NCBI RefSeq assembly: GCF_001905795.1
Contig: NZ_LIXJ01000004.1
Location: 428,409 to 492,408 of the forward strand
Length of the DNA stretch: 64,000 bases
Direction: 5' to 3'
Origin: Streptomyces sp. CB01580
Lineage (GTDB): Bacteria > Actinomycetota > Actinomycetes > Streptomycetales > Streptomycetaceae
How positions within the stretch are numbered: position 1 is the first letter of the stretch; each line of letters begins with the position of its first letter. The translations under genes were made by a program, and so were the position numbers. Under the pieces are notes generated by a model, which saw only the letters and a list, made by a program, of their open reading frames with translations, was not told the origin of the DNA and made no database searches. Positions 1 through 64,000 of the stretch are shown one piece after another.

Positions 1-223
1 TGACCTGCTGCACGACGTGGTGATGCAGCAGCCATGACGCGAGGGTCAGCGCGAAGGTGGTCTTCCCCGCGCCGGGGGTGGCGACCGCGAGAAAGTCGCG
101 CGGCTGGTCCTGGATGTACTTCTCCATGGCGCCCTGCTGCCAGGCTCGCAGCTTCCCGGCCGTGCCCCAGGGGGCGCGGCCGGGAAAGGCGGGTGAGAGG
201 TGGTGGGAGGCGGTAGTAGTCAC
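1..223 (-). CDS. DEAD/DEAH-box-type helicase, N-terminal fragment
   Basis: The minus-strand frame opens with a GTG at 223-221 and runs off the left edge, so only the first 74 codons are visible. The fragment contains a Walker A motif (ATPGAGKT) after a Trp-Gln-Gln stretch (LRAWQQGAMEKY) typical of the Q-motif region of superfamily 2 helicases. The protein would be a cytoplasmic ATP-dependent helicase, and its motor motifs II-VI lie outside the window. The helicase call rests on Walker A plus the preceding Q-like region, so the exact subfamily is open. Nothing in the roughly 160 bases upstream decides its regulation. Confidence 0.7.
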   Translation of the reverse strand, partial: MTTTASHHLSPAFPGRAPWGTAGKLRAWQQGAMEKYIQDQPRDFLAVATPGAGKTTFALTLASWLLHHHVVQQV

Positions 224-382
224 GGTCTCCGGTTCGGGTCTCTCGGGTACGTGGGTGCTGTCCGTACGGGCCGGGACGGACCCGCAGGCGATACGACAAC
301 CGGGCCACCCTACCGGTGGGCGGGGCGGAACCGCGTACAGACGAACGGCGGTTCGTCCGCGCTGAGACCGCCCTCACAAACG

Positions 383-565
383 TCACAAAACGACGTCACG
401 CGCGGCAGATGCTGGGAGCCTCTCCGCGATCCTCTGCCTGTCGAGAGCCCCCTTGCACACGTCCAGTACGAACTTCTCGGCCTCGCCGACGTCGAAGCCC
501 GCGCCCAGCCGATGCCCGTTGACATGCGGGAAGACCCGGGTCGCACACCAGGCGACGCGTTGGTG
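383..565 (-). pseudogene. Doc/Fic-type toxin remnant (C-terminal 60 residues)
   Basis: The last 60 residues of a minus-strand reading frame ending at the TGA at 383-385 resemble the C-terminus of Doc (death-on-curing) toxins. RVAWCATRVFPHVNGHRLG corresponds to the usual helix RLAWLATVVFLDLNGH, and it is followed by an acidic stretch, EAEKFVLDVCKGALD, matching the terminal helices of Doc. The catalytic motif HPFxxGNKR, which should lie just upstream, is absent, because the frame there runs into the 3' end of the MFS gene. I therefore call it a decayed toxin without a recognisable antitoxin. The 566-642 stretch between it and the transporter is a run of short GC-rich repeats (GAGCGGTGCCCGGCC-like) that may terminate the transporter transcript. 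Confidence 0.55.
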
Positions 566-642
566 AGCAGTGCCCGGCCGGGCCGAGCGATGCCGGGCCT
601 CGCCGAGCGGTGCCCGGCCGCGCCGGACGATGGCGGGCCAGG

Positions 643-2133
643 CTAAGCCTTGGCCCGCACCCGGGACGCCACCCACGCCCCCACCAGCGCCACCCCCGCC
701 ATCGGCAGGAAGACCGCCGCGAACGCCCCCGGATGCGAACCGGACCCGCCCGCCGCCACCGCCTCGTGCACGGCACCCACCGTCCCGCCGCCGAGCGCCG
801 CGAAGGCGGCACCGCCCGCGGCGAGCAGCAGGACGTTGGACAACCCGTCGGAGATCTGGAGGGCGGCGGAGTTCGCCCCGGCCTCCTCCGGCGCCGACAG
901 CTTCAGCAGCAGCACGCTCGTCGACGCGATCACCATGCCCATGCCGAAGCAGCCGAAGGCCCAGGCCACGGCGAGGGTCCAGACCGGCACGGCGTCGATC
1001 AGCACGGACGGCGCGGCGGCGATCGCGGCGGCGACCAGCACCATGCCGCCCACCATCAGGCGTTCCCGGTACGGCTCCAGGCGCGGCCGGGACTGCACGA
1101 ACGAACCGAGAGCCCAGGTCCCGCCCCCGGCCGCGAGCGAGAGCCCGGCCAGCGTCGGGCTCAGCCCACGCTCGGTCACCAGCATCAGCGGTACGAACGA
1201 CTCGGCGGCGATGAACGAACCGGCCGCCACCCCGCGCAACAGCACCACGGACGGCAGTCCGCGCGCCGCCCGGCCGGTACCCGGCGGCAGCAACCCGCGC
1301 ACGGCGGGCACGAGCAGGGCGAAGCCCGCGGCGGCCGGCAGCAGCGCGAACCAGTTCCGCTGCTGCCCGGCGTACTGGAGCAGTCCGGCGCCCAGCGAGA
1401 TGCCGAGCGCGAGCAGGATGCGACGGCGGTCGTACGGTTCGGCGCCCGCCGAGGGGTCGGGCGGCCCAGAGGCCCGGCGCCGGATCGCGGGCAGCGCGAG
1501 CGCCAGCGGGAACACCACCAGTACGGGGATGCCGATGAAGACCCACCGCCACCCCAGGTGTTCGGTCACCGTGCCGGAGGCGAGCGGCCCGACGACGGAC
1601 GGGATCACCCAGCTCGCCGCGAACGCCGCCATGATCGACGGTCGCAGCCGCTCCGGATAGGCCCGGCTGATCACCACGTACAGCGCCACGATCACCAGCC
1701 CGCCGCCGAGCCCCTGCACGGCCCGCCCCGCGACGAACAGCCACATGGTCCCCGCGGTCCCGGACAGCAGCAGCCCGACCCCGAACGCGCTGATCCCGGC
1801 GGCGAGCGGCCCCAGCGGCCCCCGCCGGTCGGCCCACTGCCCGGACAGCACCATGGCGAACAGGCTGGTCGTGAAGTACGCGGAGAACGCGAACGCGTAC
1901 AGCGGAATACCGTCCAGCTCCCGCGCGGCCACCGGCATCGCGGTCCCCACGGCGGTCGCCTCGAAGGCGATCAGGAACACGACGGAGACGATGCCGATGC
2001 TGAGCGCCCGGTACGACCGCCCGAGCACCCCGCCGGTCTCGGCGAGCGCGGTGGAGGACAGGGCCGAAGCCGGTATGGGCGGTTCGTCGGTGGCGGTGCC
2101 GGTATCGGCGTCTCGGGGTTCCAGGGCACTCAT
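643..2133 (-). CDS. MFS efflux transporter (DHA-type)
   Basis: A 496-residue protein with a polar N-terminus of about 40 residues followed by some 14 hydrophobic segments, the size and layout of drug:H+ antiporter family MFS exporters. The loop GQWADRRGPLGPLA at about residue 104 is the MFS motif A region. It would act in the cytoplasmic membrane as a proton-driven exporter, and the substrate cannot be read from sequence. The ATG at 2133 was chosen because it gives the expected short cytoplasmic lead. It is transcribed divergently from the tRNA-Cys gene at 2321. No dedicated regulator gene is adjacent, so control is unknown. Confidence 0.85.
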   Translation of the reverse strand: MSALEPRDADTGTATDEPPIPASALSSTALAETGGVLGRSYRALSIGIVSVVFLIAFEATAVGTAMPVAARELDGIPLYAFAFSAYFTTSLFAMVLSGQWADRRGPLGPLAAGISAFGVGLLLSGTAGTMWLFVAGRAVQGLGGGLVIVALYVVISRAYPERLRPSIMAAFAASWVIPSVVGPLASGTVTEHLGWRWVFIGIPVLVVFPLALALPAIRRRASGPPDPSAGAEPYDRRRILLALGISLGAGLLQYAGQQRNWFALLPAAAGFALLVPAVRGLLPPGTGRAARGLPSVVLLRGVAAGSFIAAESFVPLMLVTERGLSPTLAGLSLAAGGGTWALGSFVQSRPRLEPYRERLMVGGMVLVAAAIAAAPSVLIDAVPVWTLAVAWAFGCFGMGMVIASTSVLLLKLSAPEEAGANSAALQISDGLSNVLLLAAGGAAFAALGGGTVGAVHEAVAAGGSGSHPGAFAAVFLPMAGVALVGAWVASRVRAKA

Positions 2134-2320
2134 GGCCCCAGAGTAAGGGGCATACGTGCAGGTGGGCCCTGTCGGGAGGAGGTCCTCCGCTAGGCCGTTG
2201 GTCGTAGGACCGGAACCCCCCGTTCGTGAACGCCGTATGGCAGTCCCGTTGCACCCCGCCCCGCGCCCTTGAGCCGCCCCGGTCCGCGCCTCTACGGTCG
2301 AACCACGACGAGGAACACAT

Positions 2321-2395
2321 GACCGTGTGCCCGAGTGGTTCAGGGGCTCGACTGCAACTCGAGTTACACCGGTTCGAATCCGGTCACGGTCTCCA
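2321..2395 (+). tRNA. tRNA-Cys (GCA)
   Basis: The cloverleaf is complete. The 7-bp acceptor stem GACCGTG pairs with CACGGTC. The D-arm has a CCC/GGG stem, the anticodon stem CTCGA/TCGAG encloses the loop CTGCAAC with anticodon GCA at 2354-2356, and the T-arm is ACCGG-TTCGAAT-CCGGT. The discriminator base is T (U73), the known identity element for cysteinyl-tRNA synthetase, and the 3' CCA is encoded. The accessory island begins immediately downstream. Confidence 0.95.
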
Positions 2396-2482
2396 TCGGC
2401 GGTTCAGGATCCTGGATCCCCCGGCAACGCCCCGCCCATCGAACCCGAGGCGTCAGCCGATCAGGGCCAGGTCAGGACCGCA

Positions 2483-3139
2483 TCAGGACCGGGGCGTCAG
2501 CACCGCCTTCTCTGGCAGCCCGCCGTTGTTCTCGCACTGCAACTTCTTGGCCACGGCCAAGGAAGCGGCATGGATGATCGTCATGTTCTCCGCAAAGTGC
2601 TCCAGCGTGTTCTGCGCGGTGGCCTTCCCGTGGGTGAAGTTGCCGTAGATGCGCATCGGATGTTCCTTCGACCCCTTGAACTGAGGGCTCACACACTCGA
2701 AATAGAGAGAAGCTCCTGCAGGGGCCGCCTCGGACCGCTTCCCCATGGTGTAGTAGTGCCGACCACTCACATACTTGTCGTTCACATCCTGCGGCGGATA
2801 CATATCAAAATTGATCTTCGCATCGCTCATCATTCCACCTCCTTTCGGGCTCAGCTCGCACAGCCTGCCTCCTGGCGCCCACCTGTGCCCCGACTCGTAC
2901 CCGGCCTTCAGCCCGTCAACGACTCGTTGCATACCTTTCGAACTGCTCCAGGAAAAGGACGTCGCATCCGTGACGGTCTCAACTGTCCTCTCCAGCGGAC
3001 CCGCGAACAGCCCTTCACACACCTGCGCTGCCCCGACATGGTCCGGAGGCTCCTCCTCGCCGCAGCCTGCCGCACCCACTCCGAAAGTCGCCACCATCCC
3101 GACAGCACACCAAACGCGTCGCGATCGAACCGACCTCAT
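2483..3139 (-). CDS. secreted lipoprotein of unknown function
   Basis: A 218-residue protein beginning MRSVRSRRVW, with a hydrophobic signal segment and a lipobox VGAAGC (Cys26) followed by an acidic GEEEPPDH spacer. It is therefore predicted to be exported, diacylated and anchored on the outer face of the membrane. The ATG at 3139 was preferred over upstream in-frame starts because a GGGAGGGG ribosome-binding site sits about 8 bases before it and the signal peptide then begins correctly. It lies 37 bases downstream of the long WXG-like gene and is probably the third gene of the same operon. The mature domain has a few cysteines (AQVCEGLF, RLCEL, YFECVS, LQCENN) that could form disulfides. 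I recognise no family. Confidence 0.75.
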   Translation of the reverse strand: MRSVRSRRVWCAVGMVATFGVGAAGCGEEEPPDHVGAAQVCEGLFAGPLERTVETVTDATSFSWSSSKGMQRVVDGLKAGYESGHRWAPGGRLCELSPKGGGMMSDAKINFDMYPPQDVNDKYVSGRHYYTMGKRSEAAPAGASLYFECVSPQFKGSKEHPMRIYGNFTHGKATAQNTLEHFAENMTIIHAASLAVAKKLQCENNGGLPEKAVLTPRS

Positions 3140-3176
3140 ACGCCTCACCCCTCCCGCGCACCTCACCGAACTGGAC

Positions 3177-5519
3177 TCACGTCTGAGGATCATTGCCCTG
3201 CTGCTGCGCACGGTCGTTCCCGACCCCATATCCGATCCGCATCGACTCCTTCAAGTCCTGGCGAAAATCGGAGTCGACAGCAGTTGCATGCCTCTCCAGG
3301 AAATTTTCCATGGGCGCCTCAGCCATGGACTCGCCACCGCTAAACACCTTGCTCTTCTCTTCCCGAGTGAGTTCCTCAATCTTTTCCTTGTGTTCATCCA
3401 CGGACTGGTCGGACAGGTCCCCGATGAAATTTCCGATGACGTTTTCCACGAGTCCGCTACCCGCATCAGTCCCCACCTCGATAAGTGTTGCCGCCGCACC
3501 TGCGGCTGCAACGGGCGGCAGAAAGGCAACCCCTGCGGCGATGCCTACACCGGCTCCGAACTCGATCCAGCCGGAACGGGCGGCCACGGCCTTCTCGTAA
3601 TCCTCTTGATCCTTCATCTTCGATGCCACGACCTGATCCGCACGGGCCTGGTCGAGCATGCCCTGCACCTCCGCGCCCGTACCCACCACTGCCCGCGCGC
3701 CACCCTCGTTGATCTTGCCGTCCGGACCCACTTGGCGCTCCAGCATGTTGGAACTGTAAATCTGCTCGGCAGTAGAGACTGTCGCATATGCGTCTGGGTG
3801 ATGCCCCAGGGTGGTGAGGAATCTACGCGTGACGGCTCTTACTTCACCTTCTTCCATGTCGGAGAAGTCGAGACGCCCCTCCGATCCATTGCCTGACGCA
3901 AAGAGACTGCCCGGATCGCGCTTTTCCAGGCCCCAGTTGATGTCGTCGATGTACCCGGCAGCCATGACCCCGAGGCTGCCGGACATCGCTTCATGCGTAT
4001 TGGGCAGGCCGGCATCTGTGCCGTACTTCTCCATGACCATGCGCATGACGTTGGCGTTGTCCGCGTCCCGTGTGACACCCTCATGCGGGCTGTCGTGCGG
4101 ATAGCCGAGAGTCGCCGCCTCCAATGCGTGCCCCAGTGAGGCCGGCATGTAGTCGAGCGCCTTCTTCTGTTCCTTCGGGTCGAGCGAGTCGACGTCTCCG
4201 TAGGACGTCCACTTCTCGTTCCCGAAGAAGTCGAGGTAATTCCCGATGGCCGCATCATCCTCGCCTTTGCCGAGGTTGGCCGTCGCACCCTTGTTGACCG
4301 TGCCGTCCTCGTTGTACGCAGTCGGCTCATCGGCGAAGAAGTGTTTCGCCGCATCGGGGCTGTGTCCGAGCGCCTCCAGCATGGACACGGTCGGATCGTA
4401 GCCGGAGCCATTGACGCCCGAGGGGTTGAACGGGTTCTTAAACGGGCTGTTCACCACCTTGTTCTGCGCGAAGAGGTAGGGGTCCTTCTGGTGCAGCTGG
4501 GCCACATGCTCGGCGATCGGGTTGAGGAACTTCGCGTCATAGTTTCCATACCGCATGATGCCGCCAAGCAACTGGTAGCCGAAGGGGCTGTTGCTGTCGT
4601 ACTTGGCCAGTGGGACGTGCTGCGTGCCCAGCTTTCGCAGCTCCGGACCCCATTTGTCGCTGAACTCCTTGTCGTGTGACGCGGTGGCCAGGTTGAGCCC
4701 CAGATTCTTCTGGAGATCCTGGGCATCCTTGAGCCGCTCCTTGTCGACCTTTCCGTAATCGTACGTGTCCGTCGAGAGCTGCCCAAAGAACGCAAGGGAC
4801 TTCTCCGGACCGAGCTTCTCGTAGAAGTTCTTCGCGAATTCCGGTGATCTGGCGTTGTCGCGAAGCAGTTCGTTGAGCGCCTGGAGTTCGGTGTGCGTGA
4901 GGTCGCGGCCCTTGGCGGCGAGTGCGGCAGCGCGGGCCGCCTCCTCCTGGTCCAGTTTCGTGTACTTCGGCGCGTTGAAGTCCTGACGGTCGGTGACGTT
5001 GGCCTCAAGCGCGTTCTTGAACGCGATATCCGTGTCGTTGCAGTTGTCGACGATGAGGCCGATCTTCTTCTGCCACGCCTCGATACTGGCCTTCTCCTTG
5101 CGCAGGAGTTCGGAGTAATCGGGGTCGTGCCGTGCGGCCGGAATCTCCGAAACAGGATGCCGGGCCGTGACCTTGCCCTTGGCATCGACATGAACTCCAG
5201 CCGCCGGTCCCTCGTCGTCCCGAATGCTAATCAGGTCGTCCTTGGCCTTCTTGATGGCCGTGTGGGCGTCCTCAAGGATCTGTTTGACGCCCTTGGCCTC
5301 GGCCGCCGCGTCCCCGAACTCCTTCGCGGTCTTCCCGATGAATCCCCTGGTGACCCCGGCGTTGACGCCCTCCCACTCGGCCTTGCCCGCCTTCGCCTTC
5401 ATGCCGTTGCGAGCATCCTCGGCCAAACGCTCCAGCTTGGTGACCATCTCGGACCAGTCATCGGCGGCCGTCTTCAGCTTGCCCACGGGCGCGTCGACGA
5501 CGTCCTCGAACTTCAGCAT
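3177..5519 (-). CDS. large WXG100-like / ESX-type protein of unknown function
   Basis: A 780-residue protein starting MLKFEDVVDAPVGKLK. Residues 1-110 are a helical, charged WXG100-like region (DDWSEMVTKLERLAEDARNGM, then WEGVNAGVTRGFIGKTAKEF). Next comes a mainly helical body rich in Asp, Asn and Lys. Near residues 660-715 there is a Gly/Ala-rich hydrophobic hairpin (GAGVGIAAGVAFLPPVAAAG) that could insert into a membrane. There is no Sec signal peptide, as expected for type VII substrates. The ATG at 5519 has a GGGGGG site about 9 bases upstream. It follows the 144-residue gene by 20 bases and precedes the lipoprotein. Its codon third positions are noticeably less GC-biased than the flanking core genes. 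It may correspond to the long uncharacterised DUF6571-type Streptomyces proteins, which I could not verify. Confidence 0.6.
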   Translation of the reverse strand: MLKFEDVVDAPVGKLKTAADDWSEMVTKLERLAEDARNGMKAKAGKAEWEGVNAGVTRGFIGKTAKEFGDAAAEAKGVKQILEDAHTAIKKAKDDLISIRDDEGPAAGVHVDAKGKVTARHPVSEIPAARHDPDYSELLRKEKASIEAWQKKIGLIVDNCNDTDIAFKNALEANVTDRQDFNAPKYTKLDQEEAARAAALAAKGRDLTHTELQALNELLRDNARSPEFAKNFYEKLGPEKSLAFFGQLSTDTYDYGKVDKERLKDAQDLQKNLGLNLATASHDKEFSDKWGPELRKLGTQHVPLAKYDSNSPFGYQLLGGIMRYGNYDAKFLNPIAEHVAQLHQKDPYLFAQNKVVNSPFKNPFNPSGVNGSGYDPTVSMLEALGHSPDAAKHFFADEPTAYNEDGTVNKGATANLGKGEDDAAIGNYLDFFGNEKWTSYGDVDSLDPKEQKKALDYMPASLGHALEAATLGYPHDSPHEGVTRDADNANVMRMVMEKYGTDAGLPNTHEAMSGSLGVMAAGYIDDINWGLEKRDPGSLFASGNGSEGRLDFSDMEEGEVRAVTRRFLTTLGHHPDAYATVSTAEQIYSSNMLERQVGPDGKINEGGARAVVGTGAEVQGMLDQARADQVVASKMKDQEDYEKAVAARSGWIEFGAGVGIAAGVAFLPPVAAAGAAATLIEVGTDAGSGLVENVIGNFIGDLSDQSVDEHKEKIEELTREEKSKVFSGGESMAEAPMENFLERHATAVDSDFRQDLKESMRIGYGVGNDRAQQQGNDPQT

Positions 5520-5539
5520 GTACCCATCCCCCCGATGCA

Positions 5540-5974
5540 CTACTTCAAATACTCGTTCAGCTTGGAGATCGAAATCAGATCACCAGCAATCTGGACGTCG
5601 TCCTTCGTATGGGCCGCCTTGCTGTAGTCGAGATGATTCGAGATCTGCGCACAGGCATTCAGAAGCGTCCTCAGTTGTGTGTTCCACCGGTCATGGACCT
5701 TCAGCAGCGCCGATCCGCTCGAAAAGTTGCCGTTGGTCAACGCGAGCGACGCCTCGAACGTCGAAGGTCGGGCATGGTCACCGTCCTTGGAAAGCCGAGT
5801 ATGCAACCCGTATGCCTCATTCCCAATGGCACCCAAGTTGTCCTGATTTACCGCCAGATCGGCCGCACCGGCTCCGCTTGACCCGCCTTTTCCGTCATCA
5901 ACACCGTTGAGTCTCGTATCGACCCGTTGTGTCGACTCCGCACGAAGCGCTGCCCACTCCTCGTCAAACGTCAC
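5540..5974 (-). CDS. small helical partner of the WXG-like protein
   Basis: A 144-residue protein starting at a GTG (5974) with GGAG about 8 bases upstream; the sequence begins VTFDEEWAALRAES. It is soluble and predicted helical, with a disordered Gly/Ser linker at residues 27-36 (GVDDGKGGSSGAG). No signal peptide or membrane segment is visible. It is the first gene of a probable three-gene operon with the long WXG-like protein and the lipoprotein. Size and position fit a partner or chaperone of the long protein, as ESX substrates usually come in pairs; that is inference. No named family was recognised. Confidence 0.65.
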   Translation of the reverse strand: MTFDEEWAALRAESTQRVDTRLNGVDDGKGGSSGAGAADLAVNQDNLGAIGNEAYGLHTRLSKDGDHARPSTFEASLALTNGNFSSGSALLKVHDRWNTQLRTLLNACAQISNHLDYSKAAHTKDDVQIAGDLISISKLNEYLK

Positions 5975-6119
5975 GGGTTCTCCACGTTCCCTTCCCCCTG
6001 AACATTGCCGCGGCCGCGGTCGCGGGCCCGTCGATGACTCAAGATATCTGGACGATTTTGTCTGCGGGAAGCCGGGACGCGATGCTCCGGCCCATTGACG
6101 AGTGGCGCCCCCGTTTTCA

Positions 6120-6144
6120 CCATGACCCTCAACAAGGGTCATGG
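6120..6144. promoter_or_regulatory. perfect 10-bp inverted repeat, candidate operator
   Basis: The arms CCATGACCCT and AGGGTCATGG flank a 5-base spacer (CAACA). The element sits in the 243-base divergent region between the WXG-like operon (leftward, start 5974) and the pseudokinase/kinase operon (rightward, start 6218). A symmetrical site of this size placed between divergent operons is the usual form of a dimeric repressor operator. No run of T follows on either strand, so a terminator is less likely. The regulator is unknown. Confidence 0.5.
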
Positions 6145-6217
6145 GCACGGCCGTTGGGATCACCATCTGCGGGACTGAGTAGGCTGCTCGTGTTCCGTGA
6201 CGTCCGGGGGTCCCTGC

Positions 6218-7123
6218 ATGCAACAGCCACACCGCTCCCCCGCCCGGCGGATCGGCCCCTACACGGTCATCACGAGGCTGGATCCGACCGACCCCGGGGC
6301 ATCGCCCGTTCCCGAGCAACGTTTCATCGCACGCAGCGCGGACGGCGACCGGACTTCGGTGGTGAGCGTCCCGCTGGACAACGCGACTTCCGCTCGATTC
6401 CTCGTCGAGGCACAGGCATCCCGATGCCATCTCGGTCCGTGGTTCGCTCCCGTCACCGAGTGCGCGGACCCCGGCCTGCCCGTGTGGTGCGCGCGCCCGT
6501 ACCTGCCCGCCGTCCCGTTGCCGACGGCCCTGGCCGTCCACGGGGGTCCGTTCCCCGACGACACGCTACGGGACCTGGGCGCCCGTCTGGCGGGGACGAT
6601 AGCCATCGCCCATGCCTCCGGACTGGCGTATGCCGGGGTGTCCCCCGCCTCCGTACTGCTGGCAGGGGACGGTCCGCGACTCACCTGCTTCGGTGCGGTC
6701 CGGACCGCCGCCGAGGACGGACAACCGCGCTCCGGACTTCCCGGCCTGGAGCCAGGCAGCCTCCCACCCGAACAGGCGGCGGGCGGACGACCTCGGCCAC
6801 CGGGCGACGTCTATGCGCTGGGCGCCGTGCTCGCGTACGCGGCGACCGGCCACACCGTCCCCGAACGGGATGAACTTCCCGTCATGCTGCGTTCACTCGT
6901 GCCGGCCTGCCTCTCCCGGGATCCCGCGGCCCGCCCCCGGGCGATCGACGTACTCCAGGCCCTCTCGCCCGACTCGCCCACCTCACCGGTCGCCACCGTC
7001 CTGGACCTGGAACCGGAAGCACACCGTATGCGGCTGCCCGGCCGGGTGATCGCGGCGATCGCCCAGCAGTCCGCGTCGGTTCTCGCAGCAGACGTCCAAC
7101 GCCATCCGGAAGCTGACGAATGA
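6218..7123 (+). CDS. Ser/Thr protein pseudokinase
   Basis: A 301-residue Hanks-type kinase-fold protein that has lost its catalytic residues. The segment HASGLAYAGVSPASVLLAG (about residues 132-150) aligns with the normal catalytic loop HAAGVVHRDLKPSNVLL. HRD has become YAG, and the Lys and Asn are replaced by Ser. DFG has become CFG (residues 158-160). No GxGxxG loop or VAxK lysine is visible near the N-terminus. C-lobe features such as DVYALGAVLAYAATG and CLSRDPAARPRA are intact, so the fold is probably kept. The ATG at 6218 was preferred to the GTG at 6197. The stop overlaps the next kinase start (ATGA), implying coupled translation. The likely role is a scaffold or allosteric partner of the downstream kinase (inference). 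Confidence 0.8.
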   Translation: MQQPHRSPARRIGPYTVITRLDPTDPGASPVPEQRFIARSADGDRTSVVSVPLDNATSARFLVEAQASRCHLGPWFAPVTECADPGLPVWCARPYLPAVPLPTALAVHGGPFPDDTLRDLGARLAGTIAIAHASGLAYAGVSPASVLLAGDGPRLTCFGAVRTAAEDGQPRSGLPGLEPGSLPPEQAAGGRPRPPGDVYALGAVLAYAATGHTVPERDELPVMLRSLVPACLSRDPAARPRAIDVLQALSPDSPTSPVATVLDLEPEAHRMRLPGRVIAAIAQQSASVLAADVQRHPEADE

Positions 7124-9342
7124 TCAAGCCCCTGCTCCACGAGGACCCGCAGCACATCGGTACCTACCGGCTGGTCGCCCGGCTCGGCAGCGGCGGCATG
7201 GGAACGGTCTATCTGGCGCGCTCCCCCGGCGGCCGTACCGTCGCCGTCAAGACCGTGCACGCGCACATCGCCGCCGACGCCGCCTTCCGCACCCGCTTTC
7301 GTCTCGAAACCGACGCCGCGCGCATCATCGGGGGCCGGTACGGGGCGCAGGTCATCGGTGCCGACCCGCTCGCCGGGACGCCCTGGCTGGCGACGGAGTA
7401 CGTGCTCGGTCCGTCCCTGGACGAGGCGGTCTCCCTGTGCGGACCACTGCCAGAACCCAGTGTGCGGGCCCTGGGCGCCGTGCTGTGCGGAGCGCTCGGG
7501 CAGCTACACGGATCGGATGTGGTGCACCGCGATCTGAAGCCGTCCAACATCATGATCACGGCGTACGGTCCGAAGGTCATCGACTTCGGTATCGCCCGCG
7601 CGATCGGCGACGACCGCCTCACCCGCGTGGGAGCGGCGGCCGGTACACCCGCCTTCATGTCCCCGGAACAGGCGAGCGATCGGGAGCACACATCGGCCGG
7701 TGACGTGTTCGCTCTGGCCGGTGTCCTCGTCTTCGCCGCCTCGGGTCACGGCCCGTTCGGCGGCGGGCAGCCGGCCGACCTGCTCTACCGGGTCCGTTAC
7801 GCCGATCCGGACCTGACCGGCGTACCGGCCGCGCTGGCCCCGCTCCTGGCCCGGTGCCTCACGAAGGACCCGCCCCTGCGGCCGACCACACGTGAGCTGG
7901 CTGCCGCACTCCATGACGGGCACGGCCAGTTCGCGGATCATCTGCCCCCCGTCCTTCTCGCGGAGATCGCCCGTCGCGCGACGGAGGTCTGGCAGTTCAG
8001 GCCCGAGCGCCTTCCGGCGACACCGCCGGAACAGTCCGTCACAGGGTCCGGAGCATCGGCGCCCGGGCACAAGACGGGGATGTCACGTCGCAAGCTCCTG
8101 TCCCTCGCCGGCCTGGCGACGGCCGGGGTCGCCGGAGCCGGGCTGTGGTTCCGGCCGGGCCTGTCCGAGGCGAAGGACGCGAAAACGCCGTCCGCTGCGG
8201 GGTCGGGACCCGCCGCTTCGCCGACGGCCCGGGACGTGGAAGGGCCATGGCGCATTGTGTGGAGCACCGATCCGTCCATGGCCGACGACACGCTGCCACC
8301 GCTCTTCGCGGGCAGGACCGTCATGGTGGATTACGGGGGCCATCTGCGCGGTCTGGACCCGGCCGACGGCACACACCTCTGGACCTACTCCACGACGTCT
8401 TCCGGCTCCTGGGCCGTCGCGGACGGCTCCCGGCTCTATGGGATCGTCGGCTCGACGGAGAAGGAGCATGTGCTCGTATCAGTCGATCCCACCACCGGCT
8501 TGAAAGCTCGTTCCCTTGCCGACCAGTCCGATTTCAAACTGCCGTCCTCGGGTGGCTCTGCGGACCTCTTGCACGCGTCCGGCGGGAGCATCTACCTGGC
8601 GGCCGGGAGCGACACGCCGAATGAGTACGACTGGCACCTGCACGCCGTGGACAGCTCTTCGGGAAAGGTCCGTTGGCGCGTCCCCCTCAAGGAAGCCAAG
8701 AAGGGAGACGGCTACAGCAGGGGCTTCGCCAAGGTCATCGGGAACCGGCTCATCCTGGGAGAAGCGCCGCACGACCTCTTGCTCACCGCGTTCGACACCC
8801 GTTCAGGGAAGGTGCTGTGGCAAAACACCCTGCCAGGATGGGCTTCCGAGTCCTCCACGCCTGTGACGACCGGCGAGCAGCTCGCGAGCGATGGTTCACA
8901 GGTGTATCTCGGGTCGCGCACACTCCAAGCGGTCAGCCTGACCACCGGCGTGGCGATCTGGGAGTTCGGTCGCGACCGCTATTTCGAAAGGTACGAGAAC
9001 AGCTACAACCATTACGGGCCCCCTGCCGTACGGGACGGCGTGGTCTACGCCACCGAGAAAGGCCGGGGAATCGTCGCCGTGGACGCGAAACGCGGCGAAC
9101 TCCTCTGGGAAGTGCCGGTCCCGGACGGCAACGCATCGACCAGAGCCGCACCGCCCGTCCTCGGCAGGACACGTCTTTATTACGGGGAAGCCTCCGGACT
9201 GGGGTTGATCGACCTGAGCACCCGGAAGTACGTACGGTCGTTGAAGACGCCGATCCGCAGCTTCGCCCTCGCCACCGACAAGCGCACGCTCGTCGGCAGT
9301 GCTCAAGACGGCACGGTGGAAGCCCTGCGCCTGGACGAATGA
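7120..9342 (+). CDS. Ser/Thr protein kinase with C-terminal PQQ-type beta-propeller
   Basis: A 740-residue protein with an N-terminal kinase domain (about 1-290): glycine loop GSGGMG, catalytic Lys44, HRDLKPSN with Asp138, DFG at 155 and SPEQ at 181. A short segment MSRRKLLSLAGLATAGVAGAG (about 321-341) follows. It looks like a twin-arginine (RR) signal-anchor placed inside the protein and would cross the membrane once. The remainder (about 375-740) is a WD/PQQ-like propeller with repeated blades (e.g. VDSSSGKVRWRVPL, FDTRSGKVLWQNTL, VDAKRGELLWEVPV). This is the architecture of transmembrane sensor kinases with an extracellular ligand- or protein-binding propeller. It is translationally coupled to the pseudokinase and followed by a second kinase. 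Confidence 0.92.
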   Translation: MIKPLLHEDPQHIGTYRLVARLGSGGMGTVYLARSPGGRTVAVKTVHAHIAADAAFRTRFRLETDAARIIGGRYGAQVIGADPLAGTPWLATEYVLGPSLDEAVSLCGPLPEPSVRALGAVLCGALGQLHGSDVVHRDLKPSNIMITAYGPKVIDFGIARAIGDDRLTRVGAAAGTPAFMSPEQASDREHTSAGDVFALAGVLVFAASGHGPFGGGQPADLLYRVRYADPDLTGVPAALAPLLARCLTKDPPLRPTTRELAAALHDGHGQFADHLPPVLLAEIARRATEVWQFRPERLPATPPEQSVTGSGASAPGHKTGMSRRKLLSLAGLATAGVAGAGLWFRPGLSEAKDAKTPSAAGSGPAASPTARDVEGPWRIVWSTDPSMADDTLPPLFAGRTVMVDYGGHLRGLDPADGTHLWTYSTTSSGSWAVADGSRLYGIVGSTEKEHVLVSVDPTTGLKARSLADQSDFKLPSSGGSADLLHASGGSIYLAAGSDTPNEYDWHLHAVDSSSGKVRWRVPLKEAKKGDGYSRGFAKVIGNRLILGEAPHDLLLTAFDTRSGKVLWQNTLPGWASESSTPVTTGEQLASDGSQVYLGSRTLQAVSLTTGVAIWEFGRDRYFERYENSYNHYGPPAVRDGVVYATEKGRGIVAVDAKRGELLWEVPVPDGNASTRAAPPVLGRTRLYYGEASGLGLIDLSTRKYVRSLKTPIRSFALATDKRTLVGSAQDGTVEALRLDE

Positions 9343-9420
9343 CACCCCACCACCGCGTGCCCTGCGTGAAGCACGCCCGCCCCTCCGGCTCACCTGCCCC
9401 GCCTCGCGACAAGGAGACCC

Positions 9421-10425
9421 ATGAAACCGCTCGGCCCAGGAGACCCGCTCCGGCTCGGCCCCTACCGTCTCCACGGTGTACTCGGCGAAGGCGGGATGGG
9501 CAAGGTCTACCTCGGGCAGGACCGTGACGGCCGCCGCGCCGCGGTGAAATCACTGCGGCCCGAGCTGTCGCATGATCAGCAACTCGTACAACGCTTCGTA
9601 CGCGAGGCGCAGACCGCACGAACGGTCACCAGCGGGAGCGTAGCTCGGGTGCTGGACGCGCAGGTCGAGGGCGGGCGCCCGTGGATCGCCAGTGAGTTCC
9701 TGCCCGGTCCCGACCTGGAAAAGGCAGTCGCCTCCCACGGCCCGCTGGACGGCCCGACCGTGTGCGTCCTGGCCTCGGCCCTGGCCCGCGCCCTGCGCGA
9801 TGTCCATGCCGCCGGCATCGTGCACCGCGATCTCAAACCGGCGAACATCGTGCTGACTTCGGACGGACCGCGCGTCATCGACTTCGGCATCGCCCGTCCC
9901 GAACACGGTCTCACCCTGACGACCACGGGGCAGATTCCCGTCACCCCCGGATACGGCGCCCCCGAGCAGGTACTCGGCCACCGGGTGGGCCCGGCCGCCG
10001 ATGTCTTCTCCCTGGGTGCTGTGCTGACGTACGCCGCAGGCGGACAACGCGCCTTCACGGGCGGTCACGTCGCCGCCGTACAGTACGAAGTCGTGCACGG
10101 AGAGCCCCGGTTGTCGCACATCCCCGAGCAGCTGCGTGCCCTCATCGCTCCCTGCCTCGCCAAGGAACCCGGACTGCGCCCCGGACCGGAACAGATCGCC
10201 CAGGCGTTCGCGCCCCCACGACGAGCCGAGAAGGTCTGGCGACAGAGCAGCCTGATGCCCTTGATCGACCAGTACGAGACCGAGGCGAGGCGGCTGCTCC
10301 CCGCAGTCGGCCCGCCTGCGCCGATGAGTCACGCGCGGCGCAGGTTCCTGACAGCGCTCACCGCTGGAGGGGCCGCACTCGCCGTGGGCGGCGGGACGGC
10401 CGCGTGGCGGCTCAGGGACGGCTGA
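9421..10425 (+). CDS. Ser/Thr protein kinase with a bare C-terminal membrane anchor
   Basis: A 334-residue kinase with all key motifs: GEGGMG loop, Lys43, HRDLKPAN with Asp137, DFG at 154 and APEQ around 180. The tail is MSHARRRFLTALTAGG followed by a hydrophobic segment and stop, so the anchor resembles the internal RR-type anchor of the neighbouring kinase but no extracellular sensor follows it. An AAGGAGA ribosome-binding site precedes the ATG at 9421, and the gap to the previous kinase is 78 bases. Its 3' end overlaps the convergent pseudo-protease gene by 14 bases. It may be a paralogue of the propeller kinase that lost or never had its sensor, or one that senses through a partner protein. 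Confidence 0.9.
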   Translation: MKPLGPGDPLRLGPYRLHGVLGEGGMGKVYLGQDRDGRRAAVKSLRPELSHDQQLVQRFVREAQTARTVTSGSVARVLDAQVEGGRPWIASEFLPGPDLEKAVASHGPLDGPTVCVLASALARALRDVHAAGIVHRDLKPANIVLTSDGPRVIDFGIARPEHGLTLTTTGQIPVTPGYGAPEQVLGHRVGPAADVFSLGAVLTYAAGGQRAFTGGHVAAVQYEVVHGEPRLSHIPEQLRALIAPCLAKEPGLRPGPEQIAQAFAPPRRAEKVWRQSSLMPLIDQYETEARRLLPAVGPPAPMSHARRRFLTALTAGGAALAVGGGTAAWRLRDG

Positions 10426-11677
10426 GCCGCGCACGGCGCCGGTCGGCCATCAGCAGCGGACCCGCAATGCCGACACAGAGCACGCCGACCGCGCACATCG
10501 CGAGAGCGGCCCAGAAGGATGCGCTGTGCCCGCCGTCCGTCACGGACGACATGGGAGCGTCCAACACGGGCGCGGCACCCGCCTTGTCGGCATGCTCCTT
10601 CGACGGCGTCGGCGACGGGGAGGACGCGGGCCGGGGTGGGGGCGGCGAAGCGGTGCGGTAGTCGGGGATCGGGTCCTTGTCGGCCGCTCCGGGGTCGCCC
10701 GGCGCCTTCAGCGCGACACGGGGACGGACGGCGCCGTATCCGACGTAGTCGTTGCGCACGGCCCCGCTGGTGGGACCGCTGGCCGTGTTCACCATCACGC
10801 GCAGAACCTGGTTCGCCGTCCACGTGGGGTGCTCGGCCCAGATCAGCGCAGCGGAAGCGGAGACGAGAGCGGTTGCCACCCCGGTGCCGCGGCTCCTGCA
10901 CAGCCCGGTCCCGCCGGCGCATGCGCTGATCACGTCCTCGCCAGGGGCACTGAGATCCACGGTGATCCCCACACCGGCCTTCTTGATCGCCTTCAGGTCC
11001 TTGCCGATGCCCGTGACACCGACAACTCCGGGCGTCGCAGCCGGGTACCCCACCTGCGGATCGTCGACGCCGAAGTCACCGACGGCCGCGAAAATCAGCT
11101 TTCCCTTGCTCCGCGCGTACTCCACGGCATCCCGCACCGGTTGGTCGTCCGTGTACGTGCCGAACGACACACTGATGATCTTGGCCTCGGAGTCGGCCGC
11201 ATATCGAATGGCCGGAGCCAGCCCTTTGTTGATCTCCTCGCTCTGCGCGGCAGCGTTGCCGACGCCCCGTCCATCGGGGATCACCAGAGGAAGGATCTTG
11301 GCCCCCGGAGCGAGCCCGTACGCACTCTCCCGGCCACCGAGCCCCCTGCCGGTACCGGCGATCACGGAAGCCGCCGTGGTGCCGTACTCGTCCAGCTTCG
11401 CGGCGTCCGCCCCCGCGAAGCTCTTGACCGGGAGAAGCCGCCCCGCCAACTCGGGAACTTCACGCACGCGGGTATCGATGAGAGCGACCGTGACGCCCTT
11501 CCCGGTGCTGGTCCGCCATATCTCTTGGGCCTTCATGGCGTTGAGGTGCCATTGATCGGAAAAGACGGTGTCCGCCTGCGCGGGTGCGGCCACGCCACCG
11601 GCCAGCAAAAACGCCAACGCGGCCAACACACACGCTCGTTGAAGCGTCCGCTTCCTCTCACTGCTGCGCATACGCAT
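10412..11677 (-). CDS. catalytically dead mycosin-like subtilase (S8 pseudoprotease)
   Basis: A 421-residue secreted, membrane-anchored subtilisin-fold protein. It has a Sec signal peptide (ending about residue 35), the motif VALIDTRV with Asp68, and then substitutions at the other catalytic positions. The His-containing motif HGT is YGT (Tyr98), the oxyanion Asn is Asp201 (AAVGDFG), and the nucleophile motif GTS is GTG (Gly266). The paralogue at 12827-14251 keeps all of these. The reading frame is otherwise undamaged, with a Pro/Ser-rich linker and a C-terminal transmembrane helix (about residues 390-412). It is thus a maintained pseudoenzyme rather than a decaying gene. The ATG at 11677 follows GGGGGG; an ATG two codons later is also possible. 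It could bind or protect type VII substrates or regulate the active mycosin (inference). Confidence 0.85.
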   Translation of the reverse strand: MRMRSSERKRTLQRACVLAALAFLLAGGVAAPAQADTVFSDQWHLNAMKAQEIWRTSTGKGVTVALIDTRVREVPELAGRLLPVKSFAGADAAKLDEYGTTAASVIAGTGRGLGGRESAYGLAPGAKILPLVIPDGRGVGNAAAQSEEINKGLAPAIRYAADSEAKIISVSFGTYTDDQPVRDAVEYARSKGKLIFAAVGDFGVDDPQVGYPAATPGVVGVTGIGKDLKAIKKAGVGITVDLSAPGEDVISACAGGTGLCRSRGTGVATALVSASAALIWAEHPTWTANQVLRVMVNTASGPTSGAVRNDYVGYGAVRPRVALKAPGDPGAADKDPIPDYRTASPPPPRPASSPSPTPSKEHADKAGAAPVLDAPMSSVTDGGHSASFWAALAMCAVGVLCVGIAGPLLMADRRRARLSRP

Positions 11678-12030
11678 ACGCCCCCCTGCCCCGGTTTCGT
11701 CCCCAACTCTGTCACGAGCCCCTCGTACTACGCCCCAGTGCCCCCTCCCGGCAACGTTCGCCTCGTCGCATGACGGCACCAGGCCGTCCGAGCGCTGCCC
11801 GATCTGATGCCCATCGCCGTAGGTGCCTTCTGTTTCCTTCTCGCTGCGGCTCTTCGTGGTGTTGTGTCCACCGTCGGTGCCACAAGCCTCCGGACGGGGG
11901 ACGCGACGTTCCGGCCCCGACGCGATGCCGTTCTCTGGGCAGCCCCGCATCGCACGCATGGCCGACGATGAGCGGACGTCCTGCTGGTGGCCGTACCGGA
12001 CAACGTCTGCCTCACCACGTGGGCGCGGGC
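11678..12030. other. 353-base intergenic stretch with no recognised gene
   Basis: Only short overlapping frames without coding character are present. It separates the pseudoprotease start from the end of the frameshifted P-loop gene. I see no convincing RNA, repeat or terminator. Confidence 0.4.
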
Positions 12031-12615
12031 TCAGCCCCTCACCCTCGCTTCCTCCAATCCGCCCAGCACCGCGTCAACCGTCTGGTCCACACTCTGCCCA
12101 GTCGTGTCCAGCCAGGGCCCGACCCTCGGCGTCTCCCCCCGCAGCACCCGATCCAGCGCCTCGACCCTCCACCCGGCCCCGTAACCTCTCTTGACTCGCC
12201 TGGCCTCTCGTTCGGCCACGGCCCGTGCTTCGGGAGCGAGCACGACCACGTACAGCGGCCGCGTGCGTACGAAGCCGAGGTATGTGTCAACTCCTCGCTC
12301 ACCACCACGTCCTGGACCACCGCGGTCCAGCCCTCTTCCACATACGTGTCGGCCGTCATCGCGGACAGTCGGTACCGGAGCCGGAGTTGGGCTGCGGCCC
12401 GGCACCAACTCGGCCTGCCCCGGCACCACCATCCGCCGGAAGACGTCACCCCGCACGTGCACGGCCCGCGGCAACCGCTCTGCAAAAGCCTGGGCGACGG
12501 TGGACTTCCCGGAGGCCATCACACCGGTGATGAGGATGACGACGGGGCCCGGTCCTTCGTGTTGGACGGCCTCTCGGCCGCGTACGGACTTCATCGTGTC
12601 CATGCCGTGCGCCAT
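12031..12615 (-). pseudogene. P-loop AAA-type kinase/ATPase with two compensating frameshifts
   Basis: The first third reads VVILITGVMASGKSTVAQAF (Walker A GVMASGKST) followed by VHVRGDVFRRMVVPGQAELV, typical of small zeta-toxin- or gluconate-kinase-like P-loop phosphotransferases. Near 12,390-12,410 the family-like sequence jumps to another frame (LRLRYRLSAMTADTYVEEGW, then TAVVQDVVVSEEL). Near 12,290-12,300 it returns to the first frame (YLGFVRTRPLYVVVLAPEAR through PWLDTTGQSVDQTVDAVLGG). The original frame stays open across the gap only by chance. It is either a pseudogene or carries two sequencing errors. It sits between the two mycosin paralogues, transcribed in the same direction. Confidence 0.7.
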
Positions 12616-12826
12616 TCGGATGCTTCTTCTGACGTTTCAATGACCGCCTTCGCCAGCCTGCATCGCTCCGAAGGCCGTCGCCGGAACAGGACGGCCGCAT
12701 CAGAGCCCGGCGTGGTCGAGGCACCGCCCAACGACAGGATCACCGCGCCCGGAAGGACCGCCCGGCATCACTGCCTTCGCCTGGCACTGCCGGGTGGGCC
12801 TCCCCCGCGAGCACGGCGATCCACAC

Positions 12827-14251
12827 TCACCTCGGCGGATCGCCCTGGTTCGGTGCTCCGCCGTACGGCGCGTCGGCACCTTGGCCGCCCTGCGGCGAAG
12901 GATAGGGCGCGTACGACGGCTGTTGATGTGCCTGCGGCGGCGACTGGTAGCCCTGCGACGGCAGCGGATATCCGTGCGACGGCTGATGTGAAGGGGAAGG
13001 CGGAGCCGCGGCCGCGACCCGACGACGGCGGGAGCGGATGGCGACGAAGGTCACCACGCCACCGACGAGAGCAACCGCGAGGACGCCCAAGCCGATCCAA
13101 AGCGGCGTGTTGTCGCCGTGATCGTCGGCAGCCGGAGACACAGCAGCGGGCTTGTCGCCTTCCTTAACGCCGTCACCTGCCTTGGATGGCTGAGCGGAAG
13201 GAGACGGGGAGGCCACCGCAGCAAGGTCAGGGAGCGGGTAGACATCGGCCGGACCGGGATCGCCCGGATCCTTCAAGGCGATGCGAGGACGGACAGCGCC
13301 ATACCCCACGTAGTCATTGCGCTTGTCGCCACCGGTAGGGGTGCCAGCGGTGTTCAGCATGACGCGGAGGACCTGGTTGTTGGTCCAGTCAGGGTGCTTG
13401 GACCAGATGAGGGCGGCGGAAGCGGAGGCGATGGCCGTGGCGTCGCTGGTTCCGTGGGATTTGCACAGGCCTCCTGGGCCACCACACGCGTGGACCATCT
13501 CCTCTCCTGGCGCCGACAGGTCCACCTGCGCCCCGTATTGGGATTCTTCAGTCTTCTTTCCACTTTTATCCAGCGCCCCCACTCCAACAACACCGGGAGT
13601 CGCCGCCGGATATTCCAATCCGTTCCCTTTGTTTCCAGAATTTCCAACCGCAGCAAAAATCAGCGCACCCTCTCCAAGGGCATACTTCACCGCGTTCGAA
13701 ATTTCCTGTGAACCAGCTTCATCACCCTGCGAGATATTGATGATCTTTGCACCATTGTCCACAGCGAAACGGATCCCTTCGGAAACATCCTCGCTGAAGT
13801 TCATGCTCCCTGTGGCGCCGTTGACCTTTCCCGCATTATCTCGCAGACGAATGGGAAGGATTTTAGCGCCGGGAGCAAGGCCGAATGCGCCGTCGCCTCC
13901 ACCCGACTTCCCTGTCCCGGCGATCAAGCCGGCCATCGCCGTTCCATGCGTCCCCTGGTCAACCCGTTCGTCACCGGGCGCTCCCTGCGCCAGGTCCAAG
14001 CCCTTGAGAACCTGCCCACCGAGATCGGGGTTCGAGGCATCCACACCGGTGTCGATGACCGCGACTGTGACATTTTTTCCAGTGCTCGACTCCCACATCT
14101 GCTCTGCCTTCATGACATCCAGATGCCACTGGTCCGACCGCACTGAATCCGCAGACGCGGGGGCAGTTCCACTCAGCAGCAGCCCCAGAACCGCGGCAGA
14201 CACTGCGGTTGCGCAACAAACGGCTTTCGCGCGACTGCTACCGGTAAACAT
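12827..14251 (-). CDS. mycosin-like type VII secretion-associated serine protease
   Basis: A 474-residue S8 subtilase with Sec signal peptide (residues 1-34), catalytic Asp67 (AVIDTGVD), His102 (GTHGTAMAG), oxyanion Asn204 (AAVGNSGN) and Ser269 (HGTSDATA). A Pro/Ser linker and a transmembrane helix (about 393-416) follow, with an Arg-rich stop-transfer and a Pro/Gln/Tyr-rich cytoplasmic tail. This is the layout of MycP proteases attached to ESX/type VII systems, anchored with the catalytic domain outside the membrane. The ATG at 14251 has GAAAGGGA upstream. It is 28 bases downstream of the WXG-motif protein gene, suggesting an operon. Codon usage is less GC-rich than in core genes. The catalytic mechanism is family knowledge; substrates are unknown. 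Confidence 0.93.
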   Translation of the reverse strand: MFTGSSRAKAVCCATAVSAAVLGLLLSGTAPASADSVRSDQWHLDVMKAEQMWESSTGKNVTVAVIDTGVDASNPDLGGQVLKGLDLAQGAPGDERVDQGTHGTAMAGLIAGTGKSGGGDGAFGLAPGAKILPIRLRDNAGKVNGATGSMNFSEDVSEGIRFAVDNGAKIINISQGDEAGSQEISNAVKYALGEGALIFAAVGNSGNKGNGLEYPAATPGVVGVGALDKSGKKTEESQYGAQVDLSAPGEEMVHACGGPGGLCKSHGTSDATAIASASAALIWSKHPDWTNNQVLRVMLNTAGTPTGGDKRNDYVGYGAVRPRIALKDPGDPGPADVYPLPDLAAVASPSPSAQPSKAGDGVKEGDKPAAVSPAADDHGDNTPLWIGLGVLAVALVGGVVTFVAIRSRRRRVAAAAPPSPSHQPSHGYPLPSQGYQSPPQAHQQPSYAPYPSPQGGQGADAPYGGAPNQGDPPR

Positions 14252-14279
14252 CCAATCCCTTTCAGCAAGTTCAAGCTGC

Positions 14280-15707
14280 TCAGTCGATGACCGGAGGAAC
14301 TACGCGCCGTCCGTCGTGCTGCCAGGTCTCCTCATCCTCCGTGAGGTAGTCCGGCCTCTCGTTTCCCTCACGACGGTTGTCGGTCTGCCGCTGCGGAGTA
14401 AGTGCGCCGGCCCGTCCCATCGGTCCGCCGGCACCGCCGTTCTCGGCCCCGCGCACCAAACCGGTGCCCCCCGGAGTGAAAGGGCGGGCGCTCGTGCGGC
14501 CGGATGTCTGTGAGCGGCCACCAACCACTCCACCCGCCTCACCAGCCAGACGTCGACCGCCGGTCATTCCGTTCTGTCCACCGACGACACCGCTGCCCGC
14601 CCCCATGCCATGCCCCATTGGCGCACGTCCTGATTGGGTTCCCTCATTACCGATCACGGTGCCGCGGGGAAGGCCAACCGCCGGTCGTCCCGCAGCCTGC
14701 GAAGCCGGACGGCCACCTACAATGCCGTCTCCGCCCGGCAGCCGACCGGTGGGCCCGGTAACCGGACCCACCTTGCCCGTAGAAGGAGCCGGAGGCCGTA
14801 CACCACTCAGCGTCCGGCCGCTATTGGTTGTCGGCGAGACGGGCCCTGTGCGGACAACGGGGGGAGTCCCTCCAAGCACTGGAGTACGGTCGGCCGGGCC
14901 TCCACTGGACGGGCTGAGTGGAGGCGCTGACGGTGTCGACGGGGGGTCCGGAAGCACAGCGACGCTGTCTATCTCCATGTCCACCGGTCGCTGGGCCGAA
15001 TGAACTGTCATTGACGGAACGCTCGCCGTCCTGGGCTGAACGGCCTCCACGGCTTCCGACTCAGGGCCACGAACATTCCTGGTAGCCGCGTCCGTGTATC
15101 CCCCTGCGACAGCAGGGGCCACACCCCGTTGGCGATACTGGCCGCTTCCCCCTGCCCGGTCGGCCTTGTCCTTCAGCGCGATCGCCTCCGGAACAGCCGG
15201 GAACACCGGCTTGTCCAGCCCCTTCATCTGAGTCGTCGAGTGGGTGTACGCCTGCGACAGCCTCCGCATCTGCGCGGCCGCCGCCTCCCGGTCCGCGTTC
15301 AGCGTCTCCGTGGACTGCCTGACCACGTCCTTCGCGTCCGGATCGTTCCGTGCCCCGAGAGCCGCTTCCAGGTTCGCCTTCATGTCCGCGTTCGCGCGGG
15401 GAGTCGACGTCTGCGCCAACACAATCGCGTTCGACGCTTCACTGAGCCAGTGCGAAGCGCCCTTGCTGTAATCGCCGAGGCGCAGGGTCGCGTTGGCCAG
15501 GTCCGCACTCCACCTACGGAACGCGTCGGCCCCTTCACCCTTCCACTCCACCCACTGCGGGCGGATCTTGAGCTCTGCGGCGATCTTTCGGATCTCGGTA
15601 GCCGCACTCAGCAGACGATCCGCCGCAGCCTGGAGTTCGTGGCTGTTGGCGTGATCCAGCCACTGCAGCATCTCTTCGTGAGTCTTGTTGTCGAAGTTCG
15701 TACCCAT
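14280..15707 (-). CDS. WXG-motif ESX/PPE-like protein
   Basis: A 475-residue protein. The first ~170 residues are helical with a WXG motif (EWKGEGADAFRRW, W55-K56-G57), as in WXG100/PPE-type ESX substrates. The rest is a long disordered Pro/Gly/Ser/Thr-rich tail with repeated GG, GTG and VGG motifs, ending in a charged segment (YLTEDEETWQHDGRRVVPPV). No signal peptide is present. The order (small ESX-like gene, this gene, mycosin) mirrors the usual linkage of ESX substrates with MycP. The function is unknown; secretion through a type VII apparatus encoded elsewhere is inferred. Confidence 0.8.
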   Translation of the reverse strand: MGTNFDNKTHEEMLQWLDHANSHELQAAADRLLSAATEIRKIAAELKIRPQWVEWKGEGADAFRRWSADLANATLRLGDYSKGASHWLSEASNAIVLAQTSTPRANADMKANLEAALGARNDPDAKDVVRQSTETLNADREAAAAQMRRLSQAYTHSTTQMKGLDKPVFPAVPEAIALKDKADRAGGSGQYRQRGVAPAVAGGYTDAATRNVRGPESEAVEAVQPRTASVPSMTVHSAQRPVDMEIDSVAVLPDPPSTPSAPPLSPSSGGPADRTPVLGGTPPVVRTGPVSPTTNSGRTLSGVRPPAPSTGKVGPVTGPTGRLPGGDGIVGGRPASQAAGRPAVGLPRGTVIGNEGTQSGRAPMGHGMGAGSGVVGGQNGMTGGRRLAGEAGGVVGGRSQTSGRTSARPFTPGGTGLVRGAENGGAGGPMGRAGALTPQRQTDNRREGNERPDYLTEDEETWQHDGRRVVPPVID

Positions 15708-15763
15708 GACGCGTCTCTCTCCCCGTCCCCGTTATGCGCGCCCACGTCGCATCCCCGTCGGCA

Positions 15764-16276
15764 TCAGTAGGAAGTCTCGCCAGGCTTTTTGCCCTTCAGC
15801 GCCGTCTGCTCTGCCGCGTAGTGGGCGTTCGTGCGGTTCTGGATCGCGAGCATCCGGTCTCGTACGTCCAGGTCGACGTGCTCGTAGCCCTTGTGGGAAG
15901 CAAGCACCGCGATGCTCATGCCCTCGATGGAGTCCGACAGCAGCCTGGACAATTGCTCCAGTTCCTTGATGACCGTGGAGTACACGCCGTGCAGCGCGTT
16001 CGCCTCCGCCCACTCACCGCTGTCGCCCCCGAAGTGCGTACGCGCCACGCGGTCCTGGCCGACCTTTCCTGGGCCGGCCGGTGAGCCCTTGAGATCGCGC
16101 AGGAGTTCGTCGACGCGGTCACGGAACTTGGTGAACGACGAGAGCTCGGTGACAAGGTCGCCCACCGCGGTCTGGGCGACGGCGCCGATCGGGCTGATGG
16201 CGCCCAGGGCTCCGAGACCGCCCATGACGGCCGATGACAATGGCGAAGACTCGACTCCCGGTTCGTTCTGTCCCAC
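15764..16276 (-). CDS. small ESX-associated helical protein
   Basis: A 170-residue protein starting with a GTG at 16276, chosen because GGGGGAGGGG lies about 7 bases upstream. The N-terminus has a small-residue segment (SAVMGGLGALGAISPIGAVAQT). The rest is predicted helical with many Leu/Glu heptads (STVIKELEQLSRLLSDSIEG), resembling the helical-hairpin ESX substrates although no WXG is evident. It is the first gene of the three-gene unit with the WXG-motif protein and the active mycosin. No named family was recognised. Confidence 0.7.
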   Translation of the reverse strand: MGQNEPGVESSPLSSAVMGGLGALGAISPIGAVAQTAVGDLVTELSSFTKFRDRVDELLRDLKGSPAGPGKVGQDRVARTHFGGDSGEWAEANALHGVYSTVIKELEQLSRLLSDSIEGMSIAVLASHKGYEHVDLDVRDRMLAIQNRTNAHYAAEQTALKGKKPGETSY

Positions 16277-16356
16277 AGCAACCCCTCCCCCGTCCGGCAA
16301 CAGCCGATCACTGCTCAGGTGTTCACCTTAGTCAACCCCCATGACAGCGTGCACCT

Positions 16357-16378
16357 CCGGGTTGCACCTGCAACCCGG
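16357..16378. terminator. perfect 10-bp inverted repeat, likely terminator of the xdh-type operon
   Basis: The arms CCGGGTTGCA and TGCAACCCGG are separated by two bases (CC). The element lies 22 bases past the stop codon of the molybdopterin-subunit gene and about 80 bases upstream of the ESX-type operon start. It could end the operon to its right or act as an operator for the one to its left. Confidence 0.5.
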
Positions 16379-16399
16379 ATCTCGCCAACGGTGCAGGGG

Positions 16400-18736
16400 T
16401 CAGGAGTTGGGGGTCACCACCGCCGACTGGGGCCTGATCGGGAGACGGTTGATGGGGCGGCCGGTGGCGGCCCTCACCGCTGCGGCGACGGCGGCGGGAG
16501 AGGTCACGACGGGGACCGCGGAGGCCGGCTTGGCGCCGAAGGGGGCGACCACGTCACGTTCTTCGAGGAGTTTGACGATGCGAATGTCGGGCGCGTCCAA
16601 GGCGGTCGGGAGCGAGTAGCCGGTGAGGTCGGGGTGACGGACCAGGCCGCGAGTGGTGCGGAGGTTCTCGGTGAGAGCCGCGCCGATGCCCTGGGTGACG
16701 CCCGCCTCGATGCGGGCGGCCAGCTGTGACGGGTTGAGGATCCGGCCGACGTCCTGGGCGACCGCCATCTCCACCACGCGTACGGAGCCCAGTTCGATGT
16801 CGACGTCCACCACCGCTCGGATCGCGCAGAAGGCGAGGCCGACGAAGGCGTCGCCCTGGCCCGACTCGTCCAGGGGCTCGGTCGGGTGGGGGCGGCACTG
16901 GGCGGTGGCCCAGAGTTCCTTGCCGTCCATGGCCTCGGTGACCGTCGTGGACAGCACGCCGTCGTACGACGTGATCTTGCCGTCGTTGATCTGCAACAGT
17001 TCCGTGGACATGCCGAACTTGTGGGCCAGCGGCTGGAGAAGCTGCGTACGGACCATCTTGGCGGCGCGTTCCACCGCTCCGGCGGAGACCCAGGTGTGGC
17101 GGCCGTGCGTGGCCGGACCGGCCGGGGGCTGATCGGTGTCGACGGGCGCGACATGCACCTCCTCGACGCCCAGGGTCTCGTGGACCACCTGGCGGGCGAG
17201 GGTGGAGAAGCCCTGACCCGTCTCGACCGCCGCGCAGATGACCGTGGCGACGCCGCCGTGGACCCTGACCGTGGCCGTGGAGACCTCGTCGGCACCCTCC
17301 GCGCCGAGCATGTGGACCATGCCGAGCGCGTAGCCGACGCCCCGTCGCACCGCGCCGGGTTCGCCCGCGCCCTCCGGGCCGCCGGGGAGCAACCAGTCGG
17401 CCTCCGGGGTGTCCTTGGGAAGAGTGGGAAGGGGGAAGTCACGGACGGCTTGGAGGAGTTCGGCCACCGGTGCCGGGCAGGTCACCGTCTGACCGGTGGG
17501 CAGGATGTCGCCGGTGGCCAGGGCGTTGCGCATGCGCAGTTCGGCCGGATCCATACCGAGCTTGACGGCCAGCTTGTCCATCTGGCCCTCGTACGCCGCG
17601 CACACCTGCATCGCACCCTCGCCGCGCACATGGCCGGACGGCGGGTTGTTCGTACGGACGGCCCAGCCCTCGATGAACGCGTGCGGCACGACGTACGGGC
17701 CGCAGGCGAACGCGACTGCCGCGGCCAGCGATTCGGACGACGAGTCGGCGTACGCCCCCGCGTCGAGCAGGATCTGGGCCTCGACCTTCACCAGTCGGCC
17801 CTCGGTGTCCGCGTGGTGGCGGTAGCGCAGGAGGGTGGGATGGCGGTGGGCGTGACCGAGGAAGGACTCCTCGCGGGTGGCGGTCAGCTTGACCGGGCAG
17901 CCGGTGCGCAACGCGAGGAGTCCCAGAGGCAGTTGGAAGCCGGGGTCCTCGCGGTCGCCGGTCGCGCCGGGCACGCCGGTGACGACCACCTTCACCCGGT
18001 CCGGTTCGAGGCCGAAGCAGGCGGCGGCGAGGTCGCGGTCGGTGTGCGGGTCGGTGGAGGCGGTGTAGATCTCCACGCCGCCGTCGGGGCGGGGCACGGC
18101 CAGTCCGGCCTCGGCGCCGATCGGGGCCGGGTCCTGGCGGCCGATGCGGTACAGGCCCTCGACGACGACGTCCCCGGTGGCCTCCGGGTCGCCGTAGCGC
18201 AGCGGGATGTGGCGGATCAGGTTGCCGTCGGGGTGCAGCGGTTCGGCGGCGAACGCCTTCTCCGGGTCGGTGACCGGATCGAGGACCTCGTACTCGACGG
18301 CGATGGCCGCGGCGGCGAGGCGGGCCGTGTCGGGGTGGTCGGCGGCGACCGCGGCGATCGGTTCGCCGTGGTGGCGTACGACGTCGGAGGCGAAGACCGG
18401 ACGGTCGACCACCTTGCGTCCGTACGCGCCCTCCCCCGGTACGTCCGCGTGGGTCACGACGGCCCGTACCCCCGGCATCCGGGCGGCGCCCGAGGTGTCG
18501 ATGGAGACGATACGGGCGTGCGGATGCGGGGATCGGAGGACGGCCGCCCACAGCAGCCCCTCGGCCCAGAGGTCGGCGGCGTACGGGAAGGTGCCCTCGG
18601 TCTTCGCGCGCGCGTCGGCGGGCATGAGGGAGACGCCGAGGCCGAGCGCGGCCGGCTCGGTGTCGGTTCCCTCGGCCTGCGGGGTGGCGATCCGTGTGCT
18701 GGTCGCGGTGGCCGCGGTGGCCGCGTCCTTGCTCAC
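16400..18736 (-). CDS. xanthine-dehydrogenase-family molybdopterin-binding subunit (divergent)
   Basis: A 778-residue protein of the Mo-cofactor subunit family of xanthine dehydrogenase/aldehyde oxidase. It has the N-terminal a/b-hammerhead (FPYAADLWAEGLLWAAVLRSPHPHARI) followed by the Moco-binding region with GQGFSTLARQVVHETLG and the conserved AVAQDVGRILNPSQ. Two hallmark motifs are altered. The GGGFGGK-type loop reads GATGDREDPG. The C-terminal GEPP segment bearing the catalytic Glu of xanthine dehydrogenase reads FGAKPASAVPV. Substrate and even activity are therefore uncertain. The GTG start (18736) overlaps the stop of the 2Fe-2S gene by four bases and has GGAGG upstream. Confidence 0.88.
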   Translation of the reverse strand: MSKDAATAATATSTRIATPQAEGTDTEPAALGLGVSLMPADARAKTEGTFPYAADLWAEGLLWAAVLRSPHPHARIVSIDTSGAARMPGVRAVVTHADVPGEGAYGRKVVDRPVFASDVVRHHGEPIAAVAADHPDTARLAAAAIAVEYEVLDPVTDPEKAFAAEPLHPDGNLIRHIPLRYGDPEATGDVVVEGLYRIGRQDPAPIGAEAGLAVPRPDGGVEIYTASTDPHTDRDLAAACFGLEPDRVKVVVTGVPGATGDREDPGFQLPLGLLALRTGCPVKLTATREESFLGHAHRHPTLLRYRHHADTEGRLVKVEAQILLDAGAYADSSSESLAAAVAFACGPYVVPHAFIEGWAVRTNNPPSGHVRGEGAMQVCAAYEGQMDKLAVKLGMDPAELRMRNALATGDILPTGQTVTCPAPVAELLQAVRDFPLPTLPKDTPEADWLLPGGPEGAGEPGAVRRGVGYALGMVHMLGAEGADEVSTATVRVHGGVATVICAAVETGQGFSTLARQVVHETLGVEEVHVAPVDTDQPPAGPATHGRHTWVSAGAVERAAKMVRTQLLQPLAHKFGMSTELLQINDGKITSYDGVLSTTVTEAMDGKELWATAQCRPHPTEPLDESGQGDAFVGLAFCAIRAVVDVDIELGSVRVVEMAVAQDVGRILNPSQLAARIEAGVTQGIGAALTENLRTTRGLVRHPDLTGYSLPTALDAPDIRIVKLLEERDVVAPFGAKPASAVPVVTSPAAVAAAVRAATGRPINRLPIRPQSAVVTPNS

Positions 18737-21552
18737 GCCATGCCTCCGTCCTGCGGGAGCGGCTGGACACCGGCGGCGCCGGAGGACGCCTGGTGCGGGA
18801 TGTGGGGCTCGTCGGACTCCGGGGACGTGGAGTCCGACGAAACGGGGGCGGTGGGTGCTTCGCGGCCCGCGATGACCTCGTTCACGGCGTCGAGTACGCC
18901 GCGGTAGCCGGAGCAGCGGCAGAGATTGCCGCAGAGCGCCTGGCGCGTCTCCAGTTCGCTGGGGGCGTGGTTGCCCTCCAGCAGGTCGTGGACGGTCATC
19001 GCGATGCCCGGGATGCAGAAACCGCACTGGACCGCACCGCACTTGGCGAGGGCGCGCTGGACGTCGGACGGTTCGCCGTTCACGGCCAGGCCCTCGACCG
19101 TGCGGACTTCGCTGCCGGCCGTGGTGGCCGCGGGGACCAGGCAGGACGCGACCAGGCGCCCGTCCACCTGGACGTTGCAGGCACCGCACTCGCCCTGCGA
19201 GCAGCCGTCCTTGGCGCCGGCGAGGCCGAGACGCTCGCGGAGTACGTAGAGCAGCGACTCGCCGATCCAAGCGTCGGTGACGGGACGGTCGGTGCCATTC
19301 ACGTGCAGGACGTAGGAGACGGCGGGATGCTCGTCGGGAACGCCCAACGGCTGCGGGTCGGCCTGCTCGGAGTCGGCGGACTCCGTGTCGGTGGGCTGCG
19401 GGTCGGTGGGCTGCGGGTCAACCTGCTGCGGGTCGGCCTGCTGCGGGTCGGCCTGCTCGGAGTCGGTGGACCGGGGGGCCGTGGGCTGCGGTTCGGCCGG
19501 GTGTGATCCGGTCGGCTCCGGATCGGTCGGCTCCGAGGCGGCGGGCTCCGAGGCAGCGGGCTCGGGATCGGCGGGGTGGAGATCCGCGGGGTGGAGATCA
19601 CTGGACCGGGGGTCGGCCTGCGGGTGCGGCTCGGCGGAGTCCGCCCGGGTCGCCTCCGCCTCGATCGCCTCCGCCTCGGCGAGGCGGGCCTCCGCGGGCC
19701 GCGTGTCCGGCGACGGGGGCTCCGACGGAGAGTTGTCCGGCGGGGTCTCCGGTGACGACGTGTCGGTGGGCGCGCCGGAAGCCCCGTCCGACAGTGGAAG
19801 GGCTGCCTCCACGATGCGCTCGGCACCGGCACCGGCACCAGCACCAGCACGGGGCTCGGGGTCGGCATCGTCGTCGGGGGCCGCAGGCTGCGCGGGGGGC
19901 GCCCCGGGAACGGGCGCGTCCGCGGAAGCGGGAACGGGAACGGGAACGGGAACGGGAGCCGGATCGGTGACCAACACGGTTCCGGTGGCGGCACCGGGGC
20001 CGGAGCCGTCCCCGGCGGACACCTCCGGGGCCGCCTCGGCCGTCCGAGGGGTGTCCTCGTACGCCACGGGCGCCGCATCGGAGTGCACGTCGGTGCTCGC
20101 CCGGGGAGAGGTCGCCGAGGGGTCGGCGGCGGTCGGCTCCGTCGCGGGTGCGGCGGCGTTCTCCGGTGTCCGCTCCGGTTCGACAGCCTCACCGGGCGCG
20201 CGCGCGCCGGGCATGGGCGCTCCGGGATCGGGCGCGGGGACCGGCTCGGGCTCGGACGCGTGGGCCGACTCGGTCGCGGGGCCGGTCGCGGGCTCGCGCT
20301 CGGCGCGGGGATCGGGCTGGACGTCGGTACGGTACTCGGGCTGGACGTCGGTACGGGACTCGGGCTGGTGCGGGGCATGGGTATCGGCCTCGGCTGCGGG
20401 GCCCTGCTCGGGCTCCGCCACCGGGTGCTGAGTCGCCCACGGCGCGGGCGCGCCGCCCGGCAGCGTGGCCGGCGGGGTCCGGTCCGCGTACCACTGGGAG
20501 GCCAGCGCCGAGGCCGCGAACTCGCCCGACTCCTCCGGCAGATCGCCCTCGGCGACCGGAATCGTCCACTGGCCGGTGTGCCCGGAGCCACCGACATGAC
20601 CGGTCTGGCCGGTGTGGTCCGTGTGACCGGTGTGGTCGGTGCTGTGGTCGCTGAGGCCCGGCTGGACGCCGGAGTCGGTCTGCCCGCTGCGACCGGGGTG
20701 CTCGACGTGCTCGGTGTGGTGAGGGGTGTGGTCGGTGTAGCCGGTGTGGTTGGCGTGATCGTTGTGATCCGCGTGAGTTGCCGGGCCGCCGTGGCCCGCC
20801 GGAGTCGCTTGCGCACCCTGACCGGCGGCCCCGCCGTATGCGTCGTAACCGGTGTAGCCCTCGTAGCCGGAAAGGTCCGTGTGCCCGGTGTGACCTGCGT
20901 GGTCGACCTGATCAACGTGGTCGACGTGGCCAGTGAGGTCGACATGACCGGTGTGATCGACATGTCCGGCGTACCCGCCGGGCTCGACATGCCCGCCGGG
21001 CTCGACATGCCCGCCGGGTCCGGCGTGCCCACCATGCCCGCCAGGCTCGACATGCCCGACGGACCCGGTGTCAGCGGCCTCGTGGAAGTTCCACTGGCCC
21101 GTCGCGGCCGGGTCCTCGTACTGCGGCGTCTGCGGGTATCCGTATCCGTACGACGCCTGCTGCTGGTTCGGGTCCGGCCAGTGCACCGCGTCCGGCGCCG
21201 TCGGGGCGGGCTGCTCCGTTGACGGGGCCTGCTCCTGATGGCTCTGCGGTTGCGCGACCCAGTTCTGCGTGGTCGTGGGGTCGAACCCGGCGGCGGGGGT
21301 CAACGGCACGATCATCGGCGGTACATAGCCGTGGCCGGGCGCGGCCAGCGGGATGTTCGCCAGGTCCTCCGGCGACAGGTGGACGAAGGCGGTCGCCTCG
21401 GTGTCGAACTCGCCACCCTGCGGCGTCGGTTGCCAGCCGCCGTGCTGCGAAGCCTGCCGGGGCTGCTCGCCCTGCCCGTACCGCTCGCCCTGCTGGTACT
21501 GCTCCCCCTGACCGTACTGCTCGTGCTGCTTGTTGCGGTCCTCGTTGCTCAC
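18733..21552 (-). CDS. 2Fe-2S subunit of the xdh-type enzyme with giant N-terminal extension
   Basis: A 939-residue protein. Residues 744-905 are a complete XdhA/CoxS-type two-cluster module: plant-ferredoxin motif CSQGECGAC with Cys804, then CGFC and CRC cysteines in the [2Fe-2S]-binding helical domain (AVQCGFCIPG, CGNLCRCSG). Such subunits are normally about 160-200 residues. Here about 740 extra residues precede the module. They begin with Gln/Gly/Tyr-rich sequence and continue into a His/Gly-rich tract of GHxxH and DHTGH repeats (about residues 165-340). Long Ala/Pro/Glu acidic stretches and ADPQQ/TDPQP repeats follow. The GTG at 21552 overlaps the FAD-subunit stop (GTGA) and is preceded by GGGGAGGG, so the long form is well supported. 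Confidence 0.88.
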   Translation of the reverse strand: MSNEDRNKQHEQYGQGEQYQQGERYGQGEQPRQASQHGGWQPTPQGGEFDTEATAFVHLSPEDLANIPLAAPGHGYVPPMIVPLTPAAGFDPTTTQNWVAQPQSHQEQAPSTEQPAPTAPDAVHWPDPNQQQASYGYGYPQTPQYEDPAATGQWNFHEAADTGSVGHVEPGGHGGHAGPGGHVEPGGHVEPGGYAGHVDHTGHVDLTGHVDHVDQVDHAGHTGHTDLSGYEGYTGYDAYGGAAGQGAQATPAGHGGPATHADHNDHANHTGYTDHTPHHTEHVEHPGRSGQTDSGVQPGLSDHSTDHTGHTDHTGQTGHVGGSGHTGQWTIPVAEGDLPEESGEFAASALASQWYADRTPPATLPGGAPAPWATQHPVAEPEQGPAAEADTHAPHQPESRTDVQPEYRTDVQPDPRAEREPATGPATESAHASEPEPVPAPDPGAPMPGARAPGEAVEPERTPENAAAPATEPTAADPSATSPRASTDVHSDAAPVAYEDTPRTAEAAPEVSAGDGSGPGAATGTVLVTDPAPVPVPVPVPASADAPVPGAPPAQPAAPDDDADPEPRAGAGAGAGAERIVEAALPLSDGASGAPTDTSSPETPPDNSPSEPPSPDTRPAEARLAEAEAIEAEATRADSAEPHPQADPRSSDLHPADLHPADPEPAASEPAASEPTDPEPTGSHPAEPQPTAPRSTDSEQADPQQADPQQVDPQPTDPQPTDTESADSEQADPQPLGVPDEHPAVSYVLHVNGTDRPVTDAWIGESLLYVLRERLGLAGAKDGCSQGECGACNVQVDGRLVASCLVPAATTAGSEVRTVEGLAVNGEPSDVQRALAKCGAVQCGFCIPGIAMTVHDLLEGNHAPSELETRQALCGNLCRCSGYRGVLDAVNEVIAGREAPTAPVSSDSTSPESDEPHIPHQASSGAAGVQPLPQDGGMA

Positions 21553-22445
21553 GACAGTGCCCTCCCCAGCGCGCGCCGGGCCAGTGCGGCGACGGTACGC
21601 CGCAGATGCAGTACGGCGGGGGGCAGCGGTGGTGCTTCTCCCCCCTCGACGGGCGGTGCCTGGTCCGGGATGCAGGCGGCGGCGACGTACTCGCCGAAGG
21701 CGGCCAACGCCTCGGGGGCCAGGCCCCGGGCTCCGTCCCAGTCGATCAGTGAGGCGATCCAGTGCTCGGCCTCCAGCGGGCGCAGCGGCATCGGCGCGAT
21801 GGCGCCGACCGCGCAACGCACCCCGCGCCGGGCCGGGTCGAGGACTATCGCGACGGAAGCGGTGGCACGGCCGGGGCCCGTGCGGCCGGTGGCCTTGAGG
21901 AAGACCTGGGGGGCGTGCAGCAGCGGTACGCGGACGAAGCCGATCAGCTCGGCCGGTTCGAGCATGTCGCGGCCGGCCAGCAGGTGCGAGACCGGGATCT
22001 CCCGACGGGTGCCGTTCGGGCCCGCGATGACGAGGTCGGCCTCCAGGGCGGCGAGGACCGGGAGGGAGTCGCCGGTCGGCGCGGCGGTGGCGATGTTGCC
22101 GCCGAGCGTTCCGGCGTTGCGGATCTGGGGCGGGCCCGCGGCGCGCGCGGCGGCGGCCAGGGCGGGAATGAGGGCGGCGAAGTCCGGCCGCCCCATGCGC
22201 GCGTGGGTGAGCCCCGCACCGAGCAGGGCGTGGCCGTCCTGGTAGTGCCAGCCGCGCAGCTCGCTGATGCGGCCGAGGCCGACCAGCCCCGAGGGACGCA
22301 ACAGCCCCTTGTTGACGGCCGACATCAGGTCTGTTCCGCCCGCCACAGGAACGGCGGCAGGCATGGCGCCGAGTGCCGCCACGGCCTCGTCGAGCGAGGC
22401 CGGCAACGTCACGGACTGCGTCGCCTGCGGTGCGTGCGTGGTCAA
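21549..22445 (-). CDS. FAD-binding subunit of the xdh-type enzyme
   Basis: A 298-residue protein of the molybdopterin dehydrogenase FAD-binding family (CoxM/XdhB-like). It has the FAD pyrophosphate motifs VPVAGGTDLM and NAGTLGGNIATAAPTGD, and a C-terminal CO-dehydrogenase flavoprotein domain (GRATASVAIVLDPARRGVRCAVGAIAP). A TTG at 22445 was chosen as start, with AAGGGG about 8 bases upstream; an in-frame ATG further upstream is possible. It is the first gene of the three-subunit operon in the order FAD, 2Fe-2S, Mo, each overlapping the next by four bases. It would pass electrons from the Fe-S clusters to an acceptor in the cytoplasm. Confidence 0.88.
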   Translation of the reverse strand: MTTHAPQATQSVTLPASLDEAVAALGAMPAAVPVAGGTDLMSAVNKGLLRPSGLVGLGRISELRGWHYQDGHALLGAGLTHARMGRPDFAALIPALAAAARAAGPPQIRNAGTLGGNIATAAPTGDSLPVLAALEADLVIAGPNGTRREIPVSHLLAGRDMLEPAELIGFVRVPLLHAPQVFLKATGRTGPGRATASVAIVLDPARRGVRCAVGAIAPMPLRPLEAEHWIASLIDWDGARGLAPEALAAFGEYVAAACIPDQAPPVEGGEAPPLPPAVLHLRRTVAALARRALGRALS

Positions 22446-22487
22446 CCCAGCTGCCCCTTCCCGGTGTCCCGGCTGTCCGGCTTGTAT

Positions 22488-22768
22488 CGCCGTACGGTAC
22501 GTGCTCAAAGCCTGGACGTGGCAACTCTGGCACATCTTCCGACCGGGCCGACGCGAGGGTCCACGAAGGGCGTATCCGTCCGTGAGCAGGGGGAATGGTC
22601 CCGATTCGCTCCGCTTCGGCGTGGAGGAGGAATTGCCACTGTTCGGCGAATTCCATAGGGCTCGTCCTGTACGTCGTGCCTCTCGTACGGCCGACTTCCG
22701 TACGCCGGGCTTCCCGTACGAGCCGGTCCCGCGCGCCGTCCTTCCCGTATGCGGCCCTTCCCGTACGG
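22488..22768. repeat. cluster of CCGTACG / TACGGGAAG motifs
   Basis: The intergenic region between the FAD-subunit gene and the hexosaminidase terminator carries at least six CGTACG or CCGTAYG motifs (near 22,490, 22,668, 22,684, 22,698, 22,714, 22,745 and 22,760). On the minus strand four of them form spaced TACGGGAAG-like units. The region includes the upstream side of the xdh-type operon. It could be a regulatory array or neutral repeats. Confidence 0.35.
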
Positions 22769-22804
22769 AACGTCCTGCGGGTGGCCGGGCGCACGACACG
22801 GGAA

Positions 22805-22853
22805 CGCTTCCGGCCGTCACGCTCCTTCGGGAGGGGCGTGACGGCCGGAAGCG
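22805..22853 (-). terminator. strong terminator after the hexosaminidase operon
   Basis: An 18-bp perfect stem (arm CGCTTCCGGCCGTCACGC) with a 13-base loop lies 16 bases past the hexosaminidase stop codon. Confidence 0.85.
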
Positions 22854-22868
22854 GGGCGAAGGCGGGGA

Positions 22869-24536
22869 TCACACGTTCGGGGGCGGTCCCTCCAAGGGGC
22901 GTCCGAGCACACCCGGGCGCTGCTGCCGGGGCAGCGGGCCGGACGGTGGCCGGTAGTCGACGCCCAGCGCGTCGAGTCGGGCATAGTGCGCGGTCATGCG
23001 CCGTTCGAAGGCGGCGAAGTCCCGGTCGGCGGAGGCGGGCAGCGGCGACCAGGCGACCTCGGCGAGCGCGGCGAGGCGGGGGAAGACCTGGTAGTCGACG
23101 CGGGCCCGGTTCTGCATGACCTCGGTCCAGACGTTGGCCTGGGTGCCGAGGATGTGACGGGCCGCCTCCTCGGAGAGGCCCGGGGGGACGGGCTCGAAGC
23201 GGTAGACGTCCTCCAGGGTGCGGATGAAGCCGATGGGCATCGGCTCGTCGGGGCCGCCGTCCTGACGGTGGTCCAGGTAGACGTGCTGTTCCGGACACAT
23301 CACGACGTCGTGGCCGGCCTCGGCGGCGGTGACGCCTCCGCCGTAGCCGCGCCAGGACGAGACGGCGGCGCCCGCCGGGAGACCGCCTTCGAGGATCTCG
23401 TCCCATCCGATGAGACGGCGTCCGCGCGCGGTGAGCCAGGTGTCGAAGTGCCGGATGATCCAGGACTGGAGTTCGTCCTCGTTGGCCAGGCCGAGTTCCT
23501 CGATCCGGGACTGGGCGACCGCGGAGTCCTTCCACTGCTCCTTGCGGCACTCGTCGCCGCCGATGTGGATGAACGGCGAGGTGGCGGCGGGGAAGAGTTC
23601 CAGGATCTCTTCGAGGACGCCCTCGAAGAAGCGCAGGGTGTTGTCGGTGGGGGCGAGTACGTTGGCGTTGATGCCCCAGGTGTCCCAGACGGAGAGGGTG
23701 GTGGTGTCGATGACGTCGGTGTTGCCCAGTTCCGGGTACGCGGCGATGGCGGCCTGCGAGTGGCCGGGGATGTCGATCTCGGGCACGACCCGGATATGCC
23801 GCTCGGCGGCGTACGCGACGATCTCGCGGATGTCGTCCTGCGTGTAGTGGCCGCCGTGCGGGGTCTCGTCCCACAGCTCCGACGCCCGGTGGCCGTGCTT
23901 GGTGCGTGACCGCCAGGAGCCGACCTCGGTGAGCCTGGGGTGGCGCTTGATCTCGATGCGCCAGCCCTGGTCGTCGGTGAGGTGGAAGTGGAAGACGTTG
24001 AGCTTGTGGGCGGCGAGGAGGTCGAGGTAGCGCAGGACGTCGTCCTTGGGCAGGAAGTGCCGTGCCACGTCGAGCATCATGCCGCGCCAGGGGAAGCGGG
24101 GGGAGTCCTCGATCCGCGCGAAGGGGATGACGCGGCGCGTACCGGGGTTGACGGGCGCGCGCCGGAATGCCTCGGGGCCCAGGAGCTGACGCAGCGTCTG
24201 CGCGCCCCAGAAGACGCCCGCGGGGCTGCCTCCGGTGATCTCGACGCCGTCGGGGGTGGAGGCCAGCCGGTAGCCCTCGGGCTCCAGGACGGGGTCGAGT
24301 CCCAGCCGGATCGTGCGCGCGGCGTCCTCGCCGCCGGGGGCGAGCGGGAGGCCGAAGGCGGCGCCGAGGGTGGAGCGCAGCCAGCGTTCGGTGTTCTCGG
24401 TACCGGGGGCGGCCGTGATGGTGGTGGCGGAGTCCAGCGGGAGCCCGCCCGGCGCTCCGTCCCCCGCGCCGTCGGCGCCTGTGGGATCACCGCCGCCGAC
24501 GGCGCGCACGGGGGCCGGGATGAGGTCCATGTCCAT
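22869..24536 (-). CDS. beta-N-acetylhexosaminidase (GH20), cytoplasmic
   Basis: A 555-residue GH20 enzyme that would hydrolyse terminal N-acetylglucosamine from chitooligosaccharides by substrate-assisted catalysis. It has the GH20b-like domain (about 1-140) and the (b/a)8 barrel beginning PRFPWRGMMLDVARHF. Landmarks include FHFHLTDDQGWRIEIK, EIDIPGHSQAA and the catalytic Asp328-Glu329 pair in HIGGDE. No signal peptide is present, so it should act on imported sugars. The start lies 4 bases after the stop of the upstream permease gene, with AAAGGA overlapping that stop. It is the last gene of a transporter operon, fitting intracellular cleavage of imported chitobiose-type sugars. Confidence 0.93.
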   Translation of the reverse strand: MDMDLIPAPVRAVGGGDPTGADGAGDGAPGGLPLDSATTITAAPGTENTERWLRSTLGAAFGLPLAPGGEDAARTIRLGLDPVLEPEGYRLASTPDGVEITGGSPAGVFWGAQTLRQLLGPEAFRRAPVNPGTRRVIPFARIEDSPRFPWRGMMLDVARHFLPKDDVLRYLDLLAAHKLNVFHFHLTDDQGWRIEIKRHPRLTEVGSWRSRTKHGHRASELWDETPHGGHYTQDDIREIVAYAAERHIRVVPEIDIPGHSQAAIAAYPELGNTDVIDTTTLSVWDTWGINANVLAPTDNTLRFFEGVLEEILELFPAATSPFIHIGGDECRKEQWKDSAVAQSRIEELGLANEDELQSWIIRHFDTWLTARGRRLIGWDEILEGGLPAGAAVSSWRGYGGGVTAAEAGHDVVMCPEQHVYLDHRQDGGPDEPMPIGFIRTLEDVYRFEPVPPGLSEEAARHILGTQANVWTEVMQNRARVDYQVFPRLAALAEVAWSPLPASADRDFAAFERRMTAHYARLDALGVDYRPPSGPLPRQQRPGVLGRPLEGPPPNV

Positions 24537-24540
24537 GACG

Positions 24541-25422
24541 TCAGTCCTTTACCGCCCCGCCCAGTCCCGAGACCAGACGGCGCTGTACGAGTACGAAGAA
24601 GACCAGCACGGGAATGGTCATCACCGTCGAGGCGGCCATGATCCCTCCCCAGTCGTTCTCGTCGGGTTTGAAGAAGACCAGCAGCGCCATCGGGAGCGTC
24701 GACTGGGAGGTGTCGCTGATGATGAACGACTTCGCGAACAGGAAGTCGTTCCAGGTCGAGATGAACGAGAAGACGCTGGTGGCGACCAGGCCGGGGAAGA
24801 CCAGCGGGAAGAGGATCTGCCACAGGAAGCGGGTGCGGCTCGCGCCGTCGAGACAGGCGGCCTCCTCCAGGGCCTCCGGCACGGCGCGGACGAAGCCGCG
24901 CAGCATCCAGATCGCGAACGGCAGCGAGAAGGCGAGGTGCGGAAGGATCAGCGAGCCGAGCGTGTTCAACTGCCCGAAGTCCCGCATCAGGAAGAACAGC
25001 GGGATGGTCAGCGCCTCCACCGGCACCATCTGCGCGACCAGGAACATGATCAGCAGCGTGGTGCGGAACCGGAAGCGGAACCGCGTCACGGCCGTCGCCG
25101 CCAGGAAGGCGATCGCCGCGGAGACGAGGACGACCGTGCCGGCGACGATCACGCTGTTGAGGAAGTACCGTCCGAAGTCCTGCTGTTCGAAGACCCGGCG
25201 GAACGAGTCCAGGGACGGAGACAGCGTCCACGGGCGCGCTTCGGTGGACTGGATCTCCCCGGCCGGTTTGAAGGCGGAGAGCACCATCCAGTACAGCGGA
25301 AAGGCGACCGCGGCGGCGATCAGCAGGGCCGCGGCCTCGGCGGCCAGCCGGCCGGGCCGACGGACGCGCAGCGGGTTCGACCGGCCGGACCCACGGACGC
25401 GGAGCGTGTTCGGCGTGCTCAC
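24541..25422 (-). CDS. sugar ABC transporter permease (MalG type)
   Basis: A 293-residue inner-membrane protein with six hydrophobic segments and the EAA loop (EALEEAACLDGASRTRFLWQ) that docks to the ATPase. It forms a heterodimer with the MalF-type protein encoded upstream. The GTG at 25422 overlaps that gene's stop by four bases (GTGA). No ATPase gene is in the operon; Streptomyces carbohydrate importers of this class commonly share the ATPase MsiK encoded elsewhere. Confidence 0.92.
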   Translation of the reverse strand: MSTPNTLRVRGSGRSNPLRVRRPGRLAAEAAALLIAAAVAFPLYWMVLSAFKPAGEIQSTEARPWTLSPSLDSFRRVFEQQDFGRYFLNSVIVAGTVVLVSAAIAFLAATAVTRFRFRFRTTLLIMFLVAQMVPVEALTIPLFFLMRDFGQLNTLGSLILPHLAFSLPFAIWMLRGFVRAVPEALEEAACLDGASRTRFLWQILFPLVFPGLVATSVFSFISTWNDFLFAKSFIISDTSQSTLPMALLVFFKPDENDWGGIMAASTVMTIPVLVFFVLVQRRLVSGLGGAVKD

Positions 25423-26507
25423 AGTTCCTCCCCCCGGCGCCGCATCAGGCGCAGGTAGACCAGCGTGACGGCCAGCAGGATCAGCAGCATCACGACGCCG
25501 ATCGCCGAGCCGAGGCTGTACTGCGAGGACGCGAACGCCTTCTGGTACGCGTACACGTTGAGCACCAGGTTCTGGCCGGCGATGCCGCCGCCGTTGGTCA
25601 TGACGTAGATCTGGGTGAAGACCTTGAAGTCCCAGATGATCGACTGGATGGTGACGACGAGGAGGATCGGCCGCAGCATCGGGGCCATGACCGACCGCCA
25701 GATCCGCCACTGCGAGGCCCCGTCCAGCGCCGCCGCTTCGAGGACCTCCGTGGGGATCGCCCGGATGCCCGCGTACACGGTCACCATCACGAACGGGAAC
25801 GAGCACCACAGGACTTCGAGGAGCACCAGGGCGAAGGCGCTGTAGCGCCCGTACGTCCAGGAGAAGTCCCCGAGCCCCAGCACCCGGTTGACCGGGCCGA
25901 AGTCCGGGTCGAAGAGAAACACCCAGACGGTGGAACCGGTGATCGCGGGCGTCGCCCACGCGCCGAGCGCGGCCAGCATCAGCACCAGCCGCGGCACGGC
26001 CCGGATGCGGGTCAGCAGGACGGCGAGCGCGCAGCCGACCAGCAGCGTGGCCACGACGCAGGCCGCGGCGAAGACCACGGTCGCCAGGAGGACCTGCCAG
26101 AACTGGCCGTCGCCGAAGAGCGTCGCGTAGTTCCCGAACCCCTGGAAGGTGGTCGGCTCGCCGCCGCTCACCTGGGCCTGGGTGTACTCCAGGAACGAGA
26201 TCAGGCCGAGCTGGTAGATCGGGTAGACGAGCAGCCCGCCGAGGAGGACGAGCGCGGGCAGCAGGTAGAGCCACGGGGTCCAGCCGGAGCGGTGGGCGGG
26301 CGAGGCGGGGCGGCGGCGGGGCCGGGGCGGGCGGACGCGGGCCGTGCCGGTCCCGCCGCCCGCTCCGGACGCACCCGGCGTCTTGTCCGCCGTGCCGGTG
26401 GCGGTACCGGCCGCCGTGCCGGTCGCGGCGCGCGCGCCGGTGACCGCGCCGTCCGGCCCGTCGCCCGCCGCGCTGCCCGCGGCGTCGTTCGTCGTGTTCG
26501 AGGTCAT
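25419..26507 (-). CDS. sugar ABC transporter permease (MalF type)
   Basis: A 362-residue permease with a disordered Gly/Ala/Thr-rich N-terminus of about 70 residues (TGTAAGTATGTADKT) before the first membrane span (WLYLLPALVLLGGLLVYPIYQ). Six hydrophobic segments in all and the EAA motif (EVLEAAALDGASQWRIWRSV) mark it as the MalF partner. It begins 2 bases after the binding-protein stop. The N-terminal extension is low complexity and probably cytosolic. Confidence 0.92.
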   Translation of the reverse strand: MTSNTTNDAAGSAAGDGPDGAVTGARAATGTAAGTATGTADKTPGASGAGGGTGTARVRPPRPRRRPASPAHRSGWTPWLYLLPALVLLGGLLVYPIYQLGLISFLEYTQAQVSGGEPTTFQGFGNYATLFGDGQFWQVLLATVVFAAACVVATLLVGCALAVLLTRIRAVPRLVLMLAALGAWATPAITGSTVWVFLFDPDFGPVNRVLGLGDFSWTYGRYSAFALVLLEVLWCSFPFVMVTVYAGIRAIPTEVLEAAALDGASQWRIWRSVMAPMLRPILLVVTIQSIIWDFKVFTQIYVMTNGGGIAGQNLVLNVYAYQKAFASSQYSLGSAIGVVMLLILLAVTLVYLRLMRRRGEEL

Positions 26508-26509
26508 CG

Positions 26510-27814
26510 TCAGCCCGCGTCGGCGAACGCCGCGTCCATCTTCTTCGCCGCGTCGTCCGAGGCCGCCGCCACGTCCTTACGGCCGCTGACGATCTCCTGG
26601 AACATCGTCGGCAGGACCAGCGAGGAGTCGATGGAGCCCCAGCCGGGCGAGGCGGGGACGAACTTTGCGCCCGCGCCGAGCGTCTTGACGAACGGTTCGA
26701 CGAACGGCTCCTTCTTCGCGACCGTGTCCCGCACGTCCGTGTACGTCGGCAGGAAGCCCATCGCGTCGAACATCTTCTCCTGGGTCCCCTTGCCGGTCAG
26801 GGACTTCATCAGGTCCACGGCGAGGGTGCGGTGCGGGCTGCTCTTGAGCACGCCGATGTTGTTGCCGCCCGCGAACGCCGGGGCGACGGAGCCCGCCTCG
26901 ACTCCGGGCAGCGGCACCACCGCGTACTTGCCCTTCACGGCCCCCGCCTCGACGGCCGCGTGGCTGAAGTCGCCGCCGATCGCCATGGCGGCCTTGCCGG
27001 AGGCGAACGCGGTGACGGTCGCGTTGCCGCCCATGGAAGCGCACTTGGCTGCGGGGCAGTTGTCGTCGCCGAAGAGGGAGGTGTACGCCTCGATGCCCTT
27101 GCGGGCCTTGTCGCTGTTGATGGCCGCCTTGTACGTGCCGCCGCTCTCCTCGGCCAGTTCGCCACCGTTCGCCCAGATGAACGGCATCGCGCCGTAGGTG
27201 TACGCGCCGCCGACCGCCAGCCCGTACAGGTCCGGCTTCTTCTGGTGGATCTTCTTCGCGGTGGAGATCAGCTCGGCCTGGGACTTGGGGGCCTCGATCC
27301 CCAACTCCTCGAAGACGTCGGTGCGGTAGTACAGCGCCCGTACGCCGACGAAGAGGGGCGCCCCGTAGACCTTGTCGCCGACGGTGACGGACTGCTTGGC
27401 GGTCGGGTCGATGTCCTTGGCCTCGTCCCAGGCGGCGAACTCCTTGCTGACGTCCGCGAGTCCGCCGTCCTTGACGTATCCGGCGGTGTCCGTGTTGCCG
27501 TACTCGATGACGTCGGGGGCGCTCTTCGGGTCGTTGAACGCGGCCTTGATGCGCTGGGCGCGGGTGTCGACCGGGATGTACTCGACCTTCACCTTCGCCC
27601 CCTTGTGTGCCTTCTCGAACTCGGCGACCGCGGCGTCGACGACCTGTTCCTTGGGCTTGTTGCCGACCTCCTGGAAGAGCCAGACCCGCAGCGTGCCGGT
27701 CTTCTCGTCCCCCTTGGCACCGGTGTCGGAGGTCTGCGGCGCGCAGGCGGTGGCGGTGAGCCCCGCCAGCACAAGCGCCGCGGCCGGGGCGGCGATTCGG
27801 GCAGAAAGCTTCAT
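26510..27814 (-). CDS. sugar-binding lipoprotein of an ABC importer
   Basis: A 434-residue extracellular solute-binding protein (family 1) with signal peptide and lipobox LTATAC (Cys24). The mature protein shows the usual domain start (GTLRVWLFQEV) and class motifs (VIEYGNTDTAGYVKDGGLAD, MAIGGDFSHAAVEAG). The ATG at 27814 has AGGAG about 8 bases upstream. It is the first gene of a four-gene operon: binding protein, two permeases, GH20 hexosaminidase. With the hexosaminidase and a dre-like site about 100 bases upstream, the ligand is probably an N-acetylglucosamine oligosaccharide (inference). Confidence 0.92.
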   Translation of the reverse strand: MKLSARIAAPAAALVLAGLTATACAPQTSDTGAKGDEKTGTLRVWLFQEVGNKPKEQVVDAAVAEFEKAHKGAKVKVEYIPVDTRAQRIKAAFNDPKSAPDVIEYGNTDTAGYVKDGGLADVSKEFAAWDEAKDIDPTAKQSVTVGDKVYGAPLFVGVRALYYRTDVFEELGIEAPKSQAELISTAKKIHQKKPDLYGLAVGGAYTYGAMPFIWANGGELAEESGGTYKAAINSDKARKGIEAYTSLFGDDNCPAAKCASMGGNATVTAFASGKAAMAIGGDFSHAAVEAGAVKGKYAVVPLPGVEAGSVAPAFAGGNNIGVLKSSPHRTLAVDLMKSLTGKGTQEKMFDAMGFLPTYTDVRDTVAKKEPFVEPFVKTLGAGAKFVPASPGWGSIDSSLVLPTMFQEIVSGRKDVAAASDDAAKKMDAAFADAG

Positions 27815-27834
27815 CCGTGAACTCCTACCGCCAG

Positions 27835-27855
27835 GCGTTGCAACATGCGCAACGC
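27835..27855. promoter_or_regulatory. GCGTTGC/GCAACGC inverted repeat upstream of the transporter operon
   Basis: Seven-base arms (GCGTTGC and GCAACGC) are separated by 7 bases, 21 bases before the binding-protein start. The GCGCAA element recurs in the tandem repeat at 27949-28002, so both may be bound by the same regulator. Confidence 0.4.
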
Positions 27856-27910
27856 GCGTTTCGTTCTGCACAACTGGCAGGAGAGTAGGTGCGCACGCGC
27901 GACGCCGACA

Positions 27911-27926
27911 AGTGGTCTCAACCACT
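27911..27926. promoter_or_regulatory. DasR-type dre site
   Basis: The 16-mer AGTGGTCTCAACCACT is a palindrome AGTGGT-N4-ACCACT and matches the established DasR-responsive-element form (AGTGGTCTAGACCACT-like) with differences only in the centre. It lies about 100 bases upstream of the binding-protein gene, a position suited to repression relieved by glucosamine-6-phosphate, as known for DasR. Confidence 0.75.
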
Positions 27927-27948
27927 CTGTGACCCAGGGACGCAGCCC

Positions 27949-28002
27949 GCGCAACGCATGCAGACCGTGCAATGCGTTCAGATCGCGCAATACGCGCAAA
28001 TC
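27949..28002. repeat. three tandem 18-bp units
   Basis: Units GCGCAACGCATGCAGACC, GTGCAATGCGTTCAGATC and GCGCAATACGCGCAAATC lie head to tail upstream of the sugar transporter operon. The overlapping minus-strand frame would give a six-residue repeat but lacks other coding features, so I treat the array as non-coding, possibly an operator array. Confidence 0.6.
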
Positions 28003-28090
28003 ACCTGATGGAGCCCGGACCGCGCGACGGGTGAACGCGATCTGCGCGACGCGGGAGACCCCGCGTTCCCGCGCCTCGACACAACACAAA

Positions 28091-28130
28091 GGGTCCCCGG
28101 GGCGCGCGTCGACGCGCGCCCCGGGGACCC
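28091..28130 (-). terminator. 40-bp perfect palindrome, terminator
   Basis: Two 20-base arms beginning GGGTCCCCGGGG meet at a central TCGA with no spacer. On the minus strand the arm is followed by TTTGTGTTGTG, fitting a terminator for the leftward DUF3039 gene; the palindrome could also stop rightward transcription. Confidence 0.75.
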
Positions 28131-28212
28131 GAAGCCCTGGTGCCCGAACGTTTCCGAACGGTCCCGGAGCATTCCGAACTGCTCCGAACGGTGCGCGGAC
28201 CGCCCGGCCCCT

Positions 28213-28274
28213 TCAGGGACCGCTCGAACCCCTCGGGACCACTCGCCCCTCAGGGACCGTTCGAACCCTTCGGG
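28213..28274. repeat. 25-bp direct repeat pair
   Basis: Copies at 28213-28237 and 28250-28274 (TCAGGGACCGYTCGAACCCY...) differ at two positions. Just upstream, 28,140-28,195 repeats a TCCGAAC element at least four times. The block fills the space between the palindrome and the DUF3039 stop codon. No function is apparent. Confidence 0.55.
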
Positions 28275-28300
28275 GAGGACCGCTCACGGACCGCCGCGGA

Positions 28301-28588
28301 CTACTTCTTGTCCTTGCCGCCCTTGTCCTTGCCGCCACCGGAGCCCATGGACTCGTAGATCTCCTTGCACAGGGGGCAGACCGGGTACTTCTTGGGGTCG
28401 CGCCCCGGTACCCAGACCTTGCCGCACAGTGCGACCACGGGGGTGCCCTCCAGGGCACTCGCCATGATCTTGTCCTTCTGGACGTAATGGGCGAAGCGCT
28501 CGTGGTCGCCGTCGCCGTTCGACACCTGGGGCGTCGGCTCTACGAGGGTGCCCGTACCTGCCCCGCGCTCGGGCTCAAGAGTGCTCAT
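28301..28588 (-). CDS. DUF3039 zinc-ribbon-like small protein
   Basis: A 95-residue protein with the core typical of DUF3039: HERFAHYVQKDKIMASALEG, then CGKVWVPGRDPKKYPVCPLC. The single Cys and CPLC pair would coordinate a metal, probably zinc. The C-terminus is Gly/Lys rich. The ATG at 28588 was preferred to an upstream TTG. It lies 30 bases downstream of the YqgE gene and is probably cotranscribed. The function of the family is unknown; it is widespread in actinobacteria. Confidence 0.85.
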   Translation of the reverse strand: MSTLEPERGAGTGTLVEPTPQVSNGDGDHERFAHYVQKDKIMASALEGTPVVALCGKVWVPGRDPKKYPVCPLCKEIYESMGSGGGKDKGGKDKK

Positions 28589-28618
28589 AGAGGCCAAGGG
28601 TACTGAAAGCCGGGGACT

Positions 28619-29179
28619 TCAGTTCAGCGACGGGTCGTCGGGATACGTGGCGATCATGGCCAGTTCGCTGCGCTGGCGGCGCAGAACCGCCCGCCAGAGG
28701 TGCTCCGGACGCGGCGAGGAGACGTCTCCCGGCTCGGACTCCACGACGTACCAGGCACCGCCGGTCAGCTCCTTCTCCAGCTGCCCGGGGCCCCAGCCGG
28801 CGTACCCGGCGAAGATCCGCAGCGAGCCGAGGGCGGCGGCCAGCAGCTCCGGCGGCGCCTCCAGGTCCACCAGACCGATCGCCCCGTACACCCGGCGCCA
28901 GCCGAGAGGCCCCTCGTCGCCGGGGATGACGGCCACGCCGAGCGCGGAGTCGAGCGAGACCGGGCCGCCCTGGAAGACGACGCCCGGTTCGCCGGCCAGT
29001 CCGGCCCAGGGCGTGAGGATGTCGCCGACGCCCACCGGGGTCGGCCGGTTCAGGACCACGCCGAGCGAGCCCTCCTCGTCGTGGTCGAGGAGCAGCACCA
29101 CGGCGCGGTCGAAATTGGGATCCGCGAGCGCGGGTGTGGCCACGAGCAGTCGCCCTGTGAGCGAGGACACCTCGGTCAT
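28619..29179 (-). CDS. YqgE/AlgH family protein (DUF179)
   Basis: A 186-residue soluble protein with family motifs LTGRLLVATPALADPNFDRAV, GVVLNRPT, VFQGGPV and FAGYAGWGPGQLEKEL. The last is the most conserved segment of YqgE/AlgH proteins. Length equals the family norm. The cellular role is not established. The gene is divergent from murA and upstream of the DUF3039 gene. Confidence 0.93.
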   Translation of the reverse strand: MTEVSSLTGRLLVATPALADPNFDRAVVLLLDHDEEGSLGVVLNRPTPVGVGDILTPWAGLAGEPGVVFQGGPVSLDSALGVAVIPGDEGPLGWRRVYGAIGLVDLEAPPELLAAALGSLRIFAGYAGWGPGQLEKELTGGAWYVVESEPGDVSSPRPEHLWRAVLRRQRSELAMIATYPDDPSLN

Positions 29180-29499
29180 GGCAGAAATGATCCCGCATCC
29201 CGGCCCCCGACGGGGAGCGGCCGGGCCCTCCGGTCGCCGAGCCGGCCCCCACGCGCAGCTCAGGGCGCACGGATGCACGAGGAGCGCGCGGGTGAGTGGG
29301 CACGGGGAGCCGAACGACGGGCACGACGAAGCGCGTCGGAAGGCTTAACGGACGGTGACCCTCCGCAAGAGCGGGGAAGCAGAGCGTGTTGTGGCGAATT
29401 CATGACGTCCGCGCACCCCCGGCTCCCTGCGGGAAGGGGGACGATGGGCCATTACCCTTTCGTTTGGCCCCTGCCCGACCACTCCGGAACGCGAGATTC
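29180..29499. other. divergent promoter region between YqgE and murA
   Basis: The 320 bases hold no gene that I can support. Open frames here are shadows without ribosome-binding sites. The promoter for murA should lie here, but no clear TTGAC/TANNNT pair was found. Confidence 0.4.
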
Positions 29500-30840
29500 A
29501 TGACCGGCACAGACGATGTCCTGCTTGTCCACGGCGGAACCCCGCTGGAGGGCGAGATCCGCGTCAGAGGCGCCAAGAACCTGGTGCCGAAGGCGATGGT
29601 CGCCGCGCTGCTCGGCAGCGGGCCCAGCCGACTGCGCAACGTGCCCGACATCCGCGACGTGCGGGTGGTTCGGGGTCTGCTGCAGCTGCACGGCGTGACG
29701 GTGCGCCCGGGCGACGAGCCGGGCGAGCTGGTCCTGGACCCGACTCATGTCGAGAGCGCCAACGTCGCCGACATCGACGCCCACGCGGGTTCCTCGCGCA
29801 TCCCGATCCTCTTCTGCGGCCCCCTGCTGCACCGGCTCGGCCACGCGTTCATCCCCGGGCTCGGCGGATGCGACATCGGCGGCCGGCCGATCGACTTCCA
29901 CTTCGACGTGCTGCGGCGGTTCGGCGCGACCATCGAGAAGCGCGCGGACGGCCAGTACCTGGAGGCTCCGCAGCGGCTGCGCGGCACGAAGATCCGGCTG
30001 CCGTACCCCTCGGTGGGCTCCACCGAGCAGGTGCTGCTGACGGCGGTGCTCGCCGAGGGCGTCACCGAACTGTCCAACGCGGCGGTCGAGCCGGAGATCG
30101 AGGACCTCATCTGCGTGCTGCAGAAGATGGGCGCGATCATCTCGATGGACACCGACCGGACGATCCGGATCACCGGTGTCGACCGGCTGGACGGTTACAC
30201 GCACCGGGCGATCCCGGACCGCCTGGAGGCGGCCTCCTGGGCGTCCGCGGCGCTGGCCACCGAGGGCAACATCTACGTGCGGGGCGCACAGCAGCGCTCG
30301 ATGATGACGTTCCTGAACACCTTCCGCAAGGTCGGCGGCGCGTTCGAGATCGACGACGAGGGCATCCGCTTCTGGCACCCCGGCGGCGCGCTGAACGCCA
30401 TCGCCCTGGAGACGGACGTGCACCCCGGTTTCCAGACCGACTGGCAGCAGCCGCTGGTCGTGGCCCTGACGCAGGCGTCGGGCCTGTCCATCGTCCACGA
30501 GACGGTGTACGAGTCGCGGCTCGGCTTCACCTCCGCGCTCAACCAGATGGGCGCGCACATCCAGCTCTACCGCGAGTGCCTGGGCGGCTCGGACTGCCGC
30601 TTCGGCCAGCGCAACTTCCTGCACTCGGCGGTGGTGTCCGGACCCACGAAGCTCCAGGGCGCGGACCTGGTCATCCCCGACCTGCGCGGAGGCTTCTCGT
30701 ACCTGATCGCGGCACTGGCGGCGCAGGGCACCTCGCGGGTGCACGGCATCGACCTGATCAACCGCGGCTACGAGAACTTCATGGAGAAGCTGGAGAAGCT
30801 GGGCGCGAACGTGGAGTTGCCGGGCGGCGCGCTGGTCTGA
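29500..30840 (+). CDS. murA: UDP-N-acetylglucosamine 1-carboxyvinyltransferase
   Basis: A 446-residue EPSP-synthase-fold enzyme that transfers enolpyruvate from PEP to UDP-GlcNAc in the first committed step of peptidoglycan synthesis, in the cytoplasm. The N-terminal substrate loop RGAKNLVPKAM (Lys26-Asn27) is intact. The catalytic loop GGCDIGGRPIDFH contains Cys124, equivalent to the fosfomycin-target Cys115 of E. coli. The C-terminus carries DLRGGFSYLIAALAAQG. The ATG at 29500 was chosen; the frame is open further upstream without a better start. Transcription ends at the inverted repeat 7 bases after the stop. Confidence 0.96.
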   Translation: MTGTDDVLLVHGGTPLEGEIRVRGAKNLVPKAMVAALLGSGPSRLRNVPDIRDVRVVRGLLQLHGVTVRPGDEPGELVLDPTHVESANVADIDAHAGSSRIPILFCGPLLHRLGHAFIPGLGGCDIGGRPIDFHFDVLRRFGATIEKRADGQYLEAPQRLRGTKIRLPYPSVGSTEQVLLTAVLAEGVTELSNAAVEPEIEDLICVLQKMGAIISMDTDRTIRITGVDRLDGYTHRAIPDRLEAASWASAALATEGNIYVRGAQQRSMMTFLNTFRKVGGAFEIDDEGIRFWHPGGALNAIALETDVHPGFQTDWQQPLVVALTQASGLSIVHETVYESRLGFTSALNQMGAHIQLYRECLGGSDCRFGQRNFLHSAVVSGPTKLQGADLVIPDLRGGFSYLIAALAAQGTSRVHGIDLINRGYENFMEKLEKLGANVELPGGALV

Positions 30841-30846
30841 GCCACG

Positions 30847-30888
30847 GCGGTCCGTGCCGGTGCCGGGACCGGTGCCGGCACGGACCGC
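30847..30888 (+). terminator. murA terminator
   Basis: A perfect 14-bp stem (arm GCGGTCCGTGCCGG) begins 7 bases after the murA stop codon, with a 14-base GC-rich loop. Confidence 0.85.
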
Positions 30889-31271
30889 GGTCCGGGTTCG
30901 GCGTCGGCCCGGTGCCGGGCCGGGTTCCGCGCGGCCGACGGCTGCTGACGGGGGTTCGGGGCGCTGCCCCGGGCCCCCGTCCGTCGTACACGGACCCCTC
31001 TCACGGGGACGCGTCGAAGCTCCCGGCCCCCTCCCACGGACGACGTCCGGCGCTCATGGGCCTCTTTCGCGGACGGTGGTCCGGCGTACGACGTCCGGCG
31101 CCGTGGAGGCGGCCTCCGCGGCGCCTGTGGATCCGCTCCGGACCCGTCACGGCCCGGCCGGGCGGTGTGCCTCGCAGGCCGGGCGGCGTGCCTTCTTGCC
31201 CTGGATGGGCGACGAAGGGGCCGCGGATGGCCGACGGCGGGCCACAACGGCCCTTCTCGGACCGGTACACG
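30889..31271. other. non-coding stretch between murA and hupA
   Basis: About 380 bases contain short repeats of GACGTCCGGCG (near 31,040 and 31,090) and no supported gene. The open frames across it lack codon bias and ribosome-binding sites. Confidence 0.4.
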
Positions 31272-31306
31272 GAAGGGCGGTCACCCTGGTCGGGTGCCCG
31301 CCCTTC
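31272..31306 (-). terminator. hupA terminator
   Basis: The arms GAAGGGCGG and CCGCCCTTC enclose an inner ACCC/GGGT stem. The hairpin lies 18 bases past the hupA stop. Confidence 0.85.
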
Positions 31307-31323
31307 GTCGCGTCTATGAGGGC

Positions 31324-31605
31324 TTACTTGCCCTTGGCGGCTTCCTTGAGCTTGGAGCCCGCGGAGACCTTCACGCTGTAACCGGCCGGGATGTTGATCG
31401 GGTCGCCGGTCTGCGGGTTACGAGCGGTGCGAGCGGCACGGTGGGTGCGCTCGAAGGTCAGAAAGCCGGGGATGGTGACCTTCTCGTCGCCCTTGGCGAC
31501 GACCTCACCGACGGTCTCGGCGAGCGCGGCCAGCACGGCGTCGGCGTCCTTGCGGGTCACCTCGGCACGGTCGGCCAGGGCGGCCACCAGCTCACTGCGG
31601 TTCAT
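31324..31605 (-). CDS. hupA: HU-type nucleoid protein
   Basis: A 93-residue histone-like HU protein with the classical order: helical dimerisation segment (MNRSELVAALADRAEVTRKDADAVLAALAETV), beta arm IPGFLTFERTHRAARTARNPQTG with the Pro that intercalates DNA, and C-terminal helix. It is the short form without the Lys/Ala-rich tail seen in the second Streptomyces HU. The start has GGGAG about 10 bases upstream. It bends and compacts DNA. It has its own terminator and stands as a single-gene unit. Confidence 0.96.
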   Translation of the reverse strand: MNRSELVAALADRAEVTRKDADAVLAALAETVGEVVAKGDEKVTIPGFLTFERTHRAARTARNPQTGDPINIPAGYSVKVSAGSKLKEAAKGK

Positions 31606-31933
31606 GTTGTTACTCCCGTGTTCTTCTTGCCTGTGAGGCGTGAGATCGAAGCCGATGCTGCCAGGGCCCTCGGACAGTCCCCGGACCCGGGTCTTTCGTC
31701 AGACCCTCGCGCCCGATTACGCATCCTGCCCCCACCTGCGGCGGGAAAGCCAATCCGGCACCCTCCGGAGTCACACGAAAAGCACCACTTCCTCGCCGTG
31801 GTGACGTTCCGTCGACGCCGCGGAAGCGGTCCGCAGCGGGTGCGGGGCTGTGCGGGACGCGCCGCCCGCCCACCCTAAAGGGGCGTTTGGGGCGCCGCGA
31901 CCCGCGACGCGCCGTAGGCCGGTCCGACCTGGG
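31606..31933. other. hupA upstream region
   Basis: The 328 bases between the HU start and the malic enzyme stop show no gene. The hupA promoter must lie here, but I could not fix a -35/-10 pair with confidence. Confidence 0.4.
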
Positions 31934-33367
31934 TCAGATCGACGTGGGGCCCGTCACAGCGCCTCCCGCGGCCTTCGCCGCGTCACGGACGGCACCGGCG
32001 ACCGCGCCCGCCACCTTGTCGTTGAAGACCGACGGGATGATGTAGTTCGCGTTCACCTCGTCCTCGGCGACGACATCGGCGAGCGCGCGGGCCGCCGCGA
32101 GCATCATGTCCGTGTTGACGGCGCGGGACTGGGCGTCGAGCAGGCCGCGGAAGACGCCCGGGAAGACCAGCACGTTGTTGATCTGGTTCGGGAAGTCGGA
32201 ACGGCCGGTGGCGACAACTGCCGCCGTCTGACGGGCGATTGCCGGGTCCACCTCGGGGTCCGGGTTCGCGAGCGCGAACACGATCGCGCCGTCGGCCATG
32301 GCCGCGACGTCCGAGCCGTCCAGGACGTTCGGGGCGGAGACGCCGATGAAGACGTCGGCGCCGACGACGGCCTCCTTGAGGGTCCCGGTGACGGACTCGG
32401 GGTTGGTGTTGTCCGCGATCCAGCGCAGCGGCGAGTCGGGGGCGGCGGAGAGCAGGTCCTCGCGGCCCTCGTGCACCACACCGTGGATGTCGGCGACGAC
32501 GGCGTGCTTGACGCCCGCGGCGATGAGGAGCTTGAGGATGGCCGTACCGGCTGCTCCGGCTCCGGACATGACGACCCGTACGTCCCCGATTCCCTTGCCC
32601 ACCACGCGAAGCGCGTTGGTCAGCGAGGCCAGCACCACGATGGCGGTGCCGTGCTGGTCGTCGTGGAAGACCGGGATGTCCAGGGCCTCGCGCAGGCGCG
32701 CCTCGATCTCGAAGCAGCGGGGCGCGGAGATGTCCTCCAGGTTGATGCCCGCGAAGCCGGGCGCGATCGCCTTGACGATCTCGACGATGGCGTCGCTGTC
32801 CTGGGTGTCCAGGCAGATCGGCCAGGCGTCGATGCCGGCGAACCGCTTGAAGAGGGCCGCCTTGCCCTCCATCACGGGCAGGGCGGCCTTCGGCCCGATG
32901 TTGCCGAGGCCCAGCACGGCGGAGCCGTCCGTCACAACTGCGACGGAATTGCGCTTGATGGTGAGGCGGCGCGCGTCCTCGGGGTTCTCGGCGATCGCCA
33001 TGCAGACGCGGGCCACGCCCGGGGTGTAGATCATCGAGAGGTCGTCGCGGTTGCGGATGGGGTGCTTGGACGCCATCTCGATCTTGCCGCCGAGGTGCAT
33101 CAGGAACGTACGGTCGGAGACCTTGCCCAGGACGACGCCCTCGATGCCGCGCAGCTTCTCGACGATCTCGTCGGCGTGCGCGGTGGAGGTGGCGGCGATG
33201 GTGACGTCGATCCGCAGCTTCTCGTGGCCGGACGCGGTCACGTCGAGGCCGGTGACCGAGCCACCGGAGGACTCGACGGCCGTGGTGAGCTGAGAGACGG
33301 ACGTGCCGCTCGTGGGCACCTCCAGCCTGACCGTCATCGAGTACGAGACGCTGGGCGCCGTTGCCAT
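31934..33367 (-). CDS. NAD-dependent malic enzyme with N-terminal ACT domain
   Basis: A 477-residue protein converting malate to pyruvate and CO2. Residues 8-88 form an ACT-like regulatory domain (YSMTVRLEVPTSGTSVSQLT, then VLGKVSDRTFLMHLGGKIE). The malic enzyme core follows: SMIYTPGVARVC, the metal/substrate segment VFHDDQHGTAIV, the Rossmann motif VVMSGAGAAGTAIL, and FALANPDPEVDP. The ATG at 33367 has AAGGA about 8 bases upstream. The long space upstream contains a candidate structured RNA with its own terminator. The ACT domain suggests allosteric control; the ligand is unknown. Confidence 0.94.
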   Translation of the reverse strand: MATAPSVSYSMTVRLEVPTSGTSVSQLTTAVESSGGSVTGLDVTASGHEKLRIDVTIAATSTAHADEIVEKLRGIEGVVLGKVSDRTFLMHLGGKIEMASKHPIRNRDDLSMIYTPGVARVCMAIAENPEDARRLTIKRNSVAVVTDGSAVLGLGNIGPKAALPVMEGKAALFKRFAGIDAWPICLDTQDSDAIVEIVKAIAPGFAGINLEDISAPRCFEIEARLREALDIPVFHDDQHGTAIVVLASLTNALRVVGKGIGDVRVVMSGAGAAGTAILKLLIAAGVKHAVVADIHGVVHEGREDLLSAAPDSPLRWIADNTNPESVTGTLKEAVVGADVFIGVSAPNVLDGSDVAAMADGAIVFALANPDPEVDPAIARQTAAVVATGRSDFPNQINNVLVFPGVFRGLLDAQSRAVNTDMMLAAARALADVVAEDEVNANYIIPSVFNDKVAGAVAGAVRDAAKAAGGAVTGPTSI

Positions 33368-33653
33368 GGCCGAGTCCTTCGCTTTCCTTAGCTTCTTTGC
33401 CGCGCGGCCGGGGCGCTCGCCTCGGACGTGCTTTCCGATCGTCGCACCTACCGACCAGTAGCCGGTAATGACTGCCACATTCCGGAAAATGATTTCCACC
33501 ATACGAGATGGCATGACCGGGCGGAAGCCCGACCCGGCGAGGCCGCCCGCTCCGTACCGGATCGGGCACGTCCGGTACGTCCGCTACGTCCAGCACATCC
33601 GGCGCCTCCGGTACGAGCCGGATGCGGCCCGGGACCCGCCCCCATGAACGAGA

Positions 33654-33689
33654 ACAGACCCGCGCCACCAGGAGGTGACGCGGGTCTGT
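33654..33689 (-). terminator. intrinsic terminator of the candidate RNA
   Basis: Perfect 11-bp arms, an inner 4-bp stem and a U-rich tail on the minus strand. The helicase gene to the right would also be stopped here if read-through occurs. Confidence 0.8.
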
Positions 33690-33790
33690 CATCTGCTTGA
33701 ACGGCACCGACCCGCCATGCTCGCCTCGCGGCAAGTGGTCGCTCGAAGCGACGAAGGTTGGGCCCGGGGGCTTGGATCGAGCCGGTGCCG
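33654..33790 (-). ncRNA. candidate structured small RNA or leader
   Basis: Read on the minus strand, the segment starts CGGCACCG at 33790 and pairs over about 75 bases with CGGTGCCG (33709-33702). It thereby closes a domain with an internal GTCGC-TTCGA-GCGAC hairpin (33752-33738) and a small GCC/GGC hairpin (33732-33723). It ends in a very strong hairpin with an 11-bp outer stem ACAGACCCGCG and an inner CACC/GGTG stem (33689-33654), followed by the U-rich TTCTCGTT. A TAGCCT -10-like box lies at 33802-33797. No open reading frame fits it. It may be an independent sRNA or a terminated leader of the malic enzyme gene, 287 bases downstream. Confidence 0.55.
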
Positions 33791-33920
33791 CACACCAGGC
33801 TAACAAACACCTCGGAAAAGCGATTCCCGGAGCCCTGCCCGAATTCCGATCCGGTCTCCGGGAAACCGATCCGGTTCCCGGAACCCCGTACGGCCGGGGG
33901 CGGACCGGTCCCGCGCGCCC

Positions 33921-36332
33921 TCAGTCCCGCAGCAGGTCCGGGACGCCGTCCTCGTCGGGCAGGTCACGCTCGCCCGAGACCACCGTGAGCTGCTGCGTCG
34001 CGCGCGTCAACGCCACGTACAGCACCCGCAGGCCGGCCGGGGACTCGTCGGCGATCTCGGCGGGCGAGACGACCACCGTGGCGTCGTACTCCAGGCCCTT
34101 CGCCTCCAGGCTGCCCAGCGCGACCACCCGCTCGCCGAGACCGGCGAGCCATTCGCGGGCCTGTGCCCGGCGGTTCATCGCGACGACCACGCCGACCGTC
34201 CCGTCGACCTCGTCCAGCAGGCGTCGTGCCTCCTCCCGCACCGAGGCGGCCGGATCGCCGTCCCGTACGGTCGTGAAGCGCGGCTTCACTCCGGTGGAGC
34301 GGACCGCGGCCGGTGACTCGCTCCCGGGCATCGCCAGCGCGAGAACCTTGGCCGCCAGCTCGGCGATCTCCGCCGGGTTCCGGTAGTTGACCGTGAGGGT
34401 GAAGTGGCGGCGCGGCCGGGTGCCGAGCGCCTCGTCGCGCGCTCGCGCGGCCTCGTCCGGGTCGGACCAGGAGGACTGGGCCGGGTCCCCGACGATCGTC
34501 CAGGTGGCGTGCCGGCCACGGCGGCCGACCATGCGCCACTGCATGGGCGTCAGGTCCTGCGCCTCGTCGACGATGACGTGCGCGTACTCCGTGCGCTCCG
34601 CCGCCAGCCGCTCGGCCCGCTCGCGCTGGGTCTCCTCGCGCCGCGGCATCAGCTCCTCCAGGCCGCTGAGCTGGTCCAGCGGGTCCAGCTCGCGCTTCTT
34701 CTTCGGCCGGGCCGGGGTCCCGAGCAGCATCTGGAGCTCGTCGAGCATCGCCACGTCGTGCACGGAGAGCGGGCCGTCGCCGTTGCGGTCGAGGCGCTTC
34801 AGGGAACGGGCCAGGCGGCGCACCTCGCCCTGGTTGAGGACCCGGCGCGACCAGCGGCCGAGCCGCCTCTCGTCGGCCATCGCGGCGAGCACCCCGCGCG
34901 GGGTGAGCTCGGGCCACCATGCGTCCAGGAACTCGATGAAGGGGGTCTCGGTGGAGACGTCCTCGTCGAAGGAGGAACGCAATTCGGCCACGAGTTCGGG
35001 ATCGGTGTAGCGGTCCCGGCCGGACGACTTGTTCCAGAGGGCGTCCAGGAGCATTCTGCGGGCGCGCGGGCGCAGAAGGTTGACCGGAGCGGTGCCGCCG
35101 AGCACCGACTGCCGGATGCGGCGCAGTTCGTCGGCGTCCAGTTCGACACGAGCACCGAACGCGACGACCCGCAGCCGGGTCGGGGTGGCCGGGGGCGCAC
35201 CGGCGGTGCCGGTCGCCGCATCGGTCGCATCGGTCATGTCGCCGAAGGAGAGCTGACCGCCGTCGCGGCCCCTCGCCCCGCCCGGGGCGCCGGGTCGTTC
35301 CAGCGCGCCGCGCGCGGCCTTGCGCAGCACCTGGAGCATCCGGGAGGAGCCCTTGATCCGGGCAACGGCGGGTTCGTCGTAGACGGTGGCGCCCTCGGGG
35401 CCCGCCGCCTCGTCGGAGAGCGAGCCGACCGCGCGGATCGCGACCTGCCCCTCCTCCCCCAGTGAGGGCAGCACCCCCTCGGTGTACGCGACGAGGAGCG
35501 GGGTCGGCGAGACGACGAGGATGCCGCCCGCGTAGCGCCGCCGGTCCTGGTAGAGGAGGTACGCGGCGCGGTGCAGAGCGACGGCGGTCTTGCCGGTGCC
35601 GGGGCCGCCGGACACCTCGGTGACGGAGGCGGCGGGGGCCCGGATCACCAGGTCCTGCTCGGCCTGGATGGAGGAGACGATGTCCCGCATGGTGTGGCTG
35701 CGGGCCTGGCCGAGCGCCGCCATCAGGGCGCCGTCGCCGATGACGGGAAGCCGCTGACCGTCGAGGAACGCGGTCAGCTCGGGACGCATCAGGTCGTCCT
35801 CGACACCGAGGACCCGGCGGCCCTTGGAACGGATGACCCTGCGGCGCACCACCCGGCCCGGGTCCTTCGGCGTCGACCGGTAGAAGGGCGCGGCGGCCGG
35901 GGCACGCCAGTCGATGACCAGGGGCGCGTACTCGGAGTCGAGGACGCCGATCCGGCCGATGTGCAGGGTCTCCGCGATGTCGGCCGAGCCGTCCTCGCGT
36001 ACGGCGTCGTCGGCCGGCTCGACCGAGGTGTACGCGCCGTCGGGGCCCCGCTCGCCGTCCTTGCCGAGCAGCAGGTCGATGCGTCCGAAGAGGAAGTCCT
36101 CGAACTCGCTGTTCAGCCGGTTGAGGTGGATCCCGGCCCGGAACACCTGGGCGTCGCGCTCGGCGAGTGCTCCCGGGGTACCGACCTGACCCCGCTTGGC
36201 GGCGTCGTCCATGAGGAACTCCGCCTCGTGGATCTTCTCCTCGAGGCGACGGTACACACGGTCGAGATGTTCTTGCTCGACACCGGTCTCCCGGTCCCGC
36301 AATGAATCGACAGCGGCATCCTGCGCGGCCAC
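33921..36332 (-). CDS. HelD-like UvrD/SF1 helicase
   Basis: An 803-residue superfamily 1 ATPase of the actinobacterial HelD type. The N-terminal coiled coil (EQEHLDRVYRRLEEKIHEAEFL) would enter the RNA polymerase secondary channel. Motor motifs follow: Walker A GGPGTGKT at 242-249, motif II VIVDEAQDLTPMQWRM, TIVGDPAQSSW, LTVNYRNPAEIAELA and the C-terminal VLYVALTRATQQLTVV. HelD proteins release stalled RNA polymerase, and some actinobacterial members protect against rifampicin. The GTG at 36332 follows AAGGGGG. I saw no rifamycin-associated element in the ~100 bases upstream, so a recycling rather than antibiotic-induced role is more likely (inference). Confidence 0.9.
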   Translation of the reverse strand: MAAQDAAVDSLRDRETGVEQEHLDRVYRRLEEKIHEAEFLMDDAAKRGQVGTPGALAERDAQVFRAGIHLNRLNSEFEDFLFGRIDLLLGKDGERGPDGAYTSVEPADDAVREDGSADIAETLHIGRIGVLDSEYAPLVIDWRAPAAAPFYRSTPKDPGRVVRRRVIRSKGRRVLGVEDDLMRPELTAFLDGQRLPVIGDGALMAALGQARSHTMRDIVSSIQAEQDLVIRAPAASVTEVSGGPGTGKTAVALHRAAYLLYQDRRRYAGGILVVSPTPLLVAYTEGVLPSLGEEGQVAIRAVGSLSDEAAGPEGATVYDEPAVARIKGSSRMLQVLRKAARGALERPGAPGGARGRDGGQLSFGDMTDATDAATGTAGAPPATPTRLRVVAFGARVELDADELRRIRQSVLGGTAPVNLLRPRARRMLLDALWNKSSGRDRYTDPELVAELRSSFDEDVSTETPFIEFLDAWWPELTPRGVLAAMADERRLGRWSRRVLNQGEVRRLARSLKRLDRNGDGPLSVHDVAMLDELQMLLGTPARPKKKRELDPLDQLSGLEELMPRREETQRERAERLAAERTEYAHVIVDEAQDLTPMQWRMVGRRGRHATWTIVGDPAQSSWSDPDEAARARDEALGTRPRRHFTLTVNYRNPAEIAELAAKVLALAMPGSESPAAVRSTGVKPRFTTVRDGDPAASVREEARRLLDEVDGTVGVVVAMNRRAQAREWLAGLGERVVALGSLEAKGLEYDATVVVSPAEIADESPAGLRVLYVALTRATQQLTVVSGERDLPDEDGVPDLLRD

Positions 36333-36521
36333 CGAGGCCCCCTTCTGACGTGCATCGGGCAGCCGTCAACCATATGCGAAGGGGGGCCCGCCGCGCACCT
36401 GCCGCACAGGAGAAGGGCGTGGCGGGACCCGTTCTCTCTTCTCCTCCCTCGCCGTGCTTCGTCTCCGGGCCCGCGTGCTTGCGCCCCGTCCTCGGTGGGG
36501 CGGCGCCGCCGCTCCTGGCCC

Positions 36522-37157
36522 TCACGCCGGATCGGCGTCCGCGACCGCAGTGACAGCCGCGGCCGCCGCCACCCGGCGCCGGTGACGGGCCACCCGTTCC
36601 CGGTTCCCGCACACCTCGCTGGAGCACCAGCGACGCCGGTGCCCGCGCGAGGTATCCAGATAGAGCCGACGGCAGTTGTCGGCCTCGCAGCGACGCAGTC
36701 CGGCCCGCGCCACCGGGTCGGTCAGGAGTTCCACGGCGTCACGGGCCACGGCGGCCAGCAGCGCCCCGCACTCGGGGTCGCCGTCCAGTGTCCGTATCAG
36801 CGTGCCGCCCCTGCCCCGTACGGCCCGGAGGCCCGGCGGCGGCTCCGCGGCGAGCGCGTTGACCCGCTCCAGGGCGTCCACAGCGCCCTCGAACCTGCGG
36901 CCGCCGCCGATTTCGGCGGTCAGCAGCCGCTCGACGCCCGTCCTCAGCTGGCGGAAGCGCACCACCCAGCTGTCGTCCACGGCACCGAGGTGGGTGCCGT
37001 TCGGTACGAGTCCGGTGGCGAGCAGCCAGTCGGCGAGCCGCTCGGCGCCGTCGAGCAGTTCGCACGCCCCGGACGTGCCGGTTCCCGTCGCCACCAGGTC
37101 CAGGCAGGGGCGGCCGGAGCCGAACCGCCAGTCGTACGCACTCTTGCCCGCTGCCAT
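36522..37157 (-). CDS. ABATE/CGNR zinc-finger stress regulator
   Basis: A 211-residue protein of the actinobacterial ABATE + CGNR zinc-finger family. The N-terminus has GRPCLDLVATG (the conserved LDFxNT-like start of ABATE). The C-terminus holds RRCEADNCRRLYLD and WCSSEVCGNRERVARHRRR, a four-Cys treble-clef-like zinc finger ending in the diagnostic CGNR and a basic tail for DNA binding. The ATG at 37157 was chosen from family length; its ribosome-binding site is weak. The targets are unknown. It is divergent from the downstream acetyltransferase. Confidence 0.88.
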   Translation of the reverse strand: MAAGKSAYDWRFGSGRPCLDLVATGTGTSGACELLDGAERLADWLLATGLVPNGTHLGAVDDSWVVRFRQLRTGVERLLTAEIGGGRRFEGAVDALERVNALAAEPPPGLRAVRGRGGTLIRTLDGDPECGALLAAVARDAVELLTDPVARAGLRRCEADNCRRLYLDTSRGHRRRWCSSEVCGNRERVARHRRRVAAAAAVTAVADADPA

Positions 37158-37285
37158 GTATGAATCACCGCCTCGGGGTCTGCGCCGGAGGTCTCCCCCA
37201 GAGTGCCCCTCGGCCGACCGGCCCGGAACCCCTGGCGCCGCACGGGGCCGGTGAGAGATGCCCCCGGGACCGTTATGGTCTCCGG

Positions 37286-37852
37286 GTGCCCGACGAACGC
37301 CGTGCCACCGCTCCCGAGGCCGACGCACTCCTGCTCCGTCCCTGGCTGCCCGACGACATGCCGGACGTGATCAAGGCGTTCCGCGATCCCTCGATGCGCG
37401 CCATGCTGCGCACGTGGGTGACCGACGAGGCCGAGGCCGAGCGCTGGCTGAGGAGACAGCGGGAAGGCCGGGAATCCGGCACCCGTTTCGCCTTCGCCGT
37501 GGTCGATCGCGCGTCCGCCGGTGAGCTTGTCGGCAATGTGGCGTTCAGCCGCCCCGCCCTGGACGCGGCGAGCGGGGAGGTCGGCTACTGGACGGCCCCG
37601 TGGGCGCGCGGCCGAGGGGTGGCGTCGCAGGCGCTCGGGGCGCTGACCGACTGGGTGTTCGAGGCGTTCGCCGAGAACGGTCTGGTGCGGCTGGACCTGC
37701 TGCACCAGGTGGGCAACGACGCCTCGTGCCGGGTCGCGGAGAAGTGCGGCTACGACCTCGCGGAGGTCCTGCGTGCGCTGCCGCCATGGCCGCGGGAGGG
37801 TCACCGGCACGTACGGTTCCGCCCCGGGAGCCCCGGGCGGCGAGCCTGCTGA
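37286..37852 (+). CDS. GNAT N-acetyltransferase (RimJ/RimL-like)
   Basis: A 188-residue protein starting at GTG 37286 with the GNAT core: LLLRPWLPDDMPDVIKAF, ELVGNVAFSR, EVGYWTAPWARGRGVASQAL (acetyl-CoA-binding R/Q-x-x-G-x-G/A loop) and NDASCRVAEKCGYDLAEVLR. It would acetylate an amine using acetyl-CoA in the cytoplasm; the substrate is unknown. It is divergent from the CGNR gene and convergent with a second, unrelated GNAT. Confidence 0.88.
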   Translation: MPDERRATAPEADALLLRPWLPDDMPDVIKAFRDPSMRAMLRTWVTDEAEAERWLRRQREGRESGTRFAFAVVDRASAGELVGNVAFSRPALDAASGEVGYWTAPWARGRGVASQALGALTDWVFEAFAENGLVRLDLLHQVGNDASCRVAEKCGYDLAEVLRALPPWPREGHRHVRFRPGSPGRRAC

Positions 37853-37906
37853 ACGCCCGTCGCCGACGCCCCGGGGCCGTCCATGGGAGGCCCGTGGAGC
37901 CGGGGC

Positions 37907-38470
37907 TCAGCCGGCCGGCGGGTCGTCGTGCAGGATCCGCTGGAACAGCCGGTGGTCACGCCATTCGCCGTCGATGTGCAGACAGCGCGGGGCCATCCCG
38001 TACTCCTCGAAGCCGCACTTGAGGAGCACCCGCTGGGACGCCACGTTGTCCAGGAGCGTCCCCGCCTCGACCCGGTGCAGCCGCAGGTCGTCCCTGGCCG
38101 ACTCGCAGATCCGGCTCACGGCGGTCGTGGCCAGCCCCCGGCCCGCGTACTCGATGTCCACCCAGTAGCCGAGCGTGCCGCTGCGGAACGGCCCGAGCAC
38201 GATGCCGTTGAGGTTGAATCCGCCCACCGCGCGGTCCTGCTCGTCCGCGAGCACCCACGACATCGACCGCCCCGCGTCCCGATCCGCGAGCATCCCCGCC
38301 AGCCGCTCCCGCTGCCCGTGCTCGGTGTAGAAGACCTCGGGCCGCAGGGGCTCCCAGGGCCGCATGTACGCGCGGCTGCGGGTCAACGCCGCGGCGAGGG
38401 AAGCGGCATCGGCCATGGTGGCGGGGCGGAGTCGTACCTCCGCGTCGAGCTGATGGGAGTCGTTGATCAT
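37907..38470 (-). CDS. GNAT N-acetyltransferase (RimJ-like)
   Basis: A 187-residue GNAT with VRLRPATMADAASLAAALTRS at the N-terminus, the acetyl-CoA loop GYWVDIEYAGRGLATTAVSR, and VEAGTLLDNVASQRVLLKCG, characteristic of RimJ/RimL N-terminal acetyltransferases. The ATG at 38470 opens the frame. It is convergent with the preceding GNAT with a 54-base gap that shows no obvious hairpin. Confidence 0.9.
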   Translation of the reverse strand: MINDSHQLDAEVRLRPATMADAASLAAALTRSRAYMRPWEPLRPEVFYTEHGQRERLAGMLADRDAGRSMSWVLADEQDRAVGGFNLNGIVLGPFRSGTLGYWVDIEYAGRGLATTAVSRICESARDDLRLHRVEAGTLLDNVASQRVLLKCGFEEYGMAPRCLHIDGEWRDHRLFQRILHDDPPAG

Positions 38471-38580
38471 CCCTTCAGGTTATCCCCGTGCCGCCGAACG
38501 GCCCCGGCCCACGGACCTCACCGCGCCTTCCTCCCGCCCTTTCCCCGTGCCGCCCCTCGCTCCGCCCCGCCCGCCGCTTC

Positions 38581-38961
38581 TCACTCCTCCTCGTGCCGCG
38601 CCCTCGCCAGGTCCACCAGCCGGTCGAACGTGCGGTTCAGCTCCGCCCGCCGGGTCTTCTTGTACTCCTCCTCGGGTTCCAGATCGTCGATGGTCCGTTC
38701 CCACACGTCCATGAACGTCCGCTTCCACACCTCGGCCACCGCCGGCTCCGGCACCACCGCGCCGACGTATCCCCGCTCCGCGATCAGACACAGCAGATCG
38801 ATGTCGCACGGCACGACCACCCCCCAGTAGTCGTCCGGCTCCAGACCCACCGGATCGCCCGCCATGGCCTCCTCGATCTCCGAGAGGAGACGTCCGGTGA
38901 TCCCCGACAGGTGGTCCGCCGCCGTGTCGCTGTCGAAATTCCCGCTGCCCCAAGTGCCCAT
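38581..38961 (-). CDS. DUF4259 protein
   Basis: A 126-residue acidic protein beginning MGTWGSGNFDSDTAADHL, the signature start of DUF4259 (MGTWGxGxFxND). The rest is predicted mostly helical (EVWKRTFMDVWERTIDDLEP). The function of the family is unknown. The ATG at 38961 fits the family start exactly, so longer upstream frames were rejected. Confidence 0.9.
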   Translation of the reverse strand: MGTWGSGNFDSDTAADHLSGITGRLLSEIEEAMAGDPVGLEPDDYWGVVVPCDIDLLCLIAERGYVGAVVPEPAVAEVWKRTFMDVWERTIDDLEPEEEYKKTRRAELNRTFDRLVDLARARHEEE

Positions 38962-39054
38962 GGTCTTCCCCTCCGCCGGTCGTCGCGCACGTGTCCCCCG
39001 CCGCCTCCAGGTTCTATCGCACGGCACTGACAACACCGGCCGGACCAGGTGCCG

Positions 39055-40200
39055 TTACGCGCCTCGGAATTCCGGGTGCCCGGTGTCCTCGGCCGGGTCC
39101 AGCTCCAGCCGGTAGCCGCGTTCGACCACGGTCCGGACGAGCTCGGGTACGCCCAGCGCCGTGCGCAGCTTCGCCACGGCCGTCTCCACCGCGTGCTCGT
39201 CCGTGCCGCCGCCGGGCAACGTGCGCAGCAGGTCGGCGCGGCCCACCACCCGGCCCGGCCGACGGGCCAGGGCGTGCAGCAGGGCCATTCCGGCGGGCGG
39301 CACCGGACGCGGTTCGCCGTCGACGATCACGGCGTGGCCACGGATCTGGACACGGTGCCGCGCGACCGTCAACACCGGTGCCCTCGCGGGGAGTTCGTGG
39401 CACAGCAGCTGGACGAGCGGGACGAGCCGGAAGCGTTCCGGCTGGACGGTGTCGATGCCGAGCGCCTGCAACGGCCGGGCCGTGACGGGCCCGACGCAGG
39501 CCACGAGCACGTCCTCGCGCAGCGCGCTCAGGAGTTCCGGCGACTGCCCGCGCCTTTCCGCCCGTCCGAGCAACGAGGTGGCGGCCGGGGCGCTGGTGAA
39601 GGTGAGCGCGTCCACGCCGCGGGCCAGAACTGCGTCGAGCAGCCGGTCGAGCGGTGCGATGTCCTCGGGGTCCGTCCAGCGGTAGACGGGTACGGCGACG
39701 ACCTCGGCGCCCGCCGCCCGGAGCGGCTCGATGAAGCCCTGGAGGGGTTCGCCGTGAAGTTGGAGGGCGATCCGGCGTCCCGCCACGCCTTCGGTGAGGA
39801 GCCGGTCGAGCACCTCGTCCATGGATTCGGAGGCGGGTGACCAGCTCTCGGTCAGCCCGGCCGCCCGTACGGCGCCCCTGGCCTTGGGGCCGCGGGCCAG
39901 CAGTTCGGCCCCGCGCAGGGCCGCCGCCAGCCGGTCGCCGAGGCCCCAGCCGTCGGCGGCCTCCATCCAGCCCCGGAAGCCCACGGCGGTGGTGGCGACG
40001 ACCACGTCGGGGACGGATCCGATGACTTCCCGGGTGGCGGCGAGGAGTTCGGTGTCGTCGGCGAGCGGCACGATCCGCAGGGCCGGTGCGTGCAGGACGG
40101 CGGCGCCCCGCCGCTCCAGCAGCGCCTCGAACTCCTCCGCGCGGCGTGCGGCGGTGACCCCGACGGTGAACCCGGTGAGGGGTTCGTGCTCTCCACGCAT
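39055..40200 (-). CDS. uroporphyrinogen-III synthase fused to an OmpR-type winged helix
   Basis: A 381-residue two-domain protein. Residues 10-275 match HemD (FTVGVTAARRAEEFEALLERRGA, VPVYRWTDPEDIAPLDRLLD, DALTFTSAPAATSLL, CVGPVTARPLQALG), which closes hydroxymethylbilane to uroporphyrinogen III. Residues 285-375 are a winged-helix DNA-binding domain of the OmpR C-terminal class (PPAGMALLHALARRPGRVVGRADLLRTL, DEHAVETAVAKLRTALG, RTVVERGYRLEL). The ATG at 40200 has GGAAGAG upstream. Such fusions occur in actinobacteria and may be regulators more than enzymes. Confidence 0.92.
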   Translation of the reverse strand: MRGEHEPLTGFTVGVTAARRAEEFEALLERRGAAVLHAPALRIVPLADDTELLAATREVIGSVPDVVVATTAVGFRGWMEAADGWGLGDRLAAALRGAELLARGPKARGAVRAAGLTESWSPASESMDEVLDRLLTEGVAGRRIALQLHGEPLQGFIEPLRAAGAEVVAVPVYRWTDPEDIAPLDRLLDAVLARGVDALTFTSAPAATSLLGRAERRGQSPELLSALREDVLVACVGPVTARPLQALGIDTVQPERFRLVPLVQLLCHELPARAPVLTVARHRVQIRGHAVIVDGEPRPVPPAGMALLHALARRPGRVVGRADLLRTLPGGGTDEHAVETAVAKLRTALGVPELVRTVVERGYRLELDPAEDTGHPEFRGA

Positions 40201-40339
40201 GTGCTCTTCCCGGCTCTCGTTACGGCCTCGTTCCGGCTGCCGCCCTGCCGGCTCTCGTTCCCACTGCCGTCCGGACGGCGAAGGTACACCACCGGGCGTC
40301 GTCCACCGGCCCACCTCCACACGCCACCGCTCCCCTCCC

Positions 40340-41350
40340 TCAGCCGCGCGTCAGCATCAGCGCGGCATCGGCCTCGGGCAGCCAGCTCCCGTCCGGCCGC
40401 TCCAGCCAGCCCTCCTCGGCCCCCAGCCGGGCCGCGGCCTCGCGCAGGGCGTCGAGGCCCGGATGGCGCAGGTCCCTGCGCCACACCATCAGCAGCGGGG
40501 AGACCGGTACGGGCCGGACCAGCGGACGCACCACGGTCCCCGGCAACGGCGGGAAGCCGACGACGCACAGCACCGGGTTCGCCGACTTCGCCATGACCCG
40601 CTGGAACTCGGCCACGCCGACCGCGAGCGGAACCGGAGGCGCGAGTTCGATGCCCCACTCCGCGAACAGCAGCCGGGCGAGGTCCGTCCACTCCCCCGTA
40701 CGCGGATTCCCGTCACCCGCGTAGACGATCTCGCCGGCCAGGTCGCCGGGGGCGACGGCCTCCCGCCCGGCGAGCGGGTGATCGGCGGGCAGCAGAACGG
40801 CCATCGGCTCGTACCGCACCGGCAGCACGCCGAGCCGCGCCCGTACCGCCGGATCGAGCCCTGCGGCACGACCGAAGGAGACGTCGAGCCGGCCGGCCAG
40901 GATCTCCCCCGCCGCCCAGGTCAGGCCGCTCTCGAAGCGCGCCATCAGCTCGCACGAGGGAACCAGTTCGCGCGCGCGGGCGAGCACCCGGGCCGCCGTC
41001 ATGCCGTCGGTGTTGAGGTCGACGAGGAGCGGGCGGGCCGCGGCGTCCCCGAAGGCGGCGGCGAGGTCGGCGTGCGCCTCCAGCACCCGCCGGGCGTACG
41101 GGAGGAGCCGTTCCCCGTCGGCGGTCAGGGCCACCTGCCGGGTGGTGCGCACGAAGAGTTCCGTGCCCAGTTCGCGCTCCAGCCGCCGGACGTCCCGGCT
41201 CAATGCCTGCTGGGCGATGAAGAGGCGGGCGGCGGCACGGGTGAAGTGCAGGTCCTCGGCGACGGCCACGAAAGCGCGGAGCAGCCGGGGGTCGGTGTCG
41301 CCGCGGCTGCTCGTCCGACTGCCCGTTCCGGCACCGTCAGGGGGAACCAT
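40340..41350 (-). CDS. LysR-family transcriptional regulator
   Basis: A 336-residue LTTR. The helix-turn-helix is RLLRAFVAVAEDLHFTRAAARLFIAQQALSRDVRRLERELG (helix 3 QQALSRDVRRLE), followed by a linker helix and a periplasmic-binding-like effector domain. A disordered 20-residue lead precedes the HTH. It is divergent from the MFS gene at 41434 with 83 bases between, the usual arrangement for an LTTR controlling its neighbour. Confidence 0.93.
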   Translation of the reverse strand: MVPPDGAGTGSRTSSRGDTDPRLLRAFVAVAEDLHFTRAAARLFIAQQALSRDVRRLERELGTELFVRTTRQVALTADGERLLPYARRVLEAHADLAAAFGDAAARPLLVDLNTDGMTAARVLARARELVPSCELMARFESGLTWAAGEILAGRLDVSFGRAAGLDPAVRARLGVLPVRYEPMAVLLPADHPLAGREAVAPGDLAGEIVYAGDGNPRTGEWTDLARLLFAEWGIELAPPVPLAVGVAEFQRVMAKSANPVLCVVGFPPLPGTVVRPLVRPVPVSPLLMVWRRDLRHPGLDALREAAARLGAEEGWLERPDGSWLPEADAALMLTRG

Positions 41351-41362
41351 GCCGAGAATTTA

Positions 41363-41399
41363 CAACACAGATGCGTCAATCAGCGTGCAGAAGGTGTTG
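41363..41399. promoter_or_regulatory. CAACAC...GTGTTG inverted repeat in the LysR/MFS promoter region
   Basis: Six-base arms (41363-41368 and 41394-41399) are separated by 25 bases within the 83-base divergent region, and the spot is AT-richer than its surroundings. It is a plausible LTTR binding region, but the arms are short. Confidence 0.3.
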
Positions 41400-41433
41400 G
41401 ACCCCGCGGGCCGCGCGCCCCGAGGGTGATCCC

Positions 41434-42720
41434 ATGCCGTACGAGAGAAACCCGCCCTCCGCTCCCGTGTTCGCCCTCTCCGGGGACCTGCTGGTCATCG
41501 CTGCCCGTGACGCCCCCTCCCCCGTCCGACCGGCCTCCGCCAATCCCTACCTCCGGCTCCTCGCCACCCCCGGTGCCCGCGCCTTCACGGCGGGCAACCT
41601 CCTCGCCCGGCTGCCCATGGGCATGTTCAGCGTCAGCGCGGTGATCATGATCGCCGGCTCGCGTGGCTCGTACGCCCTGGCGGGGGCCGTCACCGCGGCC
41701 GGGCTCGCCGCGACGGCGGTGGTCGCGCCCTGGACGGCGCGGCTCGTCGACCGGTACGGGCAGGCCCGGATCGCGGTCCCGGCCACCGCGATCGCCGCAC
41801 TGGGCTCCCTCGCCCTCCTGCTGTGCGTGCACTACGACGCCCCGGACTGGACGCTCTTCGCCTGCTACGCCGCGACCGCCACCACCCCCAACACCGGCGG
41901 GATGTCCCGGGCCCGCTGGGCCCATCTGCACCGGGGCGATCCGGCCGCCCTGCACACCGCGAACTCCTTCGAACAGGCGGCAGACGAACTCTGCTTCATG
42001 CTCGGCCCGGCCCTCGCCGCCCTGCTGTGCGGCTCGCTCTTCCCGGAGGCCGGAACGCTCGTCGGGGCGATCCTGCTGATGACGGGCGTGCTGATCTTCG
42101 CGGCCCAGCGCGCCACGGAACCGCCGGTCACGCCCCGCGCGCACACCCGCTCCCCGCTCCGCGCCCCCGGCATGCCCGCCCTGCTCGCCGCCTTCCTCGC
42201 CACCGGGGCGGTCTTCGGCGCGATGGAGGTCGTCACGATCGCCCACGCCGGGGGCGCGATCCTGGCCCTCCAGGCGGCCGGTTCGTGCGCGGCGGGCCTG
42301 CTGTACGGTTCGCTGCGCCCGGCCCCGGACATCAGGCGGCGGCTGCTGAGCTGCCTCGCGGGGATGACGGCACTGATGTCGCTGCCGCTGCTCGCCGCCT
42401 CCTGGACCGACGCTCTGCCGGTACTCGCGGGCGCGCTGCTGCTGGCCGGCGCGGCGACCGCCCCGACGATGGTCACCGGGATGACGCTGATCCAACGCCT
42501 CACCCCGGAGGACCAGTTGAACGAGGGCATGACCCTGGCCGTGACCGCGCTGCTGGGCGGGATAGCCGTCGGGTCGGCAACCGGCGGCTGGATGGTCGAG
42601 CACGCGGGGCACGTGACGGGCTATGCCGTACCGGCGTGCGCGGCGGCTCTGGCACTGGTCGTCGCGGCGGCTGGAGTCCGCGTCCCAGGAACCGGCGCAC
42701 GGGCACGACACCCGGAATGA
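41434..42720 (+). CDS. MFS transporter
   Basis: A 428-residue membrane protein with 12 predicted spans and a cytoplasmic lead of about 45 residues. Early motifs NLLARLPMGMFSVSAVIMIA and ARLVDRYGQARIAVP (motif A, D-R-x-G) are MFS-like. The ATG at 41434 has GAGGG about 8 bases upstream. Divergent placement against the LysR gene suggests it is that regulator's target. The substrate is unknown. Its transcript ends at the shared hairpin 42798-42840. Confidence 0.88.
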   Translation: MPYERNPPSAPVFALSGDLLVIAARDAPSPVRPASANPYLRLLATPGARAFTAGNLLARLPMGMFSVSAVIMIAGSRGSYALAGAVTAAGLAATAVVAPWTARLVDRYGQARIAVPATAIAALGSLALLLCVHYDAPDWTLFACYAATATTPNTGGMSRARWAHLHRGDPAALHTANSFEQAADELCFMLGPALAALLCGSLFPEAGTLVGAILLMTGVLIFAAQRATEPPVTPRAHTRSPLRAPGMPALLAAFLATGAVFGAMEVVTIAHAGGAILALQAAGSCAAGLLYGSLRPAPDIRRRLLSCLAGMTALMSLPLLAASWTDALPVLAGALLLAGAATAPTMVTGMTLIQRLTPEDQLNEGMTLAVTALLGGIAVGSATGGWMVEHAGHVTGYAVPACAAALALVVAAAGVRVPGTGARARHPE

Positions 42721-42797
42721 CCGGCCCGACACGCAGGAACCCGGCGCGTACGGACCCCAGGACGCGCGGACCCGGGGCGTGCTGACCCCGGACACAC

Positions 42798-42840
42798 GAA
42801 CGAGGACCCCGCTGCCGGGCGGGCAACGGGGTCCTCGTTC
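42798..42840. terminator. bidirectional terminator between the MFS gene and ssrA
   Basis: Perfect 14-bp arms GAACGAGGACCCCG and CGGGGTCCTCGTTC surround a 15-base loop, 12 bases from the tmRNA 3' end. Confidence 0.85.
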
Positions 42841-42852
42841 ACATGGGAATTG

Positions 42853-43219
42853 TGGAGATGGCGGGAATCGAACCCGCGTCCAACGGTGCGGAATCAGGGC
42901 TTCTCCGTGTGCAGTCCGCTGCGCTTTTCTCAGCCCCGGAGATCACGCGGACAAGTCTCCGACGGGCTCAGTCACTGTTTGATTTCCTTCTGGGCCCCGT
43001 GACCGGGTCTAGAAGTTTAGATCCCTTGATGATGCCAGGATCCGGGTCGGGATCACCCCCGGGCTGACACTTCGCAAGTCGCTACTTAGGCAGCGAGGGC
43101 GAAGGAATCGCGCTTGGTGTTGGCGATTATTGGTTGCGACATATGGTTTACGAGATCATTGCCGCTTCCTCGACACGCTTCCCCTGCTTCGACAGCCGCT
43201 GTCGAAACCGATCATCCCC
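42853..43219 (-). ncRNA. ssrA: tmRNA
   Basis: On the minus strand the RNA begins GGGGATGATCGG (43219) and ends with the T-arm GGTTCGATTCC and CATCTCC plus discriminator A (42853). GGGGATG pairs with CATCTCC to make the tRNA-like acceptor stem with one G-U pair. The CCA is not fully encoded. The tag reading frame lies at 43124-43086 and encodes ANTKRDSFALAA followed by TAA. It rescues stalled ribosomes together with SmpB, encoded 210 bases upstream on the same strand. A TTGACA with an AT-rich tract (43242-43220) lies just before the 5' end. Confidence 0.97.
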
Positions 43220-43391
43220 ATGTTGGTGTATTTAATTGTCAACAGCTCAATGCGTGCACCCGCTGTGAGGTGCGATGCCATCGTACGTGACCAACGCACG
43301 ACCATGCCAGCCCATTCCCGCGGGCCCGGCCGTACGCCTTCCGCCGCCGACCTCCGCCGCCCTCGGGCTCCCGTTCTCGGGCTTCCGTTCT

Positions 43392-43413
43392 CCGGGCCCC
43401 GGCCGGGGCCCGG
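43392..43413 (-). terminator. 22-bp perfect palindrome after smpB
   Basis: The arms CCGGGCCCCGG and CCGGGGCCCGG abut, 16 bases past the smpB stop. It probably terminates the ftsE-ftsX-S41-smpB transcript, leaving ssrA with its own promoter. Confidence 0.6.
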
Positions 43414-43428
43414 CGTGCACGCCCCGGT

Positions 43429-43920
43429 TCAGTGGGTGCCGCGCTGGCGCCGCCGCGCCGCCGCGATCGCGCGGCTGGTCTCCCGCAGGTCCTGCTTCTC
43501 GCGCAGGGTCTGCCGCTTGTCGTACTCCTTCTTGCCCTTGGCGAGCGCGATCTCGACCTTGACCCGGCTGTCTTTGAAGTACAGCGCGAGGGGCACGATC
43601 GTGTGGCCGGTCTCGCTCGCCTTCGACTCCAGCTTGTCGATCTCGGCCCGGTGCATCAGCAGCTTGCGCTTCCGCTTCGCCGAGTGGTTGGTCCAGGTGC
43701 CCTGTACGTACTCCGGGACGTGGATGTTGTGCAGCCACGCCTCGCCGCCGTCGATCTGGACGAAACCGTCCACCAGGGATGCCCTGCCCAGTCGCAGCGA
43801 CTTGACCTCGGTGCCCATGAGGACGAGACCGCACTCGTAGGTGTCGAGGATGTGGTAATCGTGCCGCGCCTTCTTGTTCTGCGCGATGAGCTTGCGCCCC
43901 GTGTCCTTTTCCTTAGCCAT
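43429..43920 (-). CDS. smpB: SsrA-binding protein SmpB
   Basis: A 163-residue basic protein with the SmpB core: [48 protein letters not shown] and the positively charged C-terminal tail ([20 protein letters not shown]) that reads the empty mRNA channel of stalled ribosomes. The start follows the S41 protease stop by 18 bases, so the two are likely cotranscribed. It partners the tmRNA gene directly downstream. Confidence 0.97.
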
Positions 43921-43938
43921 AGTGCGGCCATTTTCGCA

Positions 43939-45156
43939 CTATGACCCGCCTCCGAGGCCACTCAATACCGTCTCGGCCCGCTGCTCGGCCCGGGAGTCGA
44001 CCACGAGGTCCGGGGTGATGCCGCGGCCGTCGACACCGCGGCCCGCGGGGGTGCGGTAGTGGCCGACGGTCAGCTCGGCCACCGCACCGTCCGGGAGCCT
44101 GCTGGGCATCTGGACCGAGCCCTTGCCGAAGGTGCGCGCGCCGACCGTGACGGCGCGGCCCCGGTCCTGGAGCGCGCCGGTGAGGAGTTCGGCGGCGCTC
44201 ATCGTGCCGCCGTCGACGAGGACGACGAGCGGGCGGTCGGTGTCGCCGCCCGGCTCCGCGTAGAGGGCCCGCTGTTCCCCGCGCACGTCGTACGTGGCGA
44301 CCAGGCCGCCGTCCAGGAAGGCGGAGGCGGCGGTGACGGCCTCCGTGACCAGGCCGCCGGAGTTGCCCCGCAGATCGAGCAGCACCCCGGCCCCGGCCGG
44401 GGCCCCGCGGACCGCGTCCCGTACCTCGGTCCCCGAACCCCTGGTGAACGAGTCGACGTCGATCAGCACCGCCGCGGAGGGCGCGGAGGACGCGGGACGG
44501 TCCGGTCCGATCCGTCGCACGGTGACGGCCTCGGTGCTGAGCCTGACCCTGCTCAGCGTCTTCTCACGGAGGACGGAACCGCGCTGGACGCCCAGGACCA
44601 CGGTGCTGCCCGCCGCGGCCTCCGTGCTGTCCCCGCGCAGAAGGGCGACGGCCTCCGCGACGGGTCGCCGGTCCACCCGCCGGCCGTCGATGGTGCGGAG
44701 CAGGTCGCCCGGCTCGACACCTGCCAGGTCGGCGGGGCCGCCGGGCTGCACCCGGGCCACCTCGACCAGCCCGTCGGCCGAGCGCTTCGCGGCGATCCCC
44801 ACTCCGGTGTACGAACCGTCGAGCGCCTGCTCGAACTCCTCGTACTGTCGCTCGTCGTACACCGCGCCCCAGCGGTCACCGCTGCGGCTGACGACCCTCT
44901 CGGCCGCTTCCGTACCGGACTTGCCGTCGGCCACGGCGCGGGCGGCGGCCGAAGCGACCTCGTCGCCGTCGACGGTGGCCCCGGCCGCGGACGCGGCGGA
45001 GGTGACGGAACGGGCCGCCGGAACCGGAGACTTCGCCTTGTCGCGCGGCAGCGAGCCGGTGGCGGCCGCGGTGGCCAGCACGGACGCGAAGACCAATGTC
45101 AGGGCGGCCCCGCGGCGTACGCCGCGGGGCCCGAAGCACCGTACGGGACCCGACAT
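43939..45156 (-). CDS. S41 C-terminal processing peptidase
   Basis: A 405-residue membrane-anchored CtpA-type protease. Residues 15-38 form an N-terminal signal-anchor. A PDZ domain follows (TGVGIAAKRSADGLVEVARV, GVEPGDLLRTIDGRRV). The protease domain has GVLLDLRGNSGGLVTEAV, the Ser in DGGTMSAAELL and the Lys in FGKGSVQMPSRL (Ser-Lys dyad). It would act outside the membrane. It lies between ftsX and smpB in the same direction; linkage with ftsEX suggests a cell-envelope role (inference). Confidence 0.93.
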   Translation of the reverse strand: MSGPVRCFGPRGVRRGAALTLVFASVLATAAATGSLPRDKAKSPVPAARSVTSAASAAGATVDGDEVASAAARAVADGKSGTEAAERVVSRSGDRWGAVYDERQYEEFEQALDGSYTGVGIAAKRSADGLVEVARVQPGGPADLAGVEPGDLLRTIDGRRVDRRPVAEAVALLRGDSTEAAAGSTVVLGVQRGSVLREKTLSRVRLSTEAVTVRRIGPDRPASSAPSAAVLIDVDSFTRGSGTEVRDAVRGAPAGAGVLLDLRGNSGGLVTEAVTAASAFLDGGLVATYDVRGEQRALYAEPGGDTDRPLVVLVDGGTMSAAELLTGALQDRGRAVTVGARTFGKGSVQMPSRLPDGAVAELTVGHYRTPAGRGVDGRGITPDLVVDSRAEQRAETVLSGLGGGS

Positions 45157-45224
45157 GGCGCCGAGTCTAGGACAACACCCCACGGAGGCACGGGCGGTTG
45201 GCCATCCACCGCGGTGGGCACTCG

Positions 45225-46142
45225 TCACACCTTCAGGTACTTGCGGAGCGCGAGGAGAGCGGCAACGGCGGGCATCAGCAGCCCGATCGCCAGCACCAGG
45301 GGCAGCTTGGTGAGGACCGCGTCCCAGCCGATGAAGTCGATCAGGGTCAGCTTGCTCTGGAGTGCCAGGCCGCCGTCGATCAGGAAGTACCGCCCGGCCA
45401 GCAGCATCACGCAGGCGAGCACGCCACCGATGAGACCGGCGAACGCGGCCTCCATGATGAACGGCATCTGGATGTAGAAGCCGGAGGCACCGACCAGCCG
45501 CATGATGCCGGTCTCCCGCCGCCGGCTGAACGCGGACACCCGGACGGTGTTCACGATCAGCATCAGCGCGATCACCAGCATCAGCACCATTACGAAGACG
45601 GCCGCCACGTTCATGCCGTTCATCAGCCCGAAGAGGTTGTCCAGGATCGACCTCTGGTCCTGGACGGACTGCACCCCGTCACGACCGGCGAACGCGGTGG
45701 CGACGACCTTGTACTTCTTCGGGTCGTGCAGCTTGACCCGGAACGACTCCTGCATCTGGTCCGGCGTGATGTTGCCCGCCATCGGCGAGTCGCCGAACTG
45801 TTCCTGGTAGCGCTTGTACGCCTCGTCGGCCGACTCGTACGTGACCGTCTCGACGGCGTCCATCTTCTTGAGATCGGCCTCGATCTCCTTCTTCTGCTGG
45901 GCCGTGACGGCCCCCTTGGCGCACTTGGGCGTCGAGGTCACATCGCTCTTGCTGCAGAGGAAGATCGAGACGTTGACCTTGTCGTACCAGTAGTCCTTCA
46001 TCGTGCTGACCTGCTCGCGCATCAGCAGCGCGCCGCCGAACAGGGCGAGCGAGAGGGCGACGGAGACGACGACGGCGAAGGTCATCGTGAGGTTGCGACG
46101 GAGGCCGACGCCGATCTCCGACAGGACGAACTGGGCGCGCAT
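45225..46142 (-). CDS. ftsX: cell division ABC transporter permease FtsX
   Basis: A 305-residue protein with an N-terminal membrane span (NLTMTFAVVVSVALSLALFGG), a large extracellular loop with two cysteines (FLCSKSDVTSTPKCAKG), and three C-terminal spans (VAAVFVMVLMLVIALMLIVNTVRV through LVLAIGLLMPAVAALLALRK). With FtsE it forms a mechanotransmission complex that activates peptidoglycan hydrolases outside the cell at division. It begins 23 bases after the ftsE stop. Confidence 0.97.
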   Translation of the reverse strand: MRAQFVLSEIGVGLRRNLTMTFAVVVSVALSLALFGGALLMREQVSTMKDYWYDKVNVSIFLCSKSDVTSTPKCAKGAVTAQQKKEIEADLKKMDAVETVTYESADEAYKRYQEQFGDSPMAGNITPDQMQESFRVKLHDPKKYKVVATAFAGRDGVQSVQDQRSILDNLFGLMNGMNVAAVFVMVLMLVIALMLIVNTVRVSAFSRRRETGIMRLVGASGFYIQMPFIMEAAFAGLIGGVLACVMLLAGRYFLIDGGLALQSKLTLIDFIGWDAVLTKLPLVLAIGLLMPAVAALLALRKYLKV

Positions 46143-46165
46143 GGCGTCCTTTCAGTGCTCGATGC

Positions 46166-46855
46166 TCAGTGCTGGTAGCCGTAGACGCCGCGGGCCTGGT
46201 CACGTACGAGACGGCCCTGCTCCAGCTCGATGACGCGCTTGCGCATCTGGTCGACGATGTTCTGGTCGTGGGTCGCCATGATCACGGTGGTGCCGGTCCG
46301 GTTGATCCGGTCCAGCAGCTTCATGATGCCGACGGAGGTCTGCGGGTCGAGGTTACCGGTCGGCTCGTCCGCGATCAGCAGCATGGGACGGTTCACGAAC
46401 GCCCGCGCGATCGCCACGCGCTGCTGCTCACCACCGGAGAGCTCGCCGGGCATCCGGTCCTCCTTGCCGCCGAGGCCGACCAGGTCGAGGACCTGGGGCA
46501 CCGCCTTGCGGATCTCGCCGCGCGGCTTGCCGATGACCTCCTGCGCGAACGCCACGTTCTGCGCGACGGTCTTGTTGGGGAGGAGCCGGAAGTCCTGGAA
46601 CACCGTGCCCAACTGGCGGCGCATGTGCGGCACCTTCCAGTTGGACAGGCGGGAGAGGTCCTTGCCCAGGACGTGGACCGTGCCCGTGCTGGCGCGTTCC
46701 TCGCGGAGCATGAGCTTCATGAAGGTGGACTTGCCGGAGCCGGAGGAGCCCACCAGGAAGACGAACTCGCCCTTCTCGATTTCGAGCGACACATCCCGGA
46801 GAGCGGGGCGGCTCTGCCTCGGGTAGGTCTTGGAGACGTTGTCGTATCGGATCAC
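46166..46855 (-). CDS. ftsE: cell division ATP-binding protein FtsE
   Basis: A 229-residue ABC ATPase with Walker [10 protein letters not shown], signature LSGGEQQRV, Walker B LLIADEP and the H-loop MATHD. Length equals other FtsE proteins when the GTG at 46855 is used. A longer frame exists upstream, but the sequence [11 protein letters not shown] is the normal FtsE start. It forms an operon with ftsX. The ATPase activity drives conformational change of FtsX. Confidence 0.97.
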
Positions 46856-47124
46856 GGATGCACCACGATAGGCCGGGAGTAGGTGTGCGTGACCATACGC
46901 GAACCCGGCTGACGCGTGCAGGCGCACGTCCCGCGATGGGTGATTTATGACAGAACGGCAACAGCTGCGGGCGGGGCGCAAGCGCTACGGAACGGGTGAT
47001 CCCGGACGGGCCGCGCCGAAATCCGCGCGAGCTGGCACAGTGGGAGGGGGAACAGTTGCGTTTCCGTGAGCGTTGTGCGGAGAGAAGGCATATGCGGCTC
47101 CGCCGCGCGGGAGGAGGAAAGCGC

Positions 47125-47319
47125 ATGACCTATGACCGACTGGTGTGCGCGAACTGCGCGGCGCCCGTGAGCGAGGGCCGCTGCCCCGTGTGCCGGGCGA
47201 GCCGGGAGCGGCTCCAGCAGGAGCAGGGCGTCCTCGCGGGGCTGAGTCCGGTGGCGCTGGTGACCCTGCTGGTGGTGATGCTGGGCGCGCTGGCGCTGCT
47301 GGCGCACCAGACCGTGTAG
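47125..47319 (+). CDS. small zinc-ribbon membrane protein
   Basis: A 64-residue protein. Two CxxC pairs (CANC and CPVC, residues 9-25) form a rubredoxin-like zinc ribbon. A charged helix follows (RASRERLQQEQGVL), then a single C-terminal membrane span (VALVTLLVVMLGALALLAHQ). The ATG at 47125 has GAGGAGG about 9 bases upstream. An ATG at 47092 in the same frame is less likely. The function is unknown. It is divergent from ftsE. Confidence 0.8.
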   Translation: MTYDRLVCANCAAPVSEGRCPVCRASRERLQQEQGVLAGLSPVALVTLLVVMLGALALLAHQTV

Positions 47320-47411
47320 CGCCGGTCCGCCCGCCCGCCGGAGCAAGTGCACATGGCGGGCAGGTACGGACTGCGAGCGGACATGCGCGGTGGGTGCGTG
47401 CCAGGCGTGTA

Positions 47412-47457
47412 CGCGAAGGGGCCCGGGATGCCGATGGGCGTCCCGGGCCCCTTCGCG
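47412..47457. terminator. 17-bp-stem bidirectional terminator
   Basis: The arms begin CGCGAAGGGGCCCGGGA and are perfectly complementary around a 12-base loop. The element lies between the zinc-ribbon gene and the convergent surface-protein gene. Confidence 0.85.
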
Positions 47458-47487
47458 CTTACGCGCGGTTACGCGATGCGGTCACCG

Positions 47488-48420
47488 TCAGGCGACGGTA
47501 CGGCCGCTCACCAGGCGCGGCAGGATCCGGAAGCCGATGCCTCCGGCGATCATCGTCGCGGCGCCGACCAGCAGGAACGTGGTCTCGGCGGCGCCGGTCT
47601 CGGCGAGCTCGTCCTTGCCCTTGCCCTGCTCCACCGGCTGGTTGCCGGCGGAGTCCGGGGTGGTGTTGTCGGCGCACTTCGCACCATCGAGGTCGACGGT
47701 GCAGGTGCCGGTCTCACCGGTGGAGGAACCGGTGTCGCCGCCGCCGGCGGTGGTGCCGGACGAGCCGCTCCCGGACGTGCCGGAGGAGCCGTTGCCGCCG
47801 TTGCCGTTGCCACCGGACTGCTGGCCACCGGACTGGTTGCCACCGTTGCCGTTGCCACCCGACTGCTGACCGCCGTTGCCGTTGCCGCCGGACTGCTGGC
47901 CACCGGACTGGTTGCCACCGTTCCCGTTGCCACCCGACTGCTGGCCACCGGACTGGTTGCCACCGTTCCCGTTGCCACCCGACTGCTGGCCACCGTTGCC
48001 GTTGCCGCCATCGGAAGCACCGCCATCGGTACCGGCGCCGCCGTCCGCGCCCGCGCCACCATCGGTACCAGCGCCACCATCGGTACCGGCGCCACCGTCC
48101 GAGCCCGCACCACCATCGGCGCCACCGTCGGCACCGCCGTCCGAGCCCGCACCACCATCGGCGCCACCGTCGGCACCGCCGTCCGAGCCCGCGCCGCCGT
48201 CGGCACCGGCGTCGACACCACCGGGGCCCCCACCGTTGCCGCCGTCGGCCTCGCCGGTGAGCCCGGCCTGGGCGCTGATCGCCGTGTCGTCGGCCTCCAC
48301 GCCGATACCAAGGTCGCCGCCCATGGCCTGCGCCGCACCGGCAGCGGTGAGCGAGGCACCTGCGGCGATCACCGCACCGGCGGCGATCCGCGCGACGCGT
48401 ACTCGCGTCTTCTTGGTCAT
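47488..48420 (-). CDS. Gly-rich surface protein with sortase signal (LAETG)
   Basis: A 310-residue exported protein. It has a signal peptide (cleavage near AAQA-MGG, about residue 32) and then about 150 residues of low-complexity repeats. The first block is DGGADGGAGSDGG-type, the second NGNGGNQSGGQQSGG-type. A short Ser/Gly linker with a TCTVDLDGAKCADN motif (two Cys) follows. The C-terminal wall-sorting signal is LAETG (272-276), a hydrophobic span and FRILPRLVSGR. LAxTG is the motif of class E sortases of actinobacteria. It would be covalently attached to peptidoglycan. The repeats are encoded by in-frame tandem DNA repeats (about 47,800-48,220) and may vary in number. Confidence 0.88.
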   Translation of the reverse strand: MTKKTRVRVARIAAGAVIAAGASLTAAGAAQAMGGDLGIGVEADDTAISAQAGLTGEADGGNGGGPGGVDAGADGGAGSDGGADGGADGGAGSDGGADGGADGGAGSDGGAGTDGGAGTDGGAGADGGAGTDGGASDGGNGNGGQQSGGNGNGGNQSGGQQSGGNGNGGNQSGGQQSGGNGNGGQQSGGNGNGGNQSGGQQSGGNGNGGNGSSGTSGSGSSGTTAGGGDTGSSTGETGTCTVDLDGAKCADNTTPDSAGNQPVEQGKGKDELAETGAAETTFLLVGAATMIAGGIGFRILPRLVSGRTVA

Positions 48421-48574
48421 CTGTTGCTACCCCCAGTAGCTGTTCTCGTCAGTGGAGCAGCCATATGTGGGCCTCGGCTCCGCAGGGTTCGCTCCGAACG
48501 GCGCCACATCGAGTCGTAGCCATGCCGCCCGCCCCCGTTCACACCCGTCCCGGACATACGCATGCTGCTCTAGC

Positions 48575-48603
48575 ACCCTGTCCACAGTTAAGAATTACGT
48601 CAA
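48575..48603 (-). promoter_or_regulatory. candidate promoter of the surface-protein gene
   Basis: On the minus strand TTGACG (48603-48598) and CAGGGT (48580-48575) are separated by exactly 17 bases, close to the Streptomyces vegetative consensus. It would give a leader of about 150 bases. Confidence 0.45.
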
Positions 48604-48710
48604 GGCCGTTCCAAGCAATGTGCACCGGTTTGCTCGCAGTTGACCTTCATTCAGCAGCGAGACTGTGACGCACTCGCCGGACCGCCCCGTCAAGCCGCCC
48701 GTGCGGCCCC

Positions 48711-48737
48711 CCGGCCCCGACTCTCCTTCGGGGCCGG
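48711..48737 (-). terminator. second hairpin downstream of prfB
   Basis: The arms CCGGCCCCGA and TCGGGGCCGG surround a 7-base loop. It backs up the stronger hairpin next to prfB. Confidence 0.65.
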
Positions 48738-48761
48738 CCCCCGTGAACGGCTCCGACGGAA

Positions 48762-48807
48762 AGCGGCCGGTGCCCGAACCCTGCTGGGGATTCCGGGACC
48801 GGCCGCT
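48762..48807 (-). terminator. prfB terminator
   Basis: The outer arms AGCGGCCGGT/ACCGGCCGCT and an inner CCCG/CGGG stem lie 19 bases past the prfB stop. Confidence 0.8.
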
Positions 48808-48826
48808 CCTTCGTCGGTCGTTTCTG

Positions 48827-49933
48827 CTACTTCTCCCGCTGCTTGCGCCAGCGGATGCCCGCCTCCAGGAAGCCGTCGATCTCACCGTTGAAGACCGCTT
48901 CCGGGTTGCCCATCTCGAACTCCGTACGCAGGTCCTTGACCATCTGGTACGGGTGCAGGACGTACGACCGCATCTGGTTGCCCCAGGAGTTGCCGCCGTC
49001 ACCCTTGAGGGCGTCGATCTTGGCCTGCTCCTCCTGACGACGGCGCTCCAGGAGCTTCGCCTGGAGGACGTTCATCGCGGACGCCTTGTTCTGGATCTGC
49101 GAGCGCTCGTTCTGGCAGGAGACCACGATGCCGGTCGGGATGTGGGTCAGACGCACCGCGGAGTCCGTGGTGTTGACGCCCTGGCCGCCGGGGCCCGAGG
49201 AGCGGTACACGTCGACGCGCAGCTCGGACTCGTCGATCTCGATGTGGTCGGTCTGCTCGACCACGGGCAGCACCTCGACGCCCGCGAAGGACGTCTGGCG
49301 GCGGCCCTGGTTGTCGAAGGGCGAGATCCGGACGAGCCGGTGGGTGCCCTGCTCGACGGAGAGCGTGCCGTAGGCGTACGGGACCTGGACGGCGAAGGTG
49401 GTCGACTTGATGCCGGCCTCCTCCGCGTACGACGTCTCGTAGACCTCGGTCTTGTAGCCGTGCTGCTCGGCCCAGCGGAGGTACATGCGCTGGAGCTTCT
49501 CGGCGAAGTCCGCCGCGTCCACGCCACCCGCCTCGGCCCGGATGTTGACCAGGGCCTCGCGGGAGTCGTACTCGCCGGAGAGGAGCGTACGGACCTCCAT
49601 CTCGTCCAGCGCCTTCTTGACGGCGTCCAGCTCGGCCTCGGCCTCGGCCAGCGTGTCGGCGTCACCCTCGTCCTGGGCGAGCTCGAAGAGGACTCCGAGA
49701 TCGTCGATACGAGCGCGGAGGGCCTCGGCCTTGCGGACCTCGGCCTGGAGGTGCGAAAGCCTGCTGGTGATCTTCTGCGCCGCCTCGGGGTCGTCCCAGA
49801 GGGAGGGCGCGGCCGCCTGCTCCTCGAGCGCGGCGATGTCCGCCCTCAGCGCATCCAGGTCCAGGACGGCCTCGATGGACCCCATGGTCGAGGAGAGGGA
49901 CTTCAGCTCTTCGGAAATATCGACGACTGCCAC
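48827..49933 (-). CDS. prfB: peptide chain release factor 2
   Basis: A 368-residue class I release factor for UGA/UAA. The RF2 anticodon tripeptide SPF is at 204-206 ([16 protein letters not shown]) and the peptidyl-hydrolysis GGQ at 249-251 ([16 protein letters not shown]). It reads as one continuous frame from GTG 49933, so the programmed +1 frameshift seen in E. coli prfB is absent, as is usual in high-GC actinobacteria. It has its own terminators and lies next to the pka kinase genes. Confidence 0.97.
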
Positions 49934-49978
49934 GGGTCCAGCGTAACGGCTGTCGGAGCGGACCTTCCCCGGGCCGCA

Positions 49979-50092
49979 TGATCACGTCTCGGTGACGCCG
50001 CCGACCGCGTCCCGCCGACGCCGCTCGTCGCATTCCCTTCGGCGCCTTTGATCACGACTCCGTGACGCCGCTCGTCGCGTTCCTTTCGGCGC
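49979..50092. repeat. imperfect direct repeat upstream of prfB
   Basis: A TGATCACGWCTCSGTGACG unit occurs at 49979 and 50049, and a CGCCGCTCGTCGCRTTCC unit at about 50019 and 50066, giving two related ~45-base copies in the 230-base gap between prfB and pkaB. No function is evident. Confidence 0.5.
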
Positions 50093-50163
50093 ACGTGGTC
50101 ACGGCCGCGGTCACGGCTCGGCGGCCGGGTGCGCAGCCCGTGCGACGGGTACGGCGGCCCGGC

Positions 50164-51441
50164 TCAGGGGATCGCCGGGGCCGAGCTCTCCGTGTCCTGC
50201 GGGGGCGCGTCCGAGGAGTCGCCGCTCAGCGCCAGCCAGCCGCCCACGCCCAGCGCCGCCGTCAGCACCAGGGCGGCGGCGCCCAGGGTGAGGCGGCGCT
50301 TGCGGACGGCCGCGGACTTGTTGCGGGCCGAGCCGGGGCGGGGCGCGCCCGGGGAGCGCGGGGCGCGGGCGGTGCCGCTGGGGCCGCCGGAGAGCTCGTC
50401 GGGGGCCGGGACGCGCATGCTGGTGTGGGTGTCGCGGTTGGAGTCCGTGGACGAGCCGGGGACCAGCGGGACCGCGCCGCGGCGGCGGGGCTCCTCGGAG
50501 GCGGGGGCGTGCGGCTCCTCGTCGTACGTCCGAGGCTCGGGCTCGGTGCCGGGCTCGTCGATGTCCAGCGGCGGGATGCCTGCCAGTTGCGGGAGCGTCT
50601 CGCGCAGCCGGGACGCGAGCTCGGAGGCGCGCAGCCGGGAGGCCGGGGCCTTGGCCAGGCACTGGACGAGGAGCTGCCAGAGTTCCTCGGGGATGCCGGG
50701 GAGGGGGACGACCGTCTCCGTCACGTGCCGGCGCAGCACGGCGCCGGGGTGTCCGCCGCCGAACGGGGTGAAGCCGGCGAGGAGTTCGTACAGGACGGTC
50801 GCGAGGGCGTAGATGTCGACTGCGGCGCGGGGCGGAAGGCCCTCGACTATCTCGGGGGCCAGGTAGTCCGGGGTGCCGATGATCTTGCTGGCTCTGGTCC
50901 GGCCCGGGGTGTCGATCAGCTTGGCCACGCCGAAGTCGGTGATCAGGGCCGGGTGCGCGTTGCCGGGGCCGAGCGGGCCCTCCATGTCGAGGAGGATGTT
51001 CTCCGGTTTGACGTCGCGGTGGACCACTCCGGCGGCGTGCGCGGCGGCCAGGCCGTCGGCGACGTCCGCGGTGATCGCGACCGCGGCCTCGGGCGCGAGG
51101 CGGCGTTCACGGTCGAGGCGGGTGCGCAGGTCCGTGCCGCGCACCAGGGTCATGACCAGAGCGAGGTCGTTGCCGTCCACCACGAGGTCGCGGACGGCGA
51201 CGATGTGGGGGTGGTCCAGGCCGAGCAGCGCGGTGCGTTCCTGGACGAAGCGGCCCACGAGCTCCTGGTCGGACGCGAGGTCCTCGCGGAGCAGCTTGAT
51301 GGCCACCGGGCCCTCGGGCCCCTCGCCGAGCCACACCGTGCCGGCGCTGCCGCGCCCCAGGATCTGGTGGGCGGTGTACCGGCTGCCGATTTTCCGTGCC
51401 AAGACTGCTCCCTCAGCGGCTGGCGATGGACCGTCGCTCAT
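50164..51441 (-). CDS. pkaB: eukaryotic-type Ser/Thr protein kinase (PkaB-like)
   Basis: A 425-residue kinase. The catalytic domain (about 20-285) has GRGSAG, VAIK (Lys49), HRDVKPEN and DFG, and the activation loop runs to GTPDYLAPE. A Pro/Arg/Ser-rich linker, a single membrane span (LTLGAAALVLTAALGVGGWLAL) and a 22-residue external tail follow. There is no PASTA or propeller domain. The position beside prfB and next to a Gln/Pro-rich kinase matches the S. coelicolor pkaB-pkaA pair; that name is from recall of the locus. It phosphorylates Ser/Thr residues; an FHA protein encoded divergently is a natural partner candidate. Confidence 0.85.
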   Translation of the reverse strand: MSDGPSPAAEGAVLARKIGSRYTAHQILGRGSAGTVWLGEGPEGPVAIKLLREDLASDQELVGRFVQERTALLGLDHPHIVAVRDLVVDGNDLALVMTLVRGTDLRTRLDRERRLAPEAAVAITADVADGLAAAHAAGVVHRDVKPENILLDMEGPLGPGNAHPALITDFGVAKLIDTPGRTRASKIIGTPDYLAPEIVEGLPPRAAVDIYALATVLYELLAGFTPFGGGHPGAVLRRHVTETVVPLPGIPEELWQLLVQCLAKAPASRLRASELASRLRETLPQLAGIPPLDIDEPGTEPEPRTYDEEPHAPASEEPRRRGAVPLVPGSSTDSNRDTHTSMRVPAPDELSGGPSGTARAPRSPGAPRPGSARNKSAAVRKRRLTLGAAALVLTAALGVGGWLALSGDSSDAPPQDTESSAPAIP

Positions 51442-51615
51442 GACCCCCGGTCGACAAAGTTACGCGTCGGCCGGGGGGTTGAGTGCCCGGGATGGTGCCA
51501 GCCCTCGCTTCCACGGGCGAATTGCGGTGGAATCACGGGGGATTCCGTCCCGCGGAAGTCGACATAGCTACAGAGTTGATGCTGCGCCGACGCCGTCGTC
51601 GCGTCGGACGGCGGC

Positions 51616-53289
51616 TCAGGGGCCGGTGCCCGCACCGCCGTTGCCGCTGTCACTGCCGCCGAGCTTGGAGATCCAATCGGTGATGTTGGAGACCGTGTCG
51701 CTGATCGCCTGCCAGTAGCTCTTGCCCTGGCCGATCCAGTCCTGGAGCGGGGTCAGTTCCCAGATCAGCCAGCCGGCGACGAAGAGCAGGACCAGGGTGA
51801 ACAGGCAGCCCTTGAGGCAGCCGAGGCCGGGGATGCGCATCGGGTTGGCGCTGCGCTGCCGCGGCTCGCGGGGCGGGCGGGGCGCGGGCTGCTGCGGGGG
51901 CGCGTACTGCTGGCGCTGCGGAGGTGGCGGCGGGGGCTGCTGGGGCTGGGGCTGCGGCTGGTACGGCTGCGGGGCGTACTGCTGAGGGGGGTACTGCTGC
52001 GGCGGGTACGGCTGGTGCTGCTGCGGCGGCTGGGCCCGCTGCGGCCGGGGCTGCGGTTGCGGCTGGGGCCGCTGGGGGCGACGGCGCAGCGGGTCCTGGC
52101 TGGGGTCGAGGTACTGGACCTGCGTCTGGTCGTTGCGGTCGCGGGCGGCCTGGAGCTGGGACTGCCAGGGGTGCGGGCCCTCGGGCTGCGGGGGGCAGTC
52201 CGGGCGCGGGGGCACGGGCGGCATGACCGTGGTCGGGTCGGCCTGCCCGCCCGGGCCGCCCTGGCCGGAGGTGTGGGGCAGAACACTCGTCGCCCCGTCG
52301 GGGTCGTACGAACCGGCGTTGCTCGGCAGCACCTGCGTCGGGGCGGCGGCGTCGGGGGTCTCCGGCACGGGCGCGGGCGACGGGTCGGGGGCGAGCAGGG
52401 CTCCCACCCCGTCGGCCGCGGCGATCTCGGCAGCACTGGCGTGGACGCCGATGCCGGCCGCGACGGTGCGCAGCGCGCGGGCCAGGTTCTCGGCGCTGGG
52501 GCGCCGGTCCGGGTCCTTGCTCAGGCAGCGCTCTATGACCGTCCACAGCGGTTCCGGGACGGTGGTGGGGCGGCGGGGCTCCTCGCTGAGGTGCCGGTGC
52601 AGGACTTCGAGGGCGGTGCCGCCGGCGAACGGCGGGCGGCCGGTGACCAGCTCGTACAGCAGGATGCCCGCGCCGTAGATGTCGACGGCCGAGGTCTGCG
52701 GGCGGCCCTCGGCGGACTCGGGTGCGACGTAGGCGGGCGTGCCGACGAACTCGTGGGTCCGGGTGAGGCCCGGGGAGTCGGCCAGGCGCGCGATGCCGAA
52801 GTCGGTGAGCATGGGGCGCATCGCGCCTCCGCGCTCGTCGAGCAGGACGTTGGCGGGCTTCAGGTCGCGGTGGACCACGCCGTCGGCGTGGCTGGCGGCG
52901 AGCGCGTCCGCGATCTGCGCGGTGAGCAGGGCGGCGGCGACCGGGGTGAACGGGCCGTTGTCGCGGAGGTACCGGTGCAGGTCGGGGCCGTCGATCAGAT
53001 CCATGACGAGGGCGAGGAGATCGCCCTCGACGACCAGGTCGCGGGTGCGCACGATGTTCTCGTGGGTGAGCCGGAGCAACACCGAGCGCTCGCGCAGGAA
53101 CCGCATCACGACGTCCGCGTCGTTGGCGAGCTCCTCCTTCAGGACCTTGATCGCCACGGTCTCGCCGGGCTCGCCGGCGACGGCCGCCTCGGCACCCGCG
53201 GCCTCCCGCTGGCGGGCCCGCCAGACGGTGCCCGTGGCGCCGCGCCCCAGCGGCTCCTCAAGCAGGTACTTGCTGCCTACCGGCCGCAC
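51616..53289 (-). CDS. pkaA: eukaryotic-type Ser/Thr protein kinase (PkaA-like)
   Basis: A 557-residue kinase from a GTG at 53289. Catalytic motifs are GRGATG, VAIKVLKE, HRDLKPAN, DFG and GTPAYVAPE. After the domain (about 1-275) comes a long Pro/Gln-rich region with PQPQPQ and YPPQQY repeats (about 380-485). A basic patch, a membrane span (GCLFTLVLLFVAGWLIWEL) and an extracellular tail with Gly/Ser end the protein. The 174-base gap to pkaB holds no gene. The Pro/Gln-rich juxtamembrane region agrees with what is known of S. coelicolor PkaA. It is divergent from the FHA/FtsK-like gene. Confidence 0.85.
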   Translation of the reverse strand: MRPVGSKYLLEEPLGRGATGTVWRARQREAAGAEAAVAGEPGETVAIKVLKEELANDADVVMRFLRERSVLLRLTHENIVRTRDLVVEGDLLALVMDLIDGPDLHRYLRDNGPFTPVAAALLTAQIADALAASHADGVVHRDLKPANVLLDERGGAMRPMLTDFGIARLADSPGLTRTHEFVGTPAYVAPESAEGRPQTSAVDIYGAGILLYELVTGRPPFAGGTALEVLHRHLSEEPRRPTTVPEPLWTVIERCLSKDPDRRPSAENLARALRTVAAGIGVHASAAEIAAADGVGALLAPDPSPAPVPETPDAAAPTQVLPSNAGSYDPDGATSVLPHTSGQGGPGGQADPTTVMPPVPPRPDCPPQPEGPHPWQSQLQAARDRNDQTQVQYLDPSQDPLRRRPQRPQPQPQPRPQRAQPPQQHQPYPPQQYPPQQYAPQPYQPQPQPQQPPPPPPQRQQYAPPQQPAPRPPREPRQRSANPMRIPGLGCLKGCLFTLVLLFVAGWLIWELTPLQDWIGQGKSYWQAISDTVSNITDWISKLGGSDSGNGGAGTGP

Positions 53290-53823
53290 GTCATGCGCTC
53301 CCTGCAGATCGTGGTGTTCACGGTGGTCCCGGATTCGCTACCCGGAGTTCCGGCCCACTCTAGAGGCTGTCGTCAAACCGGCGCCGTCACCCGAAGGGCG
53401 GCCGGACGGAGTCCGGTGCCGCGCCGTCGCGGAACAAGACGCTCCTTTTCGGCCGATGGTTGCCAAACACGGGCCGACCGGCCGCCGGACACGGACCGGA
53501 CGAGCACCGACGGGACGGTTCCGGTGGCGGAACAGGGTTCCGGGACGGGGCCGGAACGCTTGCGGGGCCGCGGAGTGCGCCGCGAGCGGCACACGGGCGG
53601 GCACTTATGGGCGCACACTCGGCCAATCAAGATCATTTTCCGGCGGTCGCCGGGCGGACTGTCGGTGACAGGTGCGAGGATGCGTACAGCACGGACTGTG
53701 GGAGGGGAAACCCCGCGGCTCGTGACGATCCTGTACCGGACGACGCGTCCGTGCCGGGTGGGGGGAGATCAACAGGGCGTTCCCCCTGCTCGGCGCCCCG
53801 CGCAGAAGGGACCGCTGACGGCG
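53290..53823. other. 534-base divergent promoter region
   Basis: The region lies between pkaA and the FHA protein gene. Short frames on both strands have no coding support. Promoters for both genes must lie here, but no clear hexamer pair or repeat was found. Confidence 0.4.
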
Positions 53824-56800
53824 ATGCAGATCCGGCTGACCGTCCTCGCGCCGCGCAGCGGCCAGACCCCGGCGCGCGCCTGTGACGTGCTGGTCACCGC
53901 CCCGCCGGGGACGGCGCTCGCCGCCGTGGCGCCCGGGCTGGCCTCGGCCGTCTCCGGGTCCGACGGGCCGGCCGGCGGCGGTGCCGTGGTGCTGTTCGCC
54001 GGGCGCGAGCGGCTCGACGCGCAGCGGTGCGCGCTGGGCGAGCCCCCGCTGGTCGACGGGGCCGTGCTCTCGCTCCAGGTCCCGGGCGAGGACGACGCCG
54101 GGGACGACGCCGTTCCGGCCCAGTTGCACGTGGTGGCGGGGCCCGACGCGGGCGGGGTCCATCTGCTGCACGGCGGCCGGGTCAGCGTCGGCCGCTCCGC
54201 CGACGCGGACGTCCCGCTCGACGACCCCGACGTCTCGCGACTGCACTGCGCGGTGACGGTCGCCGAGGACGGGCTGGTCTCGGTGACGGATCTGGGGTCC
54301 ACCAACGGCACCCTGCTCGACAGCAGGCCGGTCCGCGAGCGTCCGGTCCGGCTGAACCCCGGCGCCCTGCTGCGGCTCGGCGAGTCGACGCTCCTGCTGA
54401 CCTCCGGCGCGCGCACGCCGACGCTGGCGACGACGCCGGACGGCGAGGGGCACCTGCGGGTGTCCGGCACGGCCGACGGGCCGACCGACGAGCACGATTC
54501 CGGCCATGATTCCGGCCATGCGTACGCCCCGGGGGTCCTCCCCGGGACGGGGCACGGCTCCGGAACCGGATACGGGGCGGCGGCGCACGACGCCCGGGAG
54601 GGCGGTGACGGAGGGCACGGCGACACCGCGACCGGCCGTCGCCCCGCCCCCTCCGGCGTCCCGGGCGGTGCTTCGAGCCCCTCGGAGACCGCCTCCGCCC
54701 CTGCGGAGGGCGAAGCACCCCGGAGGGGCGGGATAGGCGCCTGGGCGCGCCGGCTCGCGGGTGGCAGGGGCGAGAGCGCCCATGGGGCGACACCCGACGG
54801 GACCGGCGCCGCCGCGCCGCCGCACGGGGACTCCGCCGCACCCCCCGCGAAGCCGGGGGCGGGAAGCATCTGGCCCGATCCCGCGGCCGTGCTGCTGACC
54901 GCGCTCGGCCCCGGCCCCCGGCTCTGGGAGCGCGGCAGCGCGCACTCGGAGGCGCTCGTGGTGCGGCTGGGCACGACCGACCGGGCCGAGCTGCCCGCCG
55001 TGCCGGTGACCGTGGGGCTGCGGGAGGCCGGTTCACTCGGCCTGGCCGGGCCGCGGAACCGGCTCGCCGGGCTCGCCCGTTCGGTGGTGGCGCAGCTCGC
55101 CGCGCTGCACTCCCCCGCCGATCTGGAGATCGTGCTGATCAGCGCGGACCGGGCGCGCGGCGCCGAGGAACGCAGGCGCGAGTGGGGCTGGCTCGGCTGG
55201 CTGCCGCACGTGCGTCCGACGCGCGGCCAGGACTGCCGACTGCTTCTCGCGTACGACCGCGAGCAGGCCGTCGCCCGCACGGCCGAGCTGGTCCGGCGGC
55301 TGGACGAGGGCCCGCTCGGGCCCGGCTGGGCGAGCCTGGACCGGGCCACGATCGCGGAGGCCGCCGCGCGGTACGCGGGGCCGTTCACCGTTCTGATCGT
55401 CGACGGCGACCCCGGGTCGGCGGCACTGCGCGAGAGCACCGCCCGGCTGGCCGCCGCCGGTGCCGCCGCCGGGATCCATCTGATCTGTCTGGCCGAGACC
55501 CCGGCCGCCACGCCCACCTCGCCGGTCGCGGCGACGTACGAGGCCGCCTGCCACGCCTCGATCGCGTTCCGCGAGTGCGGGGCGGTCGCGATGCTGAGCG
55601 GCGACGTGGCGACGGCCCTGCGGCTGCTGCGCACGGCCGACGGCCGGGCGGCGGGCCGCGGCACGGTCGCCGCGGTGGACGCGGTCTCGGCGCACTGGGC
55701 CGAGCGGTTCGGCCGGGCCCTGGCCCCGCTGCGCACGGACGCTGCGGCGTCGGCGCACGGCGGGACCGCATCGACCGCGCTGCCGCTCTCCGCCCGACTG
55801 CTGGACGAACTGGGCCTGGCCCGGGCCACCCCGGCCTCCCTGATGGCCCGCTGGGCGTCCGCGGCGGACGACCGGCCCCCCACGCCCCCGATGACCGCGG
55901 CGGCCGCCGCGGCCGCCGCGGCCCGCCGTCCGGTCGGCCCCGCGGGCGCCGGTGGCGGTACGGGCGCGGCCGAACCGGACGACCCCGGTTCGGGCCGTAC
56001 GCGCCACCCCGCCCAGCAGTCGCGCGGCGTCACCGCCCGCGTGGGTGCCCAGCGCTCGGTCCTCGGCCCGCCGTCCGGACCCGGCGGATACGGTCCCGGT
56101 GCGGGGCGCTCCCCGTACCCCGGCAGCGACACTGTCACGCACGTCGGCACGGTGAGCCACGGCCTGGCCCGCGACGACGCGCGCGGGAGCCACGAGGCCC
56201 ACGGCACGCCGGACGCCGACGAGGGGCGCGGGGCAGGCGAGGGCCGGGACTCCGGGCGCACCCCGTACCCCGACACCAGCACCCCCCGGGTCAGCGGCGG
56301 ACGCTACGGCGGGTCGCCCGCACCGGCCCCCGGCTCCCGCACCGTCACCGGGGCCGGCGGGTGGAACGGCACGGGCAGATCCGCGGCAGGGCGTCCCTCG
56401 GTGGCCGCGCACGCGGGCGCGAGCACCGGCGCGGACACGGGAGCAGGGGCCGGGAGGGGAACAGGAGCCGGGACGGGCACGGCCGCGGCCGTGCGGGACC
56501 GCGGAGCCTCCGCCTCCGCCTTCGGCCGCCCCTTCGTGGTGCTCGGCGCCGGGCCCCGGGGCGCGGTCGGCGTGGACCTGACGGAGGAGGGCCCCCATCT
56601 CCTCGTCGAGGGCCCGCCCGGCAGTGGACGTACGGAGCTGCTGCGCGCCGTCGCCGCCTCGTTGGCCGCCGCCGACCGGCCCGACCGGCTCGGCATCGTG
56701 CTGGTCGACGGCGCGGGTGCCGAGCGCGGCGAGGGCCTGGCCCCGTGCGCCGAGCTCCCGCATGCCTTCACGCATCTGGTGGCCAGCGATCCGGTACGGA

Positions 56801-57555
56801 TGCGGGAGTTCGCGCAGGCGCTGGGCGGCGAGCTGAAGCGGCGCGCCGAACTGCTGGGCGAGGAGGACTTCGGCGCCTGGCACCAACGGTGGGAGCTGGC
56901 ACGGCGGATGGTCGGTCAGCGTCCGCCGAGCGCCGCCGAACAGCGCGGCGACGTGGACTCACCGATGAGCGGGACGCTCCGGCTGCGCCCCGCCGGTGCG
57001 CGGTCCGCGGTCCCCGGGCCGTCCCCGCTGCCCCGGCTCGTCGTCCTGGTCGACGACTTCGACGCACTGGTCGCGCCCGCGCTCGGCAGTCCGGGCCGTC
57101 CCGCCGCCGGTTCGGTGGTGCGGGCCCTGGAGGCCGTGGCGCGGGAGGGCGGTCGGCTCGGCGTCCATCTGGTCGCGGCGTCGGCCTGCCCGGAGCGTAC
57201 GGAGGACACGGACCTCGCGCAGGGGGCCCGGTTGCGCATCGTGCTCGACGCCCCGGCCGTCCCGAGCTCGCCGGAGGACCCGGCGCCCGGACGTGGCCGC
57301 CTGGGCCATCCGGACGGGCGGGTGACCCCGTTCCAGGGCGGCAGGGTGACGGGACGCATACCTCGCACGGCGACATCGCGGCCCACTGTCGTCCCGCTGG
57401 ACTGGGAGCGGATGGGCGATCCGCCGGCCCGCCGCCCGGTCCGTGAGCTGGGCAACGGTCCGACGGACCTGGCGCTGCTGGCCAGTGCGCTGGAGCGGGC
57501 GGCCCGGTCGGTGAACGCCGAACCGGTGGCCCCGCTCGGCCCCGTCCGCTCCTGA
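53824..57555 (+). CDS. FHA-domain protein with FtsK/SpoIIIE-like ATPase region
   Basis: A 1243-residue protein. Residues 1-95 form a ubiquitin-like lead, and a canonical FHA domain spans about 100-180 (VGRS at 122-125, SRLHC at 138-142, STNGT at 159-163) that would bind phosphothreonine. A disordered Gly/Ser/His tract follows, then a FtsK/EccC-like alpha/beta region (about 350-680). A second disordered region leads to another P-loop module (about 910-1160) with HLLVEGPPGSGRTELLRAV and Walker B LVVLVDDFDAL. The Walker A lysine is replaced by Arg (GPPGSGRT, 930-937), so ATP hydrolysis is doubtful. The divergent kinases are obvious candidates to phosphorylate its partners. It resembles type VII EccC-type ATPases in organisation, but without membrane spans. 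Confidence 0.85.
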   Translation: MQIRLTVLAPRSGQTPARACDVLVTAPPGTALAAVAPGLASAVSGSDGPAGGGAVVLFAGRERLDAQRCALGEPPLVDGAVLSLQVPGEDDAGDDAVPAQLHVVAGPDAGGVHLLHGGRVSVGRSADADVPLDDPDVSRLHCAVTVAEDGLVSVTDLGSTNGTLLDSRPVRERPVRLNPGALLRLGESTLLLTSGARTPTLATTPDGEGHLRVSGTADGPTDEHDSGHDSGHAYAPGVLPGTGHGSGTGYGAAAHDAREGGDGGHGDTATGRRPAPSGVPGGASSPSETASAPAEGEAPRRGGIGAWARRLAGGRGESAHGATPDGTGAAAPPHGDSAAPPAKPGAGSIWPDPAAVLLTALGPGPRLWERGSAHSEALVVRLGTTDRAELPAVPVTVGLREAGSLGLAGPRNRLAGLARSVVAQLAALHSPADLEIVLISADRARGAEERRREWGWLGWLPHVRPTRGQDCRLLLAYDREQAVARTAELVRRLDEGPLGPGWASLDRATIAEAAARYAGPFTVLIVDGDPGSAALRESTARLAAAGAAAGIHLICLAETPAATPTSPVAATYEAACHASIAFRECGAVAMLSGDVATALRLLRTADGRAAGRGTVAAVDAVSAHWAERFGRALAPLRTDAAASAHGGTASTALPLSARLLDELGLARATPASLMARWASAADDRPPTPPMTAAAAAAAAARRPVGPAGAGGGTGAAEPDDPGSGRTRHPAQQSRGVTARVGAQRSVLGPPSGPGGYGPGAGRSPYPGSDTVTHVGTVSHGLARDDARGSHEAHGTPDADEGRGAGEGRDSGRTPYPDTSTPRVSGGRYGGSPAPAPGSRTVTGAGGWNGTGRSAAGRPSVAAHAGASTGADTGAGAGRGTGAGTGTAAAVRDRGASASAFGRPFVVLGAGPRGAVGVDLTEEGPHLLVEGPPGSGRTELLRAVAASLAAADRPDRLGIVLVDGAGAERGEGLAPCAELPHAFTHLVASDPVRMREFAQALGGELKRRAELLGEEDFGAWHQRWELARRMVGQRPPSAAEQRGDVDSPMSGTLRLRPAGARSAVPGPSPLPRLVVLVDDFDALVAPALGSPGRPAAGSVVRALEAVAREGGRLGVHLVAASACPERTEDTDLAQGARLRIVLDAPAVPSSPEDPAPGRGRLGHPDGRVTPFQGGRVTGRIPRTATSRPTVVPLDWERMGDPPARRPVRELGNGPTDLALLASALERAARSVNAEPVAPLGPVRS

Positions 57556-57655
57556 CCGCCCAGCCCTGCCCGGACCCCGTCCGCTCCTCACCGCCCAGCC
57601 CCCGTCCGCTTCCGCCCTGCCCGGCCCCGTCCGCTTCCGCCCCCTCCGTCCGCGA
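57540..57655. repeat. degenerate tandem repeat at the 3' end of the FHA gene
   Basis: Four copies of CCCGTCCGCTYCY, two followed by ACCGCCCAGCCC, occur at roughly 23-47-base spacing, starting in the last codons of the FHA gene (57,540, 57,586, 57,602 and 57,626). No terminator hairpin stands out. Confidence 0.5.
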
Positions 57656-57779
57656 ACGGGGTCGCCCGCCCCGGCCGGTTCAGCCCTGCCCGGAACCCGC
57701 CCGCTCCCGGCCCACGCGTCCCCGCCCCGGCACATTCCTCACCCGCCCCGTCCCTGCACCGACACCGTCCCGGGACCCT

Positions 57780-57792
57780 GCGAGCGCTTCGC
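57780..57792. promoter_or_regulatory. LacI-type operator-like element
   Basis: GCGAGCGCTTCGC is a near-palindrome with the AGCGCT core common to LacI-family sugar operators. It lies about 125 bases upstream of a sugar-binding protein gene. No LacI regulator gene is in the window. Confidence 0.4.
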
Positions 57793-57917
57793 ATCGACAC
57801 TGATGACACGTCACGAGCCCATTACGATCAAGGAGTTGACGCCGGAAGCGGTATTGCGACGCCCGTGGTCCCGGCGTAGGACTGTGCGCACACGACGACG
57901 TGAGAGACGGGGAAGCT

Positions 57918-59285
57918 ATGCGCACGACCCATCGGATCAGCAGGGCCGCCGTGGTGTTCACCGCCATCGGTGCACTGGCCCTCACCGGTTGCGGCGGCAA
58001 CGACGACAGCGGCAAAGGAAAGTCCGACCCGGACTCCGGGAGCGGCGGGGAAAGCTCGTCGGGCTTGGTCCTGCCGAAGCTGGACGGCGAGAAGCTCTCG
58101 GTCGCGGCCGTCTGGACGGGGGCGGAGCAGGCCAACTTCGTCAAGGTGCTCAAGGAGTTCGAGAAGCGCACGGGGGCGACGGTCACCTTCGTCCCGGCGC
58201 AGGACCCGATCATCAACTTCCTCGGTACGAAGATCGCGGGCGGTCAGCCGCCGGACGTCGCGATGATCCCGCAGGTCGGCGCGATCCAGCAGGCCGCCCG
58301 GAAGAAGTGGGCCAAGCCGGTCGGGACCGAGGCCCGGGCCCAGCTGACCAAGAACTACGCCAAGGTCTGGCAGGACCTCGGCGCGGTGGACGGCACCCAG
58401 TACGCGGTGTACTTCAAGGCCGCCAACAAGTCCCTGATCTGGTACAACGCCAAGGCGTTCGAGAACGCGGGCGCGTCCGAGCCGAAGACCTGGAAGGACT
58501 TCCTCGCGACCGCCGAGACGGTCTCCGCCTCGGGCGTCGCCCCGGTCTCGGTCGGCGGCGCGGACGGCTGGACCCTCACCGACTGGTTCGAGAACGTCTA
58601 CCTCTCCCAGGCGGGCCCGGACAAGTACGACCAGCTGGCCAAGCACGAGATCAAGTGGACGGACCCGTCCGTCAAGGACGCCCTGACCACCCTCGCCGAG
58701 CTGTTCGGCAAGCCGTCGCTGATCGCGGGCGGCGCCGACGGCGCGCTCCAGACGGAGTTCCCCGCCTCGGTCACCCAGACCTTCACCGGTGGTGACCAGC
58801 CCAAGGCGGCGATGGTCTTCGAGGGCGACTTCGTGGGCGTCAACATCGCGCAGACGAAGGCGAAGATCGGGACCGACGCGAAGGTGTTCCCGTTCCCGGC
58901 CGTCGGGGCCGAGTCCCCCGTGGTGACGGGTGGCGACGCGGCGGTGGCCCTCAAGGACGGCAAGGGCGCGCAGGCCCTGCTGACCTGGCTGGGTTCGGTC
59001 GACGCGGCGAAGATCATGGCCGAGCAGGGCGGCTTCATCTCGCCGAACAAGGCCCTGGACGCCGCCGCGTACCCGAACGAGGTGCAGCGCACCATGGCGA
59101 AGGCGCTGGTCGCGGCGGGTGACGCGGTCCGGTTCGACATGTCCGACCAGGCCCCGCAGTCGTTCGGCGGGACGCCCGGGAAGGGTGAGTGGAAGACCCT
59201 CCAGGACTTCCTGAAGAACCCGAAGGACATCGCGGGGACCCAGGCGAGACTGGAGTCCGACGCGGCCAAGGCGTACAAGAGCTGA
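57918..59285 (+). CDS. sugar-binding lipoprotein of an ABC importer
   Basis: A 455-residue solute-binding protein with signal peptide and lipobox LALTGC (Cys25), an Asp/Ser/Gly linker, and the periplasmic-binding fold (LSVAAVWTGAEQANFVKVLK, DVAMIPQVGAIQQAARKKWA, KSLIWYNAKAFENAG). The ATG at 57918 has GGGGAAG upstream. It is the first gene of a three-gene import operon. The set is most like the alpha-glucoside (AglEFG-type) class by gene order and by the insertion in the adjacent permease; that assignment is tentative. Confidence 0.9.
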   Translation: MRTTHRISRAAVVFTAIGALALTGCGGNDDSGKGKSDPDSGSGGESSSGLVLPKLDGEKLSVAAVWTGAEQANFVKVLKEFEKRTGATVTFVPAQDPIINFLGTKIAGGQPPDVAMIPQVGAIQQAARKKWAKPVGTEARAQLTKNYAKVWQDLGAVDGTQYAVYFKAANKSLIWYNAKAFENAGASEPKTWKDFLATAETVSASGVAPVSVGGADGWTLTDWFENVYLSQAGPDKYDQLAKHEIKWTDPSVKDALTTLAELFGKPSLIAGGADGALQTEFPASVTQTFTGGDQPKAAMVFEGDFVGVNIAQTKAKIGTDAKVFPFPAVGAESPVVTGGDAAVALKDGKGAQALLTWLGSVDAAKIMAEQGGFISPNKALDAAAYPNEVQRTMAKALVAAGDAVRFDMSDQAPQSFGGTPGKGEWKTLQDFLKNPKDIAGTQARLESDAAKAYKS

Positions 59286-59289
59286 CGCG

Positions 59290-60744
59290 ATGACGACAGC
59301 CGCAGCGGGGGGCGCCGACGAGGTGCCCCCCGCCGACACGCATTCGTCCGCGCGCCCGTCGGTGCCCGCGCCCCGAAAGCCGTCCGGCGGCCGGGGCACG
59401 GGTCCGGCGCCCGCCCCCGACGGTGCCCCGTCCGGCTCCCCGGGACGTCGCTTCCGGGGCGTGACCGGCACCCGCCGGGTCGTCGCCGCGCTCTTCCTGG
59501 CACCGGCTCTGGTGCTGCTCGGCGCACTCGTGGTCTATCCCATCGGGTACTCCGTCTACCGGTCGTTCCTCGACCAGGCGGGCACGGGCTTCGCCGGACT
59601 CGACAACTACAAGGCGCTGTTCACGGACGAGACGATCCGTACGGCGATCAAGAACAACGCGATCTGGGTCGTGTTCGCTCCGACCGTCGCCACGGCCCTC
59701 GGGCTGATCTTCGCGGTGCTGACCGAGCGGATCCGCTGGGGCACCGCGTTCAAGCTGGTCGTCTTCATGCCGATGGCGATCTCGATGCTCGCCGCGGGGA
59801 TCATCTTCCGGCTGGTGTACGACCAGGCCCCGGAGCGCGGGGTCGCCAACGCCGTCTGGGTGGGGGTGCACGACACCTTCGCCGAGTCGGCCGGCTACCC
59901 GAACGCGCATCCGCTGCCGGTCCACCCGCTGAAGCCGGGTGGCGGCGGCTCGTTCGTCACCAAGGCGCCGGTACGGGCCGGAGAACCGGTGCACCTGCCG
60001 CTGGTCGGCGTGGCCCCGGCGAAGATGCCGTCGGACGCGAAACCCGCGAGGGCCGCGAAGGCGGAGCCCGGCAAGGTCACCGGCACCGCGTGGCTCGACT
60101 TCACCAAGGGCGGCGGCGGACGGCCGAACGTCATCGACGCCAAGGAGCTGGGGCTTCGGGGCATCGAGGTCCAGGCGGTCAAGGACGGCGCGGTGGTGGC
60201 CTCCGCGAAGGCCGGCGCGGACGGGGTGTTCACCCTGCCCGCCTCCGCCGACGGCGCCGAACTCCGGCTCCCCGCCTCGAACTTCAGGGAACCGTACAAC
60301 GGGGTCGAATGGCTCGGCCCGACCCTGGTCACCCCGGCGATCATCGGCTCCTACGTGTGGATGTGGGCCGGGTTCGCGATGGTGCTGATCGCCGCCGGCC
60401 TGGCCGGCCTGCCGCGTGAACTCCTCGAAGCGGCCCGGGTTGACGGCGCGAACGAGTGGCAGGTGTTCCGCCGGATCACGGTGCCGATGCTCGCTCCGGT
60501 CCTGTCGGTGGTGCTGGTCACGCTGATGATCAACGTTCTGAAGGTCTTCGACCTGGTCTTCATCATCGCGCCGGGCTCCTCGGTGGCCGACGCGAACGTG
60601 CTGGCGCTCCAGCTCTACCGCTCCTCGTTCGGCACGGACGCGGACCTCGGCATCGGCAGCGCCATCGCCGTGCTCCTGCTGCTGCTGGTGCTCCCGGTGA
60701 TGTACGTCAACATCCGACGCATCCGGAAGGAGGGGCGCCGATGA
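59290..60744 (+). CDS. sugar ABC permease (MalF type) with Ig-like insertion
   Basis: A 484-residue permease, about 170 residues longer than usual. A disordered Pro/Gly/Ala lead (1-60) precedes the first span. Between the spans around residues 165 and 350 there is an extracellular insertion of about 150 residues. Its part 261-333 (GKVTGTAWLDFTKGGGG, then GLRGIEVQAVKDGAVVASAK and GADGVFTLPASADG) has the pattern of a Cna-B/SdrD-B beta-sandwich. The EAA loop (ELLEAARVDGANEWQVFRRI) is intact. The gene starts 4 bases after the binding-protein stop and overlaps the next permease by four bases. Confidence 0.92.
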   Translation: MTTAAAGGADEVPPADTHSSARPSVPAPRKPSGGRGTGPAPAPDGAPSGSPGRRFRGVTGTRRVVAALFLAPALVLLGALVVYPIGYSVYRSFLDQAGTGFAGLDNYKALFTDETIRTAIKNNAIWVVFAPTVATALGLIFAVLTERIRWGTAFKLVVFMPMAISMLAAGIIFRLVYDQAPERGVANAVWVGVHDTFAESAGYPNAHPLPVHPLKPGGGGSFVTKAPVRAGEPVHLPLVGVAPAKMPSDAKPARAAKAEPGKVTGTAWLDFTKGGGGRPNVIDAKELGLRGIEVQAVKDGAVVASAKAGADGVFTLPASADGAELRLPASNFREPYNGVEWLGPTLVTPAIIGSYVWMWAGFAMVLIAAGLAGLPRELLEAARVDGANEWQVFRRITVPMLAPVLSVVLVTLMINVLKVFDLVFIIAPGSSVADANVLALQLYRSSFGTDADLGIGSAIAVLLLLLVLPVMYVNIRRIRKEGRR

Positions 60745-61640
60745 CGACCGCCTCGACCACGTCCGCCGCGGCCGGGCCGGCGCGGGCCGAGCGGTCCCTC
60801 GCCGCCCGCGTCGCGGCCCGCGCCGGGGGCGGCGCGATGCGCGTCTTCCTCGTCCTGGTGGGCCTGTTCTGGCTGATGCCGACCGTCGGACTGCTGCTCT
60901 CCTCGCTGCGCGGTGCGGACGACATCGCCTCCGACGGCTGGTGGAAGGTCTTCACCGCCCCGTCGCAGATCACCTTCGACAACTACGCCCGGCTGCTGGA
61001 CAACTCGACGATCACCCACTCCATCCTGAGCACGGTCCTGATCACCGTCCCGGCGACCGTTCTCGTCGTCGTGCTCGGCTCGCTGGCCGGATACGCCTTC
61101 GCCTGGATGGACTTTCCCGGCCGCGACTGGTGGTTCCTGGTCGTGGTGGGACTGCTGGTGGTGCCGGTGCAGGTCGCCCTCGTACCGGTCTCGAAGCTCT
61201 TCGGCGCGATCGGGATCTTCGAGACGACACTCGGCGTGGTGCTCTTCCACACCGCCTTCGGCCTGCCCTTCGCGATCTTCCTGCTGCGGAACTTCTTCGC
61301 GGAGATCCCGAGGGAGCTGCTGGAGGCGGCACGTCTCGACGGAGCGGGCGAGATCCGGCTGTTCACCCGGGTCGTGATGCCGCTGGGCGGTCCGGCGATC
61401 GCCTCGCTCGGCATCTTCCAGTTCCTCTGGGTGTGGAACGACATGCTGGTCGCACTGATCTTCGCGGACTCAGGTTCGCCGCCGATCACGGTGGCGCTCC
61501 AGCAGCAGGTACGGCAGTTCGGCAACAACATCGACGTGCTGGCGCCCGGCGCCTTCGTGTCGATGGTCATCCCCCTGGCCGTGTTCTTCGCCTTCCAGCG
61601 CCAGTTCGTCTCCGGTGTGATGGCGGGCGCGGTGAAGTAG
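60741..61640 (+). CDS. sugar ABC permease (MalG type)
   Basis: A 299-residue permease with six hydrophobic segments and the EAA motif (ELLEAARLDGAGEIRLFTRV). The C-terminus FQRQFVSGVMAGAVK is typical of MalG-type subunits. The ATG at 60741 has AGGAGGGG about 7 bases upstream and overlaps the upstream stop. No ATPase gene follows, so the shared MsiK ATPase is presumed. Confidence 0.93.
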   Translation: MTTASTTSAAAGPARAERSLAARVAARAGGGAMRVFLVLVGLFWLMPTVGLLLSSLRGADDIASDGWWKVFTAPSQITFDNYARLLDNSTITHSILSTVLITVPATVLVVVLGSLAGYAFAWMDFPGRDWWFLVVVGLLVVPVQVALVPVSKLFGAIGIFETTLGVVLFHTAFGLPFAIFLLRNFFAEIPRELLEAARLDGAGEIRLFTRVVMPLGGPAIASLGIFQFLWVWNDMLVALIFADSGSPPITVALQQQVRQFGNNIDVLAPGAFVSMVIPLAVFFAFQRQFVSGVMAGAVK

Positions 61641-61755
61641 CGACGGCGGCATGCCACGGCTGACGACGGCACGGGCGCGGTGAAGCAGCGGCGGCGCCCG
61701 GGTGACGTACCGGCGAAGCGGCGGCGACACTGTACGCACATCCGTACGTCAACAC

Positions 61756-61789
61756 GGGGTGGTCCTGTACAACGCGACAGGACCACCCC
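61756..61789 (+). terminator. terminator of the second sugar ABC operon
   Basis: The arms GGGGTGGTCCTGT and ACAGGACCACCCC are a perfect 13-bp stem around an 8-base loop. Confidence 0.85.
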
Positions 61790-61892
61790 ACCCGCTCCTC
61801 CACGGATTTGCCACGTTTTGACGTAACTCCCTCACTTCACCGGACGTTTGCGGACCGCCCCCACCGCGCTGCGAACGACCCCTGGATGTGTT

Positions 61893-62131
61893 GTGCCCCG
61901 GTTCGGTGTCATCGTGCCCGCGTACCGGGTTCAGGCGTATCTGCGCGAGTGCAGGAGCTGCGGGCCGCGCTCCGGTCCCGGTTCTGCCCGTACGGCGACG
62001 GGCGGGCCGCCGAGCGGGTGGTGCGCCGGGTGCTGCTGGGCGAGGCGGCGGAGCCGGTCGCCGGACGGACCCTCCCGGAGCCGGACCCGTCCGGCGACGC
62101 GGTCAGCGTCGCTGGCCCGCCATCACCGTGA
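61893..62131 (+). pseudogene. deletion scar of a GT2/CDP-glycerol glycerophosphotransferase
   Basis: From the GTG at 61893 the frame reads VPRFGVIVPAYRVQAYLREC, the start of family 2 glycosyltransferase domains. At about 61,950 the coding sense passes to a different frame reading VQELRAALRSRFCPYGDGRA then AERVVRRVLLGE, which matches the C-terminus of large teichoic-acid-type CDP-glycerol glycerophosphotransferases, up to the TGA at 62131. The ~20 N-terminal residues and ~60 C-terminal residues thus appear fused out of frame by an internal deletion of a gene normally several kilobases long. Confidence 0.65.
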
Positions 62132-62609
62132 TCAGGCCGACGACCACGAGCAGCGAGCCGCCCCAGGTCCACAGCGAGGTCCGCTCGTGCAGCACGGTCG
62201 CCCCGGCCAGCACGATCAGCAGGTACCCGAGCGCGTTGAACGGGTAGGCGATGGACAGCGGCACCGTCGCCAGGGTGGTCATCCAGGCGACGGCGGACAC
62301 CGCGAAGACCAGCAGTCCGAGGACGACCCAGGGGCTGGTCGCGGCGCGCAGGACGACGGATCCGCCGCCGTGCGCGGCGGCAGCGGCCCCCTTCATCCCG
62401 TGCTTGAGCATGATCTGGCCGCCCGCCGACGAGAACACGGCGAAGAGCAGCAGCATCAGACTGGGGACGGTCAAGGTCTTGCTCCTGACTGCGGTGGCCG
62501 GTGTCCCGGCCTCCGGGGCGGGGGTGGGGCTGGGGACGGTGGCCTCGGACACGGCCCCGGCAGCTTCCGGTACGACCGCATCCTGCATCGGGCGGGCCGC
62601 CCCGGTCAT
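62103..62609 (-). CDS. EamA/small DMT-type membrane protein
   Basis: A 168-residue protein with a disordered Pro/Thr/Ala lead (about 45 residues) and four membrane spans (LMLLLFAVFSSAGGQIMLKHG, VVLGLLVFAVSAVAWMTTLA, NALGYLLIVLAGATVL, WGGSLLVVVGLITVMAGQ). Four-span proteins of this type (ArnE/ArnF-like) flip lipid-linked sugars or act in small-molecule export. It follows the glycosyltransferase-methyltransferase gene by 13 bases, which favours a role in glycolipid traffic. The ATG at 62609 was chosen; one at 62588 is possible. Its 3' end overlaps the scar pseudogene. Confidence 0.75.
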   Translation of the reverse strand: MTGAARPMQDAVVPEAAGAVSEATVPSPTPAPEAGTPATAVRSKTLTVPSLMLLLFAVFSSAGGQIMLKHGMKGAAAAAHGGGSVVLRAATSPWVVLGLLVFAVSAVAWMTTLATVPLSIAYPFNALGYLLIVLAGATVLHERTSLWTWGGSLLVVVGLITVMAGQRR

Positions 62610-62622
62610 CGGCCCGCTCGTC

Positions 62623-64000
62623 TCAGACGCCGACCCGGTCGGCGGGTGCGTACTGTCGGTTGAGGATGTCCTGTACATCGACGTGCTCTCCAGCGATGAT
62701 CGTCTCGGCCGCGTGCGGGGTGAGCAGGGCGACGTGCTGATAGCCGAACAGCGTCGGCCGGATCCGGGTGAGCAGCTTCGACAGCCCGCCGAGGACCGCG
62801 GGGAGCGGCCCGCCGCCGAGCAGCGCCCAGAACGGCGCCCCGGTGGACGTGAGGTCGAGGACGTCGTACCCGGCGCCGCGGACGGTGCGGCGCAGACTGG
62901 CCCGGGTGAAGAAGCGCAGATGGGTCTCGTCGAGGATGCCGCGCCGGTCGTAGTCGAAGACCCCGAGCGCGACCCGCAGCCGGGAGTACCAGTGGCTGAA
63001 GTTCGGTACGGAGAGCAGCACATGGCCGCCGGGCCGCAGCACGGTCGCGACCTCGGCGAGGACCCGTTCGGGCCGGGAGAGGTGCTCGATGACGTCGCCG
63101 GCGACCACGTAGTCGTAGCCGGTGCCGACCTCCGGGGGGAGTCCCGTCTCCAGGTCGGCGAGGTGGAAGTGGGTGCACCTCTCGCGCACGCCGGGGACCT
63201 CGACGTAGTCGACGCCCGTCACCTCGTGGCCGAGGGCTTCGAGGCGCTGCGCGAACAGCCCTCCGGAGCAGCCGAGATCGAGGACCCGGCCGGGCGGCAG
63301 CCCGCGCATCCGTTCCAGGATGACGGCGTGCGAGGAGCCGTCGCCCTCCTTGAACGCGTACTCGACCGGCTTGGGGATCCAGGGACAGGTGCCGAATCCC
63401 TTGACGGCGAGCCGGTATTCGAGGACGTCCTTGATGACGTCCTTCGCGTATTTCATGCCGTTGACGTAGCAGATCTCGTCGCCGTAGTAGGTGGGGACGG
63501 GGATCTCCTTGATCCGCATTCCGGCGTCGAGCAGCTGGACGATGATCTGCGTGTCGAAATCGAACGCGTCGGTGTTCCGGCCGATCGGCAGTTTCCCCAG
63601 CGCGGCGACGCTGTAGGCACGGTATCCGGAGTGGAATTCTGTGAGCCGCGAGCCGAGGAGGCGGTTCTCCGCCCGGGTGAGAATGCGGTTGCCGAGCCAT
63701 TTGTACATCGGCATGCCGCCCTTGAGGGCGGAGCCGGATTTCATCATCCGTGAACCGAAGACGGCCTCGCATTCGCCGCGTTCGATCGGCGCGACCATGT
63801 CGGGCAGAAATTCGGGGGCGTACTGCCCGTCGCCGTGCAGCAGCACGACGATGTCGAGTCCGTGGGCGGCGGCCAGGGCGTAACCGGCCTTCTGGTTCCC
63901 GCCGTATCCGAGGTTCTTGGTGTGCCGCATGACGACGGTCCGTGGCATTCCCTCCGTCTGCGACCAGCGGCAGCCCGCGGTGAAGGTCGCGTCATGGCTC
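62623..64000 (-). CDS. bifunctional GT2 glycosyltransferase-SAM methyltransferase (5' truncated by window)
   Basis: The frame is open to the right edge, so the true N-terminus is outside. The visible part starts in a GT-A glycosyltransferase: NLGYGGNQKAGYALAAAHG, then VVLLHGDGQYAPEFLPDM with a DGQY metal-binding motif in the DPM/polyprenyl-phosphate-sugar synthase style, and FHSGYRAYSV. A class I methyltransferase follows (about the last 230 residues), with motif I VLDLGCSGGLFAQRLEALG, GVDYVEVPG, YDYVVAGDVIEHLSRPERVL and LRPGGHVLLSVPNFSHW. It would glycosylate a polyprenyl or wall-polymer precursor and methylate a product. The EamA-type gene downstream supports the lipid-carrier idea. Confidence 0.85.
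   Translation of the reverse strand, partial: SHDATFTAGCRWSQTEGMPRTVVMRHTKNLGYGGNQKAGYALAAAHGLDIVVLLHGDGQYAPEFLPDMVAPIERGECEAVFGSRMMKSGSALKGGMPMYKWLGNRILTRAENRLLGSRLTEFHSGYRAYSVAALGKLPIGRNTDAFDFDTQIIVQLLDAGMRIKEIPVPTYYGDEICYVNGMKYAKDVIKDVLEYRLAVKGFGTCPWIPKPVEYAFKEGDGSSHAVILERMRGLPPGRVLDLGCSGGLFAQRLEALGHEVTGVDYVEVPGVRERCTHFHLADLETGLPPEVGTGYDYVVAGDVIEHLSRPERVLAEVATVLRPGGHVLLSVPNFSHWYSRLRVALGVFDYDRRGILDETHLRFFTRASLRRTVRGAGYDVLDLTSTGAPFWALLGGGPLPAVLGGLSKLLTRIRPTLFGYQHVALLTPHAAETIIAGEHVDVQDILNRQYAPADRVGV

Follow-up and report, generated by a model that had tools for sequence, protein, structure and literature searches.

Does a mycosin-like subtilase that lacks most of its catalytic residues still have a role, and with which of its neighbours would it act? 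This question is raised by a gene (PSE) in a 64,000-nucleotide stretch of DNA from Streptomyces sp. CB01580, which is referred to as the window (Table 1). An earlier reading made from the letters alone (the sequence-only reading) held that His, Ser, and the oxyanion Asn are replaced while Asp68 is kept. Alignment with intact homologues confirmed this assignment, placing Y98 at the His, D201 at the oxyanion Asn, and G266 at the Ser position. The retained Asp lies in a motif reading DTRV, as compared to D[TS]GV in intact homologues. The ORF comprises 421 aa with no internal stop, and the frame is thus undamaged, as claimed; signal peptide, linker, and membrane anchor also remain, with the signal peptide and the C-terminal membrane helix predicted from 19-residue hydropathy peaks (starting at residues 15 and 392) and AlphaFold2 helices (residues 6–27 and 386–417).

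Table 1. Features of the PSE locus in window coordinates, and the PSE orthologues from other genomes.
Feature	Position	Strand	Remarks
Effector-like protein, 787 aa	3177..5540	-	label a guess; PF25547 WXG100_2 at E 0.22, below cut-off
K1, predicted pseudokinase	6197..7123	+	HRD reads YAG, DFG reads CFG, no VAxK lysine
K2, Ser/Thr kinase, 740 aa	7120..9342	+	C-terminal PQQ propeller
K3, Ser/Thr kinase, 334 aa	9421..10425	+	K/HRD/DFG motifs kept; no PQQ propeller
PSE/K3 overlap of coding ends, 14 bases	10412..10425		tail-to-tail
PSE, dead mycosin	10412..11677	-	predicted signal peptide, S8 domain with D68/Y98/D201/G266, Pro-rich linker, TM helix, basic tail
P-loop kinase-like gene, 194 aa	12031..12615	-	AAA_33; Zeta_toxin barely above cut-off; between PSE and active mycosin
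Active mycosin, 474 aa	12827..14251	-	DHNS intact; TIGR03921 323.1 bits
WXG/PPE-like protein, 475 aa	14280..15707	-	WKG motif and name assigned by eye; without Pfam match; order kept in related loci
Small WXG-like protein	15764..16300	-	by eye only, no Pfam match, ORF start uncertain; order kept in related loci
PSE orthologue L159 (genome G684)			68% identity; D-H-N-S reads DREA
PSE orthologue L150 (genome G194)			57% identity; D-H-N-S reads DGEA
PSE orthologue L160 (genome G702)			56% identity; D-H-N-S reads DGYE
PSE orthologue L060 (Streptomyces sp. NRRL WC-3549)			54% identity; D-H-N-S reads DRDA

The family assignment of PSE is split. Pfam returned Peptidase_S8 (102 bits), and the best NCBIfam model was T7SS_mycosin (TIGR03921), for which PSE reaches 247.4 bits and stays below the cut-off of 278.75; of the Asp/His/Ser triad plus oxyanion Asn that characterizes mycosins, only the Asp is present. 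The AlphaFold2 model (pLDDT 80, pTM 0.73) shows a subtilase fold like that of MycP1 and MycP3, with a Z-score of 37.6 against MycP1 (4j94; rmsd 3.0, 296 aligned residues) and 36.7 against 4kg7. Generic subtilisins score as high (Z up to 39.0), and the fold alone therefore does not single out mycosins. PSE further resembles mycosins (PDB 4j94, 4kb5, and 4kg7) in its signal peptide, linker, and C-terminal anchor, in a conserved Cys pair (C253/C260), and in having WXG-like gene neighbours; it differs from them in its score below the TIGR03921 cut-off, in the missing catalytic His, Ser, and oxyanion Asn, and in a constant neighbour that is a kinase without a propeller. By its sequence, PSE is a conserved non-peptidase mycosin, a 'pseudo-mycosin'. 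Given the missing catalytic residues, this S8 homologue probably does not cleave, and we infer an extracellular binding function for it.

To judge how old and how general the loss is, relatives were compared. In an initial search, 36 of the 61 genomes of the genus, the own genome included, had homologues, and all 34 ORFs read in 33 loci of the other genomes are intact and resemble PSE less than they do the active neighbour. Deeper searches revealed PSE orthologues in four more genomes, with 54–68% identity to the window copy. Asp is kept and His, Asn, and Ser are lost in all four, with differing replacement residues, so that the three losses are common to 5/5 members, which marks them as probable pseudoproteases. 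A family search of 394 genomes gave nine matches at E 1e-50, of which four genomes (own included) carry a PSE member and the other five DHNS. At E 1e-30, 74 of 392 genomes matched, and the PSE members among the 30 places read were those of the own genome and G194 only; a search centred on G194 in a redrawn set of 392 genomes returned G194 as sole match at E 1e-50. A single-protein scan of genome contigs gave no match. DHNS is found in 162 of 170 distinct mycosin cores, the remainder being the five of the PSE lineage, one DHEG (L085), one DDIR (L221), and one with a gap at the Asp. Since DHNS is so prevalent and replacement of His, Asn, and Ser recurs in four orthologues, the loss is more than chance, and since four further genomes carry equally dead orthologues, it is not recent. 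Among the open-licence PMC papers listed, no titles or abstract openings pointed to a natural dead mycosin.

Two of the remaining cores are further dead mycosins that are unrelated to PSE. In Streptomyces antnestii (L085, 6182–7678, + strand), the second gene of a tandem mycosin pair keeps the His, while the oxyanion Asn is changed to Glu and the Ser to Gly; this gene is nested among intact mycosins and is a separate loss. In genome G712 (L221, 1644–2738, + strand), a dead mycosin lies directly upstream of K1 on the same strand, and its alignment is less sure because of a very long branch.

The mycosin tree was calculated from 95 of the 170 cores by a quick method with SH-aLRT support only and with the catalytic columns blanked. 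All five PSE members form one clade (SH-aLRT 99), which joins an 18-row clade of intact mycosins (support 90). The neighbouring active mycosin sits in a 51-row clade (support 100), and PSE lies outside of this clade and is not its sister. As judged from the tree, PSE is an old paralogue, and an origin as recent tandem copy of the neighbouring mycosin is ruled out. The calculation of dN/dS that the sequence-only reading had called for (NG86) resulted in 0.352, 0.433, 0.428, 0.257, and 0.194 for the five PSE pairs computed, values that are rough because dS is high, near saturation. They are well below 1, yet higher than those of the active mycosin (0.12–0.18, four pairs); K3 and K2 gave 0.18–0.26 and 0.29–0.48, respectively. 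At least 95% conservation in the 162 intact mycosins is seen at 78 positions; 5/5 PSE members retain 62 of these, and eight are kept in at most two members, including the catalytic H, N, and S. Furthermore, 13 positions are fixed in PSE and rare (<15%) in intact mycosins; among these, F388, G398, C401, and D412 lie within the predicted C-terminal helix (386–417). Recent random decay is rejected by the dead orthologues and by dN/dS below 1. Neither orthologues with an intact triad nor relaxed selection, which the sequence-only reading had named as evidence against itself, came to light, and its proposal of a retained pseudoprotease with a non-catalytic role is therefore supported. We consider it very probable that PSE represents a real, selected pseudoprotease lineage. 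Such natural dead mycosins reveal the surfaces that remain under selection after the loss of cleavage.

Which neighbour could PSE serve? The locus comprises a xanthine-dehydrogenase-like gene, two WXG-like genes, the active mycosin, the P-loop gene, PSE, the kinase genes K3-K2-K1, and the effector-like gene, in this order. The active mycosin shares 49% identity with PSE over 408 columns and ends ~1.15 kb upstream of the PSE start codon, and the intact paralogue reported at 1.1 kb upstream is thus confirmed. An active mycosin is found within ~6 kb of PSE in 4/5 loci. The description of PSE as standing next to its active copy is borne out only in part, since PSE is an old paralogue from outside the neighbour's clade, the effector-like gene lies between PSE and the active mycosin in L159, and no active mycosin is found on the PSE contig of G702 at E 1e-30. 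The effector-like gene is near PSE in 4/5 loci (L060 ends before that place), and the P-loop gene has no match at the corresponding place in L150, L159, and L060. In the source genome (8.49 Mb, 82 contigs), six matches to the PSE protein were obtained, PSE itself included. EccC (876 bits) is located on contig C37, with a mycosin-like match (34% identity) ~4 kb away, so the genes of the ESX core lie at another site of the genome.

On its other side, PSE faces K3 tail-to-tail in 5/5 loci. The 14-base overlap recurs in L159, L060, and L150, and is replaced by a gap of 290 bases in L160. We compared K3 across 63 rows, in which two row pairs are identical, some genomes contribute two rows, and one row (L236) runs off its contig. 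K3 of the five PSE loci measures only 334, 334, 336, 336, and 342 aa, consists of the kinase and a hydrophobic segment with twin arginine, and has no PQQ match in any of the five. All other complete K3s are 672–717 aa long (57/57) and match PQQ_2 (57/57). For K2 and K3 alike, the best-scoring model is NF053615 (AfsK-like Ser/Thr kinases with PQQ from Streptomyces), far below cut-off; K2 and K3 share the kinase domain with this group, and the propeller is found on K2 and on full-length K3, unlike K3 of the five PSE loci. Window K3 ends just past the twin-arginine segment, which is weakly hydrophobic, with no 19-residue window reaching 1.6, and in full-length K3s this segment gave weak Tat-signal matches (UCR_Fe-S_N in 7/57, TAT_signal in 1/57). 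Propeller relics were not found between K3 and PSE, where each match in the stretches scanned either falls on the membrane segment that K3 has kept or has an E-value >0.04; stray PQQ propeller matches in the whole-locus scan fall on K2. K1 appears to be a pseudokinase throughout: in the rows showing the HRD/DFG sites (52/53), neither motif is kept in any (mostly HAG and CFG), and the lysine is kept in 0/50 rows showing that site.

The constant position of PSE beside a propeller-less K3 is new here: the short kinase is constant, and the active mycosin neighbour is not. This kinase neighbour, present in 5/5 loci, was absent from the sequence-only reading. A strict rule by which dead mycosins occur only with a short K3 is rejected by L085 and L221, as both stand beside kinase blocks with full-length K3; hence, a dead mycosin can persist there even when the kinase has kept its sensor. 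An apparent enrichment of dead mycosins beside the kinase block (7/39 vs. 0/74) was likewise discarded, as five of the seven represent one clade that was found by similarity to PSE, leaving 2/34 otherwise.

L160 in genome G702 shows mixed ancestry. Its K2 and K3 group with full-length relatives of another lineage (trees; AU p = 0.0009 for K2 and 0.03 for K3), whereas PSE of L160 falls within the one clade of all PSE members. Along L160 K3, 15 of 17 windows resemble the full-length relatives and the last two the short group. Two wholly independent truncations of K3 are suggested by the trees, which split L160 off, yet the end of L160 K3 resembles the short group, and transfer of one truncated K3 end is therefore as likely as two truncations. 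Most simply, the truncated K3 end would have travelled together with PSE; a functional pair is expected to do so, but mere linkage would have the same outcome. A second K3 in G702 (L204) is full-length, with no mycosin match in the surrounding 12.8 kb.

These observations suggest a sensing or docking part for PSE. We put a probability of about 40% on PSE being an exported, anchored pseudoprotease that replaces the lost sensor of K3. In this model, a ligand from the cell wall or exported by ESX would be recognised outside the cell by the subtilase domain; the membrane helix of PSE and the hydrophobic twin-arginine segment of K3 would form a pair, and ligand binding would set the state of the kinase and, through it, that of the WXG/mycosin locus. 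This sensor role is favoured by a single clade of orthologues that are all dead with the Asp kept (dN/dS 0.19–0.43, 62 of 78 positions kept, intact fold), by a short K3 in every PSE locus and full-length K3 elsewhere without propeller relics, and by L160, where K2 and K3 of a foreign lineage are nevertheless accompanied by PSE and a K3 end of the short group. The PSE-only fixed residues in the predicted C-terminal helix, and, by analogy, the precedent of CspC, also point this way. With more hesitation, the arrangement may be seen as a split receptor, in which a dead protease taken over from the type VII secretion locus serves as exchangeable outside sensor of a kinase that gave up its propeller, and the pair of kinase membrane segment and pseudo-mycosin moved as a unit into a second kinase lineage (L160). 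Several points argue against a sensor: the genes are convergent, and PSE and K3, being on opposite strands, are not co-transcribed; L085 and L221 have full-length K3; the K3 segment is weakly hydrophobic; and dN/dS of PSE exceeds that of the active copy. Moreover, the propeller may have been lost simply through the mechanics of the overlapping genes, and due to shared ancestry, the five loci amount to one or two events. If the kinase link is true, it presents the case of a signalling kinase that exchanged its sensor domain for a separately encoded pseudoenzyme, in a genus that is harmless and tractable.

The main rival, which we regard as somewhat unlikely, is a non-catalytic partner of the mycosin/ESX membrane complex, acting either as stabiliser or as decoy for substrates or for the mycosin's seat, and thereby tuning secretion. 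A study on Mycobacterium marinum, which approached the essential, proteolysis-independent role of mycosins in type VII secretion via deletions and engineered inactive mutants, states that mycosins stabilise the ESX-1 and ESX-5 complexes independently of proteolysis and that inactive MycP1 raises secretion (PMC5082899). The MycP1 S354A variant described there is a mycosin that can still serve secretion without activity (PMC5082899); its single substitution was engineered into a protein that is normally active, whereas PSE is a natural lineage. Proximity to an active mycosin in most loci and the presence of EccC on another contig would fit such a partner. However, the active neighbour is inconstant and did not give rise to PSE by recent duplication, and the short K3 in 5/5 loci is left unexplained. 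PSE may also regulate the adjacent active mycosin, but this neighbour is less constant than the short kinase. More doubtful still is a lone, peptide-binding surface pseudoprotease with no link to the kinase, which might capture or protect an exported WXG or effector-like protein. The intact fold, the retention of most conserved positions, and the frequent presence of the effector-like gene are consistent with this. In subtilases, though, a Ser-x-Gly strand motif pairs with the substrate, and this site reads SFG, SLS, SVT, SPA, and SVA in the five PSE members; the substrate groove thus looks degenerate. Slow decay of a redundant paralogue under relaxed selection, kept by chance and with K3 truncation as by-product of the overlap, is the reading we disfavour most and consider very improbable. 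Although dN/dS above that of the active copy and the rarity of PSE (4/394 genomes at E 1e-50) would agree with decay, five frames have remained open with the four orthologues at no more than 54–68% identity to the window copy, the Asp is kept in all five, and conserved positions outside the active site are retained with dN/dS well below 1.

For a sensor role, a close comparison is provided by CspC and CspA of Clostridioides difficile, which are soluble spore proteins from a different branch of subtilases than PSE. They are not known to have a membrane anchor or a partner kinase, unlike in the picture drawn for PSE. Like PSE, both are dead S8 domains, and published reports describe them as subtilase pseudoproteases kept for signalling, with CspC as a signalling node (PMC12880746, PMC6636752).

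Two minor observations were made on other type VII-related sequences. At ~54985–56862 of the window (+ strand), matches of EccC/FtsK type are weak (81 and 41 bits) and fall in open frames of 1991 residues. In L060, two tandem mycosins flank a fragment from the C-terminus of the 475-aa WXG-like protein (3173–3571, + strand), possibly a trace of block duplication.
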